DNA from: Millisia brevis NBRC 105863
GTDB taxonomy: Bacteria > Actinomycetota > Actinomycetes > Mycobacteriales > Mycobacteriaceae
Assembly (NCBI RefSeq): GCF_001552615.1
Contig: NZ_BCRN01000013.1
Span: forward strand, 1-64,000
Length of the DNA: 64,000 bases
Direction: 5' to 3'
Part shown: positions 1 to 64,000 of the stretch, piece by piece
Layout of the letters: every line of letters starts with the position of its first letter
Position numbering within the stretch: position 1 is the stretch's first letter
Translations under genes and position numbers: made by a program
Notes under the pieces: generated by a model
Told to the model about the DNA's origin: nothing
The model's database searches: none
What the model saw: the letters and a program-made list of their open reading frames with translations, nothing else

Positions 1-224
1 CGGCCGCGCCCGCGCCGGCGCCCCCGGCGGCTCCGCGCACCCCCGTCCAGCAGCAGGCCCCGGCTCCGCAGCCGGCTCCCGCCCAGACTCAGGCGCCGAC
101 TCAACAGGCCCCGGCGCCGCGGCCGGCCCCCGCCCCGGCGCCCGACGACGACGACGACGATGACGACGACTTCGACGACGACTTCGATGACGACGACGAC
201 GGGGGTGACGACGATGACGACTGA
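1..224 (+). CDS. C-terminal fragment of a low-complexity Ala/Pro-rich, Asp-tailed protein
   Basis: The window opens inside a gene read in the third forward frame (first full codon at 3) and ending with TGA at 222-224. The visible 73 residues are Ala/Pro/Gln-rich (about 46 residues) followed by an almost pure aspartate tail with a few Phe and Gly, encoded by GAC/GAT repeats. Such a composition suggests a disordered, surface-exposed or ion-binding tail, but no family can be named from the fragment. The stop lies 11 nt inside the following kinase gene, so the two are probably co-translated. Whether the fragment belongs to a sensor accessory protein or something unrelated cannot be told. Confidence 0.6.
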   Translation, partial: AAPAPAPPAAPRTPVQQQAPAPQPAPAQTQAPTQQAPAPRPAPAPAPDDDDDDDDDFDDDFDDDDDGGDDDDD

Positions 225-1707
225 CACCGCACCCCGCATCATCGTTCCCGCCCGCTGGCGCATCGTCGGCTGGATCATGTTGACCGTCGTGGTCGTGCTG
301 GTCGCGATGATCGCGCTGACCCGCAACCTGCTCTTGGTCGATGTCGACCGCACCGCCAATCTCAACGTCGCCCAGGAGATCGAGGAGTTCCGCACCTTCG
401 CCGCCAACGGCGTCGACCCGACAACCTCGCAGCCGTTCACCTCGGTGGAGCGGATGCTCGAGATCTTCATCGACCGCCAACAGCCCGGCGAGAGCGAGCA
501 ACTGCTGGCGATCGTCGGCCAGCGCACCCACCGCGCGGTCGGGGAGATGTCCGACGGGGCCGCGGCGCAGGGCACCGTTCTGCCCGACAATGTCGAACTG
601 CTCGACCGCATCCTGTCCTCGCCCAACAACTCCGGCATCGAGGACGTCGCCGGCGGCAAACTGCGCTGGGGCCGGGTCGAGGTGGTCGCCGGCGAGGGCG
701 AGTCCGGCAACCTGCTGGTCGCCAATTACACCGCCGCCGGCCGGGAACGCGTCGGCGAGACGATCCGCACCATCGGCACGGTCGCCCTGATCGGCCTGGC
801 GCTCACGGCCCTGATCGGCTGGTTGGTCTCCGGTCGGATCCTCGCCCCGATCCGCCAGGTACGGATGGTGGCCGAGGGGATCGGCGATAACGACCTGACC
901 AGCCGGGTTCCCGCCCGCGGGCGCGACGATGTCGCCGCGCTGGCCCGCACGTTCAACGCGATGCTCGACCGCCTGGAGAACACCTGGGAGGTGCAGCGCC
1001 GCTTCGTCGACGACGCCGGTCACGAACTGCGCACCCCGATCACGGTGATCCGCGGCCACTTCGACCTGCTGAACCTCGGTGCGGTCGACGAGTCCGAGCG
1101 GGCCGACACGATGCGGCTGATCGACGACGAATTGAGCCGCATGGGCCGCATCGTCAACGACCTGCTGATCCTGGCCAAGGCGGAGCAGCCGAACTTCGTG
1201 CAGCCCACACCCGCCGACGTGCCGGCCCTGACCCTCGACATCGAGAGCAAGGCCCAGATGCTCGGCGACCGGGAATGGCAGCTGATGGAGGTCGCCGAGG
1301 GCACCGCCGAGGTCGACACCCAGCGGGTCACCCAGGCGGTCCTGCAGCTGGCCACCAATGCGGTCACCCACACCCAACCCGGCGACACCATCCAGCTCGG
1401 ATCGTCCTATGTCGATACCGGCGGGCGCCGCATGCTGCGACTGTGGGTGCGCGATACCGGCCCCGGCGTCGCACCGGAGGACATCGAGCAGATCTTCGAG
1501 CGGTTCAACCGCGGCCACCACGTCGCGACCGAGAACCGCCCGGACCGGCCCGGCGCCGGATTGGGACTGTCGATCGTGCGGGCGATCGCCGACGCCCACC
1601 ACGGCTCGGCGTGGGTGACCAGCGCATTCGGCGACGGTGCCACCTTCGGCATCGACCTGCCCGTCATCGGCCCGGCGGAAACGACACGAAGGGACGAATC
1701 ACAATGA
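214..1707 (+). CDS. Sensor histidine kinase (HAMP, HisKA, HATPase)
   Basis: Membrane histidine kinase of an OmpR-type two-component pair, 497 residues. A first membrane helix (about 17-37), a roughly 145-residue extracytoplasmic sensor region, a second helix (about 188-208), a HAMP linker, a HisKA domain with the phosphoacceptor His270 in DDAGHELRTP, and a HATPase domain with N-box (LATNAV), DTGPGV and GAGLGLSIV motifs are visible in order. The open frame extends to 160, but ATG 214 was preferred because GGGGGTGA (201-208) gives a ribosome site 5 nt upstream; earlier codons would translate the Asp-repeat DNA as Thr-rich sequence. It overlaps the previous gene by 11 nt and its TGA overlaps the ATG of the regulator. 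The signal sensed is unknown. Confidence 0.9.
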   Translation: MTTDTAPRIIVPARWRIVGWIMLTVVVVLVAMIALTRNLLLVDVDRTANLNVAQEIEEFRTFAANGVDPTTSQPFTSVERMLEIFIDRQQPGESEQLLAIVGQRTHRAVGEMSDGAAAQGTVLPDNVELLDRILSSPNNSGIEDVAGGKLRWGRVEVVAGEGESGNLLVANYTAAGRERVGETIRTIGTVALIGLALTALIGWLVSGRILAPIRQVRMVAEGIGDNDLTSRVPARGRDDVAALARTFNAMLDRLENTWEVQRRFVDDAGHELRTPITVIRGHFDLLNLGAVDESERADTMRLIDDELSRMGRIVNDLLILAKAEQPNFVQPTPADVPALTLDIESKAQMLGDREWQLMEVAEGTAEVDTQRVTQAVLQLATNAVTHTQPGDTIQLGSSYVDTGGRRMLRLWVRDTGPGVAPEDIEQIFERFNRGHHVATENRPDRPGAGLGLSIVRAIADAHHGSAWVTSAFGDGATFGIDLPVIGPAETTRRDESQ

Positions 1708-2369
1708 GTCGCATCCTGATTGCCGAAGACGATCCCGGCGTGACGTCCTTCCTCGAGAAGGGTCTGCGGTCGGTCGGCTACGCCACGGTGCACGCCTCGG
1801 ACGGCGATACCGCGCTGATGTTGGCCCGCACCGGCGAATTCGAATTGGTGATCCTGGACATCGGGCTCCCCGGCATCGACGGATTCGAGGTGCTCTCTCG
1901 GCTGCGCGGTGAGGGCTCGCGGACCCCGGTGATCGTGCTGACCGCACGGGACGGCGTGCAGGACACCGTCGCCGGGCTCGAGGGCGGTGCCAACGACTAC
2001 GTCTCGAAGCCATTCCACTTCGCCGAACTCCTCGCCCGGGTGCGGCTGCGCATCGGCGACGGGAGCACCTCCTCCTCCGAACCGTCCGTGGTCCTGCGCG
2101 AACGCGACCTCGAACTCGACCTGCGCACCCGCGCGGTGAAGGTCGACGGCAGGACGATCGACCTGACCGCGCGCGAGTTCGCCCTGCTCGAGGTCTTCAT
2201 GCGCCACCCCGGCCACGTCCTGAGCCGCGAACAGATCCTCGGGCACGTCTGGGGGCTCGACTTCGACCCCGCGTCGAACGTCGTCGACGTCTACGTCCGC
2301 TCGCTGCGCGGCAAGGTCGGCGCCGAGCGCGTGGAAACCGTACGGGGAGCGGGGTATCGATTGCGATGA
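1704..2369 (+). CDS. OmpR/PhoB-family response regulator
   Basis: DNA-binding response regulator of 221 residues and partner of the preceding kinase. The receiver domain (about 1-120) has the acidic pair E8/D9-D10, phosphoacceptor D52 in VILDIGLPG, the Thr of VLTARD and the Lys of NDYVSKPF. A C-terminal winged-helix domain (about 130-221) carries DLTAREFALLEVFMRHPG and the usual ending VRGAGYRLR. Start ATG 1704 overlaps the kinase stop (ATGA), and the regulator stop overlaps the permease start in the same way, giving a translationally coupled trio. The most economical inference is that the pair controls uptake by the permease, possibly with autoregulation, but no operator was identified. Confidence 0.92.
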   Translation: MSRILIAEDDPGVTSFLEKGLRSVGYATVHASDGDTALMLARTGEFELVILDIGLPGIDGFEVLSRLRGEGSRTPVIVLTARDGVQDTVAGLEGGANDYVSKPFHFAELLARVRLRIGDGSTSSSEPSVVLRERDLELDLRTRAVKVDGRTIDLTAREFALLEVFMRHPGHVLSREQILGHVWGLDFDPASNVVDVYVRSLRGKVGAERVETVRGAGYRLR

Positions 2370-3919
2370 CCACCATTCCTCTCGAGGCGGACACCGTACC
2401 GATACCGGTGGTGCCCGCGCACTACGCGACCACCCCGCCGCGCCGACGAGTTCCGCACCCGCCGACGCCGAGCAGACGCTGGCGGCCCAGCCGTCGCCGG
2501 CGGATCGACCTCGCCGTGCTCGCTCTGTTTCTGCTCGGCCTGATCATCGCCGCCATCGTCGACGACGGTCTGACCGCCGCCGGCGCGACCACCCTGGCGG
2601 TCTTCGCGCTCGCCGCATGGGCGTGGATGCGCAGCGACCTCGACGACACCTACGTGGCGCTGGCCGCCGCGGTCGCCCTGGTTCCGCTGGGCGGGCTGAC
2701 CGCGGAGGCCTTCTACGCCGGCCTGGGCGAGGGATTGGTGTGGCTGCTGATCGCCGCGTTCATCCTCGCCGCCGTGATCACCGCCTCCGGCCTGGTCACC
2801 CGCTGCGCCGCCGTCGTCGTCGCCCGGGCGCGGACACCCCGCGGACTGGTCCATCTGATCACCGCCGCGCTGATCGCGACCGCCTTCGCGGTGCCGTCGA
2901 CGTCGGGGCGCGCGGCGCTGGCCGTGCCGATCTTCGTGGTGCTCGCCCGGGCGCTGGCCGACCGGCCGCAGCTGGTTCGTGTTCTCGCGCTGCTGTTCCC
3001 GACGGTGATCCTGCTGTCGGCGGTCGCCTCGCTGCTCGGGGCGGGCGCCCATCTGATCACCTCCGCCGTGGTGGCCGAGGCCACCGGCAGCGGCTTCGGA
3101 TTTGCCGGCTGGGCCGTGCTGGGCGTCCCCCTGGCGGTGCTGACCTCACATCTGGCCGCCGAACTGGTGCTGTGGCTGTTCGCCGATCGGGCCGAGCGCG
3201 ACCGGCCGCTGCGGGTCGAACGCTCCGACTTCGGCGGCGCCGTCGACACCCCGGTGAGCGGACCGCTGTCGGCTCTCGAAAAGCGTTGTGTCCTGCTGCT
3301 TCTGGTGGTGATCGCGCTGTGGTGCACCGAGAGTCTGCACGGCGTCGACGCCGCGGTGGTCGCGGTCGGTGCGGCGCTGGTGGCCACCGCGCCCCGATTC
3401 GGCCCCACCAGATTGCGCACCGCGCTGGCAACGGTGCCGTGGTCGCTGCTGGTCTTCATGGCCGCAACCCTGGCCCTCGGACACGCCCTGGTCACCACCG
3501 GAGCCGCACAGTGGTTGGCGCACAAGACCTTCCTTCCGGTCTCCGCGCTCGGCGCCGCCGCCGGACCGGTCTTCGTCGTCCTCGCGATCGCGGTGTCCGC
3601 GGCCGCCCACCTGGTGATCCAGTCCCGCTCCGCCCGCTCGGCCGTGCTGATCCCGATCCTGGTGGCCCTGGCGCCCACCATGGGCGTCAACCCCGCCGCC
3701 GTGGCCTTCGCCTCCACCGCCGCTGCCGGATTCTGCCATACCCTGACCAGTTCGGCGAAGCCGGTGGCGATGTTCTCGACCCTCGATGACGTCGAGACCT
3801 ACAGTCGCCGAGACCTTCTCCGGCTGTCCGCCTACCTCGGACCACCGTTCGTGCTGATCGTGGTGGTCTTCTCCCGGGGCGTCTGGCCCCTGCTGGGCCT
3901 GGACCTGTTCCTGCCCTGA
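2366..3919 (+). CDS. SLC13/DASS-type anion permease
   Basis: Integral membrane protein of 517 residues, probably a sodium- or proton-coupled carboxylate or other anion transporter of the SLC13 (CitT/DASS)-like class. After a basic, Pro-rich cytoplasmic N-terminus of about 50 residues come ten or more hydrophobic segments in two similar halves. The half-repeat elements containing polar Ser/Thr loops (near PSTSGRAALAVPI and near TAAAGFCHTLTSSAKPVA) resemble the substrate- and Na+-binding loops of this family. The ATG overlaps the stop of the response regulator (ATGA), so kinase, regulator and permease probably form one unit. The substrate cannot be told from sequence alone; a dicarboxylate is a guess. 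Confidence 0.75.
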   Translation: MTTIPLEADTVPIPVVPAHYATTPPRRRVPHPPTPSRRWRPSRRRRIDLAVLALFLLGLIIAAIVDDGLTAAGATTLAVFALAAWAWMRSDLDDTYVALAAAVALVPLGGLTAEAFYAGLGEGLVWLLIAAFILAAVITASGLVTRCAAVVVARARTPRGLVHLITAALIATAFAVPSTSGRAALAVPIFVVLARALADRPQLVRVLALLFPTVILLSAVASLLGAGAHLITSAVVAEATGSGFGFAGWAVLGVPLAVLTSHLAAELVLWLFADRAERDRPLRVERSDFGGAVDTPVSGPLSALEKRCVLLLLVVIALWCTESLHGVDAAVVAVGAALVATAPRFGPTRLRTALATVPWSLLVFMAATLALGHALVTTGAAQWLAHKTFLPVSALGAAAGPVFVVLAIAVSAAAHLVIQSRSARSAVLIPILVALAPTMGVNPAAVAFASTAAAGFCHTLTSSAKPVAMFSTLDDVETYSRRDLLRLSAYLGPPFVLIVVVFSRGVWPLLGLDLFLP

Positions 3920-4011
3920 TCCGTTCCACCGCACCCCCGACGACCGTGGGTGAGCCGCCGCATGCCCGAAATCCCTCGGCCGGCGGGTAACTACGAAGAT
4001 GGGAGAATGTG

Positions 4012-5238
4012 ATGTCCGTTCGAGTTCCGCAACGAATTCTGGTCGCCCCCAGCGGGTTCAAGGAGAGCCTCGACGCGACCACCGTCGCCGAGGCGATCGC
4101 CTGCGGGGTCCGCCGCGAACTGCCCGGAGTGATCGTCGACGCCGTCCCGATCCCCGACGGGGGAGAGGGCACCGCGCAGATTCTGGCCGAGGCGACCGGT
4201 GGAGTCCTCGAGCCCGCCACCGTGACCGGACCGGTCGGCGAACCCGTCGAATCCCATTGGGCGCGTTTGGGTGACGAGATGGACGGTACCGCGGTGATCG
4301 AGATGGCCGCCGCGGCCGGTCTGTCGTTGGTGCCCCGGGATCGGCGCGATCCGGGAGCGACGACCACCCGCGGCGTCGGCGAGCTGATCGCGCTGGCCCT
4401 CGACCGGGGGATCCGGCGCATCATCGTCGGCTGCGGCGACTCCGGCACCTCCGACGGCGGCGCCGGTGCACTGGCCGCACTCGGCGCGCGCATCCTGGAC
4501 GCCGACGGCAACCCGGTGCCCGACGGTGGCGCGAACCTCGCGCTGGTGGACCGCATCGATCTGTCCGGGCTGCATCCGGCGCTCGCCGAGACCCACATCG
4601 TGCTCGCCTGCAATATGTCGAACGTGCTGTGCGGTTCGCGGGGCGTCGCGCGGGTCTTCGGGCCGCAGAAGGGCGCCGACGAGCAGCAGGTCGAACAGTT
4701 GTCGCGGGCATTGGACACCTGGGCGCGGGTGCTGCGCCGCGACGGTGTGGCCCCGGATCTCGACGTGCGCCGCGGCCCGGGTACCGGGGCCTCCGGTGGT
4801 CTCGGCGCGGGGCTGGCCGCCGGTCTCGGCGCGCGGCTCGCCTCGCGCTTCGAGGTGCTGCTGGATCGGCGCTATACGGGCGTCGACCTCGACGGTCTGA
4901 TCGACGTCGCGGACCTGGTGATCACCGCGGAGGGCAGCATCGACCGCCAGACGCCGCACGGCAAGGTCCCGGCGGAGATCGCCCGACGCGCCTCGCACGT
5001 CGGCGTGCCGGTACTGGCGCTGGCCGGGTCGCTCGGCAAGGGCGCCCCCGAGGTGCACGACATCGGCATCGGCGCGATGGCCTCGATCATCCCGATTCCG
5101 ATGGAATTGTCCGAGGCGGTCGCCGACGGCCGGCGCCTGCTCGTCGAGGCCGCGTCGCGCACCATGCGCCTGGTCCTCCTCGGCGCCGCGGTCTCCGGCC
5201 GCAAGCGTGGGCGCAAGCGTGCCATCCACGCCGCCTGA
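4012..5238 (+). CDS. Glycerate kinase
   Basis: Glycerate kinase of the GarK/GlxK family (408 residues, close to the usual length but slightly extended), converting D-glycerate to phosphoglycerate with ATP in the cytoplasm. The family N-terminus ILVAPSGFKESLDATTVAEA is clear, followed by PIPDGGEGT and, in the second half, GPGTGASGGLGAGL and DLVITAEGSIDRQTPHGKVP, all typical. ATG 4012 was chosen because GGGAG at 4001-4005 lies 6 nt upstream; GTG 4009 is a close alternative. The C-terminus is Lys/Arg-rich. The gene stands alone: no glyoxylate carboligase or tartronate semialdehyde reductase is beside it, so it may serve glycerate salvage. Confidence 0.9.
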   Translation: MSVRVPQRILVAPSGFKESLDATTVAEAIACGVRRELPGVIVDAVPIPDGGEGTAQILAEATGGVLEPATVTGPVGEPVESHWARLGDEMDGTAVIEMAAAAGLSLVPRDRRDPGATTTRGVGELIALALDRGIRRIIVGCGDSGTSDGGAGALAALGARILDADGNPVPDGGANLALVDRIDLSGLHPALAETHIVLACNMSNVLCGSRGVARVFGPQKGADEQQVEQLSRALDTWARVLRRDGVAPDLDVRRGPGTGASGGLGAGLAAGLGARLASRFEVLLDRRYTGVDLDGLIDVADLVITAEGSIDRQTPHGKVPAEIARRASHVGVPVLALAGSLGKGAPEVHDIGIGAMASIIPIPMELSEAVADGRRLLVEAASRTMRLVLLGAAVSGRKRGRKRAIHAA

Positions 5239-5497
5239 CCCTTCGATCGGTCAATCTGCCGCTTTCTATGACCGAAGCTAGAGTTCCGCAGATCTCCATG
5301 TGTTCGGCAACGATGCAGGTCACCGACGTGACCACCCGGGCGGGCCCGCCTATCGGCAAAATATTTTGAAATCTACAGCCACGTCTAGAAAGATGAATAG
5401 ATAGCTAACAAGCGGTAGCCGTCAGGCTTGTATCGGGAGTATCCGAAACTGTTGGATAAACGCTAGATTCGGATAGATCTCCTGATAGGCGGCCGCG
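5239..5497. other. Intergenic region with shift to A/T-richer DNA
   Basis: This stretch between two converging genes holds no supported gene. Its left part has two small GC-rich inverted repeats (GGTCAC/GTGACC at 5318-5333 and a GGCGGGCCCGCC palindrome just after) that may end transcription of the glycerate kinase gene. From about 5355 the sequence becomes strikingly richer in A and T than the surroundings (for example CAAAATATTTTG and a run of ATAGATAGCTAA), continuing up to the Abi gene. This looks like the edge of acquired DNA. No clear flanking direct repeat or integrase was found. Confidence 0.5.
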
Positions 5498-6487
5498 TCA
5501 CGGGGATGCCGATGGCCAGAAGGGGTCGCTCAGCCAGTCGTCGGGGATTCCCATTCCCGCGAGCGGCACCGTTGGATGCTCCCGGAGAAGGTCTTCGACG
5601 CGCAGCGCCCATCGTGACGTCGGAGCTATCGTGTGGAGCATCGTTTGAAGCGAGACGAGCACCGGGAAGAGTCGTCGGCGCCGCCAACCGTCGCGGTGGA
5701 ACAGGCTCCGATCATCCAGCCATCGAATAGCCGACGAGCGGGGAGTGGCGGGATAGACCCCGAGGCCGCGATTCCAGAGTCGTCCGTGGTGCGCGCAGAT
5801 GTTTCGTACGCGCCGGTAGGTGAGGAGCCACGATTCAAGGATCGGGGCGCGCGTTCCCAGGCTCTCCGCGATCGCGTTCTTCGCCGCGGGGTCGGCGAGG
5901 GCGGCGTAGACGTTCCGGACAGTGCCGAGGTTGACCTCTTCGAACGCCGGCCAGCAGGGTGGACGCTCGGGAGTTCCGTATCGGGTGACGTAGTGCTCGA
6001 GCGCGGAGACGAACGTCTCCCGATCGGTTGGCTCGTGCGGCCGCCGACGTTGTTCGCCGACGAGCCGATCGATGTCGTTCAGTAGCCGCTCGTGGACCCG
6101 CGGTACGCGGAAGCGTTCGGGATCCTCGTACCAGTGTGGACCTGCTGTTAGTGACATCCGGTCGCAGATCGCCGCTCGCACGGCGATTTCGACACGTTCG
6201 AGCGGGTCGAGAACGGTCAGCCGCAGTTTGCGGTCGAAGATGTACAGACCGAGGACGTCGTCGAAGGATGTTCCCGGTCGCATCTGGTCACGTGTTCCGG
6301 CTTCGAAGCTGCGGACATACGCCGAGAGGCGGTAGTAGCCGATATGTCTGAGGTACCGGGCCGCTCGCTCTCGGTCTCCGAGGACGAGTCCCCGTTCGAC
6401 CCAGCGATCCAAGAACTCGTGCTCGGGGAGTGCGGGCTTGGAGTAGATCTCCGTGCCCCGAGCCGGAGCCGATTGGTACTTGGGCAA
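5498..6487 (-). CDS. Abi_2/AbiF-type HEPN abortive-infection protein
   Basis: Abortive-infection family protein (Abi_2, PF07751-like), about 329 residues. Recognisable family blocks are KPALPEHEFLDRWVERGL and YLRHIGYYRLSAYVRSFE at the N-terminus, LYIFDRKLRLTVLDPLERVE centrally, and VRNICAHHGRLWNR near the C-terminus. The last block contains RNICAH (DNA 5789-5806), the R-x4-H pattern of HEPN ribonucleases, so the protein is predicted to cut RNA as a toxin or defence effector. The open frame continues to GTG 6550, but that would translate two strong hairpins; the in-frame TTG 6487, just past them, is preferred though unproven. Codon use is less GC-biased than the neighbours, suggesting transfer. 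It lies 95 nt downstream of an AAA+ ATPase gene on the same strand. Confidence 0.88.
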   Translation of the reverse strand: MPKYQSAPARGTEIYSKPALPEHEFLDRWVERGLVLGDRERAARYLRHIGYYRLSAYVRSFEAGTRDQMRPGTSFDDVLGLYIFDRKLRLTVLDPLERVEIAVRAAICDRMSLTAGPHWYEDPERFRVPRVHERLLNDIDRLVGEQRRRPHEPTDRETFVSALEHYVTRYGTPERPPCWPAFEEVNLGTVRNVYAALADPAAKNAIAESLGTRAPILESWLLTYRRVRNICAHHGRLWNRGLGVYPATPRSSAIRWLDDRSLFHRDGWRRRRLFPVLVSLQTMLHTIAPTSRWALRVEDLLREHPTVPLAGMGIPDDWLSDPFWPSASP

Positions 6488-6550
6488 AGAAAATCCCCCG
6501 GTTGCGCGTCGTTGAGAGGCTCGGGGGATGTGGTAACAAAAGGTTACCAC
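6485..6550 (-). ncRNA. Putative structured RNA (AbiF-associated RNA antitoxin candidate)
   Basis: Read on the minus strand, a perfect hairpin GTGGTAAC-CTTTT-GTTACCAC (6550-6530) is followed at once by a second stem ATCCCCCG/CGGGGGAT (6529-6522 with 6500-6493) with a 21-nt loop containing CUCUCAACGACG, and then TTTTCTTT, as in an intrinsic terminator. The whole element sits directly upstream of the Abi gene. A conserved structured RNA upstream of abiF-type genes, reported to act as an RNA antitoxin, is known, and the position and architecture here match my recollection of it. The hairpins are seen; the function is inference. A terminator-leader that limits Abi expression is the main alternative. 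Confidence 0.65.
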
Positions 6551-6581
6551 GGGTAGGTCGAGCGATCCCCGGAGCCTTTCG

Positions 6582-7772
6582 CTATTCGTTCGTCTGGTTG
6601 CGCAGGTACTTGCCGAAGTGCGGGACGGTGAAACCGATCGAGCCGCGCTCGGCCGAGTAGATCAGCCCCTTCTTGATCAACCCGTCGCGGGCGGGGGAGA
6701 GGGATGCGGGCTTGCGGCCCAACTCGGCGGCGATCTTGCTGGTCTGGACCGGCCCCTCGTCCCCGGCGAGGTCGGCCATCGCTCGCATGTACTCGCGCTC
6801 GGCCGGCGTCGCCCGCTCGTAGCGGGACCCGAAGAACCCCACCGCCAACTCCTCCTCGGCGGTCGGCGCGGCCCGCAGCGCGTCCTCCCCGGTGATCGGC
6901 GACCCGGCGGCGAGATCCCAGGTGGCCTTGCCGTAGGCCTGCACGAAGTAGGGATAGCCGTCGGCCAGCCGGAAGAGGGTGTCGAGCGCTTCCTCGGTGA
7001 ACTCGACGTCCTCGCGCTCGGCCGGGGCGATCAGCGCCCGGTCGGCGGATTCGCGGTCGAGCCGGTCGATGCGGTGATACCCGAAGAGTCGCTCCGAGTA
7101 GCTCTTCGACGCCGACAGCACCGCCGGCAGATGCGGCAGCCCGGCGCCGACGACGATCAGCGGCGCCGCGTCCTGGCTCAACTCGTGGCAGGCACCGCAG
7201 ATCGCGGAGATATCGGGAGCGGACAGGTCCTGCATCTCGTCGATGAACAGGGCGATCCCGACGCCGACGTCGCGGGCCAATGATGCCGCGTCGACCAGCA
7301 ATTCGACCAGATCGATCTCGATGTCACCGGAGTCGGCGCGGCCCTTGGCCGCGGGGGCGTCGATCCCGGGCTGCCACCGCTCGCGCATCCCCTTGTCGGC
7401 GGTCGCCCGCAGCGCAAAGGCTTTGAGCACGCCGAGGAAGTCCTCGACCCGGTCGGGATCCCGGTGGGTGGCGGCGATCTCGCGGACCGCCATGTGCAGC
7501 GCCGACGACAGCGGCCGGCGCAGATCCTGCTCCGGTCGCGCCTCGATCTTGCCGGTACCCCAACGCCGTCCGATCGCGGCCGAGCGGAGATGGTTGAGCA
7601 GCACCGTCTTGCCGACGCCGCGCAGACCGGTCAGCATGACGCTGCGCTCCGGGCGGCCGCGGGCGATGCGCTCGAGGACGACGTCGAAAGCGGTCAGTTG
7701 CTTGTCGCGGCCGGCCAGCTCGGGTGGACGCTGACCGGCACCGGGGGCGTACGGATTGCGCACGGGGTCCAT
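6582..7772 (-). CDS. AAA+ ATPase (Orc1/Cdc6-like NTPase with C-terminal winged helix)
   Basis: ATP-binding protein of 396 residues. Walker A GLRGVGKT is at 49-56 and Walker B ALFIDEMQD at roughly 180; a sensor-like region VVGAGLPHLP follows. The C-terminal 100 residues look like a winged-helix domain (SKIAAELGRKPASLSPARDGLIKKGLIY). Proteins of this layout occur widely in actinobacteria as stand-alone AAA/STAND-type ATPases with no agreed role; some sit in defence loci. It is encoded on the same strand and 31 nt upstream of the putative RNA of the Abi locus, so co-transcription is possible. Its base composition is as GC-rich as the chromosome, unlike the Abi gene, so the neighbourhood may be coincidence. 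Confidence 0.75.
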   Translation of the reverse strand: MDPVRNPYAPGAGQRPPELAGRDKQLTAFDVVLERIARGRPERSVMLTGLRGVGKTVLLNHLRSAAIGRRWGTGKIEARPEQDLRRPLSSALHMAVREIAATHRDPDRVEDFLGVLKAFALRATADKGMRERWQPGIDAPAAKGRADSGDIEIDLVELLVDAASLARDVGVGIALFIDEMQDLSAPDISAICGACHELSQDAAPLIVVGAGLPHLPAVLSASKSYSERLFGYHRIDRLDRESADRALIAPAEREDVEFTEEALDTLFRLADGYPYFVQAYGKATWDLAAGSPITGEDALRAAPTAEEELAVGFFGSRYERATPAEREYMRAMADLAGDEGPVQTSKIAAELGRKPASLSPARDGLIKKGLIYSAERGSIGFTVPHFGKYLRNQTNE

Positions 7773-7836
7773 CGGACGACGCTACCAAGATCGTTAGGTA
7801 ATTCTGCGCTCATCTAGCGCGTGTCCTAGAACCCGC

Positions 7837-7873
7837 TCGACGTTCCTCGACGAAGGCCGCCGAGGAACGTCGA
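7837..7873 (-). terminator. Probable terminator after the GH65 gene
   Basis: Perfect 13-bp inverted repeat TCGACGTTCCTCG / CGAGGAACGTCGA with an 11-nt loop, 20 nt past the stop of the GH65 gene. There is no T-run, which is common for actinobacterial terminators. Confidence 0.6.
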
Positions 7874-7893
7874 TGCGGATGGGGCGGGTCGGC

Positions 7894-10398
7894 CTACCAG
7901 CGACCCGGCACGGTCGCCGAGATGATCGTGCCGTCGGCGCGCATGGTGCCGGCCGGATTGCGCGGCTTGCCCTCGAGCAGCGGGCCCTGATCCTTCAGCG
8001 CGACGGACACCGGCGAGTTCGGACCGACGGTGACCTTCTCACCGCGAACGGTGAAGGTGAGCGCCTGGTCGCCGTCCTCGACGGTGAACCTGATCGACGA
8101 ACGCTCCAGGTCGACCCGCACCCGGGTGCCATGCAGTGTCACCCGGTAGGTCAACGCCTCCCACTCCTCGGGCAGACGCGGGTCGAACGACCACTGCTCG
8201 TCCCCGCGGTGGGTGCCGAAGTCGCGGAAGCCGCCGAAACCGGCCGCCAGCGCACTCCAACACGCGCCGACCGAGGCGACGTGCACCCCGTCGGCGGTAT
8301 TGGCATGCCTATTGGCCAGGTCGACGTACACCGCCTCGCGGAAGTAGCTCAGCGCCAGATCCTGGTAGCCCACCTCGGCGGCGATGATCGACTGCGCGAC
8401 CGCCGACAGCGACGAGTCACCGGTGGTGATCGGGTCGTAGTAGGAGAAATCGGCCAGCTTCTCCTCCAACGTGAACTCCTCGCCCTGCAGGAACAGCGCG
8501 AGCACCACGTCGGCCTGCTTGAGCACCTGGAACCGGTAGATCACCAGCGGGTGGTGGTGCAGCAGCAGCGGCCGCACGTCCAGCGGGGTGTGCTCGATGT
8601 CCCACATCTCGCGGTCGAGGAAGCGGGAATCCTGCGGATGGATGCCGACCTTCTCGTCGAACGGGATCGACATCCCCTCGGCGCAGGCCCGCCATTCGAC
8701 GATCTCGTCGTCCTCGAGGCCGGTCCGGCGCACCAATTCGGCGTAGGCCTCGGGGTCCGCGGCGCGGGTCTCCTCGACCGCGTCGGCGGCTCGCCGCAGG
8801 TTGAACCGGGCCATCACGTTGGTGAACATATTGTCGTTGACGACGGTCGTGTACTCGTCGGGACCGGTGACCCCGTGAATATGGAAGGTGGAGTTGCCGT
8901 TCTGGCGCAGCCAGAAGCCCAGATCCGCCCACAGCCGCGCCGTCTCGACCAGGATATCGATGCCCTCGCGGTGGAGGAAATCGAGATCGCCTGTCGCGCC
9001 CACATATTGGCTCAGGCCGTAGGAGATGTCGGCGTCGATGTGGTACTGGGCGGTGCCGGCGGCGTAGTAGGCGGAGGCCTCGTTGCCGTCGATCGTCCGC
9101 CAGGGGAACAGGGCGCCGCGCTGGCTGAGCTCACCCGCGCGCTTGCGGGCGGCCGGCAGCAGCGAATGCCGGAAACGCAGCGCATTGCGTGCGAAATTGG
9201 GCGAGGTATACGTCAGGAACGGCAGGACGTAGATCTCGGTGTCCCAGAAGTAATGCCCGCTGTATCCCGAACCGGTGACACCCTTGGCCGGGATGCCCTG
9301 CTGCTCCGCGCGAGCCGCCGCCTGGATGATGGAGAACAGGTTCCAGCGGGTCGCCTGCTGGATATCGGGCGCGCCGCGCACCTCGACGTCCGACCGCTTC
9401 CAAAACTCCTCGAGCCATTCGATCTGCTCGTCGAACTGGTACTGGATGCCCTCCTCGTCGATCGCGCGGTCGAGGGTGCGCTCGCAGCGGTCGATCAATT
9501 CGCGTGCCGGCACCCGGGTGGCCGTGTGGAACGACGCGAGCTTCTCCAGGCGAATGGTCTGGCCGGCCTCCGCCTGCATGCGGAAGATGATCTTGCCCTC
9601 GTCGTCGGAGATGCTCGACTCCGTGACGATATCGGCGGGGCCCGAAATGTGGTGGTCGACAACCGTACCGATGGTCATCCGGCTCTCCGCCGCGCGGTAG
9701 CCGAGTCGGATGCGGCCCTTCTGCTCGTCGATCGAACTGACCTGGGGCACCAGAACCCGCCGGTGGAAGCCCTCCGCCTTGCGGGGGTCGGCGATGCCGC
9801 TCTCGGCCTGCACCTCCTCGGCCAACTCCCGGTCGCGATCCTGCCGATTGATCAGCTGGCTGGAGATCTGGACCGGGGCGCTGTCGTCGAGCAGGGTCAC
9901 CTCGAGGGTCATCACCGCGAGATGCTTGTCCGCGAAGGACACCATCCGCTTGCTGACCACCCGCACCCGCTTGCCGCTCGGGGTGCGCCACAACAGATCC
10001 CGCGTGAGAACGCCGGTCTTGAAGTCGAGGCGGCGCTCGTACTCGAGCAGGTCGGCCGTCGACAGTTCGAGCGGCTCGTCGTCGACGTAGAGGCGAATCA
10101 CCTTCGGATCCGGGACGTTCACGATGTTCTGTCCGACCCGCGCCAGGCCGTAGGCCTCCTCGGCATGCTGGATCGGCCAGATCTCGTGGAAGCCGTTGAT
10201 GAACGTGCCGTCCTCGTAGGCGTCGCGGCTCTCCTCGTAATTGCCGCGCAGGCCCAGATAGCCGTTGCCGACGCTGAACAGCGTCTCGGTAACGCCGAGA
10301 TCTTCCGGCTCGAAGCGCTTTTCAACCAGTGCCCAGTCATCGAGCGGGAAGCGGTTGCGGTCCAGGGGATCGCCGGCAATGGAGGTGAACGCGCTCAC
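7894..10398 (-). CDS. Glycoside hydrolase family 65 disaccharide phosphorylase
   Basis: Family 65 protein of 834 residues, probably a cytoplasmic alpha-glucoside phosphorylase (maltose, trehalose or kojibiose type) that releases beta-glucose 1-phosphate. The N-terminal beta-sandwich begins with NGYLGLRGNYEE, and the (alpha/alpha)6 barrel carries GVTGPDEYTTVVNDNMFTN near residue 512, which includes the family's catalytic glutamate. The GTG start overlaps the stop of the preceding beta-phosphoglucomutase gene (GTGA). This pairing matches the mycobacterial Rv3400-Rv3401 arrangement: phosphorolysis feeds beta-glucose 1-phosphate to the mutase, giving glucose 6-phosphate. The disaccharide specificity cannot be read from sequence. 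A clear terminator follows. Confidence 0.9.
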   Translation of the reverse strand: MSAFTSIAGDPLDRNRFPLDDWALVEKRFEPEDLGVTETLFSVGNGYLGLRGNYEESRDAYEDGTFINGFHEIWPIQHAEEAYGLARVGQNIVNVPDPKVIRLYVDDEPLELSTADLLEYERRLDFKTGVLTRDLLWRTPSGKRVRVVSKRMVSFADKHLAVMTLEVTLLDDSAPVQISSQLINRQDRDRELAEEVQAESGIADPRKAEGFHRRVLVPQVSSIDEQKGRIRLGYRAAESRMTIGTVVDHHISGPADIVTESSISDDEGKIIFRMQAEAGQTIRLEKLASFHTATRVPARELIDRCERTLDRAIDEEGIQYQFDEQIEWLEEFWKRSDVEVRGAPDIQQATRWNLFSIIQAAARAEQQGIPAKGVTGSGYSGHYFWDTEIYVLPFLTYTSPNFARNALRFRHSLLPAARKRAGELSQRGALFPWRTIDGNEASAYYAAGTAQYHIDADISYGLSQYVGATGDLDFLHREGIDILVETARLWADLGFWLRQNGNSTFHIHGVTGPDEYTTVVNDNMFTNVMARFNLRRAADAVEETRAADPEAYAELVRRTGLEDDEIVEWRACAEGMSIPFDEKVGIHPQDSRFLDREMWDIEHTPLDVRPLLLHHHPLVIYRFQVLKQADVVLALFLQGEEFTLEEKLADFSYYDPITTGDSSLSAVAQSIIAAEVGYQDLALSYFREAVYVDLANRHANTADGVHVASVGACWSALAAGFGGFRDFGTHRGDEQWSFDPRLPEEWEALTYRVTLHGTRVRVDLERSSIRFTVEDGDQALTFTVRGEKVTVGPNSPVSVALKDQGPLLEGKPRNPAGTMRADGTIISATVPGRW

Positions 10399-11105
10399 AG
10401 CAGCTCCTCGAGATCCGTGACGACCAGGCCCGCGCCGGCGTCGGTCAATGCATCGGCACCCACTCCGCGGTCGACCCCGATCACGAGGCCGAAACCGCCC
10501 GCGGCGCCCGCCTTCACACCGCTGATCGCGTCCTCGAGGACGACGGAGCCCTCGACGGGGACGCCCAGATCGGCTGCGGCGGCGATGAAGGTGTCCGGCG
10601 CCGGCTTACCCGGCAGGCCGCGCTTCTCGGCCAGCGCGCCGTGCATGATCACCGGGAAGAACTTGGTGACGCCCGCGGCGTCCAGAACGGCCGGAGCGTT
10701 GCGCGAGGACGAGACCACCGCCATGGGAATGCCTGCCTCGTGGAGCTTTTCGATCAAACGCAGCGAGCCGGGGTAGGCCTGCACCCCCTCCTCGGCGAGG
10801 ACGCGGTTGAATGCGTCGTTCTTGCGGTTGCCCAACCCGGCGATCGTCGAGGCGTCGGCGGGATCGGACGTTTCGCCGCGCGGAAGTTCGATGCTGCGGG
10901 ATTCCAGGAACGAGGCGACCCCGTCGTAGCGCGGCTTGCCGTCGACGTACGCGAAGTAGTCCTCGTCCGTATACGGAGCGGCGTCCGGATAGTCCTCGAG
11001 GAACTCGTTGAACATGACCGCCCACGCCCGCATGTGCACCTCGGCCGTCGGGGTGATCACCCCGTCCAGGTCGAACAGTGCCGCCGCATACTTATCCCAG
11101 TTCAC
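10395..11105 (-). CDS. Beta-phosphoglucomutase-like HAD hydrolase
   Basis: HAD-superfamily protein of 236 residues, predicted to convert beta-glucose 1-phosphate to glucose 6-phosphate. The nucleophile motif is DLDGVITPT near the N-terminus (first Asp nucleophile, second acid/base). A cap domain with LEDYPDAAPYTDEDYFAYVD follows, then VVSSSRNAP (motif II), the motif III lysine region GLPGKPAPDTF and VVLEDAISGVKAG (motif IV). The open frame runs far upstream, but GTG 11105 starts the conserved domain and has TATCCT at 11119-11114, 8 nt before it, as in a leaderless promoter. It overlaps the GH65 start by 4 nt, forming one operon. Confidence 0.88.
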   Translation of the reverse strand: MNWDKYAAALFDLDGVITPTAEVHMRAWAVMFNEFLEDYPDAAPYTDEDYFAYVDGKPRYDGVASFLESRSIELPRGETSDPADASTIAGLGNRKNDAFNRVLAEEGVQAYPGSLRLIEKLHEAGIPMAVVSSSRNAPAVLDAAGVTKFFPVIMHGALAEKRGLPGKPAPDTFIAAAADLGVPVEGSVVLEDAISGVKAGAAGGFGLVIGVDRGVGADALTDAGAGLVVTDLEELL

Positions 11106-11172
11106 ATCAGGTGAGGATAGGGCGCGCGGATTGCCGGCGCATGACGTCGGGGAAAAGTGTCGACCCCCCTCA

Positions 11173-11201
11173 TTGTTGTGATTGCCCGATAGTGCTAGCG
11201 T
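11173..11201 (+). promoter_or_regulatory. Promoter of the leader peptide (leaderless)
   Basis: TTGTTG (11173-11178), a 17-nt spacer and TAGCGT (11196-11201) lie 7 nt before the ATG of the leader peptide at 11209. This is a good sigma-70-type promoter that would start transcription at or next to the A of the start codon. Confidence 0.6.
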
Positions 11202-11208
11202 CTGCGCC

Positions 11209-11253
11209 ATGCGCATCGCCCTTCTTGTAGTTCGCCGCCGTAGCGGGGTCTGA
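11209..11253 (+). CDS. Branched-chain amino-acid attenuator leader peptide
   Basis: A 14-residue open frame, MRIALLVVRRRSGV, from ATG 11209 to TGA 11253. It holds consecutive Leu-Leu-Val-Val codons (CTT CTT GTA GTT) that are rare in this GC-rich genome, then Arg codons. Leader peptides with runs of Leu/Ile/Val codons upstream of leuA and ilv genes are an established actinobacterial attenuation device. Ribosome stalling at these codons when leucine or valine is scarce would change folding of the two competing hairpins just downstream. It is too short for routine gene finding but is strongly supported by codon choice, promoter and position. Confidence 0.78.
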   Translation: MRIALLVVRRRSGV

Positions 11254-11285
11254 TTCTCGGACCGACACCCCGCTCCGGGTTGTCG
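11242..11285 (+). promoter_or_regulatory. Attenuator with two mutually exclusive hairpins
   Basis: The end of the leader-peptide gene, AGCGGGGT (11242-11249), is perfectly complementary to ACCCCGCT (11267-11274). The second segment can instead join the hairpin CGACA...TGTCG (11263-11267 with 11281-11285, plus CCC/GGG inside). Because both structures need 11267-11270, only one can form, as expected for attenuation. No T-run follows, so termination may be Rho-dependent, or the switch may act by hiding the downstream ribosome site. Confidence 0.6.
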
Positions 11286-11340
11286 TACTACCTCGTCGGT
11301 CTCACCACCACCTCCTCGCAAGGAAGATCGACCGCATCCG

Positions 11341-11811
11341 ATGAGCACCTTCACCTTTTCCCCTGCCCCCACCACCACCGGAACATCGCCGGAGCTGCCC
11401 CTGCCGCGCGGATTGCGCGCCGAGGCCGAGCAGATGACGATGACCGGCTTCTGGAACACCTACTCACCCACCTCCGGCCCGATCGAACTCGGTTCGTGGT
11501 CGGCGTCGGCCCCCCTGGCCGGTCGTCGGCGCTACGACTTCTCGGTCGACATCCGCGGTACCCGCCAGACCTCCACGGCACGCGCCTACGGACCGGTCGA
11601 AGCGATGACCGAGAGCCTGCACAAGGCGGGCCTGCCGATCGAGATCGGCGAGTTCCACCAGCAGCTCACCGAGGCCGGCTGGGCCTCCTACATCACCTGT
11701 CGCTACCACGACCGCACCGTCTGGGCGGCCGGCGTGGGCCGGGACGGCACCGAAGCCACCCTGCGCGCGATGATCGCGGGCGCCAACCGCCTGCACGGCA
11801 GCAGATTCTGA
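11341..11811 (+). CDS. Stand-alone LeuA-type allosteric (regulatory) domain protein
   Basis: A 156-residue protein with the fold signature of the C-terminal leucine-binding domain of 2-isopropylmalate synthase: YGPVEAMTESLHKAGLPIEI, then EAGWASYITCRY and RTVWAAGVGRDGTEATLRAM ending in ANRL, lining up with the GPLAAFVDAL...TVWGVGI...ASLRAVVSAVNRA region of mycobacterial LeuA as I recall it. No catalytic TIM barrel is present. The first 35 residues are unrelated to the domain. It may bind leucine and modulate the full LeuA by mixed assembly, or be a sensor of its own; this is inference. The upstream leader peptide and attenuator tie its expression to branched-chain amino-acid supply. Confidence 0.72.
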   Translation: MSTFTFSPAPTTTGTSPELPLPRGLRAEAEQMTMTGFWNTYSPTSGPIELGSWSASAPLAGRRRYDFSVDIRGTRQTSTARAYGPVEAMTESLHKAGLPIEIGEFHQQLTEAGWASYITCRYHDRTVWAAGVGRDGTEATLRAMIAGANRLHGSRF

Positions 11812-11877
11812 CCCGACCCACCGTCCCATCCGGTGGCCACCGTCGGCCACCGCCGCATCACCCTTCGACCTCATGAA

Positions 11878-11908
11878 CGGCCACCGCCGCGCGCATCGGC
11901 GGTGGCCG
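11878..11908. terminator. Bidirectional terminator between converging genes
   Basis: Perfect 12-bp inverted repeat CGGCCACCGCCG / CGGCGGTGGCCG with a 7-nt loop, between the LeuA-domain gene (+) and phoU (-). Confidence 0.65.
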
Positions 11909-11963
11909 ACGTCGTTGCGGGGCCGGTGACGCTATGGGGGGTCGGTGCGGTGCAGGGGTCGGT

Positions 11964-12593
11964 TCAGCCCAGGACGGTGAAGGCGATCCGTCGGGAGACC
12001 TCGATCGTGTGATCGCAGAATCGCTCGTGGAACCGCGAGAGCAGGGCCACATCGATCGCCTCCGGCACGGTCAGGCCGACCGACTCGTCCTTGACGATCT
12101 CGAGGACCCGGGCATGCAGCGCGTCGACACGGGCATCGGTGGCGATCAGTTCGTCGACGATGTCGATCTGCTGCTCGAGCGCCACGACCACCCGTCCGGA
12201 CATCTCGATCGCCAGCCGCCCCATCTCGCGGAACAGCGGTGCGACCGGATCGGGAACGACCGGATCGGGGAAGCGGCGCCGGACCGATTCGGCCACGTGG
12301 ATCGCCAGCTCGCCCATCCGAGCCAGCGCACCGGATATCCGCAGGGTGCTCACCTGGCGGCGCAGATCGGTCGCCACGGGCGCCTGCAGCGCGAGGATCA
12401 GGCCGGTGCGTCGATCGATCTCCGAGCGCAGCATGCCCAGTTCGTCCTCGAGGGTCATGACCTCCTCGGCGCGGATCACATCGCGGTCGGTCAGCGCCGA
12501 TCCGGCGCCCTGCATGACGCGGCTGGACAATTCGGCGAGATCGACCAGCAGCCCGCTCAACTCGTCGACTTCCTGGCCGTAGGCGGTACGCAT
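11964..12593 (-). CDS. phoU: PhoU-family phosphate regulator
   Basis: PhoU homologue of 209 residues made of two three-helix PhoU repeats. Each repeat shows the family pattern of acidic metal-binding residues (E.VMTLEDELGMLRSEID in the first, VDALHARVLEIV in the second), and a typical mid-region LRISGALARMGELAIHVAE is present. In mycobacteria such PhoY proteins link the Pst transporter to the SenX3-RegX3 two-component system and repress the phosphate-starvation response. No pst genes or senX3/regX3 are next to it, which is also the case for the mycobacterial phoY genes. ATG 12593 is the first start of the conserved region. Confidence 0.9.
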   Translation of the reverse strand: MRTAYGQEVDELSGLLVDLAELSSRVMQGAGSALTDRDVIRAEEVMTLEDELGMLRSEIDRRTGLILALQAPVATDLRRQVSTLRISGALARMGELAIHVAESVRRRFPDPVVPDPVAPLFREMGRLAIEMSGRVVVALEQQIDIVDELIATDARVDALHARVLEIVKDESVGLTVPEAIDVALLSRFHERFCDHTIEVSRRIAFTVLG

Positions 12594-12912
12594 CGTGGCT
12601 CTCCCGTGGTTTCAGTCGACTCGCGTTGCTCTTTTCAACGTCGTTGGTGATCGGTCGATTCCGAAAACGGTACTCCTGCTCGAAAGTAGGGGGGACTATC
12701 GACGGTGTTGTTCACCTGCCGGACAGCGTCCGTACCGCTGGCCGACATTGCGATCCGGTCGAATGCAATTCTGGCCGTCCATGGGTCCTCGACCGCAGAC
12801 TGGAACCCGTTGTCCGGGTCCGTCGAATCCCGGTTCGGCGCCGTCGAGCGCTGAACCCCATCGACTCTCGGTACAAACGAGGACTCTTCGGCGAAGGTAG
12901 GGAGGGATTGTC
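12594..12912. other. Intergenic region between phoU and the ANTAR gene
   Basis: This 319-bp divergent intergenic region contains no convincing gene. It has a small inverted repeat CGTTG-CTCTTTT-CAACG at 12624-12640 close to the phoU start, possibly an operator. A G-rich segment near 12683 (CGAAAGTAGGGGGGAC) resembles the ribosome-site segment in front of the ANTAR gene near 12893 (CGAAGGTAGGGAGGG), as if the 5' end had been imperfectly duplicated. Promoters for both genes must lie here, but none stands out. Confidence 0.45.
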
Positions 12913-13113
12913 GTGACAGTGCTCGACGTCGAAACACGCTTCGGTGGCCGCACCGGAATCGATATCGCCGTGGGAATCCTGATGGTCCGTTGTGGACATG
13001 ATCGTGGTGCCGCGTCGCGGGAGTTGATCCACCGCGCCCGAACGTCGTCGCGGGGCCTCGGCGCCACCGCCGCCGACATCATCGCCGAGGCGGAGCGCGC
13101 CGCCGTCGGCTGA
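12913..13113 (+). CDS. Minimal ANTAR-domain protein
   Basis: A 66-residue protein consisting almost only of an ANTAR domain: RTGIDIAVGILMVRCGHDRG followed by ASRELIHRARTSSRGLGATAADIIAEAERA, matching the family pattern (R..I..A.GiLM.r.g.s...A...L...A......l...A..iv). ANTAR domains bind paired RNA hairpins and prevent termination, usually as part of a GAF-ANTAR or response-regulator protein; here no sensor domain is attached. GTG 12913 has GGAGG 7 nt upstream (12901-12905). The PAP2 gene starts 17 nt downstream, so the two may be co-expressed. A targeted pair of small hairpins was not identified. Confidence 0.7.
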   Translation: MTVLDVETRFGGRTGIDIAVGILMVRCGHDRGAASRELIHRARTSSRGLGATAADIIAEAERAAVG

Positions 13114-13130
13114 CGCGGCATGCTGGCCGG

Positions 13131-13811
13131 ATGGGCGGACGGTCGGCGGGAATCGGCACGGTGTTGGCGATTCCGCTCGTCGCGGTCGCCGTCCTCGGCC
13201 TGGTCCTCGCCGGCCGCGGGGCACCGTTCCCGGTTGATCTGACGGTGCTCGACGCGGCGCTCGCCCGTCGCACCCCGGACCGGACGATCGTCGCGGAGCG
13301 GATCTCCGCGGTCTGCGGCTATCTCGGCATGACCGTGATCGCGCTGCTCGCCGGAGCCGTCGTATTCGTCCGCGATCGGAACCCGCGTACCGCGCTCGCA
13401 CCGGTGGTGGCCCTCGTCGCCGCCATGGCGGTCACCGAGGTGGTCAAGATGCTCGTCGCCCGACCGCGCCCGCCGATCGCGAGCCGGTTGTCGCTGACCG
13501 AGCAGACCTTCTCCTACCCGTCCGGACACGCAGCGGGGGCGTCCGCCTGTCTGGTCGCCGTGGCGTTGGTGCTCACCCGGACCCGGCCGGCGCGGGTGGT
13601 GGCGGTGGCATGTGCCGCGGTCTGGGCGACGGTCGTGGCGGGAACCCGCGTCTACCTGGGGGTGCACTGGGCGAGCGATGTCGTCGCCGGGCTGGTCCTG
13701 GGATCGGCCCTGTCGGTGCTGGTGGTCACGCTGATGGTGCCGCGGCCCGGGCGGGTGCGGACGGCCGCCGTTTCGGATACCGCGTGCGGCCATCGGCAAC
13801 CCGATCGGTAA
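13131..13811 (+). CDS. PAP2-family membrane phosphatase
   Basis: Integral membrane phosphatase of 226 residues with about six membrane helices. The three acid-phosphatase motifs are visible: KMLVARPRPP, YPSGHAAG, and GTRVYLGVHWASDVVAG, supplying the catalytic Lys/Arg, Ser-Gly-His and Arg/His/Asp residues. Such proteins remove phosphate from lipid phosphates such as phosphatidate, prenyl diphosphates or decaprenyl phosphates on the outer face of the membrane. In this group a role in cell-wall lipid carrier recycling is possible but not shown. It follows the small ANTAR gene by 17 nt and precedes an SDR gene by 11 nt. Confidence 0.88.
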   Translation: MGGRSAGIGTVLAIPLVAVAVLGLVLAGRGAPFPVDLTVLDAALARRTPDRTIVAERISAVCGYLGMTVIALLAGAVVFVRDRNPRTALAPVVALVAAMAVTEVVKMLVARPRPPIASRLSLTEQTFSYPSGHAAGASACLVAVALVLTRTRPARVVAVACAAVWATVVAGTRVYLGVHWASDVVAGLVLGSALSVLVVTLMVPRPGRVRTAAVSDTACGHRQPDR

Positions 13812-13822
13812 GTATGTATGCC

Positions 13823-14803
13823 ATGTCAGCTTCCGAGCCCGCCGCCGCGCCCCCGGTGGACCCGTCGGCGACCGTGCTGATCACCGGGGCGGGATCGGGC
13901 CTGGGCAACCGCCTGCTGACGACGGTGGCGGGCGACGGGCGCTGGGCGGTGATCGCCACCGCCCGCACCCCGGAGCGCGCGGAGGAACTCCGCGAGCAGA
14001 TCGAGCGGTTCGGTCCGGTGGTCGCGGCGCGGATGCGCGTCGTGGTCTGCGATCAGGAGTCGCTGGTATCGGTGCGCGCCGCCGGTCGCGAGATCCTGCG
14101 GTTGCTCGACGGCCTGCCGCCGCTGCGATCGATCGTGCTCAACGCCGGCGCGCAGTTCATGTCGACCAACGAGACCTCGGTCGACGGCTTCGAGAAGACC
14201 TTCGCGGTCAACGTCATCGCCTCCCACGTGCTGGTTCGACTGCTCAGCGAACGCCTGACCGCCCCGGTCTCGGTCGTCCAGATCGGCTCGGGGACGCACT
14301 ACGGCGACCTCAAGCACTCGTTCGGGCTGATCCCCGGACCCCGCTGGGACGATCCGCACGCGCTGGCGATGCCGCGCGAGGGCGACGGCGGCGTCGGTTA
14401 CTCCACCAGCAAGCTCGCCGTCGTCTACTGGACCCACCATCTGGCCCGTCGGGCGCCGAGCGGGATCATCCCGATCTGTTTCGACCCCGGCATGATGCCC
14501 GGCACCGGCCTGGCCCGTGAGCGCAGTGCCTTCCAACGGTTCGGCTGGCGCTATCTGATGCCGGTGATGCGCAGCCTGCCCGGTGTCTCCGGACCGCGCC
14601 GCTCGGCGCGATACCTGTTCGAACTGATCAACGACGGTGGCCCGGTGCCGCTGTCCCAGGCTCGCGGTGGCTACGTGCTGGTCGATCGGTCGGAGTATTC
14701 GTCGTCGGAGTCCTACGACACCGTCCGCGAACGCAGCCTCGCCCACGCACTCGACGAGATGACCGGCCCGAACGACGAGGAGCAGGTCGCTTCCTGGTGG
14801 TGA
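13823..14803 (+). CDS. Short-chain dehydrogenase/reductase
   Basis: SDR-family NAD(P)-dependent oxidoreductase of 326 residues. The cofactor motif ITGAGSGLGNRLL is near residues 19-31, NAG follows in VLNAGAQF, and the catalytic YSTSK (Y-x3-K) appears in GVGYSTSKLAVVYW. The length and the region around the active site resemble the protochlorophyllide-reductase/retinol-dehydrogenase-like branch. ATG 13823 starts the coding domain; ATG 13814 is an alternative. The upstream gene ends 11 nt before. A convergent terminator separates it from the arabinosyltransferase. The substrate is unknown. Confidence 0.85.
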   Translation: MSASEPAAAPPVDPSATVLITGAGSGLGNRLLTTVAGDGRWAVIATARTPERAEELREQIERFGPVVAARMRVVVCDQESLVSVRAAGREILRLLDGLPPLRSIVLNAGAQFMSTNETSVDGFEKTFAVNVIASHVLVRLLSERLTAPVSVVQIGSGTHYGDLKHSFGLIPGPRWDDPHALAMPREGDGGVGYSTSKLAVVYWTHHLARRAPSGIIPICFDPGMMPGTGLARERSAFQRFGWRYLMPVMRSLPGVSGPRRSARYLFELINDGGPVPLSQARGGYVLVDRSEYSSSESYDTVRERSLAHALDEMTGPNDEEQVASWW

Positions 14804-14809
14804 GCGCCC

Positions 14810-14839
14810 GGTCGGGCCGTCGCGGTGGACGGCCCGACC
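14810..14839. terminator. Bidirectional terminator
   Basis: Perfect 12-bp stem GGTCGGGCCGTC / GACGGCCCGACC with a 6-nt loop, placed between the converging SDR and arabinosyltransferase genes. Confidence 0.7.
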
Positions 14840-14849
14840 GGTCAGCCGA

Positions 14850-17800
14850 TCAGTAGTCGATGACGATCGGTCCGGGGGTATACCAACCCCACCGGTCCAC
14901 CACGTCCACCCGCGGCTCGATCGAGTTCGCGGCCGTCGGGTCGATCGGGGTGAACCGCTGCAGGTCGCCCCAGTCGCGGTGCCAGTCGTCCTTCAGGAAG
15001 GTCGACATCGTGTCGACGCGCAGCAGCATGTCGGTCCAGCCGAGCGGGCCGCCGCCGAAGTGGTCCTGCCACGCATTGGTCGACCGGGCGCCGGGCCGGT
15101 CGGGCAGCACGCGATAGGCGGGCACCTCGGCGATCCCGTCGTGGTGGCCGAACGGCCGCTGGCAGGGGAAGTTCAACCCGACCGCCCAGTCGAGCAGGAC
15201 CGGCTGGGTGCTGCCGACCAGCTCGTTGAGCGTCACGGTCTGCGGAATGCGCGGCGGGGTGACCGCCAACCAGTAGTCCGGGTCGACATTGCTGTCTTCG
15301 GCGACGATGCGCACCACATTGGCGCCCGCGGGCACCGAGGCGGCCGGGACCCGAACGTTCCGCCACGCCGGTCGCGGCCCGATGTCGATCGGAAGCACCG
15401 TGCCGAGCGATTCGACGGACGAGCCGGTATTGCGGCCGAACTCGAACTCCAGCGAGGTGCCGGGGGTGACCAGACCGTCCGAGTCGATCGACCGGATCCG
15501 GCCGGCGACCGCGGCGGTCACCAGGTCGTAGTCGGCCGGCAGCAGGTACCAGCCCGTGGTCAACGTCGCGGTGTCGGTCACACCGGTGGTGTAGGTGCCC
15601 AGGACGGGGGTGCGCAGTGGGTCGAGGCCATAGGGCAGCGCCACCGAGCTGCCGTTGATACCGGTGGAGCCCTCGCCGCTGGTCGTACCGACCGTCGCGC
15701 GCTGGTTGCCCGCGTCGTCGGTGTCGACGGTGTTCGCGGTGCCGGTCGCGGCCTCGGCGTTCTCGTCCGGGGTCAGGTCCCGGGCGACACCGTTGGGATC
15801 GAAGCCGACGTTGTTGGCGGCGAAGGTGCCCACGACGTTGCCGTTGAGCGGGGTCAACATGTCGTCGGTCGGATTCGGTTCGACCAGGACGTCGTTCGCC
15901 AGGCCACACGAATTGCCCATCAGCGCGTCGATATTCGATCGTCCGACCGAGTACGCCGGGTACTGCGAGACCATGCCCTTGGCCAACGAGGCGACCGCGA
16001 ACAGCACGATCAGACCGGCGGCGACCGGCAGCGGCGGGATATTCCACACCCGCCGCATAGGGGTGCCCTTCTTCAGATAGGGCTCTCGCACATGCCAATA
16101 GGCGGCCAGCAACAGCGCCAGGATCGTCAGCGCCATCAGCACGGTCGCGCCCCTGAACCCGGAGATCGACGGCGGCTTGTCCCACCACGGCACACCGAAG
16201 ACCGAGACGTACCACCAGCCGTTGCGCGAGTGGAAGCAGATCGTCAACAGGAACAGCACCGCGGCGGCGAACAATGCCCGATTGCGACGTGACCCGCGGG
16301 CGATGGTGACCGCGAGCGCGGCGGCCGCCAGTCCGGCGATCGCGCCGCCGATGCCCGCGTAGACGCCGAAGTGATGGGTCCACTTGGTCGGCGCGAACAT
16401 CATCAGCAGCGGGGCGCCCATCACGGTGCCGATCAGCCGGCGCGGCGGTCCGAGCGAGGTGCCCGGGATGCGCCCGCCCTTGCGCAGCAGGACCAGCAGG
16501 CTCACACCGACCGACAGGAACATCGCGAACACCGCAAACTTGCGGGTCAGCGAGCCGTCGGGGGAGTCCATCATCAGGTACTGGTAGCGGATGTACTCGT
16601 TCCACCAGTCGACGTCGGGGCCGACGGAGTGCGCGTGCTGCATCGCCGGCAGCGACGCCAGCGGTTGATCGGCGAAGGCCAACAGCAGTGGGACGCTACC
16701 CGCCGCGAGGATCGGCAGCACCGAGGCCAGGATGCCGACGCCGCCGCGCCGGCGGACGATCTCCTGGATGACCGGCTTGGCGCCGGCGATCAGCGGGGCG
16801 AAGCAGATCAGTCCCAGCGGTGAGGCGTTCAGGGTGACGCCCGCGACCAGGACGGCGATCGCCGCCGGCAGCAGCCGGCGGGTGGCGATCGATCGTTCCA
16901 TCGACGCCCAGGTCAGCAGGACGCCGACCGCGACGACCGGCTCCGGGCGCAGACCGTTGTTGAACACCAGCCAGAACGACAGGAACACCAGGCCGGAGGT
17001 CCACAGCACCACCGGCTCCCTGCGGACCCGTGCGCCGAGCCGCGGCAGGACCTCGCGGCTGATCACCCACCAGCAGATGATGCCGAGCAGTAGCGCCGGC
17101 AGTCGCATCCACACGCTGGCGGTCGAGACCTGGGTCATCACCCGCAGCAGGTCGTAGTAGGGGGCGCCGAAGGGGGCCTCGGTGACACCCCACCAGCGGA
17201 AGTAGTTCGACATATAGCCGGCCTGATCGGCGGTGCGGGCCATGCCGAGCAGGTAGCCGTCGTCGGCGGTGTTGGCGCCGATGATGTGCCAGAGGCCGAG
17301 CGTGCCGACGACGATCACGTCGTAGCGGGTGGGGCGCCACCATCCCGGCGGGAAGGTGCGTCGATCGCTGCGGCTGTCGCGTCGATCGAGGACGTGCAGA
17401 GCGCCCAGGGCGATGACCACCGAGGCGGCGCCGAGCAGCATGGCGACCAGCTTCAGCAGGCTCGGGCTGGAGGTGAAGCGCGCGTCGAGGTCGACCGTGA
17501 CGCCGAAACCGGCCGGGGTGGGTCCGGTCAGTTGGGTGAACAGTCCGACGATCTGCGGGCGCTTGTCCTCGTCGAGGGTCTGCGTGATGTCGACGCCGGC
17601 GCCGGAGACGGTCGCGGTGGTCGCCTGGTCGTTCGAGGTCACCCGCAGCGAGCAGCCCGGGTTCAGGTCCGACAGCGGGGTCGACAGGATGAGATTGTCG
17701 CGCACCAGGACCTGGAGCGATCCCGGATCGAGCAGCTCACCGGTATCGGGGTCGGTCTGGGCTCCCTCGGTGCGCACGATCATTCCGTAGCGCTGCGCAT

Positions 17801-18116
17801 TGGGGCCGCCGACCGGGGCGGTGGTGAACAGCGTGGTCCCCTGCGCGGAGTCGACAACTGCCGAGCACGGGATCGACACGTCGATGCTCAGCGGTGCGTA
17901 CCCCACCAGCGGCATGTTGACCGACTGCAGGGTGCCGCCCTCGGGCCACGACACCGTCGGCTCGTCCATGCGGACCGGTAGGAAGGGGACCGACACGATC
18001 AACAGCAGTCCGGCGATGCCGGCGATGATCGCGATCAGCCGGGCCGTTCCGGTGCGGCGTTCGGGGGGAATGGGACCGCGGGTTGCCGCCGGAGGGGCCA
18101 CGTCGGTGTCAAGCAC
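14850..18116 (-). CDS. Emb-family arabinosyltransferase
   Basis: Membrane arabinosyltransferase of 1088 residues, the length of EmbA/EmbB/EmbC. After one N-terminal helix comes an extracytoplasmic carbohydrate-binding-like domain (about 50-215), then a GT-C multi-helix core carrying the acidic pair in NTADDGYLLGMARTADQAGY (about 282-301), and a large extracytoplasmic C-terminal domain (from about 690) with beta-rich carbohydrate-binding character. These enzymes transfer arabinose from decaprenylphosphoryl-arabinose to arabinogalactan or lipoarabinomannan. The sequence around YMSNYFRWWG is closest, from memory, to EmbA, but assignment among A, B and C is not safe. It is alone here: no other emb gene, aftA or dprE gene is in the window. 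Confidence 0.9.
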   Translation of the reverse strand: MLDTDVAPPAATRGPIPPERRTGTARLIAIIAGIAGLLLIVSVPFLPVRMDEPTVSWPEGGTLQSVNMPLVGYAPLSIDVSIPCSAVVDSAQGTTLFTTAPVGGPNAQRYGMIVRTEGAQTDPDTGELLDPGSLQVLVRDNLILSTPLSDLNPGCSLRVTSNDQATTATVSGAGVDITQTLDEDKRPQIVGLFTQLTGPTPAGFGVTVDLDARFTSSPSLLKLVAMLLGAASVVIALGALHVLDRRDSRSDRRTFPPGWWRPTRYDVIVVGTLGLWHIIGANTADDGYLLGMARTADQAGYMSNYFRWWGVTEAPFGAPYYDLLRVMTQVSTASVWMRLPALLLGIICWWVISREVLPRLGARVRREPVVLWTSGLVFLSFWLVFNNGLRPEPVVAVGVLLTWASMERSIATRRLLPAAIAVLVAGVTLNASPLGLICFAPLIAGAKPVIQEIVRRRGGVGILASVLPILAAGSVPLLLAFADQPLASLPAMQHAHSVGPDVDWWNEYIRYQYLMMDSPDGSLTRKFAVFAMFLSVGVSLLVLLRKGGRIPGTSLGPPRRLIGTVMGAPLLMMFAPTKWTHHFGVYAGIGGAIAGLAAAALAVTIARGSRRNRALFAAAVLFLLTICFHSRNGWWYVSVFGVPWWDKPPSISGFRGATVLMALTILALLLAAYWHVREPYLKKGTPMRRVWNIPPLPVAAGLIVLFAVASLAKGMVSQYPAYSVGRSNIDALMGNSCGLANDVLVEPNPTDDMLTPLNGNVVGTFAANNVGFDPNGVARDLTPDENAEAATGTANTVDTDDAGNQRATVGTTSGEGSTGINGSSVALPYGLDPLRTPVLGTYTTGVTDTATLTTGWYLLPADYDLVTAAVAGRIRSIDSDGLVTPGTSLEFEFGRNTGSSVESLGTVLPIDIGPRPAWRNVRVPAASVPAGANVVRIVAEDSNVDPDYWLAVTPPRIPQTVTLNELVGSTQPVLLDWAVGLNFPCQRPFGHHDGIAEVPAYRVLPDRPGARSTNAWQDHFGGGPLGWTDMLLRVDTMSTFLKDDWHRDWGDLQRFTPIDPTAANSIEPRVDVVDRWGWYTPGPIVIDY

Positions 18117-18266
18117 TCCGGTACCCTACCGCCGGCCGGATGGCCGACTCGTCGGGCGGCTGCCGGTGGGCGGCGGACCCGGGAGTCGGCCGTGCGAGGG
18201 CCGGCAGCGTCGTCCGGTGTCGAACCGGGCGAACCCGCCGACCCTCGCGGGGGCGCGGTCGATCGA

Positions 18267-18752
18267 TCAGGCGGCGAGCAGGTCGTCGATCTGGTTGATC
18301 GCCATCGAGGCGCCCTCGGTGACGCCCATGTCGAGGACCTGCTGCAGCCCCTCGGCCGTCTCGTAGGTCGCGATATAGGTGGCGATCGTGCTGTCGCCGT
18401 CCGCGGTGAAGGTGTAGACGTTGTGCGACACCGGCATGCCCTCCGCCGGGGTGAAGTCCTCGTTGGCGAAACCGTCGTCGAAGGCGAACGAGTGCGGCTC
18501 GTCGACCGCGGTGATCAGCCACCAGCCCGCGAACTTCTCGCCTTCGGGGCCGGTCATGTAGTAGAGCACCTTGGCGCCGACGGTCAACGAGTGTTCGACG
18601 ACGGTCGCGGGGAAGGTCGGCGGGCCCCAGATCTTCTCGAGCTGCCGCGGATCGGCGTAGACCTGCCAGACGCGCTCGACGGGAGCGGCGAACTGCGCGG
18701 TGATCGTCAGGGTGCGGTTGTCCAGGTCGGGGGTGACGGTGGTGACCGGCAT
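18267..18752 (-). CDS. SRPBCC (AHSA1-type) ligand-binding protein
   Basis: A 161-residue START/Bet v1-like protein of the activator-of-Hsp90-ATPase homologue group. Typical elements are FAAPVERVWQVYADPRQLEKIWGPP at the N-terminus, the central strand YYMTGPEGEKFAGWWLITAV, and the long C-terminal helix GVTEGASMAINQIDDLLAA. It follows the ArsR-type gene with a 3-nt gap. Paired ArsR/SRPBCC genes are common in actinobacteria; the SRPBCC partner is thought to bind a small hydrophobic ligand, but no ligand is known. Expression should be controlled by the palindrome upstream of arsR. Confidence 0.85.
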   Translation of the reverse strand: MPVTTVTPDLDNRTLTITAQFAAPVERVWQVYADPRQLEKIWGPPTFPATVVEHSLTVGAKVLYYMTGPEGEKFAGWWLITAVDEPHSFAFDDGFANEDFTPAEGMPVSHNVYTFTADGDSTIATYIATYETAEGLQQVLDMGVTEGASMAINQIDDLLAA

Positions 18753-18755
18753 GGG

Positions 18756-19178
18756 TCAGCTCTCCTCGGGTTGTGGTGTGGCTGGGTGTGGTGTCGCTGG
18801 GGATGATCGGTGTGGCTTGGGGGATGTCGGGCCGGTGGGACCGGACGGCGGGTCGGCGGCGAGCAGCTCGTCGATACGGGAGATCCTTCCGCGCCAGATA
18901 CTTTCGAGGTCCGAGAGCATCGACGCGACCGATCGGACCGCCGCGACGTCGCCGGTCGCCAGTTGCTCGCGACCACTGCGCCGTTTGGTGATCAACCCGG
19001 CCCGCTCCAGGACCGCGACGTGTTTCTGTACCGCCGCGAAGCTCATGTCGTAGTTGCGGGCCAGGGTCGATACCGAGTGTTCACCGGCCAGAACTCGGCG
19101 CAGGATGTCGCGCCGGGTGCGGTCGGCCAGGGCGTGAAAGAACGCGTCCGCTCGCGCTTCCGGATCCTTCGTTCCCAT
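18756..19178 (-). CDS. ArsR-family (SdpR-like) transcriptional repressor
   Basis: Winged-helix repressor of about 140 residues. The DNA-binding core reads FHALADRTRRDILRRVLAGE, SVSTLARNYDMSFAAVQKHV and LERAGLITKRRSGREQL. No Cys-rich metal site (ELCVC) is present, so this is one of the non-metal ArsR proteins usually paired with an SRPBCC gene. The tail after residue 110 is Pro/Ser/Thr-rich and apparently disordered. The open frame reaches 19214, but ATG 19178 was chosen because the extension would translate through a perfect 24-bp palindrome that is the likely operator. It forms a two-gene operon with the SRPBCC gene. Confidence 0.88.
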   Translation of the reverse strand: MGTKDPEARADAFFHALADRTRRDILRRVLAGEHSVSTLARNYDMSFAAVQKHVAVLERAGLITKRRSGREQLATGDVAAVRSVASMLSDLESIWRGRISRIDELLAADPPSGPTGPTSPKPHRSSPATPHPATPQPEES

Positions 19179-19186
19179 GGACCCAA

Positions 19187-19210
19187 ACGTACAACCGATC
19201 GGTTGTACGT
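19187..19210. promoter_or_regulatory. Operator palindrome of the ArsR gene
   Basis: A perfect 24-bp palindrome with arms ACGTACAACCGA / TCGGTTGTACGT, 9 nt upstream of the ArsR start codon. ArsR-family repressors bind such 12-2-12-like palindromes and repress their own operon; this one is the obvious binding site. Confidence 0.75.
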
Positions 19211-19359
19211 GCAAGAGGGGAGCGCCGAAAACCTCGAGCGCAAATTAGTTGAGCCATCAACAAGCGTGACCTAATCGTCAGTCCGCTCGGCAGGAAATCG
19301 GGACGTTGCAGGAGGAGAATGAAGGGGTACGGAATCTCGCAATGTAGGGAGAGGCAACG

Positions 19360-20418
19360 ATGAAGGCATTGGTGTACCACGGTCCCGGCAAGAAGGCGTG
19401 GGAGGAGGTGCCCGACCCCGTCATCCTGCATCCGACCGACGCGATCGTGAAGATCGAGCAGACCACGATCTGTGGAACAGACCTGCACATCCTCAAGGGC
19501 GACGTCCCGGCGGTGACCGACGGCCGCATCCTCGGTCACGAGGGTGTTGGCGTCATCGCCGAAGTAGGTTCTGCGGTAACGGAACTCGCCGTCGGTGATC
19601 GCGTGATCATCTCCTGTGTGTCCGCGTGCGGCAAGTGTGTCTACTGCGTGCAGGGCATGTACTCGCATTGCCAGGCCGAAGAGGGTGCCCCCGGCATCGG
19701 CTGGATCCTCGGACATCTGATCGACGGCACCCAGGCCGAGTTCGTGCGGGTCCCCTACGCGGAGACCTCGCTGCATCCGCTTCCGGAGACCGTTCCGGCG
19801 GAGGAGGGTGTGCTGATCAGCGACATCCTGCCCACCGGTCACGAGATCGGCATCAAGTACGGCGCGGTCAAGGCCGGCGACGTCATCGCCGTGATCGGTA
19901 CCGGCCCTGTGGGATTGGCGGCCATCGCGACCGCCGGCCTCTACGGCCCCAGCAAGGTGATCGCGGTCGATCTCGACCCGAACCGGGTGGAGCAGGCCAA
20001 GCGTTTCGGCGCCACCGACGGAGTGGTGTCCTCCGACGCGGACTGGAAGGAGCAGGTCCTCGCGCTGACCGACGGACTCGGCGTCGATGTGGCGATCGAG
20101 GCGGTCGGCATCCCCGCCACCTGGGATATGTCGCTCGAGGTCATCCGTCCCGGCGGCCACGTCGCGAACGTCGGCGTGCACGGCAAGTCGGTCGACTTCC
20201 CGCTGGACAAGCTCTGGATCGAAAACCTCACCATCACCACCGGTTTGGTCAATACCGATACCTCTCGCATGCTGATCAAGATGCTCGCCCAGCGCAAGCT
20301 GGATGTCGGCGGCTTCATCAGCCACCACTTCGACCTCGATGACATCGAGTCGGCCTACGACACCTTCGGCCGCGCCGCCGAGACCAAGGCGCTCAAGGTC
20401 ATCATGACCGCGAGCTGA
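19360..20418 (+). CDS. Zinc-dependent medium-chain alcohol dehydrogenase
   Basis: MDR-superfamily dehydrogenase of 352 residues. Catalytic zinc ligands are Cys in TTICGTDLHILKGD and the His-Glu pair of GRILGHEGVGVI. A structural-zinc cysteine group appears in CVSACGKCVYCVQGMYSHC, and the Rossmann motif is VIGTGPVGLAAI. This resembles the mycobacterial/actinobacterial alcohol and formaldehyde-type dehydrogenases that start MKALVYHGPG. The likely reaction is NAD-dependent oxidation of a short-chain alcohol, exact substrate unknown. ATG 19360 has GGGAGAGG upstream (spacing about 5 nt). It is divergent from the ArsR operon and followed by a terminator hairpin. Confidence 0.9.
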   Translation: MKALVYHGPGKKAWEEVPDPVILHPTDAIVKIEQTTICGTDLHILKGDVPAVTDGRILGHEGVGVIAEVGSAVTELAVGDRVIISCVSACGKCVYCVQGMYSHCQAEEGAPGIGWILGHLIDGTQAEFVRVPYAETSLHPLPETVPAEEGVLISDILPTGHEIGIKYGAVKAGDVIAVIGTGPVGLAAIATAGLYGPSKVIAVDLDPNRVEQAKRFGATDGVVSSDADWKEQVLALTDGLGVDVAIEAVGIPATWDMSLEVIRPGGHVANVGVHGKSVDFPLDKLWIENLTITTGLVNTDTSRMLIKMLAQRKLDVGGFISHHFDLDDIESAYDTFGRAAETKALKVIMTAS

Positions 20419-20427
20419 CCTGCCATC

Positions 20428-20446
20428 GCGGGCCGCGCCGGCCCGC
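20428..20446. terminator. Terminator hairpin between converging genes
   Basis: Stem GCGGGCC / GGCCCGC with a 5-nt loop. A second short palindrome, ACCTACC-C-GGTAGGT at 20461-20475, follows just before the stop of the HNH gene. Together they probably terminate both strands. Confidence 0.55.
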
Positions 20447-20477
20447 CGCACAGCGAAATGACCTACCCGGTAGGTGA

Positions 20478-21851
20478 TTACGGGGGTCTACTCGATGCGT
20501 CGGCGGGTGGGCCGTCGGCCGGATGATGATAGGCGTTGACCCGGGGCCGCCCCGATGGATCCACATGATGTGGTGCGATCCATTGGGTGCGGCCTCCGGT
20601 ATTTCTCCGGGTGCGCCACCGGCGGCCGTCGGTGCCGATCATGCGGTGATGGGTCGGGCAGACCAGCGTGAGGTTGTCGATATCGGTGGCTCCACCGTCG
20701 GACCATTCCCGAAGATGGTGGGTTTCACAGACGGTCGCGCCGGATGGGCAGCCCGGAAAGGTGCACCCGCGGTCGGCGGCGTGCAGGGCGATCCGCTGGT
20801 CGACGGACGCGAGCCGCCGGGCCCGCCCGAGGTGCAGGGGTCGCCCGCTGTGGTCGTCGAAGATCGCCAGATACGGCAGGCTGCGCCCGGCCAGCCGGAT
20901 CAATTCGCGCATCGGTAGCAGCGAACCGCAGCCGGTGGTGGCGACCCCGGCATGGTCCTGTAGCTCGCGCACCGTCGCGGTCGCGATGACCGTCACCGGC
21001 AGGCCGCGATGCGAACCCAGTCGACCGGACGCGAGGGCGTCGCGGCACAGGACGGTCAGCGCGTCGTGTCGGCGTTGGCCGGGCGTGCGCGCGTCCCGGG
21101 AGACGGCATCCGGATCGGGAACGCCGGCGACGGTCGGTTCGGCGTCCTCCGGCAGGCACATGCCGGGCGCCGCGAGCGCAGCGAAGATCGTCTCCAGGTA
21201 GGCGCCGAGCTCCGGGTCGACGCAAAAGGAACCGGAGCGCATCATGTCGACGTCCTGCGGCTTCAGATGGAAGAACCGCTTGCGGGCGCGGTCTCGCTCG
21301 GAGAACGCGTCGTCGGGATTGAGGTGCGCGGCGATGCGCTGGGCGCAGCGCTTCACCTCGTCGGGGCGCATGCGGGTGGACAGGTCGACCAGGTGCTCCT
21401 CGGCCCGCGCCCGATCCGCCGGACCGACAGCGGCGGGTAGATGATGGGAGAAGTCGCGAATCACCTTCACGTGCCCGGGTCCGATATCGCCGCGCCGCTC
21501 GGCCGCCGCGGTATGCGGCAGGCGGATGGGCAGAGGTTCGCCGTTCAGCGCGGTCAGGGGCGTCAGATCGGCCGCCTCGTGCATGCGCCGGCCCGCGTCC
21601 GCGGGGGTGATGCGGAGGCGGTCGGCGAGGATCAGCCCGAGCCGCCCGCCCCCGAACGCCTCGGTGCCCAGCTCGCCGAGACGCGCGAGCGCCGCCCGCT
21701 CGGTCCCCGGCAGCAGCCGGGCGATGCGCGCGATCCCGGCGATCGTGTCGAGCAATTCCGGGGCAAGCATGGTGTCGACGGGCAGCTCGCCGAGCGCCGC
21801 GACCGCCGTTTCGGCTGCCGCGACCGCCTCTGCGATCCGCTCGCTGTTCAT
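20478..21851 (-). CDS. DUF222/HNH endonuclease signature protein (13E12 repeat family)
   Basis: A 457-residue protein of the actinobacterial 13E12 family: an N-terminal DUF222 helical region (about 1-280) and a C-terminal HNH nuclease motif with CTFPGCPSGATVCETHHLREW then NLTLVCPTHHRMI, which contains the Cys pairs and the His-Asn-His residues. Many copies occur per genome in mycobacteria and Gordonia-like species; some have mobile-element character, but the function is not settled. ATG 21851 was chosen: TATGGT lies 6 nt upstream, fitting a leaderless promoter, and the longer frame starting at 21911 has no such support. No inteins or flanking repeats were seen. Confidence 0.88.
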   Translation of the reverse strand: MNSERIAEAVAAAETAVAALGELPVDTMLAPELLDTIAGIARIARLLPGTERAALARLGELGTEAFGGGRLGLILADRLRITPADAGRRMHEAADLTPLTALNGEPLPIRLPHTAAAERRGDIGPGHVKVIRDFSHHLPAAVGPADRARAEEHLVDLSTRMRPDEVKRCAQRIAAHLNPDDAFSERDRARKRFFHLKPQDVDMMRSGSFCVDPELGAYLETIFAALAAPGMCLPEDAEPTVAGVPDPDAVSRDARTPGQRRHDALTVLCRDALASGRLGSHRGLPVTVIATATVRELQDHAGVATTGCGSLLPMRELIRLAGRSLPYLAIFDDHSGRPLHLGRARRLASVDQRIALHAADRGCTFPGCPSGATVCETHHLREWSDGGATDIDNLTLVCPTHHRMIGTDGRRWRTRRNTGGRTQWIAPHHVDPSGRPRVNAYHHPADGPPADASSRPP

Positions 21852-21964
21852 GGTCAAACCATAGCGGACACCACCGACATGTTCGATGAATAATGCTTTG
21901 CAGAAACGCAATTCGACGAGCTATTCCAAGAGGTCAGGCCAGGGAGCGCCGCGGTGGCCGCTTA

Positions 21965-22774
21965 TCACATGATGTCCTCGGCGGTCTCACTGTAGAAACG
22001 TCCCAGTTCTGCGGCGACCTCGGCTGGAGTATCGATGTCCTGGCCCTCGCGGTAGAGAACCAGCCCGACGGCTCCGGCTGTCATGGAGGACATCTGGGTG
22101 ATGTCTGCAGCGAACCCGATTGTTCGGGTAACGATGACCGGCCGAACCTCCCCGTGCCATATCAGTTGGAGATGCACCGGGAAGCCGAGGTCGACCTCCA
22201 AGGCATTTTTCGGTTGGTACATAGCTTCTCGCAACAACTCGAGATCGTCGCTGGGGAAGGCCTGCACTGCATGCGAATCGGCGCCGACCATGATGAGTAG
22301 CGGATCGTTCATCACGTAGCTGTGCATGTGATAGATCGTCGGCAGAACGATCAGAGTAGTTCCCTCGCGATTGAGGACGTCCAGATGGAGTGTTGGTGGT
22401 TCGACCCCGGATGCCCGGACGATGGTGTCCGCGAGAATGCGCCGGCCGGAATCCGACCAGCGCCGCACGGTACGAGTGGAGGGCGGTTCGGGGCCGCGCG
22501 GTCGTTGTTCGTGGTGTGCCGAGGCGAACGCATTGAGCCGATCTTCCGTATTGCCGGCGTAGCCGAACCCGCCCACATGGGCCAACGCCGCGGCAACATC
22601 CCGGCTCTCGTTCCGCCGCCGGATACCGTCCAGGACGAGGTATGCCTGCTCGGCGTCGCCGTGTGCGAGCAGCGCTGAGATGGTCGGGCAGTGCACCAAG
22701 TTATCTGCCGTGATGCCGCCCGGTCGGTCGATCAGCGTATCGAGTTCGTCGGCGACGTCTTCGACGATCCCCAT
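21965..22774 (-). CDS. Unrecognised protein
   Basis: A 269-residue soluble protein that I do not recognise. The first half is charged and helical in character with a Gly/Ala-rich AALAHVGGFGYAGN stretch; the second half alternates hydrophobic strands (TLIVLPTIYHMHSYVM, PLLIMVGADSHAV, VRPVIVTRTIGFAAD). It has no membrane segment, no cysteine cluster and no clear catalytic motif. Codon use is somewhat less GC-biased than the neighbouring genes, hinting at acquisition. ATG 22774 is the first start. It is divergent from a small membrane-protein gene. It could belong to an uncharacterised actinobacterial family; no function is proposed. Confidence 0.6.
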   Translation of the reverse strand: MGIVEDVADELDTLIDRPGGITADNLVHCPTISALLAHGDAEQAYLVLDGIRRRNESRDVAAALAHVGGFGYAGNTEDRLNAFASAHHEQRPRGPEPPSTRTVRRWSDSGRRILADTIVRASGVEPPTLHLDVLNREGTTLIVLPTIYHMHSYVMNDPLLIMVGADSHAVQAFPSDDLELLREAMYQPKNALEVDLGFPVHLQLIWHGEVRPVIVTRTIGFAADITQMSSMTAGAVGLVLYREGQDIDTPAEVAAELGRFYSETAEDIM

Positions 22775-22864
22775 CGGCCCCCCTGTGTCAATTCCGTGTC
22801 ACGACTTCCCTCAGCGATCCCGGGAGCCTACGTGGTGCCGGATCGGATGCGAAGGAGTGGCGGG

Positions 22865-23071
22865 ATGGGAAGACGGAAGAAAAAGGGGGCCCGCTCGGCT
22901 GGGGAAGGGCGTACGTCGTTCTGGGATGCGATCATTGCCGCGACTGCGGCGGGTTGGTCGGCGACGATGCGCCTACTTGTGTTGCTGACTGTGCTGTGTG
23001 CTGCGCTCGTTGTGATCGCTGTCCTCAACGCTCGATTCTTCACCGCATTTACGTATGTTCTTGGTCCCTGA
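22865..23071 (+). CDS. Small single-pass membrane protein
   Basis: A 68-residue protein: a basic N-terminus (MGRRKKKGARSAGEGR), a linker and one long hydrophobic segment (MRLLVLLTVLCAALVVIAVL), ending NARFFTAFTYVLGP. ATG 22865 has AGGAG 7 nt upstream (22853-22857), which supports this start over the longer frame from 22691. The positive N-terminus predicts an N-inside orientation. Function unknown; proteins of this size and charge occur next to phage-like or defence genes but also elsewhere. Confidence 0.6.
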   Translation: MGRRKKKGARSAGEGRTSFWDAIIAATAAGWSATMRLLVLLTVLCAALVVIAVLNARFFTAFTYVLGP

Positions 23072-23090
23072 GGGACTCGGGCGGCGAGGG

Positions 23091-24263
23091 TCAGCCGACG
23101 ACAGGCCGCCCTGCCCGGTACACACTCCGCACCAATGGAACTCCGGGCCGGTACGCCAGGTGGATGTGGGTCGGCGCGTCCAGCACGATCGCGTCGGCGC
23201 GTAAGCCGGGGGAGAGCAACCCGACGTCGGTGCGGCGCAGCGCCTTCGCGCCGCCGGCGGTCGCCGCCCAGATCGCCTCGTCCGGGGTCATGTGCATCTC
23301 CCGCACCGCCAGGGCGATGCAGAACGGCAGATTGGTGGTGTAGCTGGTGCCGGGATTGCAGTCGGCGCCGAGGGCGACGGTCACGCCGGCGTCGATCAGC
23401 GCGCGGGCGTCCGGGAACGGATTGCGGGTACAGAAGTCCGCCCCCGGCAGCAGGGTCGCGACGGTATCACTGTCGGCCAGGGCGGCGATGTCGTCGGCGG
23501 TCACGTGGGTGACGTGATCGACCGAGGCGGCGCCCATCTCGACCGCGAGGGTGACGCCGGGACCCTCACCGAGCTGATTGCCGTGCACCCGCGGGATCAG
23601 CCCGTGGTCCACACCGGCGGCCAACACCGCGCGCGACTGCTCCCGGTTGAAAGCGCCCCGTTCGCAGAAGACGTCGATCCACCGCGCGTACGGTGCCGCC
23701 TCCGGGATCATCTTCTCGATCGCCATCGCCACGTACGCGTCGACATCGTCGGCGTACTCCGGCGGCGGCACGTGCGCGGCGAGCAGGGTCACCTCGTCGG
23801 TGAACTGCGCGGCGATCCGGGCGCTGCGCACCTCGTCGACGACGCTCTGTCCGTACCCGGTTTTGATCTCGACGGTGGTCGACCCCGAACGTGCCGACTC
23901 GTCGAGCAGCCGGCGCACATTGGCCGCCAGCTCGTCGTCGGACGCCGTGCGGGTCGCGGCGATCGTCGTACGAATTCCTCCGGCCGCGTACGGGGTTCCC
24001 GACATGCGCGCCGCGAACTCGAGCGCCCGGTCCCCGGCGAAGACCAGGTGCGAGTGACTCTCGACGAACCCCGGCAGCACCGCCCGTCCACCGACGTCGA
24101 CGCCGGAGTCCGCGGCCGGCGCGGCCGCACTGCTACCGATCCACGCCACCGTCGGGCCGTCGAAGACCACGGCGGCATCGCGCAGCAGCCCGAGCGGACC
24201 CTCGCCGAGGTTCGGGTCATTGGTGACCAGGGTGCCGATATTGGTCAGTGCGGTCGTGCCCAT
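23091..24263 (-). CDS. hutI: Imidazolonepropionase
   Basis: Third enzyme of histidine degradation: hydrolyses 4-imidazolone-5-propanoate to N-formimino-L-glutamate (390 residues). An amidohydrolase metal site is visible as [18 protein letters not shown], with further family blocks [24 protein letters not shown] and [11 protein letters not shown], all characteristic of HutI. ATG 24263 was chosen because the conserved N-terminus starts there; the open frame runs into hutH. It is the last gene of a hutU-hutH-hutI operon, 64 nt after hutH. No gene for the fourth step (hutG or hutF) is in the window. Confidence 0.93.
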
Positions 24264-24327
24264 CGCGGAGGTGCCCTTTCGGTCGGATGGATCGGTGGAG
24301 GGTGGTTCGGCGGAGCCGCCGGACCGA

Positions 24328-25880
24328 TCAGGCCAGGATGCCGACGGCAGCCTGCGCCGCCCGCAGCAACGCCCCGGATTCGGCCAGTTCGACGGCCGCC
24401 TCGATGTCCGGGGCGAGGAAGCGGTCGGTACCGGGACCTTCGACCCGTTCCCGCAGCGCGGCGACGACCGCACCGGTTCCGGGTCCCGGCAACAAGGGTC
24501 CGCGCAGGTCGATACCGCGTGCGGCGGCCAGGATCTCGATCGCCACCACCCGGCGCAGCCCGTCGATCGCGCGTCGCAGCTTGCGCGCGGCCGACCAGCC
24601 CATCGAGACGTGGTCCTCCTGCATCGCCGACGACGGGATCGAGTCGACGCTCGCCGGATTGGCCAGCCGCTTGAGCTCGGAGACGATCGACGCCTGGGTG
24701 TACTGGGCGATCATCAGACCGCTGTCGACACCCGGGTCGTCCGCGAGGAATGGCGGCAGGCCGTGGTTGCGCGCCTTGTCGAGCAGCCGGTCGGTGCGCC
24801 GCTCGCTGATGCTTGCCACGTCGGCGACGACGATCGCGAGGAAGTCGAGGACGTAGGCGACCGGGGCGCCGTGGAAGTTGCCATTGGAGGCCACCCGGCC
24901 GTCCGGCGTCACCACCGGATTGTCGATGGCCGAGGCCAACTCCCGGCCGGCGATCAGCCGGGCATGGTCGACCGTATCGCGGGCGCCGCCGGCGACCTGC
25001 GGTGCGCAGCGCAGCGAGTACGCGTCCTGCACCTTGGTGTCCTCGGGACCGGCGTGACTGGCGACGATCGGCGAATCGGCCAGCATCCGAGCGATATTGG
25101 ATGCCGACGCCGCCTGACCGAGCTGCGGCCGCAGGGCCTGCAGGTCGGCGGCGAAGACCGCATCGGTGCCCAGCAGCGCCTCGACGCTCATCGCCGCGGA
25201 GATATCGGCCAGGCGCAGCAATTCGTCGAGGTCGGTGATCGCCAGCGACAGCATGCCGAGCATGCCGTCGGTGCCGTTGATCAGCGCGAGGCCCTCCTTC
25301 TCCTCGAGGATCACCGGTGTCAGCCCGTGGGCGGCCATCGCCTCGGCGGCGGTGGACAGCGATCCGTCCGCGGTGCGCACCGGCCCCTCGCCGATCAGCG
25401 CCAACGCCGCGTGCGCGAGCGGGGCGAGGTCGCCGGAGCAGCCCAGGCTGCCGTATTCGTGGATCACCGGGGCGATGCCGGCGTTCAGCAGACCCGCGTA
25501 GGTGGTCGCCACCTCCGGGCGCACGCCGGTGCGGCCCGTCGCCAGGGTGGACAACCGCAGCAGCATCATCGCCCGCACCACCTCGCGTTCCACCTCCGGC
25601 CCGGAGCCGGCGGCGTGCGAACGGATCAAGCTGCGCTGCAACTGCACCCGCAGCTCGACCGGGATGTGGCGGGTAGCCAGGGCGCCGAATCCGGTCGAGA
25701 CGCCGTAGACCGGGTTCGGGTCGGCCGCCAGGGCCTCGATCCGCGTGCGGGAGCGCGCGATCTCGGCCAGCGATTCGTCCGTCAGGCGGATGGCCCGCCC
25801 GTCGCGGGCCACCGCGACGACGTCGGCGATCGACACCGGGCCGATGCCGACCTCGACGGGGGATGTTTCGGTGGTTACGG

Positions 25881-25884
<4 letters not shown>
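24328..25884 (-). CDS. hutH: Histidine ammonia-lyase
   Basis: First enzyme of histidine degradation, releasing ammonia from L-histidine to give urocanate (518 residues). The family core [15 protein letters not shown] and the cofactor-forming loop [14 protein letters not shown] are clear. The MIO group here would form from Cys149-Ser150-Gly151 rather than the common Ala-Ser-Gly; I believe this variation also occurs in other actinobacterial enzymes. QEDHVSMGW near the C-terminus is also typical. The ATG overlaps the hutU stop by 4 nt (ATGA), so the two are translationally coupled. Confidence 0.95.
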
Positions 25885-27557
<1,673 letters not shown>

Positions 27558-27600
27558 GAACTTCCTCCCTGCGTCGACTACCTGAACCTGCTTGTATGGT

Positions 27601-27614
27601 CCTGTATATACAGG
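27601..27614. promoter_or_regulatory. HutC-type operator of the hutUHI operon
   Basis: Perfect palindrome CCTGTATATACAGG upstream of hutU. HutC repressors of the GntR family are known to bind (C)TGTATATACA(G)-type sites. A near-identical site precedes the hutC gene at 35079. Urocanate would be the expected inducer. Confidence 0.82.
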
Positions 27615-27712
27615 TTGCTGTCAAGGCGAGAGCGGTGACTGTCCGGCGCCCCGACGAGCGGGAAGGCCAACCGGGCCGGGCGGGGGGGGGGATCGCGGCC
27701 CGGCGACTGCCG

Positions 27713-28246
27713 TCAGGACGTCGTTTCGCAGAAGCGCAGCACGTTCTGGAACGGATCGGTGATCGTCATCGTCGGTCCACCGGGTGCGGTGCGGTCGATG
27801 CCGGGTCGAAGATTGCCCACCGCATCCCGGCCGCGCAGTTCCCGATGCAGGTCGGTCAGGCCGGTCACGGCAATCCACACGACGCTGCCGGGTGTTCCGT
27901 CCCCGTGATGCTCGCTCAGATCGATCTCTATGTCACCGCGGGCGACACGCAGGTACAGCGGCAGGTCGGGCGCGAACCGGTGCTCGAACTGCACCTCGAA
28001 ACCCAGGTAATCACAATAGAAATGCCGCGCGACAGACTCGTCGTAGCTGCGCAGGATCGGCACGGCCAGCAGTGGCCGAGGTGTCGTCAGCGTGGCGCTG
28101 TAGGTGTCCCAGTCGCGGTATCCGGCGGTATGGGGGAGCGTTTCGAGGGCTTGCTCATGCGTCGGATTCGCCAGGCCCGCACTCGACAACGATGCACGCA
28201 GGGCGCGGGCGGCTTGTTCGGCATCATCGACGGTCAGGGGAATCAT
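27713..28246 (-). CDS. VOC-superfamily (glyoxalase/bleomycin-resistance-like) protein
   Basis: A 177-residue protein with an N-terminal helical segment (LRASLSSAGLANPTHEQALE, then AGYRDWDTYSATL) and a C-terminal VOC fold (from about residue 60): VPILRSYDESVARHFYCDYLGFEVQFEHRF and FQNVLRFCE. Several actinobacterial proteins called glyoxalase superfamily have this layout; substrate and metal dependence are unknown. ATG 28246 has AAGGAG about 7 nt upstream. The stretch between it and hutU has an unusual run of about ten G residues (near 27679-27690). It is probably not part of the hut operon because the operator lies between them. Confidence 0.8.
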   Translation of the reverse strand: MIPLTVDDAEQAARALRASLSSAGLANPTHEQALETLPHTAGYRDWDTYSATLTTPRPLLAVPILRSYDESVARHFYCDYLGFEVQFEHRFAPDLPLYLRVARGDIEIDLSEHHGDGTPGSVVWIAVTGLTDLHRELRGRDAVGNLRPGIDRTAPGGPTMTITDPFQNVLRFCETTS

Positions 28247-28291
28247 GTCGGTCTCCTTCGTGGGAATGTCGAATCGCGCGGCCCGAGGCTC

Positions 28292-28885
28292 TCACGTGCG
28301 TGTGATGGTCAGTCCGCTTGCACCGGTGAGCGAACCGTCGACGGTGATCTGCGGGCCGCCGGGATACCGGGGCGGACCGGCCTTGTCCTTCAGACTCGAC
28401 CACCGGCTGACGCGCAGCCCGTCGTATCGGATCCGCTGGTCCGCGCCCAGGCGCACCCTGACGGTGACCAGCCACACGTCGAGTTCGAGGTGAACACTCG
28501 GCGAGGTGAACGTGGCTTCGGCGAAGTCGAGGTCGATGCCACCCCCGACGCGGCCGGTGCACGTGATGTCGGCCGGTACCTGCCACTTGCCTCCGCGGCG
28601 AACAGCATTCCAGTCCGCGTCGAGTTCGAGACGTGGGGGAGTGGCGACGGCGGTGCCCGGAGAGGGCTGCGGCTGGTCGGGAAACAGCAGTGCGGCATTC
28701 GGCAGGTTGACCAACGTGCGGCGCAGTTCGCCTCGGTTGCGGGCGGCATACACCCGGCCGGAGCGCTCCTCGAACTCGGCGATCTGCAGGTAGCCGGTGG
28801 AGAGCGCGTCGTTGATCAACGCGATGGCCCGCTCTCGCTCGGGATTTCCCACCAGGATTTCGGCGTCGGGTTGATCCGCGGACAT
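28292..28885 (-). CDS. DUF1707-domain protein
   Basis: A 197-residue protein. The N-terminal 55 residues match DUF1707 (VGNPERERAIALINDALSTG, then LQIAEFEERSGRVYAARNRG), a short helical domain often at the start of actinobacterial membrane or cell-wall proteins. The remaining region is beta-rich with no membrane segment, resembling the DUF2154-type or adhesion-like C-terminal domains that follow DUF1707. ATG 28885 has TAGAGT 7 nt upstream, suggesting a leaderless transcript; the longer frame extends into the divergent nagA and was rejected. Function unknown. Confidence 0.75.
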   Translation of the reverse strand: MSADQPDAEILVGNPERERAIALINDALSTGYLQIAEFEERSGRVYAARNRGELRRTLVNLPNAALLFPDQPQPSPGTAVATPPRLELDADWNAVRRGGKWQVPADITCTGRVGGGIDLDFAEATFTSPSVHLELDVWLVTVRVRLGADQRIRYDGLRVSRWSSLKDKAGPPRYPGGPQITVDGSLTGASGLTITRT

Positions 28886-28903
28886 ATCTGACACTCTAGG
28901 ACA

Positions 28904-30136
28904 GTGGATGCAGGCCGATCGGCAGTGCTGATAGCCGCGGGGACCGTTGTCACCGGTTACGAAACGATCGACGGAGGCTGGGTCGATGTCGTCGACGGGC
29001 TGATCGCGGCGGTGGGATCCGGTCGGCCGGATCGACACGTCGATGTGGACCTCGGCGCCGATGCCGTCCTCGTCCCCGGGTTCGTCGACATGCACGTCCA
29101 CGGCGGCGGCGGAGGTTCGTTTCCCGACGGCGCCGAAGCGGCCACCGCATCCGCGATCGACCTGCACCGCCGTCGCGGCACCACGACGATGGTGGCCTCG
29201 CTGGTGAGCGAAAGCAGCGAACGGTTGCGGACAACCATTGAATCACTCACCGGTACAGTTGAATCCGGCGAACTCGCCGGAGTTCACCTGGAGGGTCCTT
29301 GGCTGTCCGCCCAACGGTGCGGTGCCCACGACCCGCGGGCGCTGCGCGCGCCAACGGTCGAAGAGATCGACCGGATTCTGGAGTTCGACGCAGTTCGGAT
29401 GGTAACGCTGGCGCCGGAAGTGCCGGGCGCACTCGAGGCGGTAGAGCGCCTGGTGGCAGCAGGTGTGGTGGTGGCGCTCGGTCACACCGATGCGACCTAC
29501 GAGCAGACCCGTGCGGCGATCGACGCCGGAGCGACGGTGGGCACGCACTTGTTCAATGCGATGCGGCCGGTACACCACCGGGAGCCGGGGCCGGTGATCG
29601 CGCTGCTCGAGGATGACCGGGTCACCGTGGAGTTGATCGTCGACGGGGTACACCTGCACCCCGCGTTGTACCGCCACGTCACCCGCGTCGTCGGGCCGGA
29701 TCGGGTTGCGCTGGTCACCGATGCGATGGCCGCGGCGGGGATGCCGGACGGTGACTACCAACTCGGTCCCCTCGACGTGACCGTCACCGGCGGCACCGCC
29801 CGCGTAGCCGGGCGTGGTAACACTGCCCGCCGCGCCGGGACCGACATCACCGCGCCGGTCGCCGGTACCGACGCGATCGCCGGCAGCACCGCGACGATGG
29901 ACCGGGTCTTCCGCGCCGCGGTGAGCGGCAGCGGAATCCCGCGAGCGCAGGCCCTGCAGGTCGCGGTGCGGCAGACCTCGATGAATCCCGCACGGGCGCT
30001 CCGCTTGCCCGAACCCGCGCTTGTGCCCGGGGCAACAGCGGACCTGGTCGCGCTCGACGCGGATCTACGGGTGATCGGAGTGCTTCGTCGTGGACGGTGG
30101 ATCGTGACACCGGGACTGTCGCCCCCGCGGAACTGA
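28904..30136 (+). CDS. nagA: N-acetylglucosamine-6-phosphate deacetylase
   Basis: Amidohydrolase of 410 residues that removes acetate from GlcNAc-6-phosphate, giving glucosamine-6-phosphate for glycolysis or wall synthesis. Metal and substrate motifs are VDMHVHGGGGGSF, GVHLEGPWLSAQRCGAHDP, ALGHTDATYEQ, HLFNAMRPVHHREPG and the catalytic Asp in LVTDAMAAAGMPDGDY. Start GTG 28904 lies only 18 bp from the divergent DUF1707 start, so the promoters overlap. An internal stretch of about 25 residues rich in Ala/Arg/Thr (ARVAGRGNTARRAGTDITAP, from about 29800) looks like a small insertion relative to typical NagA. No nagB or PTS gene is adjacent. Confidence 0.9.
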   Translation: MDAGRSAVLIAAGTVVTGYETIDGGWVDVVDGLIAAVGSGRPDRHVDVDLGADAVLVPGFVDMHVHGGGGGSFPDGAEAATASAIDLHRRRGTTTMVASLVSESSERLRTTIESLTGTVESGELAGVHLEGPWLSAQRCGAHDPRALRAPTVEEIDRILEFDAVRMVTLAPEVPGALEAVERLVAAGVVVALGHTDATYEQTRAAIDAGATVGTHLFNAMRPVHHREPGPVIALLEDDRVTVELIVDGVHLHPALYRHVTRVVGPDRVALVTDAMAAAGMPDGDYQLGPLDVTVTGGTARVAGRGNTARRAGTDITAPVAGTDAIAGSTATMDRVFRAAVSGSGIPRAQALQVAVRQTSMNPARALRLPEPALVPGATADLVALDADLRVIGVLRRGRWIVTPGLSPPRN

Positions 30137-30221
30137 GGTCCCGCGCCGCCGGGAGCGGATCGGCGCTGCCCACAGCAGCGCCGGCCGGCCCGCACCCGGT
30201 CGGCGCGGCAGGCTGCGACGT

Positions 30222-30842
30222 ATGGCTGAGACCACGGCATTGGCCGCCCAGAACTCCCTCGACCAGGACCTGCACCGGCGACTGTTCGAGCAGCGCACCA
30301 TCTTCCTCGGTGAACCGCTCGAGGATCGCAACAGCAACCGGCTCTGCGCCGCGCTCATCTTGCTGTCGGCGGACGACCCGGACGCAGATATCCGCTTCCT
30401 GATCAACAGCCCGGGCGGATCGGTACCCGGCATGCTCGCGATCCGCGACTGCATCCGCACGATCCCCAACGATGTCAGCACGATCAACCTCGGCATGGCC
30501 TACAGCGCCGGCCAATTCCTATTGTCGTCCGGCACCCGAGGCAAGCGGTTCGCGATGCCCCAGTCCAAGGTGCTGCTGCACCAGGGATCCGCCGGGATCG
30601 GCGGAACGGCAATGGACATCGCCATACAGGCGGACGATCTGCGACATACCCGCGACGCGGTCCTCGGCTGCATCGCGCAGGATGTCGGCCGCAGCTACGA
30701 CGAGGTGGAACGCGACTCGCGGCGCGATCGGTGGTTCACCGCCGCCGAAGCGCAACGGTACGGCTTCGTCGACGACATCATCACCTCCACCGAGCCGCTG
30801 ATCGCGGCGCGCCGCCGCACCGGACTGGGAGAGAACCGTTGA
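30222..30842 (+). CDS. clpP: ClpP-family protease subunit (first of pair)
   Basis: ATP-dependent Clp protease proteolytic subunit, 206 residues. The catalytic triad is intact: Ser95 in GMAYSAGQFLLSSG, His120 in VLLHQGSAG and the Asp in the RDSRRDRWFTAAEA stretch. INSPGGSV shows the oxyanion-hole strand. Canonical actinobacterial clpP1-clpP2 sit beside tig and clpX; these do not, so this pair is probably an additional set like the extra clpP operons of Streptomyces. The stop overlaps the TTG start of the second clpP. A ClgR-like regulator lies 1.4 kb downstream. Confidence 0.9.
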   Translation: MAETTALAAQNSLDQDLHRRLFEQRTIFLGEPLEDRNSNRLCAALILLSADDPDADIRFLINSPGGSVPGMLAIRDCIRTIPNDVSTINLGMAYSAGQFLLSSGTRGKRFAMPQSKVLLHQGSAGIGGTAMDIAIQADDLRHTRDAVLGCIAQDVGRSYDEVERDSRRDRWFTAAEAQRYGFVDDIITSTEPLIAARRRTGLGENR

Positions 30843-31420
30843 GCACCTATACGATTCCGTACGTCACGACCAGGAATTCGCAGGGCGAGCGCACCGTCGA
30901 CATCTACAGCCGGCTGCTCGACGACCGGGTGATCTATCTGGGCACGGGCATCGACGACGGTGTCGCGAACGCGGTGATCGCCCAGTTGCTGCACCTGCAG
31001 ACCGATAGTGCGGACAGCCCGATTCAGCTCTATCTCAACTCACCGGGCGGGTCGATCACCGCCACCCTGGCGATCTACGACACGATGCAATACGTCAAGC
31101 CGCCGGTCCAGACCATCTGCGTCGGACAGGCATTGGCGTCGGCGACGATGCTGCTCGCGGGCGGCGCGAAGGGTAGCCGCATGATGCTGCCGCACGGCCG
31201 CATCGTGATTCACGCTCCCGCCGCCGAGGGGCGCGGCACGATCCCCGACCTCATCCTCGAGGCCGACGAGATCGAACGCGTTCGCGCCCTCCAGGAATCG
31301 ATCCTCGCCGCGCATACCGGCCGATCCCCGGAGCAGGTGCGCACCGACACCGAGCGCGACCTGATCCTCACCGCCGAGCAGGCCGTCGACTACGGCATCG
31401 TCGATCTGATCGTGCGGTGA
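30839..31420 (+). CDS. clpP: ClpP-family protease subunit (second of pair)
   Basis: Second Clp protease subunit, 193 residues. Catalytic Ser101 in CVGQALASATMLLAGG and His125 in RIVIHAPAAEG are present, with the Asp in RDLILTAEQAVDYG-type context. The start is TTG 30839, overlapping the previous stop (TTGA), as expected for subunits made in equal amounts; the longer frame from 30731 is a by-product of the overlap. The two subunits probably form a hetero-tetradecamer (two unlike heptameric rings) that needs a ClpX or ClpC partner encoded elsewhere. The two proteins differ considerably in sequence. Confidence 0.9.
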   Translation: MSTYTIPYVTTRNSQGERTVDIYSRLLDDRVIYLGTGIDDGVANAVIAQLLHLQTDSADSPIQLYLNSPGGSITATLAIYDTMQYVKPPVQTICVGQALASATMLLAGGAKGSRMMLPHGRIVIHAPAAEGRGTIPDLILEADEIERVRALQESILAAHTGRSPEQVRTDTERDLILTAEQAVDYGIVDLIVR

Positions 31421-31445
31421 TGCCGACCCTGTCGGTGAACGGCGG

Positions 31446-31577
31446 TCAGAACGGGTTGCCGGCCAGCAGGTTGACCAGACCGATGGCCAGGAAGGCGGCG
31501 ACGTAGAGCGGACCGCGGATCGGGTCCCCCGCGCTCGCGCCCTCGTGCAGCCAGGTCAGCAGTTCGTAGGATCCCAC
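31446..31577 (-). CDS. Small membrane protein
   Basis: A 43-residue open frame: VGSYELLTWLHEGASAGDPI, then a hydrophobic segment LYVAAFLAIGLVNLLAGN ending in Pro-Phe. GTG 31577 has AAGGAG 7 nt upstream, a good ribosome site. One membrane helix is predicted. It faces the clpP pair (convergent) and has no recognised family. Support rests on the ribosome site and composition. Confidence 0.5.
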   Translation of the reverse strand: MGSYELLTWLHEGASAGDPIRGPLYVAAFLAIGLVNLLAGNPF

Positions 31578-31688
31578 CGATGCGCTCCTTTGCGATATGT
31601 GTTCGTGCAGTGGGGTGATCGGGATCCGCCGTGCCGGCGTTAACACGTCGGCACGGCGGGTCGGTCCGGATGTCGCTCCGGTGTGGGT

Positions 31689-32216
31689 TCAGACGAGCAT
31701 GCCGCGAATGAATTCCGCCTGGCCGAGATGTTTGGCGCAGTCCTCGACCACGGAGACCAGGCGGACCCCTGCGGTGACCGGCGGCGTCCACCGTCGGTCG
31801 ACCACCCGGTCGAAATCGTCGAGGGCGTCGATGACGCCGATCGTCATATCGGCGACCGCGTCCTGGTAGCCGATCAACAACTCCGGCTCCACCGGCGGGA
31901 AGGCTCCGACGTCGGCCGCGGACATCCCGTAGCCGGATGCGCGCGGTGAGTACGGCAACTTCAACCGGTCGACCCAACCGTCCTGCCAGACCGTCGTCAG
32001 GTTCCCGATCGCGGCGACCTGGTCGTCCTGTTGGCGACTGAGATGCCAAACGAGCCAAGCGATGTGGTTGGCCGACGGATCGGCACGCCAGAGAATCTGT
32101 TGCTCGGTCAGCCCGTCGAGCACCGCGGGGACCTCGGTGCGGATACGGCCGAAGCCGTCGCGCAGGAGGGCCTTCGCTTCCTCGAGCCCGGGCTGCGGGT
32201 CATCGGGTTCGCTCAT
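31689..32216 (-). CDS. DinB/DUF664-like protein
   Basis: A 175-residue protein with the four-helix DinB-like fold. Histidines expected to hold a metal ion are visible in ANHIAWLVWHLSRQQDDQVA and in CAKHLGQAEFIRGML. The DinB/MDMPI superfamily in actinobacteria includes mycothiol-dependent enzymes, so a mycothiol-dependent isomerase or S-transferase is a reasonable but unproven guess. ATG 32216 was chosen; the open frame to 32252 adds only twelve poorly conserved residues. Confidence 0.75.
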   Translation of the reverse strand: MSEPDDPQPGLEEAKALLRDGFGRIRTEVPAVLDGLTEQQILWRADPSANHIAWLVWHLSRQQDDQVAAIGNLTTVWQDGWVDRLKLPYSPRASGYGMSAADVGAFPPVEPELLIGYQDAVADMTIGVIDALDDFDRVVDRRWTPPVTAGVRLVSVVEDCAKHLGQAEFIRGMLV

Positions 32217-32272
32217 GGTGACAGCATGCACGGTCGGATCGGCGGCCGACACCGGGCCGGCGTCGATCGAGG

Positions 32273-32677
32273 TCAGGCGGCCAGGCAGGTCGGTGTCGAC
32301 GTCCCCGGGCGGAGTGTCGGCGCCGCGTGGACCACCCGATCGAGGCGGGACGCGGCGCGGCGGGCGAGGTCGACCGTGCGCAGGCCCAGCGCGCCGGCGA
32401 CCGCCTCCATCACCTCGGACGAGGGGTCCTTGCGCCCGCGTTCGAGCTCGGAGAGGTACTGCGGCGAGATGCCCGCCCGGTCGGCGATGTCACTGATGCG
32501 CTCCCGGCGGTCCTGCCGCTCGCGGCGCATCTCACGGCCGACCGCCTCGCGCCACAACGGCACCCGGTCGGCGTCGGGTCGGGAGGCGCGATCGCCTGCG
32601 GCCGCATCGGTGGGGCGGGCGGACTCGGCGCTCGACTGCGACCGGCCGCGGGGGCGAAACGGGACGACGTCGCTCAT
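32273..32677 (-). CDS. ClgR-like XRE-family regulator with C-terminal LAA
   Basis: HTH regulator of 134 residues. The DNA-binding domain WREAVGREMRRERQDRRERI, SDIADRAGISPQYLSELERG and KDPSSEVMEAVAGALGLRTVDL matches ClgR, the activator of clp genes in actinobacteria; the QYLSE.ERGRKDPSSE block is diagnostic. A 40-residue basic/Ser-rich N-terminal extension precedes it. The protein ends in Cys-Leu-Ala-Ala; C-terminal alanines of Streptomyces ClgR are known to make it a ClpP substrate, so feedback degradation is likely. It lies close to a ClpP gene pair, its probable target. TACCCT sits 6 nt before ATG 32677, pointing to a leaderless transcript. It may be the genome's only ClgR or a paralogue. 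Confidence 0.8.
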   Translation of the reverse strand: MSDVVPFRPRGRSQSSAESARPTDAAAGDRASRPDADRVPLWREAVGREMRRERQDRRERISDIADRAGISPQYLSELERGRKDPSSEVMEAVAGALGLRTVDLARRAASRLDRVVHAAPTLRPGTSTPTCLAA

Positions 32678-32716
32678 GGAACCAGGGTAGCGGGGTGCGG
32701 ATCGCGCGGTCGGCGA

Positions 32717-33178
32717 TCAGGGGCGGCGCAACAGCGGCGGCAGATAGGCGGCGCCGGGACCACCGGCGCGGGCGGCGGCGATGTCGTTCGGATTGGCCAT
32801 CGCGCAGGTGTCCAACGACAGGCAGCCGCACCCGATGCAGGAGTCGAGATTGTCGCGCAGCTTCTCGAGCGCCTCGATGCGCTCATTGAGCCGGCCCCGC
32901 CAGTGGTTCGAAATGTCCTGCCAGTCGGATCGTTTCGGTGCGTGACCGTGGGGGAGGCGGTCGAGCTCCTCGCGGATCTCGGTGATGGTCAGGCCCACAT
33001 TGCTCGCCGCGCGGATGAACGCGAGGCGGCGCAGCACATTGCGTTCGTAGCGCCGCTGGTTCCCGCCGGACCGTTGGGCATCGATCAGGCCCTCGGACTC
33101 GTAATAGCGCAGCGCGGAGGCGGCGAACCCGCTGCGGGCCGCCACCTCGCTGATCGGTAACAGATCGGTCGTGCGCAC
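32717..33178 (-). CDS. soxR: SoxR redox-sensing MerR-family regulator
   Basis: MerR-family regulator of 153 residues. The N-terminal winged helix reads ISEVAARSGFAASALRYYES; a coiled-coil helix follows, and the [2Fe-2S] site is CIGCGCLSLDTC (Cys114, 117, 119, 125), the SoxR hallmark. In actinobacteria SoxR responds to redox-active compounds and activates oxidoreductase and transporter genes. GTG 33178 has GAGGAGG just upstream; ATG 33199 is possible. The divergent SDR gene shares a MerR-type dyad (33225-33250) and is the likely target. Confidence 0.94.
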   Translation of the reverse strand: MRTTDLLPISEVAARSGFAASALRYYESEGLIDAQRSGGNQRRYERNVLRRLAFIRAASNVGLTITEIREELDRLPHGHAPKRSDWQDISNHWRGRLNERIEALEKLRDNLDSCIGCGCLSLDTCAMANPNDIAAARAGGPGAAYLPPLLRRP

Positions 33179-33224
33179 GGTTCCTCCTCGGCCGGTCATC
33201 CGGGATGTGGATCGGCTGCTCACC

Positions 33225-33250
33225 CTTGAGATCAAGTTTACTTTAACTTG
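33225..33250. promoter_or_regulatory. SoxR operator candidate
   Basis: CAAGTT-TACTTT-AACTTG (33233-33250) is a perfect 6-bp dyad, overlapping a second one, CTTGA-GA-TCAAG (33225-33236). It lies between soxR and the divergent SDR gene. The element resembles the CCTCAAG...CTTGAGG SoxR box, with TTGAGA as a possible -35 for the SDR gene. Confidence 0.6.
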
Positions 33251-33262
33251 CACTATGACCGC

Positions 33263-33988
33263 ATGAACCCACACGACAGCCACCGACGCCCCACCGCGCT
33301 GATCACCGGCGGCAGCTCCGGTCTGGGGCTGGCACTCGCCCGCGCGCTCGACGAGCGCGGCTGGACGGTTGTGGTCGACGGGCGCGACCCTGCCCGTTTG
33401 CTGCAGGCGACCATCGACACCGACATCATCGGCATCGCCGGCAATATCGCCGATCCCGGTCACCGCGCCGACCTGATCGCCGAGGTGCGGCGCCACGGGC
33501 CGCTCGACCTGCTGGTCAACAATGCGAGCACCCTCGGCCCCTTGCCGATGCGTCCCGCCGCCGCGCTCTACTCGGTCGACCTGCGCGGCATCTGGGCGGT
33601 CAACGTCGACGCTCCACACGAATTGGCCCGTCAGCTGATGCCCGCGCTGGTGATCGGCAACGGCATCCTGATCGCCGTCACCTCCGACGCCGCGGTGCAT
33701 CACTACCCGAATTGGGGCGGCTACGGCGCGTCCAAGGCCGCGCTGGAGCACCTGACGTTGACCGCCGCCACCGAGGCCGACATCACCGGCTACGCGATCG
33801 ATCCCGGAGATATGCGCACCCGCATGCACGCCGACGCCGCTCCGGGGGAGGACCTCTCGCAGCTCCCCGACCCCGCCGCCGTGGTGCCGTATCTGCTCGC
33901 GGTGCTCGACCAACGTCCGCCGTCGGGGCGGTATCGGCTGGCCGACGTCCCGACGGTGCTCGATCGCGCGGCTGGTGGCGCGTCGTGA
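33263..33988 (+). CDS. Short-chain dehydrogenase/reductase, probable SoxR target
   Basis: SDR oxidoreductase of 241 residues. ALITGGSSGLGLALARAL provides the cofactor-binding Gly motif, LLVNNAST the NNAG-type element, and YGASKAALEHL the catalytic Y-x3-K pair. Its divergence from soxR with a shared dyad suggests induction by redox-cycling compounds, as for SoxR-controlled oxidoreductases in Streptomyces. ATG 33263 was chosen over TTG 33248. Its stop overlaps the GTG start of the QueA-like gene (GTGA), so both may respond to SoxR. Substrate unknown. Confidence 0.87.
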   Translation: MNPHDSHRRPTALITGGSSGLGLALARALDERGWTVVVDGRDPARLLQATIDTDIIGIAGNIADPGHRADLIAEVRRHGPLDLLVNNASTLGPLPMRPAAALYSVDLRGIWAVNVDAPHELARQLMPALVIGNGILIAVTSDAAVHHYPNWGGYGASKAALEHLTLTAATEADITGYAIDPGDMRTRMHADAAPGEDLSQLPDPAAVVPYLLAVLDQRPPSGRYRLADVPTVLDRAAGGAS

Positions 33989-35052
33989 GCCCGGCGACCA
34001 CGGACCGGCCGATCGTGGTGTTCCCGTCGCCGGGTCCGGCGACGGCCGCCGCCCCCGCGGAACGGCGTGGGGTGGCCCGCGATCGGGTGCGCATGCTGGT
34101 CGCCCGACGACCGGACGCGGAAACGCTGCGCCACCGGGTCTTCGCCGACCTGGCCGCCGAGCTGGCCGCCGGAGACCTCGTGGTGGTCAACACGTCCGCG
34201 ACGGTGGCCGCGCAACTCGATGGCCGCCGCGCAGGTGCGCCGGTTGTGGTGCATCTCGGCAGCGCCCTCGCCGACGGCGGTCGGGTCGTCGAGATCCGTA
34301 CCGCGCCGGACGCCGCCGATCCGGTGCTCGACGCGGCCCCCGGCGACCGGATCGCCGCCGGGGATGTGCGATTCACCCTGCGCGAGCCCTACCGCACGAG
34401 CGACGCGCGCCGCGGGGTTCGGCTCTGGCGCACGGATATCGACGGCGATCTCGAACGGCGCCTGCAGACGCACGGCCGGCCGATCGCGTACGGCTACCTC
34501 GATGACCGCTACCCGCTGGAGGACTACCAGACCGTCTTCTCGCGGGATCCGGGAAGCTCCGAAATGCCTTCGGCGGCGCGGCCGTTCACGACCGACGTCG
34601 TTCTCGACCTGATCGCGGCCGGGGTGGTGTTCGCGCCGATCACCCTGCACACGGGGCTGTCCTCGCTCGAGGCCGGCGAGGTTCCCCAGGCCGAGTGGTT
34701 CCGGGTGTCGGACGCGACCGCGCGGGCGGTCAACGCGGCCCGGGCCGCCGGTCGGCGGGTGGTGGCCGTCGGCACGACCGTCGCCCGCGCGCTCGAATCC
34801 GCGGAGCGCGGCGGGCGGGCGATCGCCGCCGAGGGGTGGACCGACCGCGTCATCGGCCCCGACGCGCCGGCGCGACTGGTCGACGGATTGATCACCGGCT
34901 GGCACGAACCGGACGCCTCGCACCTGCTGCTGGTCGAGTCGATCGCCGGGTCCGACCTGACCCGGGCCGCGTACGCGGCGGCCGTCGACGCCGGATACCT
35001 CTGGCACGAGTTCGGTGACTCGTGCCTGTTGCTGCCCGATCGGCGGGGGTGA
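33985..35052 (+). CDS. QueA-like S-adenosylmethionine:tRNA ribosyltransferase-isomerase
   Basis: QueA-family protein of 355 residues. Family features are DLVVVNTSATVAAQLDGRRA (the VNxSxxxxA block), PIAYGYLDDRYPLEDYQTVF (matching IPYxxxDxxxxYQTVFA), SSEMPSAARPFT, FAPITLHTGLSS and VAVGTTVARALES. QueA converts 7-aminomethyl-deazaguanine in tRNA to epoxyqueuosine using the ribose of SAM. No tgt, queC-F or queG gene is in the window and de novo queuosine synthesis is unusual in mycolata, so this may be a repurposed family member. Its GTG overlaps the SDR stop; together with SoxR control this suggests a redox-linked role, which is inference. Confidence 0.82.
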   Translation: MSPATTDRPIVVFPSPGPATAAAPAERRGVARDRVRMLVARRPDAETLRHRVFADLAAELAAGDLVVVNTSATVAAQLDGRRAGAPVVVHLGSALADGGRVVEIRTAPDAADPVLDAAPGDRIAAGDVRFTLREPYRTSDARRGVRLWRTDIDGDLERRLQTHGRPIAYGYLDDRYPLEDYQTVFSRDPGSSEMPSAARPFTTDVVLDLIAAGVVFAPITLHTGLSSLEAGEVPQAEWFRVSDATARAVNAARAAGRRVVAVGTTVARALESAERGGRAIAAEGWTDRVIGPDAPARLVDGLITGWHEPDASHLLLVESIAGSDLTRAAYAAAVDAGYLWHEFGDSCLLLPDRRG

Positions 35053-35078
35053 CCGGCGGCGGAATCACCCTGCCCTAT

Positions 35079-35092
35079 CCTGTATAGACAGG
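35079..35092. promoter_or_regulatory. HutC-type operator upstream of hutC
   Basis: CCTGTATAGACAGG differs at one position from the perfect palindrome in front of hutU (27601). It lies 42 nt upstream of the hutC start, pointing to autoregulation. Confidence 0.75.
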
Positions 35093-35134
35093 CGGCCGGT
35101 GTGGGCCGTGATTCGGGACGAGCGGGAGCGGCGG

Positions 35135-35923
35135 ATGACAACCGGAGGGATCGTCCGCGCCGACGGCTCGCCCGTCGACACCCTCGGTGATCTCGTCGCC
35201 GCCTACGAGGGCTCCGCGGCCTCGCCGGCTCCCGCCTACGAGCGGATCAAGACCGCCGTCGTCGACCACATCCGCACCGGGCGCTGGTCGGAGGGGTACC
35301 AACTGCCCTCGGAGAACCAACTCGTCACCGCGCTCGGTCTGTCCCGGATGACGGTCAATCGGGCGCTGCGCGAGTTGGCCGCCGACGGGCGCATCGTGCG
35401 CACCATGGGGGTCGGATCGTTTGTGGCCGAGACCACCAAGGGCGCATCGCCGCTGCTCGAGGTGCGCGATATCGCCGAGGAGATCGCCGCCCGCGGGCAC
35501 TCCCACCGCGCCGAGGTGATCACCCTGGCGCAGGCCGCTCCGGACGATCCGCTGCTCCGACGCGAATTCTCCGACCGGGCATACCATTCCGTCGTCGTCC
35601 ACTTCGAGGACGAGACGCCGATCCAGGTGGAGGATCGCTGGGTGGCGCCCCGGGAGGTGCCCGGATATCTCGACCAGGACTTCACCCGGATCACTCCGCA
35701 CGACTATCTGCAGCGCACCGCCCCGCTGGTGCGCGGCGAGCACGTCGTCGAATCGGTGGTGGCGTCGGCCGCCGACCGCGCCCTGCTGCGGATCGACCCG
35801 GGCGAGCCCTGTCTGCTGATCAGGCGGCGCACCTGGTCGGCGCGAGCGCTGGTCAGCGCGGCGCGGCTGATCCACCCCGGCTCGCGGATCACCCTGCGCG
35901 GCACCTTCGACGTCGGCCGGTAG
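35135..35923 (+). CDS. hutC: Histidine-utilisation repressor (GntR family)
   Basis: GntR/HutC-family repressor of 262 residues. The winged-helix domain (about 30-100) contains AYERIKTAVVDHIRTGRW, YQLPSENQLVTALGLSRMTV and RALRELAADGRIVR, and the C-terminal UTRA ligand domain has FEDETPIQVEDRWVAP and GEPCLLIRRRTWS, closely like HutC proteins that bind urocanate. ATG 35135 has GGGAG 6 nt upstream. A CCTGTATAGACAGG site precedes the gene and the same operator precedes hutU 7.5 kb away, so this protein very likely represses both. It is unusual that it is separated from the operon by about ten unrelated genes. Confidence 0.9.
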   Translation: MTTGGIVRADGSPVDTLGDLVAAYEGSAASPAPAYERIKTAVVDHIRTGRWSEGYQLPSENQLVTALGLSRMTVNRALRELAADGRIVRTMGVGSFVAETTKGASPLLEVRDIAEEIAARGHSHRAEVITLAQAAPDDPLLRREFSDRAYHSVVVHFEDETPIQVEDRWVAPREVPGYLDQDFTRITPHDYLQRTAPLVRGEHVVESVVASAADRALLRIDPGEPCLLIRRRTWSARALVSAARLIHPGSRITLRGTFDVGR

Positions 35924-36064
35924 GCCGCGACCGGCCATGGGCGTCGCCCGGGACCGGGGTGTTCCCCGATATCCTCGCGGCATCGGTGGGGGCACGATGG
36001 ACAGCAGCCGGGACGTCGGTCGGCGCGGTGCGGCGTCTCCACACACCACACGAAGGGTTCCTTG

Positions 36065-36883
36065 ATGGGCAAGCATGCGGAGTTGGACGACAACGCCTCG
36101 GGCGAGGGGGTCCCCGCGGCACGCGCGATCGAACTGTCGAAGATCTACGGCAGCGGCCAGACCAGTGTCGCCGCGCTCGACGATGTGACGGTCACCTTCG
36201 ACCAGGGACGCTTCACGGCGATCATGGGCCCCTCCGGCAGCGGCAAATCCACGCTGATGCACTGCCTGGCGGGTCTCGATTCCGCAACGAGTGGAAGGGT
36301 TCTCGTCGGCGACACCGACCTGACGGCCCTGTCGGACAAGCAGATCACCGCCCTGCGACGCGACCGGATCGGCTTCGTCTTCCAGGCGTTCAACCTCGTC
36401 CCCACGCTCACCGCGCTGGAGAACATCACGCTGCCGATGGACATCGCCGGCCGCAAGCCCGACCAGGAATGGCTCGATACCGTCATCGACCGACTCGGCC
36501 TGCGCGACCGCATCGGCCACCGGCCCAGCGAGCTGTCCGGTGGTCAGCAGCAGCGTGTCGCCTGCGCCCGGGCGCTCGCCGGCCGGCCCGAGATCATCTT
36601 CGGCGACGAGCCGACCGGCAACCTCGACTCCCGCTCGACCGAGGAGGTCCTCGGCATCCTGCGCAGCGCGGTCGACGACTTCGGGCAGACCGTCGTGATG
36701 GTCACCCACGAACCGACCGCCGCCGCCTGGTCGGACCGGGTGATCTTCCTCGCCGACGGCAAGATCAGCGGCGAACTGCTCGACCCGACCGCCGACTCGG
36801 TCCTCGACCGGATGAAGGAACTGCAGGCCCCGGCGGCCCCCGAGCACGCCGCCGTGAACGCCGACACGCAGGCACGGGTCTGA
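36065..36883 (+). CDS. ABC transporter ATP-binding protein (MacB/LolD type)
   Basis: ABC ATPase of 272 residues. Walker A is GPSGSGKST, the Q-loop FVFQAFNLVPTL, the signature LSGGQQQRVA, Walker B IIFGDEPTGNLDS and the switch His in VMVTHEP. The family-specific context (FQAFNL, EPTGNLDS) is that of MacB/LolD/FtsE-type ATPases. ATG 36065 was chosen; TTG 36062 directly precedes it. It is followed after 4 nt by an 847-residue permease, forming a mechanotransmission-type exporter that works on periplasmic or membrane substrates such as lipoproteins, peptides or cell-wall lipids. Confidence 0.93.
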   Translation: MGKHAELDDNASGEGVPAARAIELSKIYGSGQTSVAALDDVTVTFDQGRFTAIMGPSGSGKSTLMHCLAGLDSATSGRVLVGDTDLTALSDKQITALRRDRIGFVFQAFNLVPTLTALENITLPMDIAGRKPDQEWLDTVIDRLGLRDRIGHRPSELSGGQQQRVACARALAGRPEIIFGDEPTGNLDSRSTEEVLGILRSAVDDFGQTVVMVTHEPTAAAWSDRVIFLADGKISGELLDPTADSVLDRMKELQAPAAPEHAAVNADTQARV

Positions 36884-36887
36884 ACCG

Positions 36888-39431
36888 ATGACCGCACCGC
36901 TGGCTTCCTCGGGTTCCGCCGCGCCTATGCGCCGCGTGTCCCTACGCAACCTGTCGGCCCACAAGGGCCGACTGCTGATGACCGTGCTGTCGGTGGTCCT
37001 CGGCACCGCCTTCCTCGCCGGATCGTTTGTCTTCACCGACACCCTCAAGGCCACCTTCGACGGCATCTTCGACGAGGTCGGTCAGGGCATCGACGTCGTC
37101 GTACAGCCCGCCGAGAACTCCCCGACCCTGGTGCCGGTCACCGCCGGTGACACCCTCTCGACGCTGCCCGACGTCGCCGCGTTCTCCCCGGTGGTCTCCG
37201 GCGCGGTGGTGCTCGTCGGCGCGGACGGCAATCCCGTGCAGAGCGGCGGCGCGCCGAGCGAGGGCTTCGGCTGGGTGGGCGACGGCGTCGGCCAGGCCGA
37301 GGAGATCGTCAGCGGCGTGGCCCCCGCCGGCGACAACCAGGTGGCCCTGAACGCCTCCGCGGCGGAGAAGGCCGGCCTCGATGTCGGCTCGACCACGCGG
37401 CTGCTGTTGCCCTCGGGCGGCAGCTTCGACATCACCATCACCGGCATCTACCAGGGCTCCGGCGATACCAGCGGCTACGTCGGCGTCGCCTTCTCGCAGG
37501 ACCAGGCCCTGCAGATCTTCTCCGACGGCGAGCACGTCGCCCAGTACAACGTCGCCGCCGCCGCCGGGGTGACCCCGGAACAGCTGCGCGACGAGATCTC
37601 CACCGCGCTGCCCGACCTGCGGGTCGAGACCGGCCAGGAGTTCCGCGACAGCGTGCTGTCGCAGGTCAACCAGGCGCTGAGCTTCGTCAACTACATCCTG
37701 TTGGCCTTCGCCGCGATCGGCCTGGTCGTCGGCACGTTCATCATCTACAACACCTTCTCGATGCTCGTCGCCCAGCGACTGCAGGAGTTCGCCCTGCTGC
37801 GGGCGATCGGAGCGTCGAGCCGGCAGATCGGCAGCGCCGTCCTCTTCGAGGCCTTCGTGATCGGCCTGATCGGCAGCGTGGTCGGCCTGCTCGCCGGTAT
37901 CGGCTTGGCCTTCGGGCTGCGCACCGTGCTCAACGCCTTCGATCTGGGACTCCCGAGCGGCGACCTGTCGGTGCAGCCGCGCACCATCATCGTGACGCTG
38001 CTCGTCGGCATCGTCGTGACGATGGTCAGCTCGTACGCCCCGGCCCAACGGGCGTCGAAGATCCCGCCGGTCGCCGCGATGCGGGAGCAGTACTCGTCCG
38101 CGACGTCGCTGCGCACCCGCACGATCATCGGGTCGGTCCTGGGCATCGGGGGCCTCGCCGCCGTGCTGATCGCCTCCTTCTCGACCGGGTCGCGCCCGGC
38201 GACGGTGGTCGGCATCGGTGCCGTCGCCGCGATCGTCGGACTGCTGCTGGTCTCGCCGGCGTTGTCGCGCGTCCTGGTCGACGGCCTCGGGCGGGTGATC
38301 GGCGCGCCGTTCGGCACCATCGGCCGACTGGCTCGCACCAATGCGATCCGGATGCCCAAGCGCACGGCGGCCACCGCCTTCGCGTTGTCCCTCGGTCTGC
38401 TGTTGGTCGCCCTGGTCGCGACGATCGGCGCCTCGGCGCGGTCGAGCGTCGATCAGCTGATCTCGCGCGGGGTGTCCGCCGACTTCGTGCTGACCGCCGC
38501 CCAGCCGACCTTCCCGATCCCGATCGGGGCGGCCGACGCAGCCGCGGACGTGCCGGGGGTTGCCTCGGTGGTCGTCGCCCACGGACTGTCGGTCAACCTC
38601 GACGGGCAGTCGGAGTTCATCTCCGGAATCACCGGTCCGATGACCGACGTGATGGACCCCGGCTTCACCTCCGGAAACCTGCCCGAGTCGGAGGCCGCGA
38701 TCATCCTGAGCACCGGTGACGCCGCGGACCTCGGCAAGCAGGTCGGCGACTCGGTGACCGTCGTCGGCGCGAGCGGGCGTCCGGTCGAACTGCCGGTGAC
38801 CGGCATCTACACCGACGAGGCCCTCCTCGGCTCCGCCTCGGTCTCCGGCCCGGCCTACAACGAGCTGACCACCGATACGACCCGCACGGATCTGCTGGCA
38901 CTGATCACCCTGCAGCCGGGCGCCGATCCGGAGACCGTCCGGACCGGTCTCGAGCAGGCCACCGACCCGTACCTGCTCGTGCAGGTGCAGGACGAAGCCG
39001 AGTTCCGCGGTTCGCAGGCGGCGCAGATCGACTCGGTGATCGCGATCCTCTACGGATTGCTGGCGCTGACGGTGATCATCTCGATCCTCGGCATCGTCAA
39101 CACCCTGGCGTTGTCGGTGACCGAACGTCGGCGCGAGATCGGCATGATGCGCGCGGTCGGCACCCAGCGGGCGCAGATCCGGCGCACGATCTATCTCGAG
39201 TCGGCGATGATCGCGGTCTACGGCGGCATCGTCGGTGTCGCCATGGGCCTGTTCTTCGGCTGGGGGCTGGTGCGCACCCTGCGTGACGACGGCCTCGAGG
39301 TGCTCTCGCTGCCGTGGGTGCAGGTGGTGTTGATGCTGGTGGCATCCGGTGTCGTCGGTGTGGTGGCTGCGCTGCTGCCGGCGATTCGCGCCGCCCGCAC
39401 CAAACCGCTCGAGGCGATCGCCGTCGACTGA
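36888..39431 (+). CDS. FtsX/MacB-type ABC transporter permease
   Basis: Permease of 847 residues with the actinobacterial two-module layout: a helix near 30-50, an extracytoplasmic domain (about 55-250), three helices with a FtsX domain (about 265-400, including ALLRAIGASSRQIG), a further helix region, a second extracytoplasmic domain (about 530-690) and a final FtsX domain (about 710-847, containing REIGMMRAVGTQRAQI). It pairs with the ATPase 4 nt upstream. The substrate is unknown; homologues in actinobacteria are often annotated as antimicrobial-peptide or lipoprotein exporters without direct evidence. A GC-rich hairpin after the stop probably terminates transcription. Confidence 0.92.
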   Translation: MTAPLASSGSAAPMRRVSLRNLSAHKGRLLMTVLSVVLGTAFLAGSFVFTDTLKATFDGIFDEVGQGIDVVVQPAENSPTLVPVTAGDTLSTLPDVAAFSPVVSGAVVLVGADGNPVQSGGAPSEGFGWVGDGVGQAEEIVSGVAPAGDNQVALNASAAEKAGLDVGSTTRLLLPSGGSFDITITGIYQGSGDTSGYVGVAFSQDQALQIFSDGEHVAQYNVAAAAGVTPEQLRDEISTALPDLRVETGQEFRDSVLSQVNQALSFVNYILLAFAAIGLVVGTFIIYNTFSMLVAQRLQEFALLRAIGASSRQIGSAVLFEAFVIGLIGSVVGLLAGIGLAFGLRTVLNAFDLGLPSGDLSVQPRTIIVTLLVGIVVTMVSSYAPAQRASKIPPVAAMREQYSSATSLRTRTIIGSVLGIGGLAAVLIASFSTGSRPATVVGIGAVAAIVGLLLVSPALSRVLVDGLGRVIGAPFGTIGRLARTNAIRMPKRTAATAFALSLGLLLVALVATIGASARSSVDQLISRGVSADFVLTAAQPTFPIPIGAADAAADVPGVASVVVAHGLSVNLDGQSEFISGITGPMTDVMDPGFTSGNLPESEAAIILSTGDAADLGKQVGDSVTVVGASGRPVELPVTGIYTDEALLGSASVSGPAYNELTTDTTRTDLLALITLQPGADPETVRTGLEQATDPYLLVQVQDEAEFRGSQAAQIDSVIAILYGLLALTVIISILGIVNTLALSVTERRREIGMMRAVGTQRAQIRRTIYLESAMIAVYGGIVGVAMGLFFGWGLVRTLRDDGLEVLSLPWVQVVLMLVASGVVGVVAALLPAIRAARTKPLEAIAVD

Positions 39432-39466
39432 CCCGAGGGTCGCGATGGTGTGATCCGACGTTCGTG

Positions 39467-39512
39467 GCGGGCGGTGGGTGTTCCGAAGCACGATACGGAG
39501 CCCGCCGCCCGC
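39467..39512 (+). terminator. Probable terminator of the ABC transporter operon
   Basis: GCGGGCGGTGGG (39467-39478) pairs with CCCGCCGCCCGC (39501-39512) through one G-U pair, with a 22-nt loop. It lies 36 nt after the permease stop and before the flavodoxin promoter region. Confidence 0.5.
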
Positions 39513-39603
39513 ACGAATAGGCCCGGTATCCTGGGCTGAGCCGAGCCCGGCGCAGTGGACTTTCGGCGCGGTAACCCATGTAGAGAGCAGCTCAGGAGCA
39601 ATC

Positions 39604-40056
39604 ATGTCCGTGGTCATCTTGTACGGCACCGAAACCGGGACGGCCGAGGACGTGTCCGATGCGGTTGCGGACGTGCTTGCCGAACACACCGAGGTCGAGA
39701 CGTTCGATATGACCGACTACGCCATCGAGGATCTCGACCCGGCGAACTTCTACGTCGTCATCTGCTCGACCTACGGCGACGGTGAACTGCCGTCGAGCGC
39801 GCTGCCGTTCTTCGACCTGCTCGACGAGGAGACCCCCGACCTGACCGGCCTGCGGTTCGCGGTCTTCGGTCTGGGCGACCAGGTCTACGAGGACACCTTC
39901 AACCGCGGCGGCGAGATCTGCGCGGAGAAGCTGTCGGCGCTCGGCGCGACCCAGGTCGGCACCCACGGCCGCCACGACGCGTCGTCGGCCGACAAGCCGA
40001 AGGACCTCGCCTCCGACTGGGCCGGCGAGATCATCGCCCTGGCCGCCCGAGACTGA
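39604..40056 (+). CDS. Flavodoxin-family protein (MioC-like)
   Basis: Short-chain flavodoxin domain of 150 residues. The FMN phosphate loop is YGTETGTAED, followed by ICSTYGDGELPSSALPFFD and FAVFGLGDQVYEDTFNRGG, the pattern of MioC-like flavodoxins and of the FMN domain of sulfite reductase or P450 reductase. It would carry electrons singly to an unknown partner. ATG 39604 has AGGAG 6 nt upstream; the longer frame is unsupported. It stands alone between the ABC exporter and the pirin gene, and its C-terminus is convergent with pirin. Confidence 0.9.
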   Translation: MSVVILYGTETGTAEDVSDAVADVLAEHTEVETFDMTDYAIEDLDPANFYVVICSTYGDGELPSSALPFFDLLDEETPDLTGLRFAVFGLGDQVYEDTFNRGGEICAEKLSALGATQVGTHGRHDASSADKPKDLASDWAGEIIALAARD

Positions 40057-40098
40057 CTCTCGCACGCGTCCGACGGTGTCCGCCGGTCGGGTCCCCGG

Positions 40099-40896
40099 CT
40101 ACCGGCCGGGTGGGCGCAGCGCGGAGTGCATCTCCCAGACCAGCACCTCGGCCGTAGCGTCCGTGCTCAGGCGCAGGCCGCCGATGTCGGTCAGCCGAAC
40201 GGCGTCGCCCGCCTCCACACGGCCGACGCCCTCGAGCTCCGCGGCCCCGTCGACGACGTAGACGTGCAGAAACGGCGCCTCGGGCAGGGTGACCGCCCGG
40301 TCGGGCACCATCCGGGTCACGTGCATCGCGGCATCCGAGTTGCCGATGCGGATGGCGGAATGGTCGCGGTGGCGGGGCAGCCCCGAGACAACCGCTACCA
40401 GATCTCCGGACGCGAGGGCGTCGCCGACCTCGAGCTGTTCGTAGGCCGGATCACCGCCGGGGGCGTCGGGTATGACCCACATCTGTACGAAGCGGACCGG
40501 TTCGGTGGGCGCGTCGACGTTCGGGCCCAGGGCGGTGGTGTCGTTCTTCTCCGAGTGCAGCACCCCGCTGCCGGCGCTCATCCGTTGGGCGAGGCCCGGA
40601 TAGATCGCCCCGGAGTGGCCGAGGGAGTCCTGATGCACCAGCGCCCCGGACAGCACCCAGGTGACGATCTCGACGTCGCGGTGCGGGTGGGTGTCGAAGC
40701 CGGTGACCGGAGCGACGATCTCCTCGTTGTTCGCGATCAGCAGCCCGTGGTGGGTATTTGCCGGGTCGTAGTGCGCGCCGAAGGAGAAGCAGGTGCGCGA
40801 TTCGAGCCAGTCGATCGAGGTGGCGAAGCGCTGGTCGGCGCGGCGGACCTCGATGTGGCCGCCGGCCTCCGCGGAGGGGCTGGGCCGATACGACAT
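40099..40896 (-). CDS. Pirin-family cupin protein
   Basis: Bicupin of 265 residues. The metal-binding cupin motif is visible as GFDTHPHRDVEIVTWVLSGA, the second half as GSGVLHSEKN, so the His/His/His/Glu set expected for a mononuclear metal is intact. Some bacterial pirins have quercetin 2,3-dioxygenase activity and others act as redox-sensing cofactors; which applies here is unknown. ATG 40896 follows a GGTGGAG ribosome site closely; the longer frame to 41013 covers the divergent promoter region. A MarR-family gene starts divergently 212 nt away, a pairing typical for pirin genes. Confidence 0.9.
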   Translation of the reverse strand: MSYRPSPSAEAGGHIEVRRADQRFATSIDWLESRTCFSFGAHYDPANTHHGLLIANNEEIVAPVTGFDTHPHRDVEIVTWVLSGALVHQDSLGHSGAIYPGLAQRMSAGSGVLHSEKNDTTALGPNVDAPTEPVRFVQMWVIPDAPGGDPAYEQLEVGDALASGDLVAVVSGLPRHRDHSAIRIGNSDAAMHVTRMVPDRAVTLPEAPFLHVYVVDGAAELEGVGRVEAGDAVRLTDIGGLRLSTDATAEVLVWEMHSALRPPGR

Positions 40897-41069
40897 CTCC
40901 ACCCTCTCGGCCGGCGCCGGGCCGGTCGGTACAGCTCGACAACGATTGCGCCATTCGGCGGCAACGGCGGCTATTCTACTCGCCGCGGCCCTGCCGGCCG
41001 GTGGATCTCTCACCGCCGCGAGGTTCGAAAGGGTGTGCGTTCCCGTGCGCTCCGTGCAATTCGAGCGTA

Positions 41070-41083
41070 TGATTGATCAGTCA
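41070..41083. promoter_or_regulatory. MarR operator candidate
   Basis: TGATTGATCAGTCA is a palindrome with one mismatched pair, centred on TGATCA, 25 nt before the MarR start and in the intergenic region shared with pirin. MarR proteins usually bind this kind of 14-18 bp palindrome and control the divergent gene and themselves. Confidence 0.6.
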
Positions 41084-41108
41084 ACTACATGCGCCGGAGG
41101 GAGGTCCA

Positions 41109-41627
41109 GTGTCCGAGGTTCGTTGGCTCGACACGGTTGAACAGCGGGTATGGCGCGCCTACCTCGACAGCGGAAAGCTGGTCAACCGCGCGCTCGACCG
41201 GCAGATGCGTCGGGACAGCGGCATGTCGCTGACCGACTTCGAAATCCTGGTCACGCTGATGGAATCGCCGGATCGGCGCATCCGGATGGGAACGCTCGCC
41301 GAGGCGATGTCGACCACCCGCAGTGGCGCCACCCGGGCGATCGCCCGGATGGAAGGCCTGGGCTGGGTACGGCGCACCGAATGCCGCGAGGACGGGCGTG
41401 GCACCGTCGCGGAGCTCACCGAGGCCGGTGAACTGGCTCAGGTGGCCGCCGCGCCCGGACACGTGGCCGCGGTTCGGGCGGCGATCTTCGACGATCTCGC
41501 TCCCGAGGAGTTGGCCGTTCTCGATCGGGTGTTCACCGGCATTCGCAGCCGGCTCGGAGCGCAGGACGGCGCCGCCGTGGATCGGGCGGGCAACCCCATC
41601 GGTGCCGCGGTCGACGCGTCGGTATAG
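41109..41627 (+). CDS. MarR-family regulator (pirin-linked)
   Basis: MarR-type repressor of 172 residues. The winged helix spans MSLTDFEILVTLMESPDRRI, MGTLAEAMSTTRSGATRAI and ARMEGLGWVRRTECREDGRG, with the dimer helices around it. GTG 41109 has GGGAGG about 5 nt upstream. It is divergent from pirin with a palindrome between them; the usual logic is repression of pirin and of itself, relieved by a phenolic ligand or oxidation. No cysteine is near the DNA-binding helix that would support a thiol switch except in TECRED. Confidence 0.88.
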   Translation: MSEVRWLDTVEQRVWRAYLDSGKLVNRALDRQMRRDSGMSLTDFEILVTLMESPDRRIRMGTLAEAMSTTRSGATRAIARMEGLGWVRRTECREDGRGTVAELTEAGELAQVAAAPGHVAAVRAAIFDDLAPEELAVLDRVFTGIRSRLGAQDGAAVDRAGNPIGAAVDASV

Positions 41628-41833
41628 GCGGAACCGGCCGGGACGGAGCCGGTCTCACCGGGGATTCCCGGGAGACCTCGAGCGGCGTGTGTTGTTGTGT
41701 TCTGAACCACGTACCCGATATGGGGGTCGGAATGGCTCTGTTTGACGTCCTATGATCGGTTGTCCGCCGACGATGAACGGGATAGTTGCTGTCGAAACGC
41801 ACCGTTTGCCGGGTTCGGATCGGAGTGGAGACG

Positions 41834-42886
41834 GTGACAACTAGGCGGGTCGAAACGGCCGGGGAAGCTGGAGAGGTGCCGGAAACCGAGACGCGGGAGT
41901 CCTCCCGCCGGCCACGTTGGCGACGTCCCGGGCGTCCGCGATTGCGATGGATCGCGCTCGGCATGGTGCTGGTCATCGGGATCGTCGGGGTCCTCGTGAT
42001 CGATGTGATCAATCAGCAAGGTGGGCCGGAGTCGTCCGCGTCATCGGCCGCAGCAATCGGGGAGACCCCGCTGACACCCGTATCGGGCGACGTCGCGGAG
42101 GAGACCGAGCAGGCCGATCTGCCGGCCGACATCAACTTCCGGGTCGGGGTGGCCACGCAGGCCGCCGCCGAACGCGGGTCCGAGGTATCGATCCTCATCG
42201 TCGACCGCACCACCGGTGAAACGGTCACCAATGGTGATGACACCCAGGTCGCCTCGGCCTCGATTTCGAAGCTATTCATCGCGGACGATCTGCTGACCCG
42301 CGACGGCACCGACATCACCCTTTCCGACGACGACCGCGACATGCTCAACGTCATGCTCCAGTCGTCGGACGACTCGGCCGCCCAGGTGCTGTGGGATGCC
42401 TACGGCGGGACCGACATCATCGATCGGGTCGCGCAGCGGTACGGCCTGACCGGCACCTACATCGATCCGGGGCAGCCGTGGTGGATGACCATGGTCACCC
42501 CGAGCGATCTGGCCACCTTCTACGAGGAAGTGCTCGACGGTCGCGGCGGCCTGCCGGCGGACCAGGCGACGCTGCTGTTGTCGGATCTGGCGACGTACAC
42601 CGATAACGGCACCGACGGATACGACCAGCGCTTCGGACTGCCCGACGGGCTGCCGAACGAGCACATGCTCGCGGTCAAGCAGGGCTGGATGTGCTGCGTC
42701 GACATGGAATGGCTGCACCTGTCGACCGGGCTCGCCGGCGTCGGTTTCCGCTACGTGATCATCCTGGTCTCGCGCGAGTCGGTCGCGGCGGCCGGCGGTG
42801 GCGGCGACGAGGGCGCCGAGCATGCCCGCGAGACGATCACCCGGGTCACCCAACTGCTCTTCCCCGGCGGCCGTACCGGCGCGTAG
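41834..42886 (+). CDS. Membrane-anchored serine hydrolase (class A beta-lactamase-like fold)
   Basis: A 350-residue protein: a basic Arg/Pro-rich cytoplasmic start, one membrane helix (ALGMVLVIGIVGVLVIDVI, about 45-63), a Ser/Ala-rich linker and an extracytoplasmic beta-lactamase/DD-peptidase-like domain. The nucleophile motif S-x-x-K is in SASISKLFIADD. A clear KTG box is not obvious: KQG appears in LAVKQGWMCC instead. Such proteins in mycolata are usually annotated as serine hydrolases with a cell-wall role; lactamase activity is not implied. Start GTG 41834 is tentative, with GTG 41825 a close alternative. A paired-cysteine MCCVD is unusual. Confidence 0.78.
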   Translation: MTTRRVETAGEAGEVPETETRESSRRPRWRRPGRPRLRWIALGMVLVIGIVGVLVIDVINQQGGPESSASSAAAIGETPLTPVSGDVAEETEQADLPADINFRVGVATQAAAERGSEVSILIVDRTTGETVTNGDDTQVASASISKLFIADDLLTRDGTDITLSDDDRDMLNVMLQSSDDSAAQVLWDAYGGTDIIDRVAQRYGLTGTYIDPGQPWWMTMVTPSDLATFYEEVLDGRGGLPADQATLLLSDLATYTDNGTDGYDQRFGLPDGLPNEHMLAVKQGWMCCVDMEWLHLSTGLAGVGFRYVIILVSRESVAAAGGGGDEGAEHARETITRVTQLLFPGGRTGA

Positions 42887-42895
42887 CTGCGCCGG

Positions 42896-43489
42896 TCAGC
42901 GGGCCGCCACGATGCCGGTCCGCCAGCCCGGCGCCCGACCGCCCGCCGGCGGCGCGATCCGGTCGGCGTCGATATCGGTGCAGGTCAACAGCCAGGAGAC
43001 CACGGAATTCGAGTTCCACATGTCGCCGATCCGGTAGACATCCCGACCCCAGGTATGGCGGGGGACGGCGTCGATCCGGTCGAGCAGGGCGCGGCCCGAT
43101 TCGGCCGCCGCGGCGATCGGCACCGGCGAGTCGACCGCGTAGGCCCGATCGGGCAGCACCCCGTTCGGAGCGCACCGGATCTCGTAGCGGAAGAGGCGGG
43201 AGCGGCCCAGGATCGCCAGCCCCACCGGGCCGGTCGCGACCACGGTCGGCGCCCCGGCACCCGGACCCCAGGCCGGCGCCATCTCGATCAGCCGCGGTAC
43301 GCCGTCGACGATCACCTCGAGCGCCGCGTGGAAGAGCGGCTGCGGATCGCGGTGCTCCCGACGAGCGGTGATCAGCTCCCACCACCGGCTGGTGTGCACC
43401 ACGACGTGTCCGCCCGCGCCGACCGGCAGCCACCACAGCCGAATCCCCGATTCCCCCGCCGACGCGTCGTCGGGAACCGGCTCGATCAC
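42896..43489 (-). CDS. Conserved-looking hypothetical protein
   Basis: A 197-residue protein I cannot assign. It is Trp-rich (WWLP, RWWELITAR, APAWGPG, HTWGRDVY, WNSNSVVSWLL) and has no membrane segment. The order of a basic His (VVVHTSRWWELI) and a late Asn/Ser-rich block faintly recalls papain-like amidases, but no catalytic Cys is in a suitable place, so this is not claimed. It starts 7 nt after the stop of the MarR gene upstream on the same strand, so the two are probably an operon and the MarR protein may control it. Confidence 0.6.
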   Translation of the reverse strand: MIEPVPDDASAGESGIRLWWLPVGAGGHVVVHTSRWWELITARREHRDPQPLFHAALEVIVDGVPRLIEMAPAWGPGAGAPTVVATGPVGLAILGRSRLFRYEIRCAPNGVLPDRAYAVDSPVPIAAAAESGRALLDRIDAVPRHTWGRDVYRIGDMWNSNSVVSWLLTCTDIDADRIAPPAGGRAPGWRTGIVAAR

Positions 43490-43496
43490 CGCACCC

Positions 43497-44069
43497 CTAG
43501 TCGAAGTCTCCGGCCGACCGGCGCAGTTCGGTCAACGCCTCGATGAGGGCCGCCCGCGAATCGGGGGCCAGTCCGACGTCCGCGAAGACGCGGGCGTTGA
43601 GGTCCTCGGTGGCCGCGGCGACCACCTCGCGGCCGGCGGCGGTGATGTCGACCAGGGTTGTGCGCCGGTCGGTGGGATGGGGCAGACGCCGGGCCAGGCC
43701 CGCCGCCTCCAGCCGGTCGACCGCGTTGGTGACGCTGGTCGGGTGCACCTGCAGGCGCGCGCCGGCCTTCGCCATCGGCAGTCGACCCGAGCGGGTGAAC
43801 GCCAGCAGGCGCAGCAGTTCGTAGCGGGCGAAGGTCAGCCCGTGCGGTTTGAGGACGTGCTCGACCCGCGAGAGCATGATCTGCTGGGCGCGCATGATCG
43901 CGGTGACCGCGGCCATGCCGTCGGCGACGTCACCCCAGCCGTGATCGATCCACTGGCGGTGCGCCTCGCCGATCGGGTCGGCGCGGTGTGGGTGATCGGC
44001 CGGCGACGCCCCGCCGCCACCGGGCGCGGAGGCACCGGTGGCGTCGGGGGTCGTGTCGTCGGAAATCAC
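43497..44069 (-). CDS. MarR-family regulator
   Basis: MarR-type regulator of about 190 residues. After a 40-residue Ala/Gly/Pro-rich tail come the dimerisation helix MAAVTAIMRAQQIMLSRVE, the HTH LTFARYELLRLLAFTRSGRL, KAGARLQVHPTSVTNAVDRL, and the wing RRLPHPTDRRTTLVDIT. GTG 44069 was chosen because TACTGT lies 8 nt upstream and the remaining frame to 44429 is antisense to mmsB's downstream region. It leads an operon with the unknown gene 42896-43489. Effector unknown. Confidence 0.85.
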   Translation of the reverse strand: MISDDTTPDATGASAPGGGGASPADHPHRADPIGEAHRQWIDHGWGDVADGMAAVTAIMRAQQIMLSRVEHVLKPHGLTFARYELLRLLAFTRSGRLPMAKAGARLQVHPTSVTNAVDRLEAAGLARRLPHPTDRRTTLVDITAAGREVVAAATEDLNARVFADVGLAPDSRAALIEALTELRRSAGDFD

Positions 44070-44170
44070 CGGATGGGACAGTACCGAACGTCCGGGGGAT
44101 CGCGCCGGATGGCGGCCGGGCGACCGGGCCGGATGGCGGCCTGCGGGTGATCGACCTCTCACGTGGGCGA

Positions 44171-45055
44171 TCAGGCCGACCGTTCGCGGATGTCGTTGAT
44201 GATCGCCGAGAAGTCCTCGCCGGCTCCGCCGTTCTCGCGGAAGGCGTGGTACAGCTCCGCCGCCCGTCGACCGAGGGTCGCGTCGACCCCGTTGGCGTCG
44301 AGGGCCGAGACCGCCAGGCCGAGGTCCTTGTCCATCAACGCGGTCGCGAATCCCGGCTTGTAGTCGTTGTTCGCCGGGCTGGTCGGCACCGGCCCGGGGA
44401 CCGGGCAGTTCGTCGACAGCGCCCAACACTGGCCGGAGGCGTTGGCGGCGACGTCGAAGAGCGCCTGATGGGTCAGGCCGAGCTTCTCGCCGAGCACAAA
44501 GGCCTCGCTGACCGCGATCATCGACACCGCGAGGATCATGTTGTTGCAGACCTTCGCGGCCTGACCGTTGCCGGTGCCACCGCAGTGGACCACCTTGCGA
44601 CCCATCACCTCGAGGTACGGCGACGCCTCGGCGAAGGTCTCCTCGGTGCCGCCGACCATGAAGGCCAGGGTGCCGGCGGCCGCTCCGACCACGCCACCGG
44701 AGACCGGGGCGTCGATCGCGCGGTGCCCGGCGTCGACGGCGATCCCGTTGGCGGTGCGCGCATCCGCGACGTCGATGGTCGACGAGTCGATGAACAGCGT
44801 TCCCGGCGTGGCGATATCGACGATCTCACGGTAGAGATCGATCACGAACGACCCGTTGGGCAGCATCGTGATCACCACCTCGGCGCCCTTGACCGCCGCT
44901 GCCGGGGAGTCCGCCGGGGTGATGCCGGCGGCTTCCGCGGCGGCCAGCGCCGTCGCGGAGGGGTCGTAGCCGTGCACGGTGTGACCGGCGGCGGCCAGGT
45001 TCGCCGCCATCGGCCCGCCCATATTCCCCAGCCCGAGGAAGGCGATGGTGCTCAT
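44171..45055 (-). CDS. mmsB: 3-hydroxyisobutyrate dehydrogenase
   Basis: NAD-dependent dehydrogenase of 294 residues in valine breakdown, oxidising 3-hydroxyisobutyrate to methylmalonate semialdehyde. The N-terminal Rossmann motif is FLGLGNMGGPMAANL, the substrate-binding block DAPVSGGVVGAAAGTL and the catalytic-lysine block GNGQAAKVCNNMIL. It is the last gene of an operon with the acyl-CoA dehydrogenase and mmsA. The start ATG 45055 lies in the second copy of a 26-bp tandem repeat that carries ribosome site and start codon; the first copy opens only a 9-codon frame. Confidence 0.93.
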   Translation of the reverse strand: MSTIAFLGLGNMGGPMAANLAAAGHTVHGYDPSATALAAAEAAGITPADSPAAAVKGAEVVITMLPNGSFVIDLYREIVDIATPGTLFIDSSTIDVADARTANGIAVDAGHRAIDAPVSGGVVGAAAGTLAFMVGGTEETFAEASPYLEVMGRKVVHCGGTGNGQAAKVCNNMILAVSMIAVSEAFVLGEKLGLTHQALFDVAANASGQCWALSTNCPVPGPVPTSPANNDYKPGFATALMDKDLGLAVSALDANGVDATLGRRAAELYHAFRENGGAGEDFSAIINDIRERSA

Positions 45056-45098
45056 CGAGTACTCCTAGCGTCGGTGCTCATCGAGTGCTCCTACCGTC
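45047..45098. repeat. 26-bp tandem duplication over a ribosome site and start codon
   Basis: Two adjacent 26-bp copies (45047-45072 and 45073-45098) differ at two positions. On the minus strand each has AGGAG, 5-6 nt and ATGAGCACC. The upstream copy's ATG overlaps the acyl-CoA dehydrogenase stop and opens a short frame (MSTDARSTR) that itself stops on the mmsB start codon. Confidence 0.9.
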
Positions 45099-46238
45099 GA
45101 GCGGGCGGCGTGCGATGTCGCGACCGATGACCACCCGCATGATGTCGTTGGCTCCCTCCAGGATCTGGTGTACCCGCAGATCCCGGACGATTTTTTCGAT
45201 TCCGTATTCCTCGAGGTAGCCGTAGCCACCGTGCAGCTGCAGGGCCTGGTTCGCGACGTTGAAGCCGGAGTCGGTGGCCACGAGCTTGGCCATCGCGCAC
45301 AGCTCGACCTTGTCGCGGGCCCCGGCGTCCAGCGCCGCGGCCGCGCGCCACAGCAGGGTGCGCGCCGATTCGAGCGAGGTGCGCATATCGGCCAGCTGCG
45401 CCTGGACCACCGGATTGTCGAGCAGCGGTCCACCGAAGGCGCGGCGATCGGCCAGATAGCTCACCGTCCGGTCGAACGCCTCGGCGGCGCCGCCGACCGA
45501 GCAGGCGGCGATATTGATCCGGCCGCCGTTGAGCCCGTTCATCGCGATCTTGAAGCCGTTGCCCTCGCCGCCGAGCAGGTTCGCCGCGGGCACGCGAACC
45601 TGCTCGAGGATCACCTGCCGGGTGGGCTGGGCGTTCCAGCCCATCTTCGCCTCGTTGGTGCCGAAGGACAGCCCCTCGACGCCGGCGGGCACGATGAACG
45701 CCGAGACGCCGCCGGGTCCCGGACCGCCGCTGCGGGCCATCACCACGTAGACGTCGGTGCTGCCGGCGCCGGAGATGAACTGCTTGACCCCGGACAGGAC
45801 CCACTCGTCGCCGTCGCGAACGGCCTTGGTGGACAACGCTCCCGCGTCCGAGCCGGCACCCGGCTCGGTCAGGCAGTAGCTGCCCAGCGCCTCCATGGAG
45901 GTCAGCTGGGGCAGCCATGCCTTGCGCTGCTCGTCGTCACCGTAGGAGTCGATCATCCAGGCGACCATGTTGTGGATCGAGATGTACGACGCGATCGCCG
46001 GGCATCCCCGAGCGAGCTGCTCGAAGATGCGCACCGCGTCCAGACGCTGCAGTTCCGACCCGCCGACATCCTCACGGATGTAGATGCCGCCCATTCCGAG
46101 CGCACCGGCCTTGCGCAGCACGTCGACCGGAAAGTGCTTGTCCCGGTCCCATTCCGCGGCGTGCGGCGCGAGATATTCGTCGGCGAAGTCGCGGGCCATC
46201 TCGGTGATGGCACGCTGGTCCTCGGATAATTCGAACAT
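45078..46238 (-). CDS. Acyl-CoA dehydrogenase, probably isobutyryl-CoA dehydrogenase
   Basis: FAD-dependent acyl-CoA dehydrogenase of 386 residues. YCLTEPGAGSDAGAL is the substrate/FAD signature, GNGFKIAMNGLNGGRINIAA the central one, and the catalytic Glu is in HQILEGANDIMR near the C-terminus. Its place between mmsA and mmsB makes isobutyryl-CoA (valine pathway) the likely substrate; the product methacrylyl-CoA then needs a hydratase and hydrolase that are not encoded here. It starts 5 nt after the mmsA stop, and its TGA overlaps an ATG in the duplicated start region before mmsB. Confidence 0.9.
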   Translation of the reverse strand: MFELSEDQRAITEMARDFADEYLAPHAAEWDRDKHFPVDVLRKAGALGMGGIYIREDVGGSELQRLDAVRIFEQLARGCPAIASYISIHNMVAWMIDSYGDDEQRKAWLPQLTSMEALGSYCLTEPGAGSDAGALSTKAVRDGDEWVLSGVKQFISGAGSTDVYVVMARSGGPGPGGVSAFIVPAGVEGLSFGTNEAKMGWNAQPTRQVILEQVRVPAANLLGGEGNGFKIAMNGLNGGRINIAACSVGGAAEAFDRTVSYLADRRAFGGPLLDNPVVQAQLADMRTSLESARTLLWRAAAALDAGARDKVELCAMAKLVATDSGFNVANQALQLHGGYGYLEEYGIEKIVRDLRVHQILEGANDIMRVVIGRDIARRPLDGRSTR

Positions 46239-46243
46239 CGCGA

Positions 46244-47761
46244 TCAGCTCATGGTGGGGATCACGAAGTGGTCGGTCGCCTCACCGGTCGCGGCCTCGCG
46301 CAGTCCGGCGGGCCACCGCTGGGTGACCGTCTTGGTCTTGGTGTAGAAGCGGAACGCGTCCGGGCCGTGCTGGTTGAGATCGCCGAAGCCGGAACGCTTC
46401 CAGCCGCCGAAGGTGTGGTACGCGATCGGCACCGGGATCGGCACGTTGACGCCGACCATGCCCACGTTGATGCGGTTGACGAAGTTGCGGGCGGTGTCGC
46501 CGTCGCGGGTGAAGATCGCCACACCGTTGCCGTACTCGTGCTCGTGCGGCAGCTTCAGCGCTGCCTCGTAGTCATCGGCGCGGGCGATCACCAGGACCGG
46601 TCCGAAGATCTCCTCGCGGTAGATCGACATGTCGGTGGTGACCTTGTCGAACAGCGAAGCGCCGGCGAAGAATCCGTCCTCGTGTCCGTCGAGCGCGAAG
46701 CCGCGTCCGTCGACGACCAGCTCGGCGCCCTCTTCCACGCCCTGGTTGATGTAGCGGTCGACCCGCTCGACACCATCGCGGCCGACCAGCGGGCCGAAGT
46801 CCGCGTTCGGATCATCGCTGGTGCCGATGCGCAGCTTGCCGATCCGCTCGATCAGCTTCTCGCGCAGGGCTTCGGCGGTCTTCTCGCCGACCGGGACGGC
46901 GACCGACAGCGCCATGCAGCGCTCGCCGGCGGAGCCGTAGGCGGCGCCGACCAGTGCATCGGCGGCGTCGTCGAGGTCGGCGTCCGGCATGATGATCGCG
47001 TGGTTCTTCGCGCCACCGAAGCACTGGGCGCGCTTGCCGTTCTTGGCGGCGGTCTCGTAGATGTACTGCGCGATCGGGGTGGAGCCGACGAATCCGACCG
47101 CCTTGATGCGGTCGTCGTTCAGCAGCGCGTCGACCACTTCCTTGTCACCGTTGATCACGTTGAAGACGCCGGCCGGCAGGCCCGCCTCGAGGAAGAGTTC
47201 GGCCAGGCGCAGCGGCACCGAGGGGTCGCGCTCGGAGGGCTTGAGGACGAAGGCGTTGCCGGCGGCGAGTGCGGGGCCGGCCTTCCACAGCGGGATCATC
47301 GCAGGGAAGTTGAACGGGGTGATGCCGGCCACGACGCCGAGCGGCTGGCGCATCGAGTAGACGTCGATGCCGGTGCCGGCGGAGTCGGTGAACTCGCCCT
47401 TGAGCAGATGCGGTGCGGCGATGCAGAACTCGATGACCTCGAGGCCGCGCTGGATGTCGCCCTTGGCGTCGGCGATCGTCTTGCCGTGCTCGGAGGACAG
47501 GAGGGCGGCGAGCGAGTCCATCTCGCCGGCGACCAGTTCGAGGAACTTCATCAGCACGCGGGCCCGCTTCTGCGGGTTGGTCGCCGCCCAGCCGATCTGC
47601 GCGGCCTCGGCGTCGGCGATCGCGGCGTCGACTTCGGCGACCGAGGCGAGTGGCACCTTCGCGGCGACCTCTCCGGTATTGGGGTTGTAGACGTCCCCGA
47701 ACCGGCCCGAGGTACCCGGCAGGCGCTTGCCCGCGACGAAGTGTGTCAGTTCCTGTGCCAT
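46244..47761 (-). CDS. mmsA: CoA-acylating methylmalonate-semialdehyde dehydrogenase
   Basis: Aldehyde dehydrogenase of 505 residues that converts methylmalonate semialdehyde (and malonate semialdehyde) with CoA and NAD to propionyl-CoA or acetyl-CoA. Family-specific blocks are PLGVVAGITPFNFPAMIPLW, FVGSTPIAQYIYETAAKNGK, the catalytic Cys in GSAGERCMALSVAV and EIFGPVL. First gene of the mmsA-acyl-CoA dehydrogenase-mmsB operon. GGAGCG lies upstream of ATG 47761. The promoter should lie in 47762-47850, where an A/T-richer segment including TAGGAT was seen, but no convincing operator could be defined. Confidence 0.94.
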   Translation of the reverse strand: MAQELTHFVAGKRLPGTSGRFGDVYNPNTGEVAAKVPLASVAEVDAAIADAEAAQIGWAATNPQKRARVLMKFLELVAGEMDSLAALLSSEHGKTIADAKGDIQRGLEVIEFCIAAPHLLKGEFTDSAGTGIDVYSMRQPLGVVAGITPFNFPAMIPLWKAGPALAAGNAFVLKPSERDPSVPLRLAELFLEAGLPAGVFNVINGDKEVVDALLNDDRIKAVGFVGSTPIAQYIYETAAKNGKRAQCFGGAKNHAIIMPDADLDDAADALVGAAYGSAGERCMALSVAVPVGEKTAEALREKLIERIGKLRIGTSDDPNADFGPLVGRDGVERVDRYINQGVEEGAELVVDGRGFALDGHEDGFFAGASLFDKVTTDMSIYREEIFGPVLVIARADDYEAALKLPHEHEYGNGVAIFTRDGDTARNFVNRINVGMVGVNVPIPVPIAYHTFGGWKRSGFGDLNQHGPDAFRFYTKTKTVTQRWPAGLREAATGEATDHFVIPTMS

Positions 47762-48052
47762 GTTTTCGCTCCGGATTCTCGCGACTCCTTCGGACGGGAG
47801 ATCCGCCCGAGCAATTACTTGGACATCCTACAATCGGATATCAATGGGTGTAAAGAGTCGCCTCGACGATCGGCCGACCCATGCCCCTGTACCCACGTAT
47901 TTCGCAGTCTCCGCCTCCCCAACCGGCCGTTGACCCGATTCCGCGAAAGCGGGCGATCGGATCTGGGTGGCCCGCAGCAACGACGGCTTCCACGCGCTCG
48001 ACCTCGGCGTGCGGGACACGCCGCCCGCGAACCGGGTCACTACCATCGGCTC

Positions 48053-48712
48053 GTGATCATGCGCGCCCTGCCGGCGATCGGCGCCCTACTGGTCGGCGTC
48101 ATGGTCCTGGCGATCGGTTACGTCCTGGGTATGGCCCGCGAGTCGGGCCGAGCAGCCGACGTACCGGTCCCGAGCGTGGTGGACATCGGCTTTGCGCAGG
48201 ACATGTCGGAGCATCACGATCAGGCGATCCTGATGGCCCGGACCCTCGCTCCCGACGTCGCCCCCGAGGTGCGGGGGCTCGCCGACCGCATCGTGGTGGC
48301 GCAGACCGCCGAAACGGCGACCATGCGCGGCTGGCTGACGTGGTTCGGCGAACCGGCCGGCGCCGCCGAGCCGATGGCCTGGATGCACGTCGACGACGGA
48401 TCCGGCGCCCACGACCACGAGACCGCGGCGGACGCCGACGGGGAGCACCCGCCGATGCCGGGCACCGCCTCCACCGAACAGATCCAGCGCCTGGCGGCCG
48501 CCCGCGGCGTCGACGCGGAGGTGCTGTTCCTGCAGCTGATGATCCGCCACCACGAGGGCGGGATCGAGATGGCGACCGTCGCCCGCGACGATCCGCGAAC
48601 CGGGGAGGCCACCCGACAGCTCGCCGGGTCGATGATCGGGGAGCAGAACAGCGAGATCGGGCTGATGCGGGGGCTGCTGCTCGCCCGCGGCGGGCAGGAG
48701 CTCGCCGGCTGA
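48053..48712 (+). CDS. DUF305 (ferritin-like) exported protein
   Basis: A 219-residue protein with an N-terminal membrane helix or uncleaved signal (ALPAIGALLVGVMVLAIGYVLGM) and two DUF305 helical repeats. The first carries FAQDMSEHHDQAILMARTLA, the second LQLMIRHHEGGIEMATVA; the paired His and Met residues match the copper- or iron-binding pattern reported for some family members. The linker contains GAHDHET. GTG 48053 has TACCAT 6 nt upstream, fitting a leaderless transcript; ATG 48059 is an alternative. A role in periplasmic metal binding is plausible but not shown. No copper-export gene is adjacent. Confidence 0.85.
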   Translation: MIMRALPAIGALLVGVMVLAIGYVLGMARESGRAADVPVPSVVDIGFAQDMSEHHDQAILMARTLAPDVAPEVRGLADRIVVAQTAETATMRGWLTWFGEPAGAAEPMAWMHVDDGSGAHDHETAADADGEHPPMPGTASTEQIQRLAAARGVDAEVLFLQLMIRHHEGGIEMATVARDDPRTGEATRQLAGSMIGEQNSEIGLMRGLLLARGGQELAG

Positions 48713-48747
48713 CGGCCGGCCTCCGGCGCCGCACCGACGAGACTCGG

Positions 48748-49407
48748 TCAGTCGTCGGCGCGGTTGTGCAGGCGCTTCTCGAACAACTTGTTCTGCTCCG
48801 GGGTGACGCCGGTGGCCTCCGCCCCCCACATCAACCAGCGCCGGTAGAGGCCGTCCTCGTCGCCGCCCGCAGCGACGTCGATCGGTTCCTCGAGATGCCG
48901 ACCGAAAGCGAACCGCAGCAGGGTCGGCACGTCCATCTGTGGCCCGGACGTGTGTTCGAGCACCTCGGTGACCCATCGCCCGACCAGCGACGAGACCAGA
49001 TCCTTGAGGTCGATCAGCACCTGCTGGTCGGCGTGGTCGTCCGCCGCCAGACGCGTATAGATCTCCAGCAGCGAGGTCAGCTGCCGCACCGACATCGGCA
49101 CCTCGTTGGGGCCGACCACGGTGCGCGGGGCCTCGGCGGCAGGCGCCGATCGCGAGGGGGAGCTGTCCAGCGGGATCGGATCGCCCCCGGCCCACACCCG
49201 GGCCGCGCTGCCGGGCTGCCAGCGCAGCGGTCGGTCGAGCTTGTTGCGGGTGGTCACATTCGGAGGCGGACCTTCGGCGTTCTCCACCCGGGTCTGGGTG
49301 GTGTCCGATGGACCGCCGGCGGCGGTCACGTCGTCCTGGGTGAGGCCCAACTCCTCGCGCCGCGAACGGACGAGGTGTCCGAAACGAACGCGGTCAGTGG
49401 GTGTCAT
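48748..49407 (-). CDS. XRE-type helix-turn-helix protein
   Basis: A 219-residue protein with an N-terminal HTH (FGHLVRSRREELGLTQDDVT, then ENAEGPPPNVTTRNKLDRPLRW), a proline/serine-rich linker and a helical C-terminal region that I do not recognise (SVRQLTSLLEIYTRLAADDH onward). It is divergent from the EspR-like cassette with 175 bp between. Proteins of this architecture occur in many mycolata without known function. It could control the divergent cassette; a loose inverted repeat TTGTC...GACAA (49464-49485) lies between them but is weak evidence. Confidence 0.7.
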   Translation of the reverse strand: MTPTDRVRFGHLVRSRREELGLTQDDVTAAGGPSDTTQTRVENAEGPPPNVTTRNKLDRPLRWQPGSAARVWAGGDPIPLDSSPSRSAPAAEAPRTVVGPNEVPMSVRQLTSLLEIYTRLAADDHADQQVLIDLKDLVSSLVGRWVTEVLEHTSGPQMDVPTLLRFAFGRHLEEPIDVAAGGDEDGLYRRWLMWGAEATGVTPEQNKLFEKRLHNRADD

Positions 49408-49582
49408 TCGGCCAGCCTAGCTACTGACCTGTCCGACCCGACGGATCAGCGAATGGGGATGTTTTGTCGTTCGTTCAGTGGACAATACCGGCCGTACCAT
49501 GGCAAGCCATCCGGTACGCGTCGGATACCACGCATAGAATTCGGTACGAGGCAGTCGGGTGGTCGGGCGGGGAGGAGTGGGC

Positions 49583-50005
49583 ATGGAGTCACTGTCGTTG
49601 TCCGAGAGAATTCGGATCCTGGTGGAGACCGCCGCGGCCGCGGGCCGGACCGAGACCGACGAATCGATCGCCGCCGCGGTCGCTCCGGTGGTCGGCCGCC
49701 CGATCGAGACCTCGCTGATCCGTGAGGCGATCGAGGGCGACGCCGTTCCCGCGGACGACGTGCTCGAGGCGATCGCCGCGCATTTTTCGGCGCCCCGGTC
49801 CTACCTGCTGGGCTCGCCGGAGGAGCAGGCGCGCTATCTGCACCAGCTCGAACTGTTCACCATGTTGTCGGGCGTCCCGGTATCGCTGATGGCCCTGCGC
49901 TCCGGACGGCCGGAGCTGTCCGCGGAGTCGGTGTCGGCCGTCGGCCGACTGATCGAGTCCACTCACGAACGGTACGGCGCACCCGATCCCTATCGATCGT
50001 CGTGA
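49583..50005 (+). CDS. EspR-like atypical helix-turn-helix protein
   Basis: A 140-residue DNA-binding protein whose layout recalls mycobacterial EspR: an N-terminal HTH (SLSERIRILVETAAAAGRTE...DESIAAAVAP...TSLIREAIEG), then APRSYLLGSPEEQARYLHQL and a C-terminal helical dimerisation region. ATG 49583 has GGAGGAG 5 nt upstream. Its stop overlaps the GTG of the ImmA/IrrE-type gene (GTGA), so regulator and protease are co-translated, as in many repressor/metalloprotease switch pairs. It may be the substrate of that protease. Confidence 0.75.
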   Translation: MESLSLSERIRILVETAAAAGRTETDESIAAAVAPVVGRPIETSLIREAIEGDAVPADDVLEAIAAHFSAPRSYLLGSPEEQARYLHQLELFTMLSGVPVSLMALRSGRPELSAESVSAVGRLIESTHERYGAPDPYRSS

Positions 50006-50571
50006 CACCGCCGATCGACCGCGGTGGCGACGAGGCCGTCCGGAGGGTGGTGCAGACGCTGCCCTTCCGTCGGCCCTGGTCGATCGAGGGATTCCTCGGC
50101 GACGTGGGGATTCGGCTCGGCCGCCTCATCGTGGTGGAGCCGCTCCCGGAGGAGGTCGACCGGGAGATCACCGGGCTGTGGGTTCCGACCGCCACCCGTG
50201 ACGTCATCTACGTCAGTTCCCGCGCCACCGGGCGCTATCGCGAGCACATCATCTGTCACGAGGTTGCGCATATCCTGCTGGCCCACCGGGCGGGTGGGCA
50301 CGCCGAGTTCCTCGACTATCTGGCGGAGAACATCCGCCGGATCGCGCCCGACCTGCCCGACTACCTGATCCAGCGGCTCGCCCGCTCCCAGGTCTGCTTC
50401 GCGCGCAGCGGCTCGGCCCTGCATCCGGTCGAGGCGGAGGCCGAGCAGGTCGCGACGCTGATCATGACGCGGGCGGAGGATCTGCGGAAGCCGCTGTTCC
50501 CGCCCGACCTGCCGCCGCGGGATCGCGAATTCCTGGGCAAGATCGCCGGGCTCTTCGGCTGGCGGGTGTGA
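50002..50571 (+). CDS. ImmA/IrrE-family metallo-endopeptidase (DUF955)
   Basis: Zinc metalloprotease-like protein of 189 residues. The gluzincin-type motif HEVAHILLAH (H-E-x-x-H) is intact, and a downstream Glu in PVEAEAEQVATLIM provides the likely third zinc ligand, as in ImmA/IrrE proteins (HExxH followed by an E-x2-A motif). These proteases cleave partner XRE repressors in response to stress or DNA damage. Start GTG 50002 overlaps the stop of the EspR-like gene. The membrane-protein gene begins 6 nt after its stop. Confidence 0.88.
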   Translation: MTPPIDRGGDEAVRRVVQTLPFRRPWSIEGFLGDVGIRLGRLIVVEPLPEEVDREITGLWVPTATRDVIYVSSRATGRYREHIICHEVAHILLAHRAGGHAEFLDYLAENIRRIAPDLPDYLIQRLARSQVCFARSGSALHPVEAEAEQVATLIMTRAEDLRKPLFPPDLPPRDREFLGKIAGLFGWRV

Positions 50572-50577
50572 CGGCTT

Positions 50578-51546
50578 GTGGATGTGGTCGTGGTGGTGCT
50601 CGCGGCGGTCGCGCTCGCCGCGATCGGCGTCGCCCGGCTGGCCTACTGGCGGTCCCGCCCGTCGAGTAGGCCGCTGACGATCGTCGTCTTCGCGATGGCG
50701 GTCAGCACGGTGATCCGCATGCCCGGTGTCGCCGACGACGTGATGGATCCCTGGTTCCACGGGCTGCTCGGTGTCCACAACGGCACCGAGCTGATCGCCG
50801 CGGTCGCCGGGGTCTTCGCCTTCATGACCGTCGTCGAACTGGTGGCGGTGACCGTCTCCGATCGGCCGGCGATCTGGCGGCGGGTCTTCCGCGTCGTCAC
50901 CCCGGCGGTCGCGCTCGCCACGATCGCGGGCTTCCTGTCCTCTTCCGCCTCCTGGGCGCCGAGCGGCGCGATCTTCCGCGACTTCCCTCTCGACCGGGGT
51001 CTGTTGCTCTTCTGGGGGCTCTACGTCGGCACGATGATCGCCGCCTCCTGCGGGGCGATGTTCTACCTCGTGCGGATGGTGCGCCTGCCCGGCGTGCGGG
51101 ATTCGCCGATCGGTCGGCCCCTGCTGTTGATGACCGCCGGCGCGATCGCGGGGCTGCTGCCGGCCTCCAATCTGCTCTTCCGGCTGCAGATGCACTCCGG
51201 GGGGACGCCGGACTGGTATCGGGCCCACGCGGAGCTGATCGGCTGGGCCGGGGCGCTGATCCCGTTGATCTTCATCGGCGCCGGCTCGCTGTTCTACTCG
51301 GCCACCGTCCTGCCCGATCGGGTGCGGCGATACCGCGCGATCCGCCGCTCCAGCGGCATGTATGCCGAGGTCCTGCGGTCGGGGGACGACGTGATGGTCC
51401 CCCGTGACGCCCGCACCTACTCGACGCGGCGGGCCGCCTGGTGGGGCAGCAGATCGCCGATGATCACCCATCAGATGATGGTCGTCCTGGCAGACGCAGC
51501 GGTCCGTTCCGGTGATTCGGGCCGGACAAAAGCTGCTAGTCTGTAA
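50578..51546 (+). CDS. Multi-pass membrane protein (MAB_1171c-like)
   Basis: A 322-residue integral membrane protein with about seven hydrophobic segments in the first 250 residues and a soluble C-terminal tail of about 70 residues (LPDRVRRYRAIRRSSGMYAE...). Proteins like this, called MAB_1171c-type or DUF6545 by my recollection, are often encoded right after a HTH and an ImmA/IrrE gene in actinobacteria. It starts with GTG 50578, 6 nt after the protease stop. It may be a signal receiver or the output of the switch; neither is shown. Confidence 0.68.
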   Translation: MDVVVVVLAAVALAAIGVARLAYWRSRPSSRPLTIVVFAMAVSTVIRMPGVADDVMDPWFHGLLGVHNGTELIAAVAGVFAFMTVVELVAVTVSDRPAIWRRVFRVVTPAVALATIAGFLSSSASWAPSGAIFRDFPLDRGLLLFWGLYVGTMIAASCGAMFYLVRMVRLPGVRDSPIGRPLLLMTAGAIAGLLPASNLLFRLQMHSGGTPDWYRAHAELIGWAGALIPLIFIGAGSLFYSATVLPDRVRRYRAIRRSSGMYAEVLRSGDDVMVPRDARTYSTRRAAWWGSRSPMITHQMMVVLADAAVRSGDSGRTKAASL

Positions 51547-51608
51547 CGCTTTCACCCAAATAAGCGAAATCTGAGCCATACTGGGTGGAGAAGCGAGGGG
51601 GATGGCCA

Positions 51609-52142
51609 ATGCAAAGCGAATACCAAGCGAATCTGGGAACGTGCACGGCCGCGCGGGGGCGCGTCTGTGACTCGGTACTCGACGCGTTCGAGTCGGACAG
51701 TGTCTCCGCCCGGGCCGGTGCGGCACGGATGTGTGCGCAGTGCCCCTTCCTGTCGTCCTGCCTGCGGCAGACGCGCGAGGAGATCATCGACCGGCGTGGA
51801 CCGGTCGGGGTGGTACGGGCCGGGGTGGTCTGGGACGACGACGGGCGTCCGCACGCGGGGGTTCACGCGACGGCGACCCTGCCGGACTGGATTCCGCACG
51901 AGATGTTCGCGGACTCGACGCCCGATGTCGACGAGTACCTGGTGGAACTGGCGATCTCCGATCCGGAGCGGGTCCGCGGGACATCGTTCACCGAGGAGGA
52001 GCGCGACGCGGTGATCCGCCGGGCCGCGGCCACCGGCCGATCGATGCACTGGATCCGCACCACCCTGTCGTTGCATCCGCGCAAGGTGTCGGCGGCGGTC
52101 AACCGGTTGGGGTTGCGGGACTGCTTCGCCGCCGCCCGGTAG
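51609..52142 (+). CDS. Divergent WhiB-family (Wbl) protein
   Basis: A 177-residue protein with the four cysteines of a WhiB-type [4Fe-4S] domain: one of GTC/RVC near the N-terminus and MCAQCPFLSSC (C-x2-C-x5-C). The usual G(V/I)WGG turn is missing; GVVRAGVVWDDDG stands in its place. The C-terminal half (from about residue 100) is an added helical region, IPHEMFADSTPDVDEYLVEL then EEERDAVIRRAAATGRSMHW, with a possible DNA-binding helix. ATG 51609 was chosen; GAGGGGG lies upstream at about 8 nt. It follows the protease/membrane cassette with a 62-nt gap and may be part of the same stress circuit. Confidence 0.75.
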   Translation: MQSEYQANLGTCTAARGRVCDSVLDAFESDSVSARAGAARMCAQCPFLSSCLRQTREEIIDRRGPVGVVRAGVVWDDDGRPHAGVHATATLPDWIPHEMFADSTPDVDEYLVELAISDPERVRGTSFTEEERDAVIRRAAATGRSMHWIRTTLSLHPRKVSAAVNRLGLRDCFAAAR

Positions 52143-52262
52143 CGGCGGCCCGGCGGGCCGTGCCGGTCGGCCGCAATTACGATCGCCGTGGTCGTAACCG
52201 GTGACGGCGGTTGGGGTGGGCCACCACCATGACCAGCATGTCGTCGCGCGGATCGTCGAACT

Positions 52263-52283
52263 CTCACAGCTTCGAGATGTGAG
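52263..52283. promoter_or_regulatory. Inverted repeat before the hydrolase gene
   Basis: CTCACA / TGTGAG arms separated by 9 nt, ending in the GAGGGGG ribosome site. It could be an operator or an RNA hairpin that blocks the ribosome site. A further inverted repeat, TTACGA/TCGTAA, lies about 80 nt upstream. Confidence 0.35.
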
Positions 52284-52294
52284 GGGGCCCGCCG

Positions 52295-53092
52295 ATGCCG
52301 TACTTCACCACGACCCGCGGGCGGGTGTTCTACCGCCACTGGCCGACTCGGCGTCCGCGTGCGGCGCTGATCTTCGCTCACGGCTTCGGTGAGCACAGCG
52401 GCCTCTACCGCCGCTTCGCCGAGGAGATCGGCGCGCAGGGCGTCGACCTGTGGGCCCTGGACCTGCGGGGCCACGGATTCAGCGATGGGGGCCGGGGTGC
52501 CTTCGGATCGATCGAGGATCTCGCCGACGATCTGGGCCGCCTGGCCGCCATCGCCCGCGGCCACGCACCCGGTCTGCCGTTGGCCCTCGGTGGCCACTCG
52601 TTGGGCAGCCTGGTCGCGCTCTGGGCCGCCCTGGACGCCTCCGACGACTACGCGGCGCTCGCCATCAGCGGGGCGCCGCTGTCACCGCTGGACTGGCTCA
52701 CCGATATCGACGCCGGTGGCGGGCTCGACCTCGACCCGGCGGACCTGTCGTCCGACCCGGCCTACCTCGAGCAGTTGGCCGGTGACCCGCAGGTGTTCAC
52801 CAGCGCCGACAACGCCGACGATCTGGCCGCGGCGTTCGCGCCGGCCTGGCAACGACTCGAGGCCGGGGCCGATCGGCTGGAGGTTCCCGTGCTCGCCGTA
52901 CACGGTGCCCGCGACCGGATCGCCCCCCTCGACGGGGTGACCCCGTGGGCGCAGCGACTGCCGGATTTGCGTATTGAGGTGGTCGACGGCGCCGGACACG
53001 ATGTGCTCAACGAGGTCGACCACCGACGGGTCGCCGACCGGGTCGGACGGTTTGTGGCCGTGCGCGGCGATCTGCTGGCCCGCGCACCCTGA
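52295..53092 (+). CDS. Alpha/beta hydrolase (monoacylglycerol lipase-like)
   Basis: Hydrolase of 265 residues similar to monoglyceride lipases and lysophospholipases. The oxyanion region is FAHGFGEHSGLY, the nucleophile Ser is in LGGHSLGSLVA, the Asp in VHGARDRIAP and the His in VDGAGHDVLNE. DLRGHGFSDG is typical of this subgroup. It is probably cytoplasmic, with no signal peptide. ATG 52295 follows a GAGGGGG ribosome site at about 7 nt. It is convergent with ahpF, separated by a long terminator. Confidence 0.92.
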   Translation: MPYFTTTRGRVFYRHWPTRRPRAALIFAHGFGEHSGLYRRFAEEIGAQGVDLWALDLRGHGFSDGGRGAFGSIEDLADDLGRLAAIARGHAPGLPLALGGHSLGSLVALWAALDASDDYAALAISGAPLSPLDWLTDIDAGGGLDLDPADLSSDPAYLEQLAGDPQVFTSADNADDLAAAFAPAWQRLEAGADRLEVPVLAVHGARDRIAPLDGVTPWAQRLPDLRIEVVDGAGHDVLNEVDHRRVADRVGRFVAVRGDLLARAP

Positions 53093-53134
53093 GACCTGTC
53101 ACTGGGGGCGCGTGGGTGTCGACTCCCACCCGTT

Positions 53135-53191
53135 CCGCAGAACCGAATGGGCGCCGAGGCACGAAGCCTCGACGCCCATTCGGTTCTGCGG
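53135..53191. terminator. Long bidirectional terminator
   Basis: A 26-bp stem with one mismatch: arms begin CCGCAGAACCGAATGGGCG (53135 on) and end with its complement (to 53191), with loop ACGAA. It lies between converging hydrolase and ahpF genes. A smaller hairpin GTGGG...CCCAC is just before it. No T-run is present on either strand. Confidence 0.7.
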
Positions 53192-53195
53192 GGTG

Positions 53196-54788
53196 TTACG
53201 CGGGTGCGGACACCCGAATCAGATAGTCGAACGCGCTGAGGGCGGCGGTGGCGCCGGAGCCCGCGGCGGTGACGATCTGCTTGTACGGCGCGGTGGTGCA
53301 GTCGCCGGCGGCAAAGACGCCGGGGACCTCGGTACGTCCCGCACCGTCGATGACGATCTCGCCGCGCTTGTTCAGCTCGACGGTCCCCTCGAGCCAGTCG
53401 GTATTGGGCAGCAGACCGATCTGCACGAAGATGCCGTCCAGGTCGGTTTTCTCCTCGGTGCTGTTCGCCCGGTCGATCCAGCTGACCGCGGTGACCTTCG
53501 AGCCGTCGCCGGCCACCTGGTTCACCTGAGCGGAGGTGTGCACGGTGGTGTTGCCCATGCTGTGCAGCTTGCGCTGCAGCACCTCGTCGGCACGCAGCTG
53601 CGAGTCGAACTCGAAGAGGGTGACCTGCTCGCAGAGCCCGGCCAGATCGATCGCCGCCTCGACGCCGGAGTTGCCGCCGCCGATCACCGCGACCTTCTTG
53701 CCCTTGAACAGCGGGCCGTCGCAGTGCGGGCAGTAGGTGACACCCTTGTTGAGGTAGTCGTCCTCACCCGGCACCGACAGCGAACGCCAGCGGGCGCCGG
53801 TCGCCAGGATCACCGAGCGGGCGGTCAGCCGCGCACCGTTGTCGAACTCGATCTCGATAGGCGCACCGGGCTCCGCGCCGGGGTGCAGGGCGATCGCCTG
53901 CTGCCGGGAGATCACGTCGACGTCGTAGTCGCGCACATGCTGTTCGAGCGCGGCACCGAAGGCGGGGCCCTCGGTATGTAGGATCGAGGTGAAGTTCTCG
54001 ATGCCGCCGGTGTCGAGCACCTGGCCGCCGAGCTTACGGGCGACCAGTCCGGTGCGAATTCCCTTGCGGGCAGCGTAGATCGCCGCGGTGGTGCCGGCGG
54101 GTCCGCCGCCGATGACCAGCACGTCGTAGGTTTCGCGCTCGTTCATCTGCTCGGTCTCGCGCTCGCCGACCGAGTCGTCGAGCTTGCCGACGATCTCGGC
54201 GAGGGTCATCCGACCCTGTCCGAAGACCTCACCGTTGACGTACACGGTCGGCACGCTCATCACCTGACGCTGCTCGACCTCGTCGGCGAAGGCGCCGCCC
54301 TCGATCGCGGTGTGGGTGATGTTCGGGTTCAGCGCGCTCATCAGGTTGAGCGCCTGGACCACGTCCGGGCAGTTCTGGCAGGTCAACGAGAAGTAGGTCT
54401 CGAAGTGCAGCGGACCGCTCAGGGCCGAAACCTGCTCCAGCAGAGCGGCTTCCTCCTTGGCCGGGTGGCCGCCGACGTGCAGCAGCGCCAGCACCAGCGA
54501 GGTGAACTCGTGGCCCATCGGGACGCCCGCGAAACGCACGCCCGAGTCCTCGCCCGGTCGGGTGATCAGGAACGACGGACGCCGCACATCCAGGGTGTTG
54601 TCCTCGCGGACGGTCACCCGGTCGCTGAGGGCGGCGATATCGTCGAGCAGATCGTTCATCTGCCGAATCGTCTTGGCGCGAGCCGGTTCCGCCGTGGACG
54701 GGTCGTCCGCGGTGATCACCAGTTCGATCGGATGCCGCAGATTGGTCAGGTAGGTCGACAACTGGTTCTTGAGAGTGGCGTCCAACAT
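53196..54788 (-). CDS. ahpF: Alkyl hydroperoxide reductase subunit F
   Basis: Flavoprotein of 530 residues that regenerates AhpC with NADH. The N-terminal glutaredoxin-like pair domain carries the redox motif TCQNCPDV. The thioredoxin-reductase part has [21 protein letters not shown] for [17 protein letters not shown] (CPHC disulfide), [14 protein letters not shown] for NAD and [16 protein letters not shown]. The ATG overlaps the ahpC stop by 4 nt (ATGA). AhpC-AhpF of this type is the enterobacterial-style system; many mycobacteria use AhpD instead. Confidence 0.96.
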
Positions 54789-55351
54789 CAGATCTTGCCC
54801 ACCAGTTCCAGCGACGGGGCCAGGGTGTCGTCGCCCTCGTCCCACTTGGCCGGGCAGACCTGGCCGGGGTGGGCGGCGATGTACTGGGCGGCGCGCACCT
54901 TGCGCAGCAGCTCCTGGGCGTCGCGGCCGATGCCGGTGTCGTGCACCTCGATGGTCTTGATGCGGCCTTCGGGGTCGACGACGAAGGTGCCGCGCAGCGC
55001 CTGGCCGGCGTCCTCGATCAGGACCTCGAAGTCGCGGGAGAGCTGGAAGGTCATGTCGGCGAGCATCGTGTACTGGACCTTGCCGACGGCCGGGGAGGTC
55101 TCGTGCCACGCCTTGTGCGCGAAGTGGCTGTCGGTCGACACCGAGTAGACGTCGACGCCGAGCGCCTGGAAGGCGTCGTAGTTCTCGGCGATGTCCTCGA
55201 GCTCGGTCGGGCAGACGAAGGTGAAGTCGCCCGGGTAGAAGACGAAGACCGACCAGCGGCCGAGCAGATCGTCGCTGGAGACCTCGAGGAACTTGCCCTG
55301 ACGGTAGGCGTTGACCTTGAACGGCTTGATGGTGGTGTTGATCAGGGACAC
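54788..55351 (-). CDS. ahpC: Alkyl hydroperoxide reductase subunit C
   Basis: Peroxiredoxin of 187 residues, the same length as E. coli AhpC. It begins [20 protein letters not shown] and contains the peroxidatic Cys in [15 protein letters not shown] and the resolving Cys in [14 protein letters not shown], ending [11 protein letters not shown]. It reduces hydrogen peroxide and organic hydroperoxides. GTG 55351 has GGAGGG 7 nt upstream. It is co-transcribed with ahpF. A 17-bp palindrome about 80 bp upstream may be the operator; no oxyR gene is adjacent. Confidence 0.97.
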
Positions 55352-55427
55352 GGCAGAACCCTCCTGGAGAACGACGGGATATCGGCACAAGTGGTGCGAT
55401 GCGGGGAACGACAACGTAACCCCCGTA

Positions 55428-55444
55428 TCTGGATTTAATCCAGA
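55428..55444. promoter_or_regulatory. Palindrome upstream of ahpC
   Basis: TCTGGATT / AATCCAGA arms around one central base, in an otherwise A/T-rich patch 77 nt before the ahpC start. Position and symmetry suggest a regulator site, but the regulator (OxyR, a Fur-type or other protein) cannot be named. Confidence 0.5.
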
Positions 55445-55555
55445 AAAGATCGGAAACGCAAATTGACCTTCGCCACGATTTTCGAGGTTTGTGACGTTCC
55501 CCATCCGAGGCGTCCCGGAGGGTGGTGTGGCGCCCCGCTGCGGGGCCGCGCGGGG

Positions 55556-57013
55556 TTACACTCGGGCAGGCTCACGTGTCTGGTACGGCCCGGGATCGAA
55601 GTGGCCGAACCGATTTCGGAATTCCGCCGCTCGTCCCGGCCATAGCAGCACCTGCCGACCCGAACGCGGATCGACGTACCAGTTGCTGCACCCGCTGGTC
55701 CACACCCCGCTGCGCTCGGCTATCTCGGCGGCGTACGCCTCCTCCGCCTCGGCGGTCACCTCGAGCGGCCCGCGCCGCGTCCACGGCAGCGCGCCGGTGA
55801 CGTAGTCGGCCTGCGCCTCGATCATCAACACCGCCGAGTTGTGCGGCAGCGTCGCGTTCGGTCCATCGAGCACGAAGAGATTCGGGAAGCCGTGCACCGC
55901 GGTCGACGCGTAGGCGCGCATCCCCTCGGACCAGTGCTGCTCGAGGGTGCGACCACCGCGGCCGCGGATCAGGGCGGCATAGGGCTGGCGGGTGCTGCGG
56001 AAGCCGGTCGCCAGGATCACCGCATCGACCTCGTGCCGTCCGCCGTCCGCGGTGTGCACCGCATTCGCCGAGTAGCTGTCCAGCGCCTGCGGGATCAGCC
56101 GCACGTGCGGCAGGTTGAGTGACTCGTAGTAGTCGTCGCTGAAAAGAACACGCTTGCAACCGAATTCGTGGTCCGGGCGCACTGCTTCGCGGACCACCGG
56201 ATCGATCACCCGGTCGGCGAGGTGGGCCAGCGCCCGGGAGCGCGCGGCCTCGCGGCCCGCGCCGGCCCGCTCGTCGAAGACCGCCTCGGCCTCGTCGAAC
56301 ATCGTCGAGCGCAGGTCGCGCAGGACGGTGGGGCGCTGTTCGAACAGTTCGCGCTCGGCGGCCTCGTAGCCCCGGTCGCCCTTGGGCAGGATGTAGGGGG
56401 CGCTGCGCTGCAGCACGGTCACCGACGCGGCCTTCGCGGCCAGCTCGGGTAGCAATTGGACGGCGGTCGCGCCGGTGCCGACCAGCGCCACCCGGCGGCC
56501 GGACAGGTCGATGTCGTGATCCCAGCGCGCCGAATGCACGATGGGACCGGAGAATTCGCCCGGTACCGCGGGCAGGCTCGGCTCGGTCAGCCGGCCGCAG
56601 GCCAGGATCAGTACGTCCGCGATCACGGTCCGCGCATCCCCGGCGTCCGACACCTCGCCGGTGGTCGAGGTGCGCAGCGTCCACCGTCGACCGTCCCAGG
56701 AGGCGCCGTCGAGCGAGGTGCGCAGCCGCAGCCGATCGGCCACCGGCGCCGCCGCAGTTTCCAAGTATTCGCGAATCTCGGCCCCCGGGGCGAAGACTCG
56801 GCTGAAACCGGGGTTGGGGACGTCGGCAAAACAGTAGAGGTGGGCCGGCACATCGCAGGCGACGCCGGGGTAGGTGTTGTCGTACCACGTGCCGCCGACC
56901 CCGTCGCGCCGCTCCAGGATGACGAACGACTCCCCGGCCGCGGCGAGCCGTCGGCCCATCGCGATTCCGGCGAAGCCGGCACCGACCACCGCCACCCGTA
57001 CCCGCAGGGTCAC
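55556..57013 (-). CDS. Baeyer-Villiger-type flavin monooxygenase
   Basis: FAD/NADPH-dependent monooxygenase of 485 residues. The FAD motif is [17 protein letters not shown], the class fingerprint F-x-G-x3-H-x3-W-D is present as [12 protein letters not shown], and the NADPH motif is [17 protein letters not shown], in the order found in type I Baeyer-Villiger monooxygenases. Motifs such as [17 protein letters not shown] and [11 protein letters not shown] are also typical. GTG 57013 overlaps the stop of the FbiC-like gene (GTGA), so the two products are likely made together; this gene pairing is not one I recognise. The substrate, whether a ketone or an N/S compound, is unknown. Confidence 0.9.
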
Positions 57014-59268
57014 CGGGCCACTCCATAGGTGGTCGTGCGGATGCGCAACTGTCGGCCGAGGGTCTTGGCGATCCGGCGGGCATCCTCGACCGGCAGCTGC
57101 CGACCGAACTCGACACCGGCCTCCGGCACCACCCGGCCGTCGAGCAAGGTGCCGCCGAGATCGTCGGCGCCGGAACGCAGTACGGTCAGCGCCCCCTCGA
57201 CGCCGAGCCGCGTCCACGCCGCCTGGATATGCCGGATGCTGCCGTGCAACATCAGCCGGGCCACCGCGTGTACCGCCCGATGGTCGTCCTCGGTATGGGA
57301 GCCGCCCGGAAAGGCCATCGGCACCAGTTCGGTGAAGCCGCCGGTATCCGACTGGATTCGCCGCAGCCCCCGCAGGTGCGCGACCAGCTGTTGTGGCGTC
57401 TCGCCGTGCCCGTAGAACAGCACCGACGTCGAGCGCAGCCCCAGGCCGTGCGCCGCGCGGATCGCCTCCTCCCACCGCTGCACCGGCAGGTCGGTGGGGA
57501 AGACCCGCGCCCGGTAGGCCTCGTCGAGGATCTTGACCCCGGTGCCCGGCACGGTGTCGACCCCGGCCGCCCGCAGGGCCGCGTACTGCTCGGTCACCGA
57601 ACGCCCGGTGCGCCGGGCCCCGTCGATCACATCGGCCGGGCGGAAGGCGTGCAGGTGCAGACCGGGGGCGGCCCGCTTGACCGCCGCCGCGATCCGCTCG
57701 TAGACGTCATCCGGGGCATCGGGACCGGCGGTGCCCTGGATGCACAGCTCGGTCGCGCCGAGGTCGACGGTGTCGCGGGCGACGTCGGCGACCACCGCGG
57801 GATCCCATACCCGGTCCGAGCCGAGGTTGCGGTTGCCCACCTGGGTGATCGTCGCGCCGACCATCGAGCGGCGCAGTTCGTCGGCCAGCTCGGTCAGCCG
57901 GTCCAGTTCGGCGCCGCGTGCGGTCAGCAGCGCCGCATAGTCGTCGTCCGAGAGCCCGGAGGGGTCGTCGGCGGCCCGTTCGATCGGATCGCGTCGGGTC
58001 CGGCCGGAGGTCTGTGGGTCGGCGGTCGAACCGAGCGGGGTGACCGGGCGGGCGCCGAAGCCGGCCAACCCGTCCTCGCCGGCGAGGGCGAGCACCGGCT
58101 CGTGCAGGGCCGGATCGATCCACCGGTCGCGGTCGTGGATATACGGCGGGTGCACGGTGATCCGTTCGCGCAGGGTGTACCCGGCGGCGCGGGTCGCCGC
58201 GGCCAGGGCCTCGACCTGGGGCCAGGGCCGTTCCGGGTTGACGTGATCGGCGGTCAGCGGGCTGACGCCACCCCAATCGTCGATGCCGGCGGCGACCAGT
58301 CGGGAGAACTCGGTCGGGTCGCTGAGGTTCGGCGGTACCTGCACGCGGGCGTCCGGCCCGAGCACGATCCGGGTGGTCGCGACGGTGGCGATATAGGCGT
58401 CCATATCGGCGTCGTCCGCGGCCTGCATCGCGGTTCCCGGCTTCGCCCGGAAGTTCTGCACGATGATCTCCTGCAGATTGCCGTGCCGCTGCTGGGCATC
58501 CCGCAGCGCGAGGATCGTCTCGAACCGTTCCTGCGGGGTCTCGCCGATGCCCATCAGCAGACCGGTGGTGAACGGGATGCGCAGCGTGCCGGTGTCCTCG
58601 AGGACCTGCAGCCGCACCGCCGGGTCCTTGTCGGGGGACCCGAAGTGAGCCTCGCCCGGGTCGGTGAACAGCCGGGTCGAGGTGGTCTCGAGCATCATGC
58701 CCATCGACGGCGCCGTCGGGCGCAGCGCGACCAACTCGTCGTGGCTCATCACCCCCGGGTTGAGGTGCGCGAGCATGCCGGTCTCCGCGGTGATCCGCCG
58801 CGCGAGGTGGCCGATGTAGTCGAGCGTCGAGGCCCACCCGTGTGCGTCGAGCCATTCGCGCGCGACGTCCCAGCGCTCCTCGGGGCGATCGCCCAGGGTG
58901 AGCAACGCTTCCTTGCAGCCCAGGTGCGCGCCCTGGTGGGCGGTCGCGAGGACCTGCTCCTCCGACAGATAGGGCGGGATGCCCTTGCGGGTCAGCTTGG
59001 CGGGGGTGTCGACGAAGACGCAGTAGTGGCAGCGGTCCCGGCAGAGGGTGGTCACCGGGATGAACACCTTGCGCGACCAGGTGATGACGCCGGGGCGGCC
59101 GGCTCGCTCGAGCCCCTCGTCGCGGATGCGCCCGGCCTCGGCGACCAGCTCCGCCAGCTCGTCACCGCGCGCCAACAGCATCGATACGTCGGGGGCGCGG
59201 CCACCGGAAACCACCGCGCGGGCGGGGCCGTGCGCGGGTCGCGTCGTGCCATCGACCACTGCTGCCAT
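57010..59268 (-). CDS. FbiC-like protein with intact CofG half and degenerate CofH half
   Basis: A 752-residue two-module protein like FbiC, which makes the deazaflavin F0 of coenzyme F420 with two radical-SAM modules. The CofG module (about 30-400) is intact, with LCRDRCHYC (Cys76, 80, 83) and close family likeness (GCKEALLTLGDRPE, LNPGVMS, PSMGMMLETTS, DWGGVSPLTADHVNPERPWP). The CofH half (about 450-752) keeps GATELCIQG, LHAFRPADVIDGA, TVPGTGVKILDE and GGADDLGGTL-type blocks but lacks the CxxxCxxC cluster motif: after GNRNLGSD the sequence jumps to VWDPAVVADVARD (DNA about 57790-57850), a net loss of about 20 residues. The usual segment near the QN..LYLAG block is also shortened. It is coupled to a flavin monooxygenase. 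Either it is a paralogue with a new role or a decayed FbiC. Confidence 0.85.
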   Translation of the reverse strand: MAAVVDGTTRPAHGPARAVVSGGRAPDVSMLLARGDELAELVAEAGRIRDEGLERAGRPGVITWSRKVFIPVTTLCRDRCHYCVFVDTPAKLTRKGIPPYLSEEQVLATAHQGAHLGCKEALLTLGDRPEERWDVAREWLDAHGWASTLDYIGHLARRITAETGMLAHLNPGVMSHDELVALRPTAPSMGMMLETTSTRLFTDPGEAHFGSPDKDPAVRLQVLEDTGTLRIPFTTGLLMGIGETPQERFETILALRDAQQRHGNLQEIIVQNFRAKPGTAMQAADDADMDAYIATVATTRIVLGPDARVQVPPNLSDPTEFSRLVAAGIDDWGGVSPLTADHVNPERPWPQVEALAAATRAAGYTLRERITVHPPYIHDRDRWIDPALHEPVLALAGEDGLAGFGARPVTPLGSTADPQTSGRTRRDPIERAADDPSGLSDDDYAALLTARGAELDRLTELADELRRSMVGATITQVGNRNLGSDRVWDPAVVADVARDTVDLGATELCIQGTAGPDAPDDVYERIAAAVKRAAPGLHLHAFRPADVIDGARRTGRSVTEQYAALRAAGVDTVPGTGVKILDEAYRARVFPTDLPVQRWEEAIRAAHGLGLRSTSVLFYGHGETPQQLVAHLRGLRRIQSDTGGFTELVPMAFPGGSHTEDDHRAVHAVARLMLHGSIRHIQAAWTRLGVEGALTVLRSGADDLGGTLLDGRVVPEAGVEFGRQLPVEDARRIAKTLGRQLRIRTTTYGVAR

Positions 59269-59608
59269 GGGCGGGTGCCTCCTCGTGCTGCCCGGCGGTC
59301 ACCGTCGCGGAGGGGTCCGCGTGGTGCTCGACGGGCGGTTCGCGCCGACGTGCCTAGGTGGAACGCCACGACGGCACGGAATAGTCCGTCGACTCCCTCG
59401 AGGATGGCACGCCGCGCGGATCGGCGAGCGCACCCACCGCGTCTACCGCTGGTCGCTACTCGTGCACCCGGCGAGGTTGCGGTGTCCGGGTTAGCATTTT
59501 GTCCGATATCGACGCGTGCGATATCGGCGGCGGGCGCATCGGGTCCGCCGGATACGGGGCGGGCTCTGGCGTCGGTGCGGGATCCCCAGGCGAAATTCGG
59601 GAGTCTGC
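59269..59608. other. Intergenic region with an inverted repeat before the NCS1 permease
   Basis: This 340-bp divergent region between the FbiC-like gene and the permease holds no supported gene and no riboswitch that I recognise. It contains one clear perfect inverted repeat, CCGATATCG-ACGCGTG-CGATATCGG (59503-59527), which is likely to be a regulator site for the permease or for both genes. TTAGCATTTT just upstream of the repeat (59491-59500) is the only A/T-rich patch and may be promoter-associated. Confidence 0.5.
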
Positions 59609-60991
59609 ATGTCCTCTCTCTACGCCCGACTCGATCGGTATACCTCGGCGCAGGCGGAGGGTGCGGGCCCGGTCCGCGGCACCCTGTCCACCGGTCGCAT
59701 CGGCATGATCTGGTTGGCCGCGAACCTGGTGGTCACCACCCTGCTGACCGGCACCCTGCTCGTCCCGGCGATCAGTTTCGGCACCGCGATCGCGATGATC
59801 GTCGTCGGCACCGTCATCGGGGCGATCGTGCTGGTCACCGTCGGCAATATCGGCACCCGCACCGGCCTGCCCACCATGGCGTTGACCCGCGGCTCCTTCG
59901 GCATCAACGGCAGCCTGCTGCCGGTCGCGGCCAATGTCGTCATCCTGATGGGGTGGAGCTGGGTGCAGGCGATGCTGGCCGGCCTGACCGTCGACTATCT
60001 GATCGCCGACCTGACCGGCTTCTCGAGCCCGATCCTGTTTGCGGTGCTCTGTCAGGCGATCGTGGTGGGACTGGCCATCTTCGGGCACGAGGGCATCGCC
60101 CGCGTCGAACCGTGGCTGGCCGCCATCATGCTGCTGATCATCGCGTGGGTCTTCGTCACCGCGTTCACCACCTTCAGCCCCGTTGAGTACCAGGCGATCC
60201 CGGTCGACATCGACCTCGGCTACACCCCGGTGATCGTGCTGGACATCGTCATCGCCACCGCGATGTCGTGGACGGTGTTGTCCGCGGACTTCAATCGGCT
60301 CGCCGGGTCCTCGCGGGCCGGCATCGTCGGTGGCGGCCTGGGCTATATCCTGTCGACGATCATCTCGATGTCCCTGGGCGCCACCGTCATCGGCTACGTC
60401 ATCCTCAGCGGCGACGAGGCGATCTCCTTCGACCCGGGTGTGTTGGTCGCGGCCTTCGGTGCGCCGCTGGCGATCGTGATCTTCGTGTCGGTGATGGCGA
60501 CCAATTCGATGGTCGTCTACGGCATGGTCACCTCGGTGGTCAACGCCCGCGTCGGCGGTCCGCTGAAGTTCCTGCCCACCGCGCTGGTTCTCGGGCTGGT
60601 GTCGATCCTCGGTGCCACCTGGTTCGGGCTGCTCGCCCAGTTCACCGACTTCCTGGTCATGATCGGCGCCCTCTTCGTGCCGGTCTTCGCGATCATGATC
60701 GTCGACTACTACCTGATCAAGCGCGGCTCGTATTCGCGCGACATCCTGCGGGCCCGCTCCGGAAAGTACTGGTACACCGCCGGAATCAACCCCCGCGCGG
60801 TGGTCGTCTGGCTGATCGGAGCGATCGTGTCCTATGTCTGGACCTATGTGTGGCCGCTGCCGATCGGCGCCACCATCCCGGCCTTCCTACTCAGCGCGGT
60901 GCTCTACGGCCTGGTGATGTTGCCCTACCGGGTGCAGCCCACCGACGCGCCCGCGGGCCACCTCGCACCGGCCACCGAGTCGGCTTCCTGA
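59609..60991 (+). CDS. NCS1-family nucleobase/cation permease
   Basis: Membrane transporter of 460 residues with about twelve helices, of the nucleobase:cation symporter-1 family (CodB-like cytosine permease branch). Family features include GNIGTRTGLPTMALTRGSFG in the second helix region, LMGWSWVQAMLAGLTVDYLI, the long central helix region with DFNRLAGSSRAGI, and the ending DYYLIKRGSYS. Likely substrates are cytosine, uracil, purine or a hydroxymethylpyrimidine compound; the gene is not near a deaminase, hydantoinase or thiamin gene, so substrate is open. ATG 59609 is preceded by GGGAG 5-6 nt upstream. Divergent from the FbiC-like operon. Confidence 0.82.
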   Translation: MSSLYARLDRYTSAQAEGAGPVRGTLSTGRIGMIWLAANLVVTTLLTGTLLVPAISFGTAIAMIVVGTVIGAIVLVTVGNIGTRTGLPTMALTRGSFGINGSLLPVAANVVILMGWSWVQAMLAGLTVDYLIADLTGFSSPILFAVLCQAIVVGLAIFGHEGIARVEPWLAAIMLLIIAWVFVTAFTTFSPVEYQAIPVDIDLGYTPVIVLDIVIATAMSWTVLSADFNRLAGSSRAGIVGGGLGYILSTIISMSLGATVIGYVILSGDEAISFDPGVLVAAFGAPLAIVIFVSVMATNSMVVYGMVTSVVNARVGGPLKFLPTALVLGLVSILGATWFGLLAQFTDFLVMIGALFVPVFAIMIVDYYLIKRGSYSRDILRARSGKYWYTAGINPRAVVVWLIGAIVSYVWTYVWPLPIGATIPAFLLSAVLYGLVMLPYRVQPTDAPAGHLAPATESAS

Positions 60992-61043
60992 ACGACTCCT
61001 GCCGAACGGTCCCTGCTGAACGACCCTCGCTGAACGACCCCCG

Positions 61044-62015
61044 CTACGAGCCGCCGAGCGAGGCCAGGACCTCGTCGGCGTGGGCGACGTCGGCGCGCTC
61101 GAAGGTGCTGACGCTCGCGAGGACCTCCGACGCCCCGGTGCGCTTCACCACCTGCGTGAGCGCCTCGGCCACCTGTTCGGGGGTACCGGCGATCGCCGAG
61201 TCGGTCCGGGCGCGCACGACCTCGAGCTTCCGGTCGCTCGCCTCGGTCCGCAGCAGCTCGCGGACCTCGTCGACGGGTCGCAGCGCGCGGAACTCGCCGA
61301 CATCCCGCGAGTCGGCGTAGGCCCAGGAGTCGGGGAGCAGCAGGTCGCGCGCCTGCTCCTCGGAGTCGGCGACGGCGACCTCGACCCCGACCATCAGGTA
61401 CGGCTCGGGTGCGTGCTCGCTGCCCCGGTAGGTACGGAAGTACGTCTCGACGGCGGCCGTATCGGTGACCAGTGGCCCGGCGATCACCGCCGGCATCCCC
61501 AATGCGGCGGCCAGGGTCAGACCGTTGCGGATGGCGAGCAGGAACAGTGGCGGCGGCGGCACGGACGGTCGGGCGGTGACCTCCGCGCGGCCGTCCAGGT
61601 AGGCGCGGACGCTCTCGATCTCGGCGGCGTACTGCTCGTCCCGCAGCTGCGTCCGCCCGAGGGCGCGGCGGATCGGGGCGGTGAAGCCGAGCGAACCGCC
61701 GAGGCCGATGTCGATGCGGCCGGGATACAGCGATTCGAGCAGCAGGGCCTGTTCGGCGATCACCAGCGGTGGGTGGTTCGGCACCATGATGCCGCCGGTG
61801 CCCAGGCGGATCCGTTGGGTGCGCGCGCCGATCGCAGCGAGCAGCACCGCCGGTGCGGCGGAGGCGATACCGGGGACCGCGTGATGTTCGGCGGTCCAGA
61901 ACCGTTGGAAACCAAGCGCTTCCGCGCGCCGTGCCCGCGCGACGGTGGCGGCGACCGCTTCGGCATCCGATTCGCCCGCACGGGTGCGGGATCGGTCGAG
62001 CAGCGACACCCGCAT
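61044..62015 (-). CDS. Luciferase-like (LLM class) flavin-dependent oxidoreductase
   Basis: TIM-barrel oxidoreductase of 323 residues of the bacterial luciferase-like superfamily, in the MsnO8-like group that uses FMN or F420. MRVSLLDRSRTRAGE at the start, FWTAEHHAVPGIASAAPAVL, IRLGTGGIMVPNHPPLVIAE and YPGRIDIGLGGSLGF are typical. ATG 62015 was preferred over 62048 because the conserved N-terminus begins there. It is convergent with the permease. The nearby FbiC-like gene makes an F420 link tempting, but nothing in the sequence distinguishes F420 from FMN use. Confidence 0.86.
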   Translation of the reverse strand: MRVSLLDRSRTRAGESDAEAVAATVARARRAEALGFQRFWTAEHHAVPGIASAAPAVLLAAIGARTQRIRLGTGGIMVPNHPPLVIAEQALLLESLYPGRIDIGLGGSLGFTAPIRRALGRTQLRDEQYAAEIESVRAYLDGRAEVTARPSVPPPPLFLLAIRNGLTLAAALGMPAVIAGPLVTDTAAVETYFRTYRGSEHAPEPYLMVGVEVAVADSEEQARDLLLPDSWAYADSRDVGEFRALRPVDEVRELLRTEASDRKLEVVRARTDSAIAGTPEQVAEALTQVVKRTGASEVLASVSTFERADVAHADEVLASLGGS

Positions 62016-62105
62016 CGGTCCGCACCCCCTCGGCTCGTCGTTCCTCATCGGGTGGAACCGGCGCGGGTGCCCCCGGATTCCCGGTGGATCGGATGCCCGG
62101 TGGAG

Positions 62106-62660
62106 CTAGGGGGTCTCCGACCCTCGGAAGCCGGGGACGTGGTCCGCCGCGGCGTCGATGACCGGTGCCAGCCACGGGGCGTGCGGGACGCCGTCATCGG
62201 GACGCCCGGCGACCCAGGCGAAGGCGGAGACCTCCGAGGGATCGGGATCGATCGGGGTGTCCGGTGTGATCTCGCCGACCAGGACGTGGTCGTATTCCCA
62301 CTCCTCCCATCGGGAGTCGGGCATCGCGGCCTGGTACTCGAAGCGTCCGACCTCGGTCAGGGTCTCGACGGTGATCCCGAGTTCCTCCCGGACGCGGGTG
62401 CGCGCATCCTCGATCAGCGTCGCCTCGGAGGCGGGGTGGCCGCAGCAGGAGTTCGCGAGATAGCCCGGCCACCGCTCCTTGGCGCTCGACCGGATCTGCA
62501 GCAGCACCCGACCGGCGCCGTCGTGCAGGACGACGCTGAACGCGCGATGGCGGGCGGCCGGCGCGAGGTGCGCCTCGGTGACCGGGGCGGTGCCGGTCGC
62601 GCGGCCGTCCGCGTCGACCAGTTCCACCCGGGCCTCGGTCGCGCCGGTCGCCGCGCTCAT
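62106..62660 (-). CDS. idi: Type 1 isopentenyl-diphosphate isomerase
   Basis: Nudix-fold isomerase of 184 residues that interconverts IPP and DMAPP for polyprenyl, carotenoid and menaquinone synthesis. The catalytic Cys is in LANSCCGHP, the metal-binding Nudix-like region in ARTRVREELGITVE, and the second catalytic Glu in EEWEYDHVLVG. ATG 62660 overlaps the stop of the upstream NPCBM-protein gene (ATGA). Nothing in the context points to a particular isoprenoid pathway. Confidence 0.95.
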   Translation of the reverse strand: MSAATGATEARVELVDADGRATGTAPVTEAHLAPAARHRAFSVVLHDGAGRVLLQIRSSAKERWPGYLANSCCGHPASEATLIEDARTRVREELGITVETLTEVGRFEYQAAMPDSRWEEWEYDHVLVGEITPDTPIDPDPSEVSAFAWVAGRPDDGVPHAPWLAPVIDAAADHVPGFRGSETP

Positions 62661-63388
62661 TCGGTCAGGGTCGGGTCGCCCCAGGCGGCCTCACCGGCAT
62701 TGCTGCACCGGCTCAGGTCGCCGTCGATGAACAGGTAGCCCAGCCGCAGGTTCTGCGTATTCGCCACCGAGATGTCGACATCCGCGGACTGTCCCTGGTC
62801 GAGATTGCCGGAGGTGTAGACCAATTCGTCGTCGGCGTAGATCTCGAAGCGCACCACCGAGCGGCTGTCGCTGTCGTCGGTGGTGCCGACGGTCGTCGCG
62901 AAGGAGCGGTAGTCGCCGCCCAGGTCGTAGGTGAACGACCCGTTGGTGTCACATCCGCCGATCCGCGTCGACAGCGAGTCGGGGAAGCTGCGCCCGTCGA
63001 TCGTCGCCTCGCCGGTGGTCGGCCGCGTATCGCCGGTCGTCTGCAGGCTCGCCAACTCGGTGGTCCGCGCCGTCGTTGTGGTGGTGCTGCGGGTGGTCGT
63101 GGTCTCGCCGGTGGTGGTCGACTCGCTCGCCGAGGTGGTCGTCGACTCCTCGGTGGTCGTCTCGGCCGTGGTGGTCGACTCCGCGGTCGTGGTCTCCGCG
63201 GCGGACGTGGTGGTTTCGGCCGCGGTGGTCGTCGTGGTCGCCGACGCGGAGGTGTCGGCCGGCTCGTCGCCACCGCCGCGGGTGGCCGCGTAGGTGACCG
63301 CGCCGGCGGTCAGCAGCGCGACCAGCAGCATGACCAGGGTGGGAACGCGCGACTTCCGCCGACCGGAACCAGTAGACACGTCCGCCAT
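62657..63388 (-). CDS. Membrane-anchored Thr-rich protein with NPCBM-like domain
   Basis: A 243-residue protein: a basic N-terminus, one membrane helix (VPTLVMLLVALLTAGAVTYAA, about 13-33), a Thr/Ser/Glu-rich linker of about 75 residues (repeats of TTT, ETTT, EESTT), and a C-terminal domain resembling NPCBM (new putative carbohydrate-binding module): SFTYDLGGDYRSFATTVGTT, VVRFEIYADDELVYTSGNLD, LRLGYLFIDG. The linker is likely O-mannosylated, and the domain probably binds glycans at the cell surface. ATG 63388 was chosen. Two Cys (GGCDTNG, SRCSNAG) may form a disulfide. Coupled to idi by a 4-nt overlap. Confidence 0.8.
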   Translation of the reverse strand: MADVSTGSGRRKSRVPTLVMLLVALLTAGAVTYAATRGGGDEPADTSASATTTTTAAETTTSAAETTTAESTTTAETTTEESTTTSASESTTTGETTTTRSTTTTTARTTELASLQTTGDTRPTTGEATIDGRSFPDSLSTRIGGCDTNGSFTYDLGGDYRSFATTVGTTDDSDSRSVVRFEIYADDELVYTSGNLDQGQSADVDISVANTQNLRLGYLFIDGDLSRCSNAGEAAWGDPTLTE

Positions 63389-63476
63389 CGTGCCCCGGGT
63401 GCCACCACGGGCGCCGCAGAATCGCGGCACCGCGACACAATTGTGGTGCGGTCGACGCCCCTACCGCGGAAGGCGC

Positions 63477-64000
<524 letters not shown>

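Follow-up and report, generated by a model that had tools for sequence, protein, structure and literature searches.

Many actinobacteria appear, judging by their gene sequences, to make F420 with a form of FbiC whose second radical half lacks the iron-sulfur site. This half, denoted here CofH*, is encoded next to a Baeyer-Villiger monooxygenase (BVMO), and the two probably replace the radical CofH functionally in FO synthesis, whatever the chemistry. The evidence comes from the loss of the cysteines, the retention of the CofH fold and conserved columns, the strict pairing of the two genes, the separate clades formed by both proteins, the swap of the pair as a module, and the other F420 genes of the same genomes.

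An FbiC without the second cluster site

The variant was found in a stretch of 64,000 nucleotides from Millisia brevis NBRC 105863 (the window), where the relevant features of the gene are the following.

57010..59268, minus strand: fbiC variant, CofG-CofH* fusion of 752 aa in one uninterrupted frame
58039..59268, minus strand: CofG half, approximately residues 1-410, with an intact radical-SAM domain (TIGR03550 above the cut-off, residues 63-391)
59020..59043, minus strand: CRDRCHYC, the CofG [4Fe-4S] motif (Cys76/80/83)
57013..57996, minus strand: CofH* half, residues 425-752, a radical-SAM-like barrel without the cysteine motif (no CX3CX2C; AlphaFold2)
57748..57834, minus strand: the stretch from NRN to GATE, site of the cluster loop in canonical CofH (22 vs 43 residues, no Cys)
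57640..57642, minus strand: Arg543, specific to CofH* (Ser in canonical CofH), a switch conserved at the level of at least 95%; candidate new active-site residue

The CofG half retains CX3CX2C, as the initial annotation had stated for Cys76/80/83, and scores 438 bits against TIGR03550 (cut-off 213.35). The CofH half yields 295.7 bits with TIGR03551 and falls under the cut-off of 374.1, and the whole protein is likewise under the cut-off of the NCBIfam CofGH model (NF006687; 898 vs 1018 bits). The Pfam Radical_SAM model also matches residues 481-633, and the half has the partial TIM barrel of the CofH/MqnE type, with no [4Fe-4S] cysteine motif.

The missing motif can be localized between NRN (residues 479-481) and GATE (residues 504-507). 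These blocks are separated by 22 residues with no cysteine in the window protein, vs 43 residues with three cysteines in canonical CofH (measurable in 32 of 40 rows); hence approximately 21 residues are missing, the shortened stretch being 57760-57825. The initial annotation had described the absence of CxxxCxxC after NRN correctly and had placed an in-frame loss of about 20 residues close by, at 57790-57850. The single nearby cysteine that it mentioned is Cys509, the sole one in the CofH half, situated in a column where canonical CofH has a conserved cysteine too. Its other statements on this half, that the frame contains neither a stop nor a frameshift and that the remainder is recognisable, agree with our data, and we share its view that such a half alone should not perform the CofH chemistry and hence would not make the FO precursor.

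CX3CX2C is absent from all 92 CofH* loci having a CofH match (91 distinct; one of the CofH* loci, L067, is truncated by its contig end), and in the 72 of 91 CofH* rows open to measurement the stretch from NRN to GATE contains no cysteine. The loss is thus common to 91 distinct loci, which rules out a sequencing error, considered earlier as a way in which the cysteines might be restored; nor is this a one-off protein, since the feature defines a clade.

Decay can be dismissed as well. When 91 CofH* rows were compared with 40 canonical ones, 59 near-invariant CofH columns were kept, and the AlphaFold2 model of the CofH* half is confident (pLDDT 94.7), the closest PDB fold being MqnE (6xi9/6xig, TMq 0.85-0.86). 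In the same comparison five residues, Arg543 among them, were switched at the level of at least 95% conservation.

Distribution of CofH* and other F420 genes

The window genome was searched for a second FbiC or CofH, and none was found; a weak CofH match on its contig C23 was rejected, as the translation reads as BioB. Hence the gene at 57010-59268 is the only one found, and not a paralogue beside a normal fbiC, as had been claimed together with the suggestion to look for a separate complete fbiC. The initial annotation had also reasoned that, with no other fbiC, the motif would have to be supplied differently. The direction was right, although the data suggest that the whole step, rather than the motif, is supplied, by the adjoining BVMO. 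Other F420 genes of this genome, all over their cut-offs, are cofD (C14:108028), cofE (C14:107297) and an FGD-family gene (C9:88871; 259.5 bits vs 210.4).

Over the wider set, cofD exceeds the cut-off in 41 of 41 genomes, and cofE is present in 48 of 48 and exceeds it in 47. A canonical FbiC besides CofH* was observed in one genome of 41, that of Nocardioides alkalitolerans; in the other 40, the window genome included, we found no CofH over the cut-off. In genus g117 none of 149 genomes has a CofH over the curated cut-off, and 76 have a sub-cut-off match at E 1e-30 or better, a count based on scores and not on the cysteines.

The profile search for CofH* was confined to the class of the window genome. 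Sub-cut-off CofH matches in the class sample came from 20 genomes, of which 11, including the window genome, carry CofH* with a BVMO. Another seven encode cysteine-bearing enzymes, taken for the futalosine type and rejected as CofH* (one of these genomes, G407, also holds pieces of canonical FbiC); the match in G173 was a canonical FbiC cut by the contig end, and that in G346 was a fragment not covering the cluster site. A scan of 84,980 genomes was based on six peptide patterns taken exactly from the window protein; the best 80 of 85 were retained, and the scan thus favours close relatives.

In the CofH tree (24 CofH*, 24 canonical, one odd and 8 Mqn-type rows) CofH* forms a single clade with support 100/99. 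Most of its members are Microbacterium; Nocardioides alkalitolerans and relatives of the window genome also belong to it. Long branches occur for some tree rows, e.g. L065 and L176. The alignments A1 and A2 contained 31 and 27 rows, respectively, and L034 and L189 represent one genome.

The adjoining monooxygenase

Immediately downstream of the fbiC variant lies a gene that the initial annotation did not connect with it.

55556..57013, minus strand: type-I Baeyer-Villiger monooxygenase (FAD, NADPH), by sequence, fold and position the proposed partner replacing CofH
57010..57013, minus strand: GTGA overlap, the likely BVMO start GTG over the fbiC stop TGA
56519..56554, minus strand: BVMO fingerprint, a 12-residue match to FxGxxxHxxxW(P/D)
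56150..56152, minus strand: Arg293 (numbered from 57028; 288 from GTG), aligned with PAMO Arg337
56267..56269, minus strand: Arg254 (from 57028), linked-specific position, candidate carboxylate binder
56591..56593, minus strand: Arg146 (numbered from 57028), a linked-specific position with at least 92% conservation among linked BVMOs and a possible functional role

Type-I BVMOs are recognised by the fingerprint FxGxxxHxxxW(P/D). The window protein has it, as well as both Rossmann motifs and the catalytic Arg and Asp; among proteins of solved structure it comes nearest in sequence to steroid, cyclohexanone and phenylacetone monooxygenases, and its AlphaFold2 model (pLDDT 90.5) is closest in fold to type-I BVMOs. 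Among 87 linked BVMO rows, all have GxGxxG within the first 60 residues and Gly184 and Gly186 of the second Rossmann motif (with Ala at the third position in 81 rows and Gly in the other 6); the FxGxxxHxxxW pattern is present in 85 and missing in two.

The equivalents of PAMO Asp66 and Arg337 are kept in all 87 linked BVMOs. They are also kept in all 20 unlinked ones, hence these residues are uninformative on the substrate, which is not predictable from sequence. What distinguishes the linked BVMOs is a set of 14 positions, including Gly82, Arg146 and Arg254 (numbered from 57028). The two arginines, at least 92% conserved in the linked group, are replaced in the 20 unlinked BVMOs by Ala, Pro or Gln and by Leu, Phe or Met, respectively.

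Gene pairing and module swap

In all 90 CofH* loci with room on the contig, the BVMO gene is located directly downstream on the same strand; L081 and L085 (no CofH sequence) and L067 and L010 (contig ending before a BVMO could be seen) were left out. We observed no BVMO in any of the 40 canonical FbiC regions fetched (38 with room downstream, 2 without), which were chosen from the over-cut-off matches listed in the class sample. As Microbacterium appears in the titles of 63 of the 87 paired loci that were tallied, and g117 accounts for a further five, the pairing mostly reflects one genus and is far from 90 independent observations.

The association is seen in the BVMO phylogeny too: the linked BVMOs (25 of the 90) are split from 20 unlinked ones, taken from the best matches listed, with support 100/100. 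When seven genes of the window were compared with 159 loci by tblastn (E 1e-20), matches were obtained for FbiC and the BVMO only; AhpF and the other neighbours had none there and were ruled out as conserved partners.

Three genomes of the same family have separate genes in the operon order CofH*-BVMO-CofG. Their CofH* proteins fall inside the CofH* clade, and their CofG proteins inside the clade of canonical FbiC native to that family (support 99/98, together with G008 and G316; CofG tree of 58 rows, in which L114 and L235 are the same gene). A fourth relative, G010, has the CofH*-BVMO pair at a distance from CofG. Its resident FbiC has kept CofG, and the CofH half of that protein has a branch of 1.44, compared with 0.05-0.12 in the four canonical rows belonging to the subtree.

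Proposed route and alternatives

In the route that we put forward, FO would be the product, the BVMO would act in the CofH step, and the substrate would be 4-hydroxyphenylpyruvate (4-HPP) in place of tyrosine, in keeping with the suggestion of the initial annotation that the protein may use another substrate. Using O2 and NADPH, the BVMO would insert an oxygen between the keto and benzylic carbons of 4-HPP, by analogy with PAMO, which turns phenylacetone into benzyl acetate (PMC3404926, accessible part). The resulting 4-hydroxybenzyl oxalate would lose oxalate to give a p-quinone methide. With 5-amino-6-ribitylaminouracil bound in the CofH* barrel, C5 of this pyrimidine may capture the methide, yielding the same adduct as the radical CofH. 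The intact CofG half could then cyclise it to FO, and CofD and CofE would finish F420. On this view a former radical enzyme would now catalyse an ionic condensation with an oxygenase as its supplier, and this unit would have been transferred between lineages as a module. We offer this O2-dependent, non-radical cleavage of 4-HPP, with capture in a cluster-less barrel, tentatively, as somewhat short of an even chance. The use of tyrosine, not 4-HPP, by canonical FbiC, given in the available portion of PMC12855090, counts against it. Since CofG is still a radical-SAM domain, the swap is not accounted for by oxygen tolerance alone. The gene pairing, too, could reflect another F420-related role of the BVMO.

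If CofH* and the BVMO replace CofH by other chemistry, such as N-oxygenation of tyrosine or attack of a flavin hydroperoxide on the pyrimidine, the tyrosine preference of canonical FbiC would be accommodated, and the matches of the BVMO to the Pfam FMO-like and lysine/ornithine N-monooxygenase models (43.9 and 31.8 bits, above the gathering scores) would be in line with it. This reading shares the main claim that CofH is replaced; we regard it as somewhat less likely than the 4-HPP route, given that type-I BVMOs are the nearest match in both sequence and fold and that an arylacetone BVMO makes the required benzylic cleavage.

It is improbable that the pair yields a product other than FO, for example a modified deazaflavin or another aryl-pyrimidine, for further processing by CofG and CofD/CofE. 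Sequence does not fix the product, the oxidising partner is unrelated to CofH, and the five conserved switches would suit a changed reaction; against this, the scores of CofG, CofD and CofE are those of normal members of their families, and the module-swap genomes have the module in place of the canonical CofH half, with the family CofG kept. Moreover, an FGD of equivalog level (472.7 bits vs cut-off 420) adjoins the BVMO in L014. The clusters containing the CofE and FGD frames of this locus occur in 26 and 25 of 33 neighbourhoods, respectively, counts that are approximate due to single-linkage clustering and shadow-frame ORFs.

Were the CofG half to perform both radical reactions, CofH* would be a substrate-binding scaffold, consistent with the intact CofG and the 59 shared columns, and the BVMO would be incidental. 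We consider this highly improbable: the pairing is strict (90/90 vs 0/40), the unit stands away from CofG in G010, and the three split operons preserve the order CofH*-BVMO-CofG. Supply of the CofH reaction by a separate radical-SAM enzyme, with CofH* as a relic, is hardly credible, although N. alkalitolerans does have a canonical FbiC and the window genome has 13 radical-SAM Pfam matches (two being the FbiC gene itself), since no over-cut-off CofH occurs in the other 40 genomes or in the g117 ones, and the conserved columns argue against a relic.

Relation to known systems and implications

Replacement of CofH by CofH* and the BVMO would set this system apart from its relatives. With the canonical CofG-CofH FO synthase it shares the domain order, the intact CofG, the CofH fold with its 59 columns, and cofD and cofE in the genomes; it differs in having neither cluster cysteines nor the cluster loop in the CofH half, in scoring under the CofGH and CofH cut-offs, and in the BVMO following CofH* wherever the contig allowed a check. 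MqnE, aminofutalosine synthase, is the nearest solved fold, but is a radical-SAM enzyme with approximately 22% identity, whereas CofH* has no cluster site. The linked BVMO resembles phenylacetone, steroid and cyclohexanone monooxygenases in fold, both Rossmann motifs, fingerprint and the catalytic pair, yet forms a separate clade, adjoins CofH* and has the 14 linked-specific positions. In the case of HemN and HemF, an oxygen-sensitive radical-SAM step is replaced by an oxygen-dependent enzyme. Here, similarly, a single biosynthetic step would be solved in two ways, by an anaerobic radical reaction or by an aerobic one, but CofH* keeps the old barrel without the cluster, and the second radical step of the pathway stays.

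In the accessible part of the open literature we found no description of the CofH*/BVMO pairing or route, and the available text of a Microbacterium genome note mentions an F420-dependent oxidoreductase only. The FbiC label in the annotation of these genes would mask their difference from the canonical enzyme. A 2021 review, in its accessible part, states that all producers studied make FO by one universal mechanism, which involves two radical-SAM domains (PMC8498797). If our reading is true, this rule would be broken in one large genus and several other lineages, and the old idea of 4-HPP as the precursor, dropped for canonical FbiC (PMC12855090, available portion), would become testable where it may hold. 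It would also show a radical-SAM barrel put to new use in the absence of its cluster, and would provide an oxygen-using substitute for one half of FO synthase, which might help in producing F420 in aerobic hosts.

An FO synthase variant with a single cluster motif

The variant fbiC gene and its neighbours in the window are:

53196-55504, minus strand: ahpC and ahpF, adjoining the BVMO gene and above the NCBIfam cut-offs (AhpC, 321 against 272; AhpF, 730.6 against 502.9)
55556-57013, minus strand: type I Baeyer-Villiger monooxygenase (BVMO), 485 residues
57010-59268, minus strand: fbiC variant, 752 residues
59516-60991: NCS1-type transporter, below the cut-off of all models
61044-62048: MsnO8-family LLM oxidoreductase

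As proposed in the initial annotation, the CofG half retains its CxxxCxxC motif (CRDRCHYC, residues 76-83; NCBIfam CofG model above the cut-off), and the CofH half is shortened and lacks this motif. The interval between NRN and GATE comprises 22 residues and no cysteines, compared to 43 residues and three cysteines in canonical CofH, that is, CofH with CX3CX2C (32 of 40 rows measurable). The single cysteine of the half, Cys509, occupies a column that is Cys in canonical CofH as well. The score is below the cut-off for the CofH model (295.7 vs. 374.1) and also for the full-length CofGH model (898 vs. 1018).

The suggestion that this gene is a paralogue accompanying a separate complete fbiC was not upheld: a search of the whole assembly (5.6 Mb, 53 contigs) with the window protein yielded one match only. 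The CofH model matched the fbiC variant, its pieces, and one weak candidate, which is a biotin synthase as read from its frame; hence neither search found a second FO synthase gene. The genome has cofD and cofE together on another contig (C14:107297-108957), and an FGD-family gene.

The CofH* clade

For the related loci (the best 80 of 85 from genome contigs, mostly Microbacterium), the frame examined showed no CX3CX2C beyond that of the CofG half; three of these frames are truncated, and the CofG cysteines of one locus (L068) lie in a different frame. The window itself, three loci of the same family and ten found in a sample of the window's class brought the total to 94 loci, two of them without CofH sequence; CX3CX2C was absent from the CofH match in all the remaining 92 (91 distinct). 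Below, CofH without the cluster cysteines is denoted CofH*.

In the class sample (394 genomes), 273 had a CofH-type match at 1e-40, 253 above the cut-off and 20 below it, 11 of the latter being CofH*. In one genus (g117), scored by match only, 76 of 149 genomes had a CofH-type match, sharing coordinates with the Microbacterium loci, and none of the 149 had a CofH match reaching the cut-off. In the tree, CofH* forms a single clade (support 100/99, stem 0.76), so that, as judged from sequence, the cysteine loss is clade-defining.

Decay of the CofH* half was rejected, given 59 columns with at least 95% identical residue in both groups (91 CofH* and 40 canonical rows), five clean switches from canonical to CofH* (Ser543Arg, Asn549Asp, Asp623Glu, Glu710Asp, Glu711Gly), and a confident predicted structure (pLDDT 94.7). 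The cluster loop is absent or replaced, this stretch spanning 22 to 54 residues (72 measurable CofH* rows). The predicted fold is closest to MqnE; other matches include the tyrosine lyases ThiH and HydG.

Two genomes carry two CofH-type copies each (G084, C12:310183 and C45:330921; G556, C19:31662 and C13:51339), which could reflect duplication or a mixed assembly; in the former, cofE too gives a further match, which scores below the cut-off and contains an inner TAG.

The linked monooxygenase

The BVMO gene lies directly downstream of fbiC, its likely start and the fbiC stop sharing GTGA. The nearest solved relatives of this flavoprotein are steroid, cyclohexanone and phenylacetone monooxygenases. 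The positions aligned to Asp66 and Arg337 of phenylacetone monooxygenase (PAMO) are invariant in linked (87/87) and unlinked (20/20) rows alike, and FxGxxxHxxxW is present in 85 of 87 linked rows.

In all 90 loci (89 distinct) with enough contig, CofH* has a BVMO gene directly downstream on its own strand, the distance between match edges ranging from -16 to 541 bases (median 36.5), and no such gene was found in the 40 canonical FbiC regions (from 18 family codes; 38 had downstream space, two had not). Fisher's test gives 2e-33, overstating independence, as most loci belong to one genus. No match was found near other CofH* loci for ahpC and ahpF, nor, at E 1e-20, for the transporter and the MsnO8-family oxidoreductase.

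In the tree, 25 linked BVMOs are split from 20 others, drawn from the best matches listed, with support 100/100. Among 61 related genomes, the top four matches to the window BVMO, counting the gene itself, come from the four genomes with identified CofH* (at least 457 bits; the fifth, 391.5). Fourteen positions are specific to linked BVMOs, including Arg146 and Arg254 (numbered from 57028), neither of which occurs in the 20 unlinked proteins.

Probable replacement and transfer

Three genomes (G006, G016, G233) have separate genes in the order CofH*-BVMO-CofG, and no further CofH was found in them. Their CofG groups with G008 and G316 (99/98), inside the clade of canonical FbiC from their own family, and their CofH* falls in the CofH* clade; a complete canonical FbiC is present in G008, which shares its genus with G233. 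These placements indicate that the three lineages kept their own CofG and acquired CofH*-BVMO from elsewhere, the radical CofH half being lost. In G010, CofH*-BVMO and CofG are on different contigs. Its resident FbiC (L176, G010:C2:1185000-1197000, 4373-6862) has an intact CofG and a strongly diverged CofH half with CX3CX2C (CEPGCRYC), whose placement is unsure because of the long branch (1.44); this half may be in the course of being lost. The pattern in these four genomes is the one expected of functional replacement.

In all three trees the nearest kin of the window genome are genomes of one family (f41), followed by Nocardioides alkalitolerans; hence the window genome seems to have acquired the whole CofG-CofH*-BVMO set. 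N. alkalitolerans (G099) carries both this set and a canonical FbiC (L178, 2710-5307), being a natural strain with genes of both routes.

F420 genes elsewhere

All 41 genomes searched for cofD have it, as do all 48 searched for cofE, where 47 matches exceed the cut-off. The 48th, Frondihabitans (G094), has a cofE match in two frames, as does its FbiC around the CofG cysteines (F. sucicola, L068, about 8001-10246); these are frameshifts or assembly errors. In the four f41 genomes cofE is within 5 kb of CofH*. At another locus (L014) CofE precedes FbiC, and the BVMO is followed by a gene that passes the cut-off for F420-dependent glucose-6-phosphate dehydrogenase (Fgd; 472.7 vs. 420). Microbacterium is one of the Fgd-bearing genera named in a 2021 review (PMC8498797).

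A possible route to the CofH adduct

Canonical CofH is described as converting tyrosine to a p-hydroxybenzyl radical, which is added to the diaminopyrimidine (PMC8498797). 4-Hydroxyphenylpyruvate was formerly considered the FO precursor, and FbiC was later shown to require tyrosine, according to a review (PMC12855090). Since PAMO is reported to turn phenylacetone into benzyl acetate (PMC3404926), and 4-hydroxyphenylpyruvate is analogous, the linked BVMO might supply p-quinone methide. It would act on 4-hydroxyphenylpyruvate, an arylacetone-type keto acid matching phenylacetone, to yield 4-hydroxybenzyl oxalate. This ester is expected to lose oxalate readily, and its loss would leave p-quinone methide. 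Captured by the nucleophilic C5 of 5-amino-6-ribitylaminouracil, p-quinone methide would give the same adduct as radical CofH. Arg146 and Arg254 of the BVMO are, at a guess, candidate binders of the keto-acid carboxylate, and Arg543, gained by CofH*, might similarly have a role in the mechanism. We found no published description of such a CofH*/BVMO route in open PubMed Central papers. On the sequence evidence, CofG-CofH* is a real, systematic variant of FO synthase, with the BVMO as its candidate enzyme partner.
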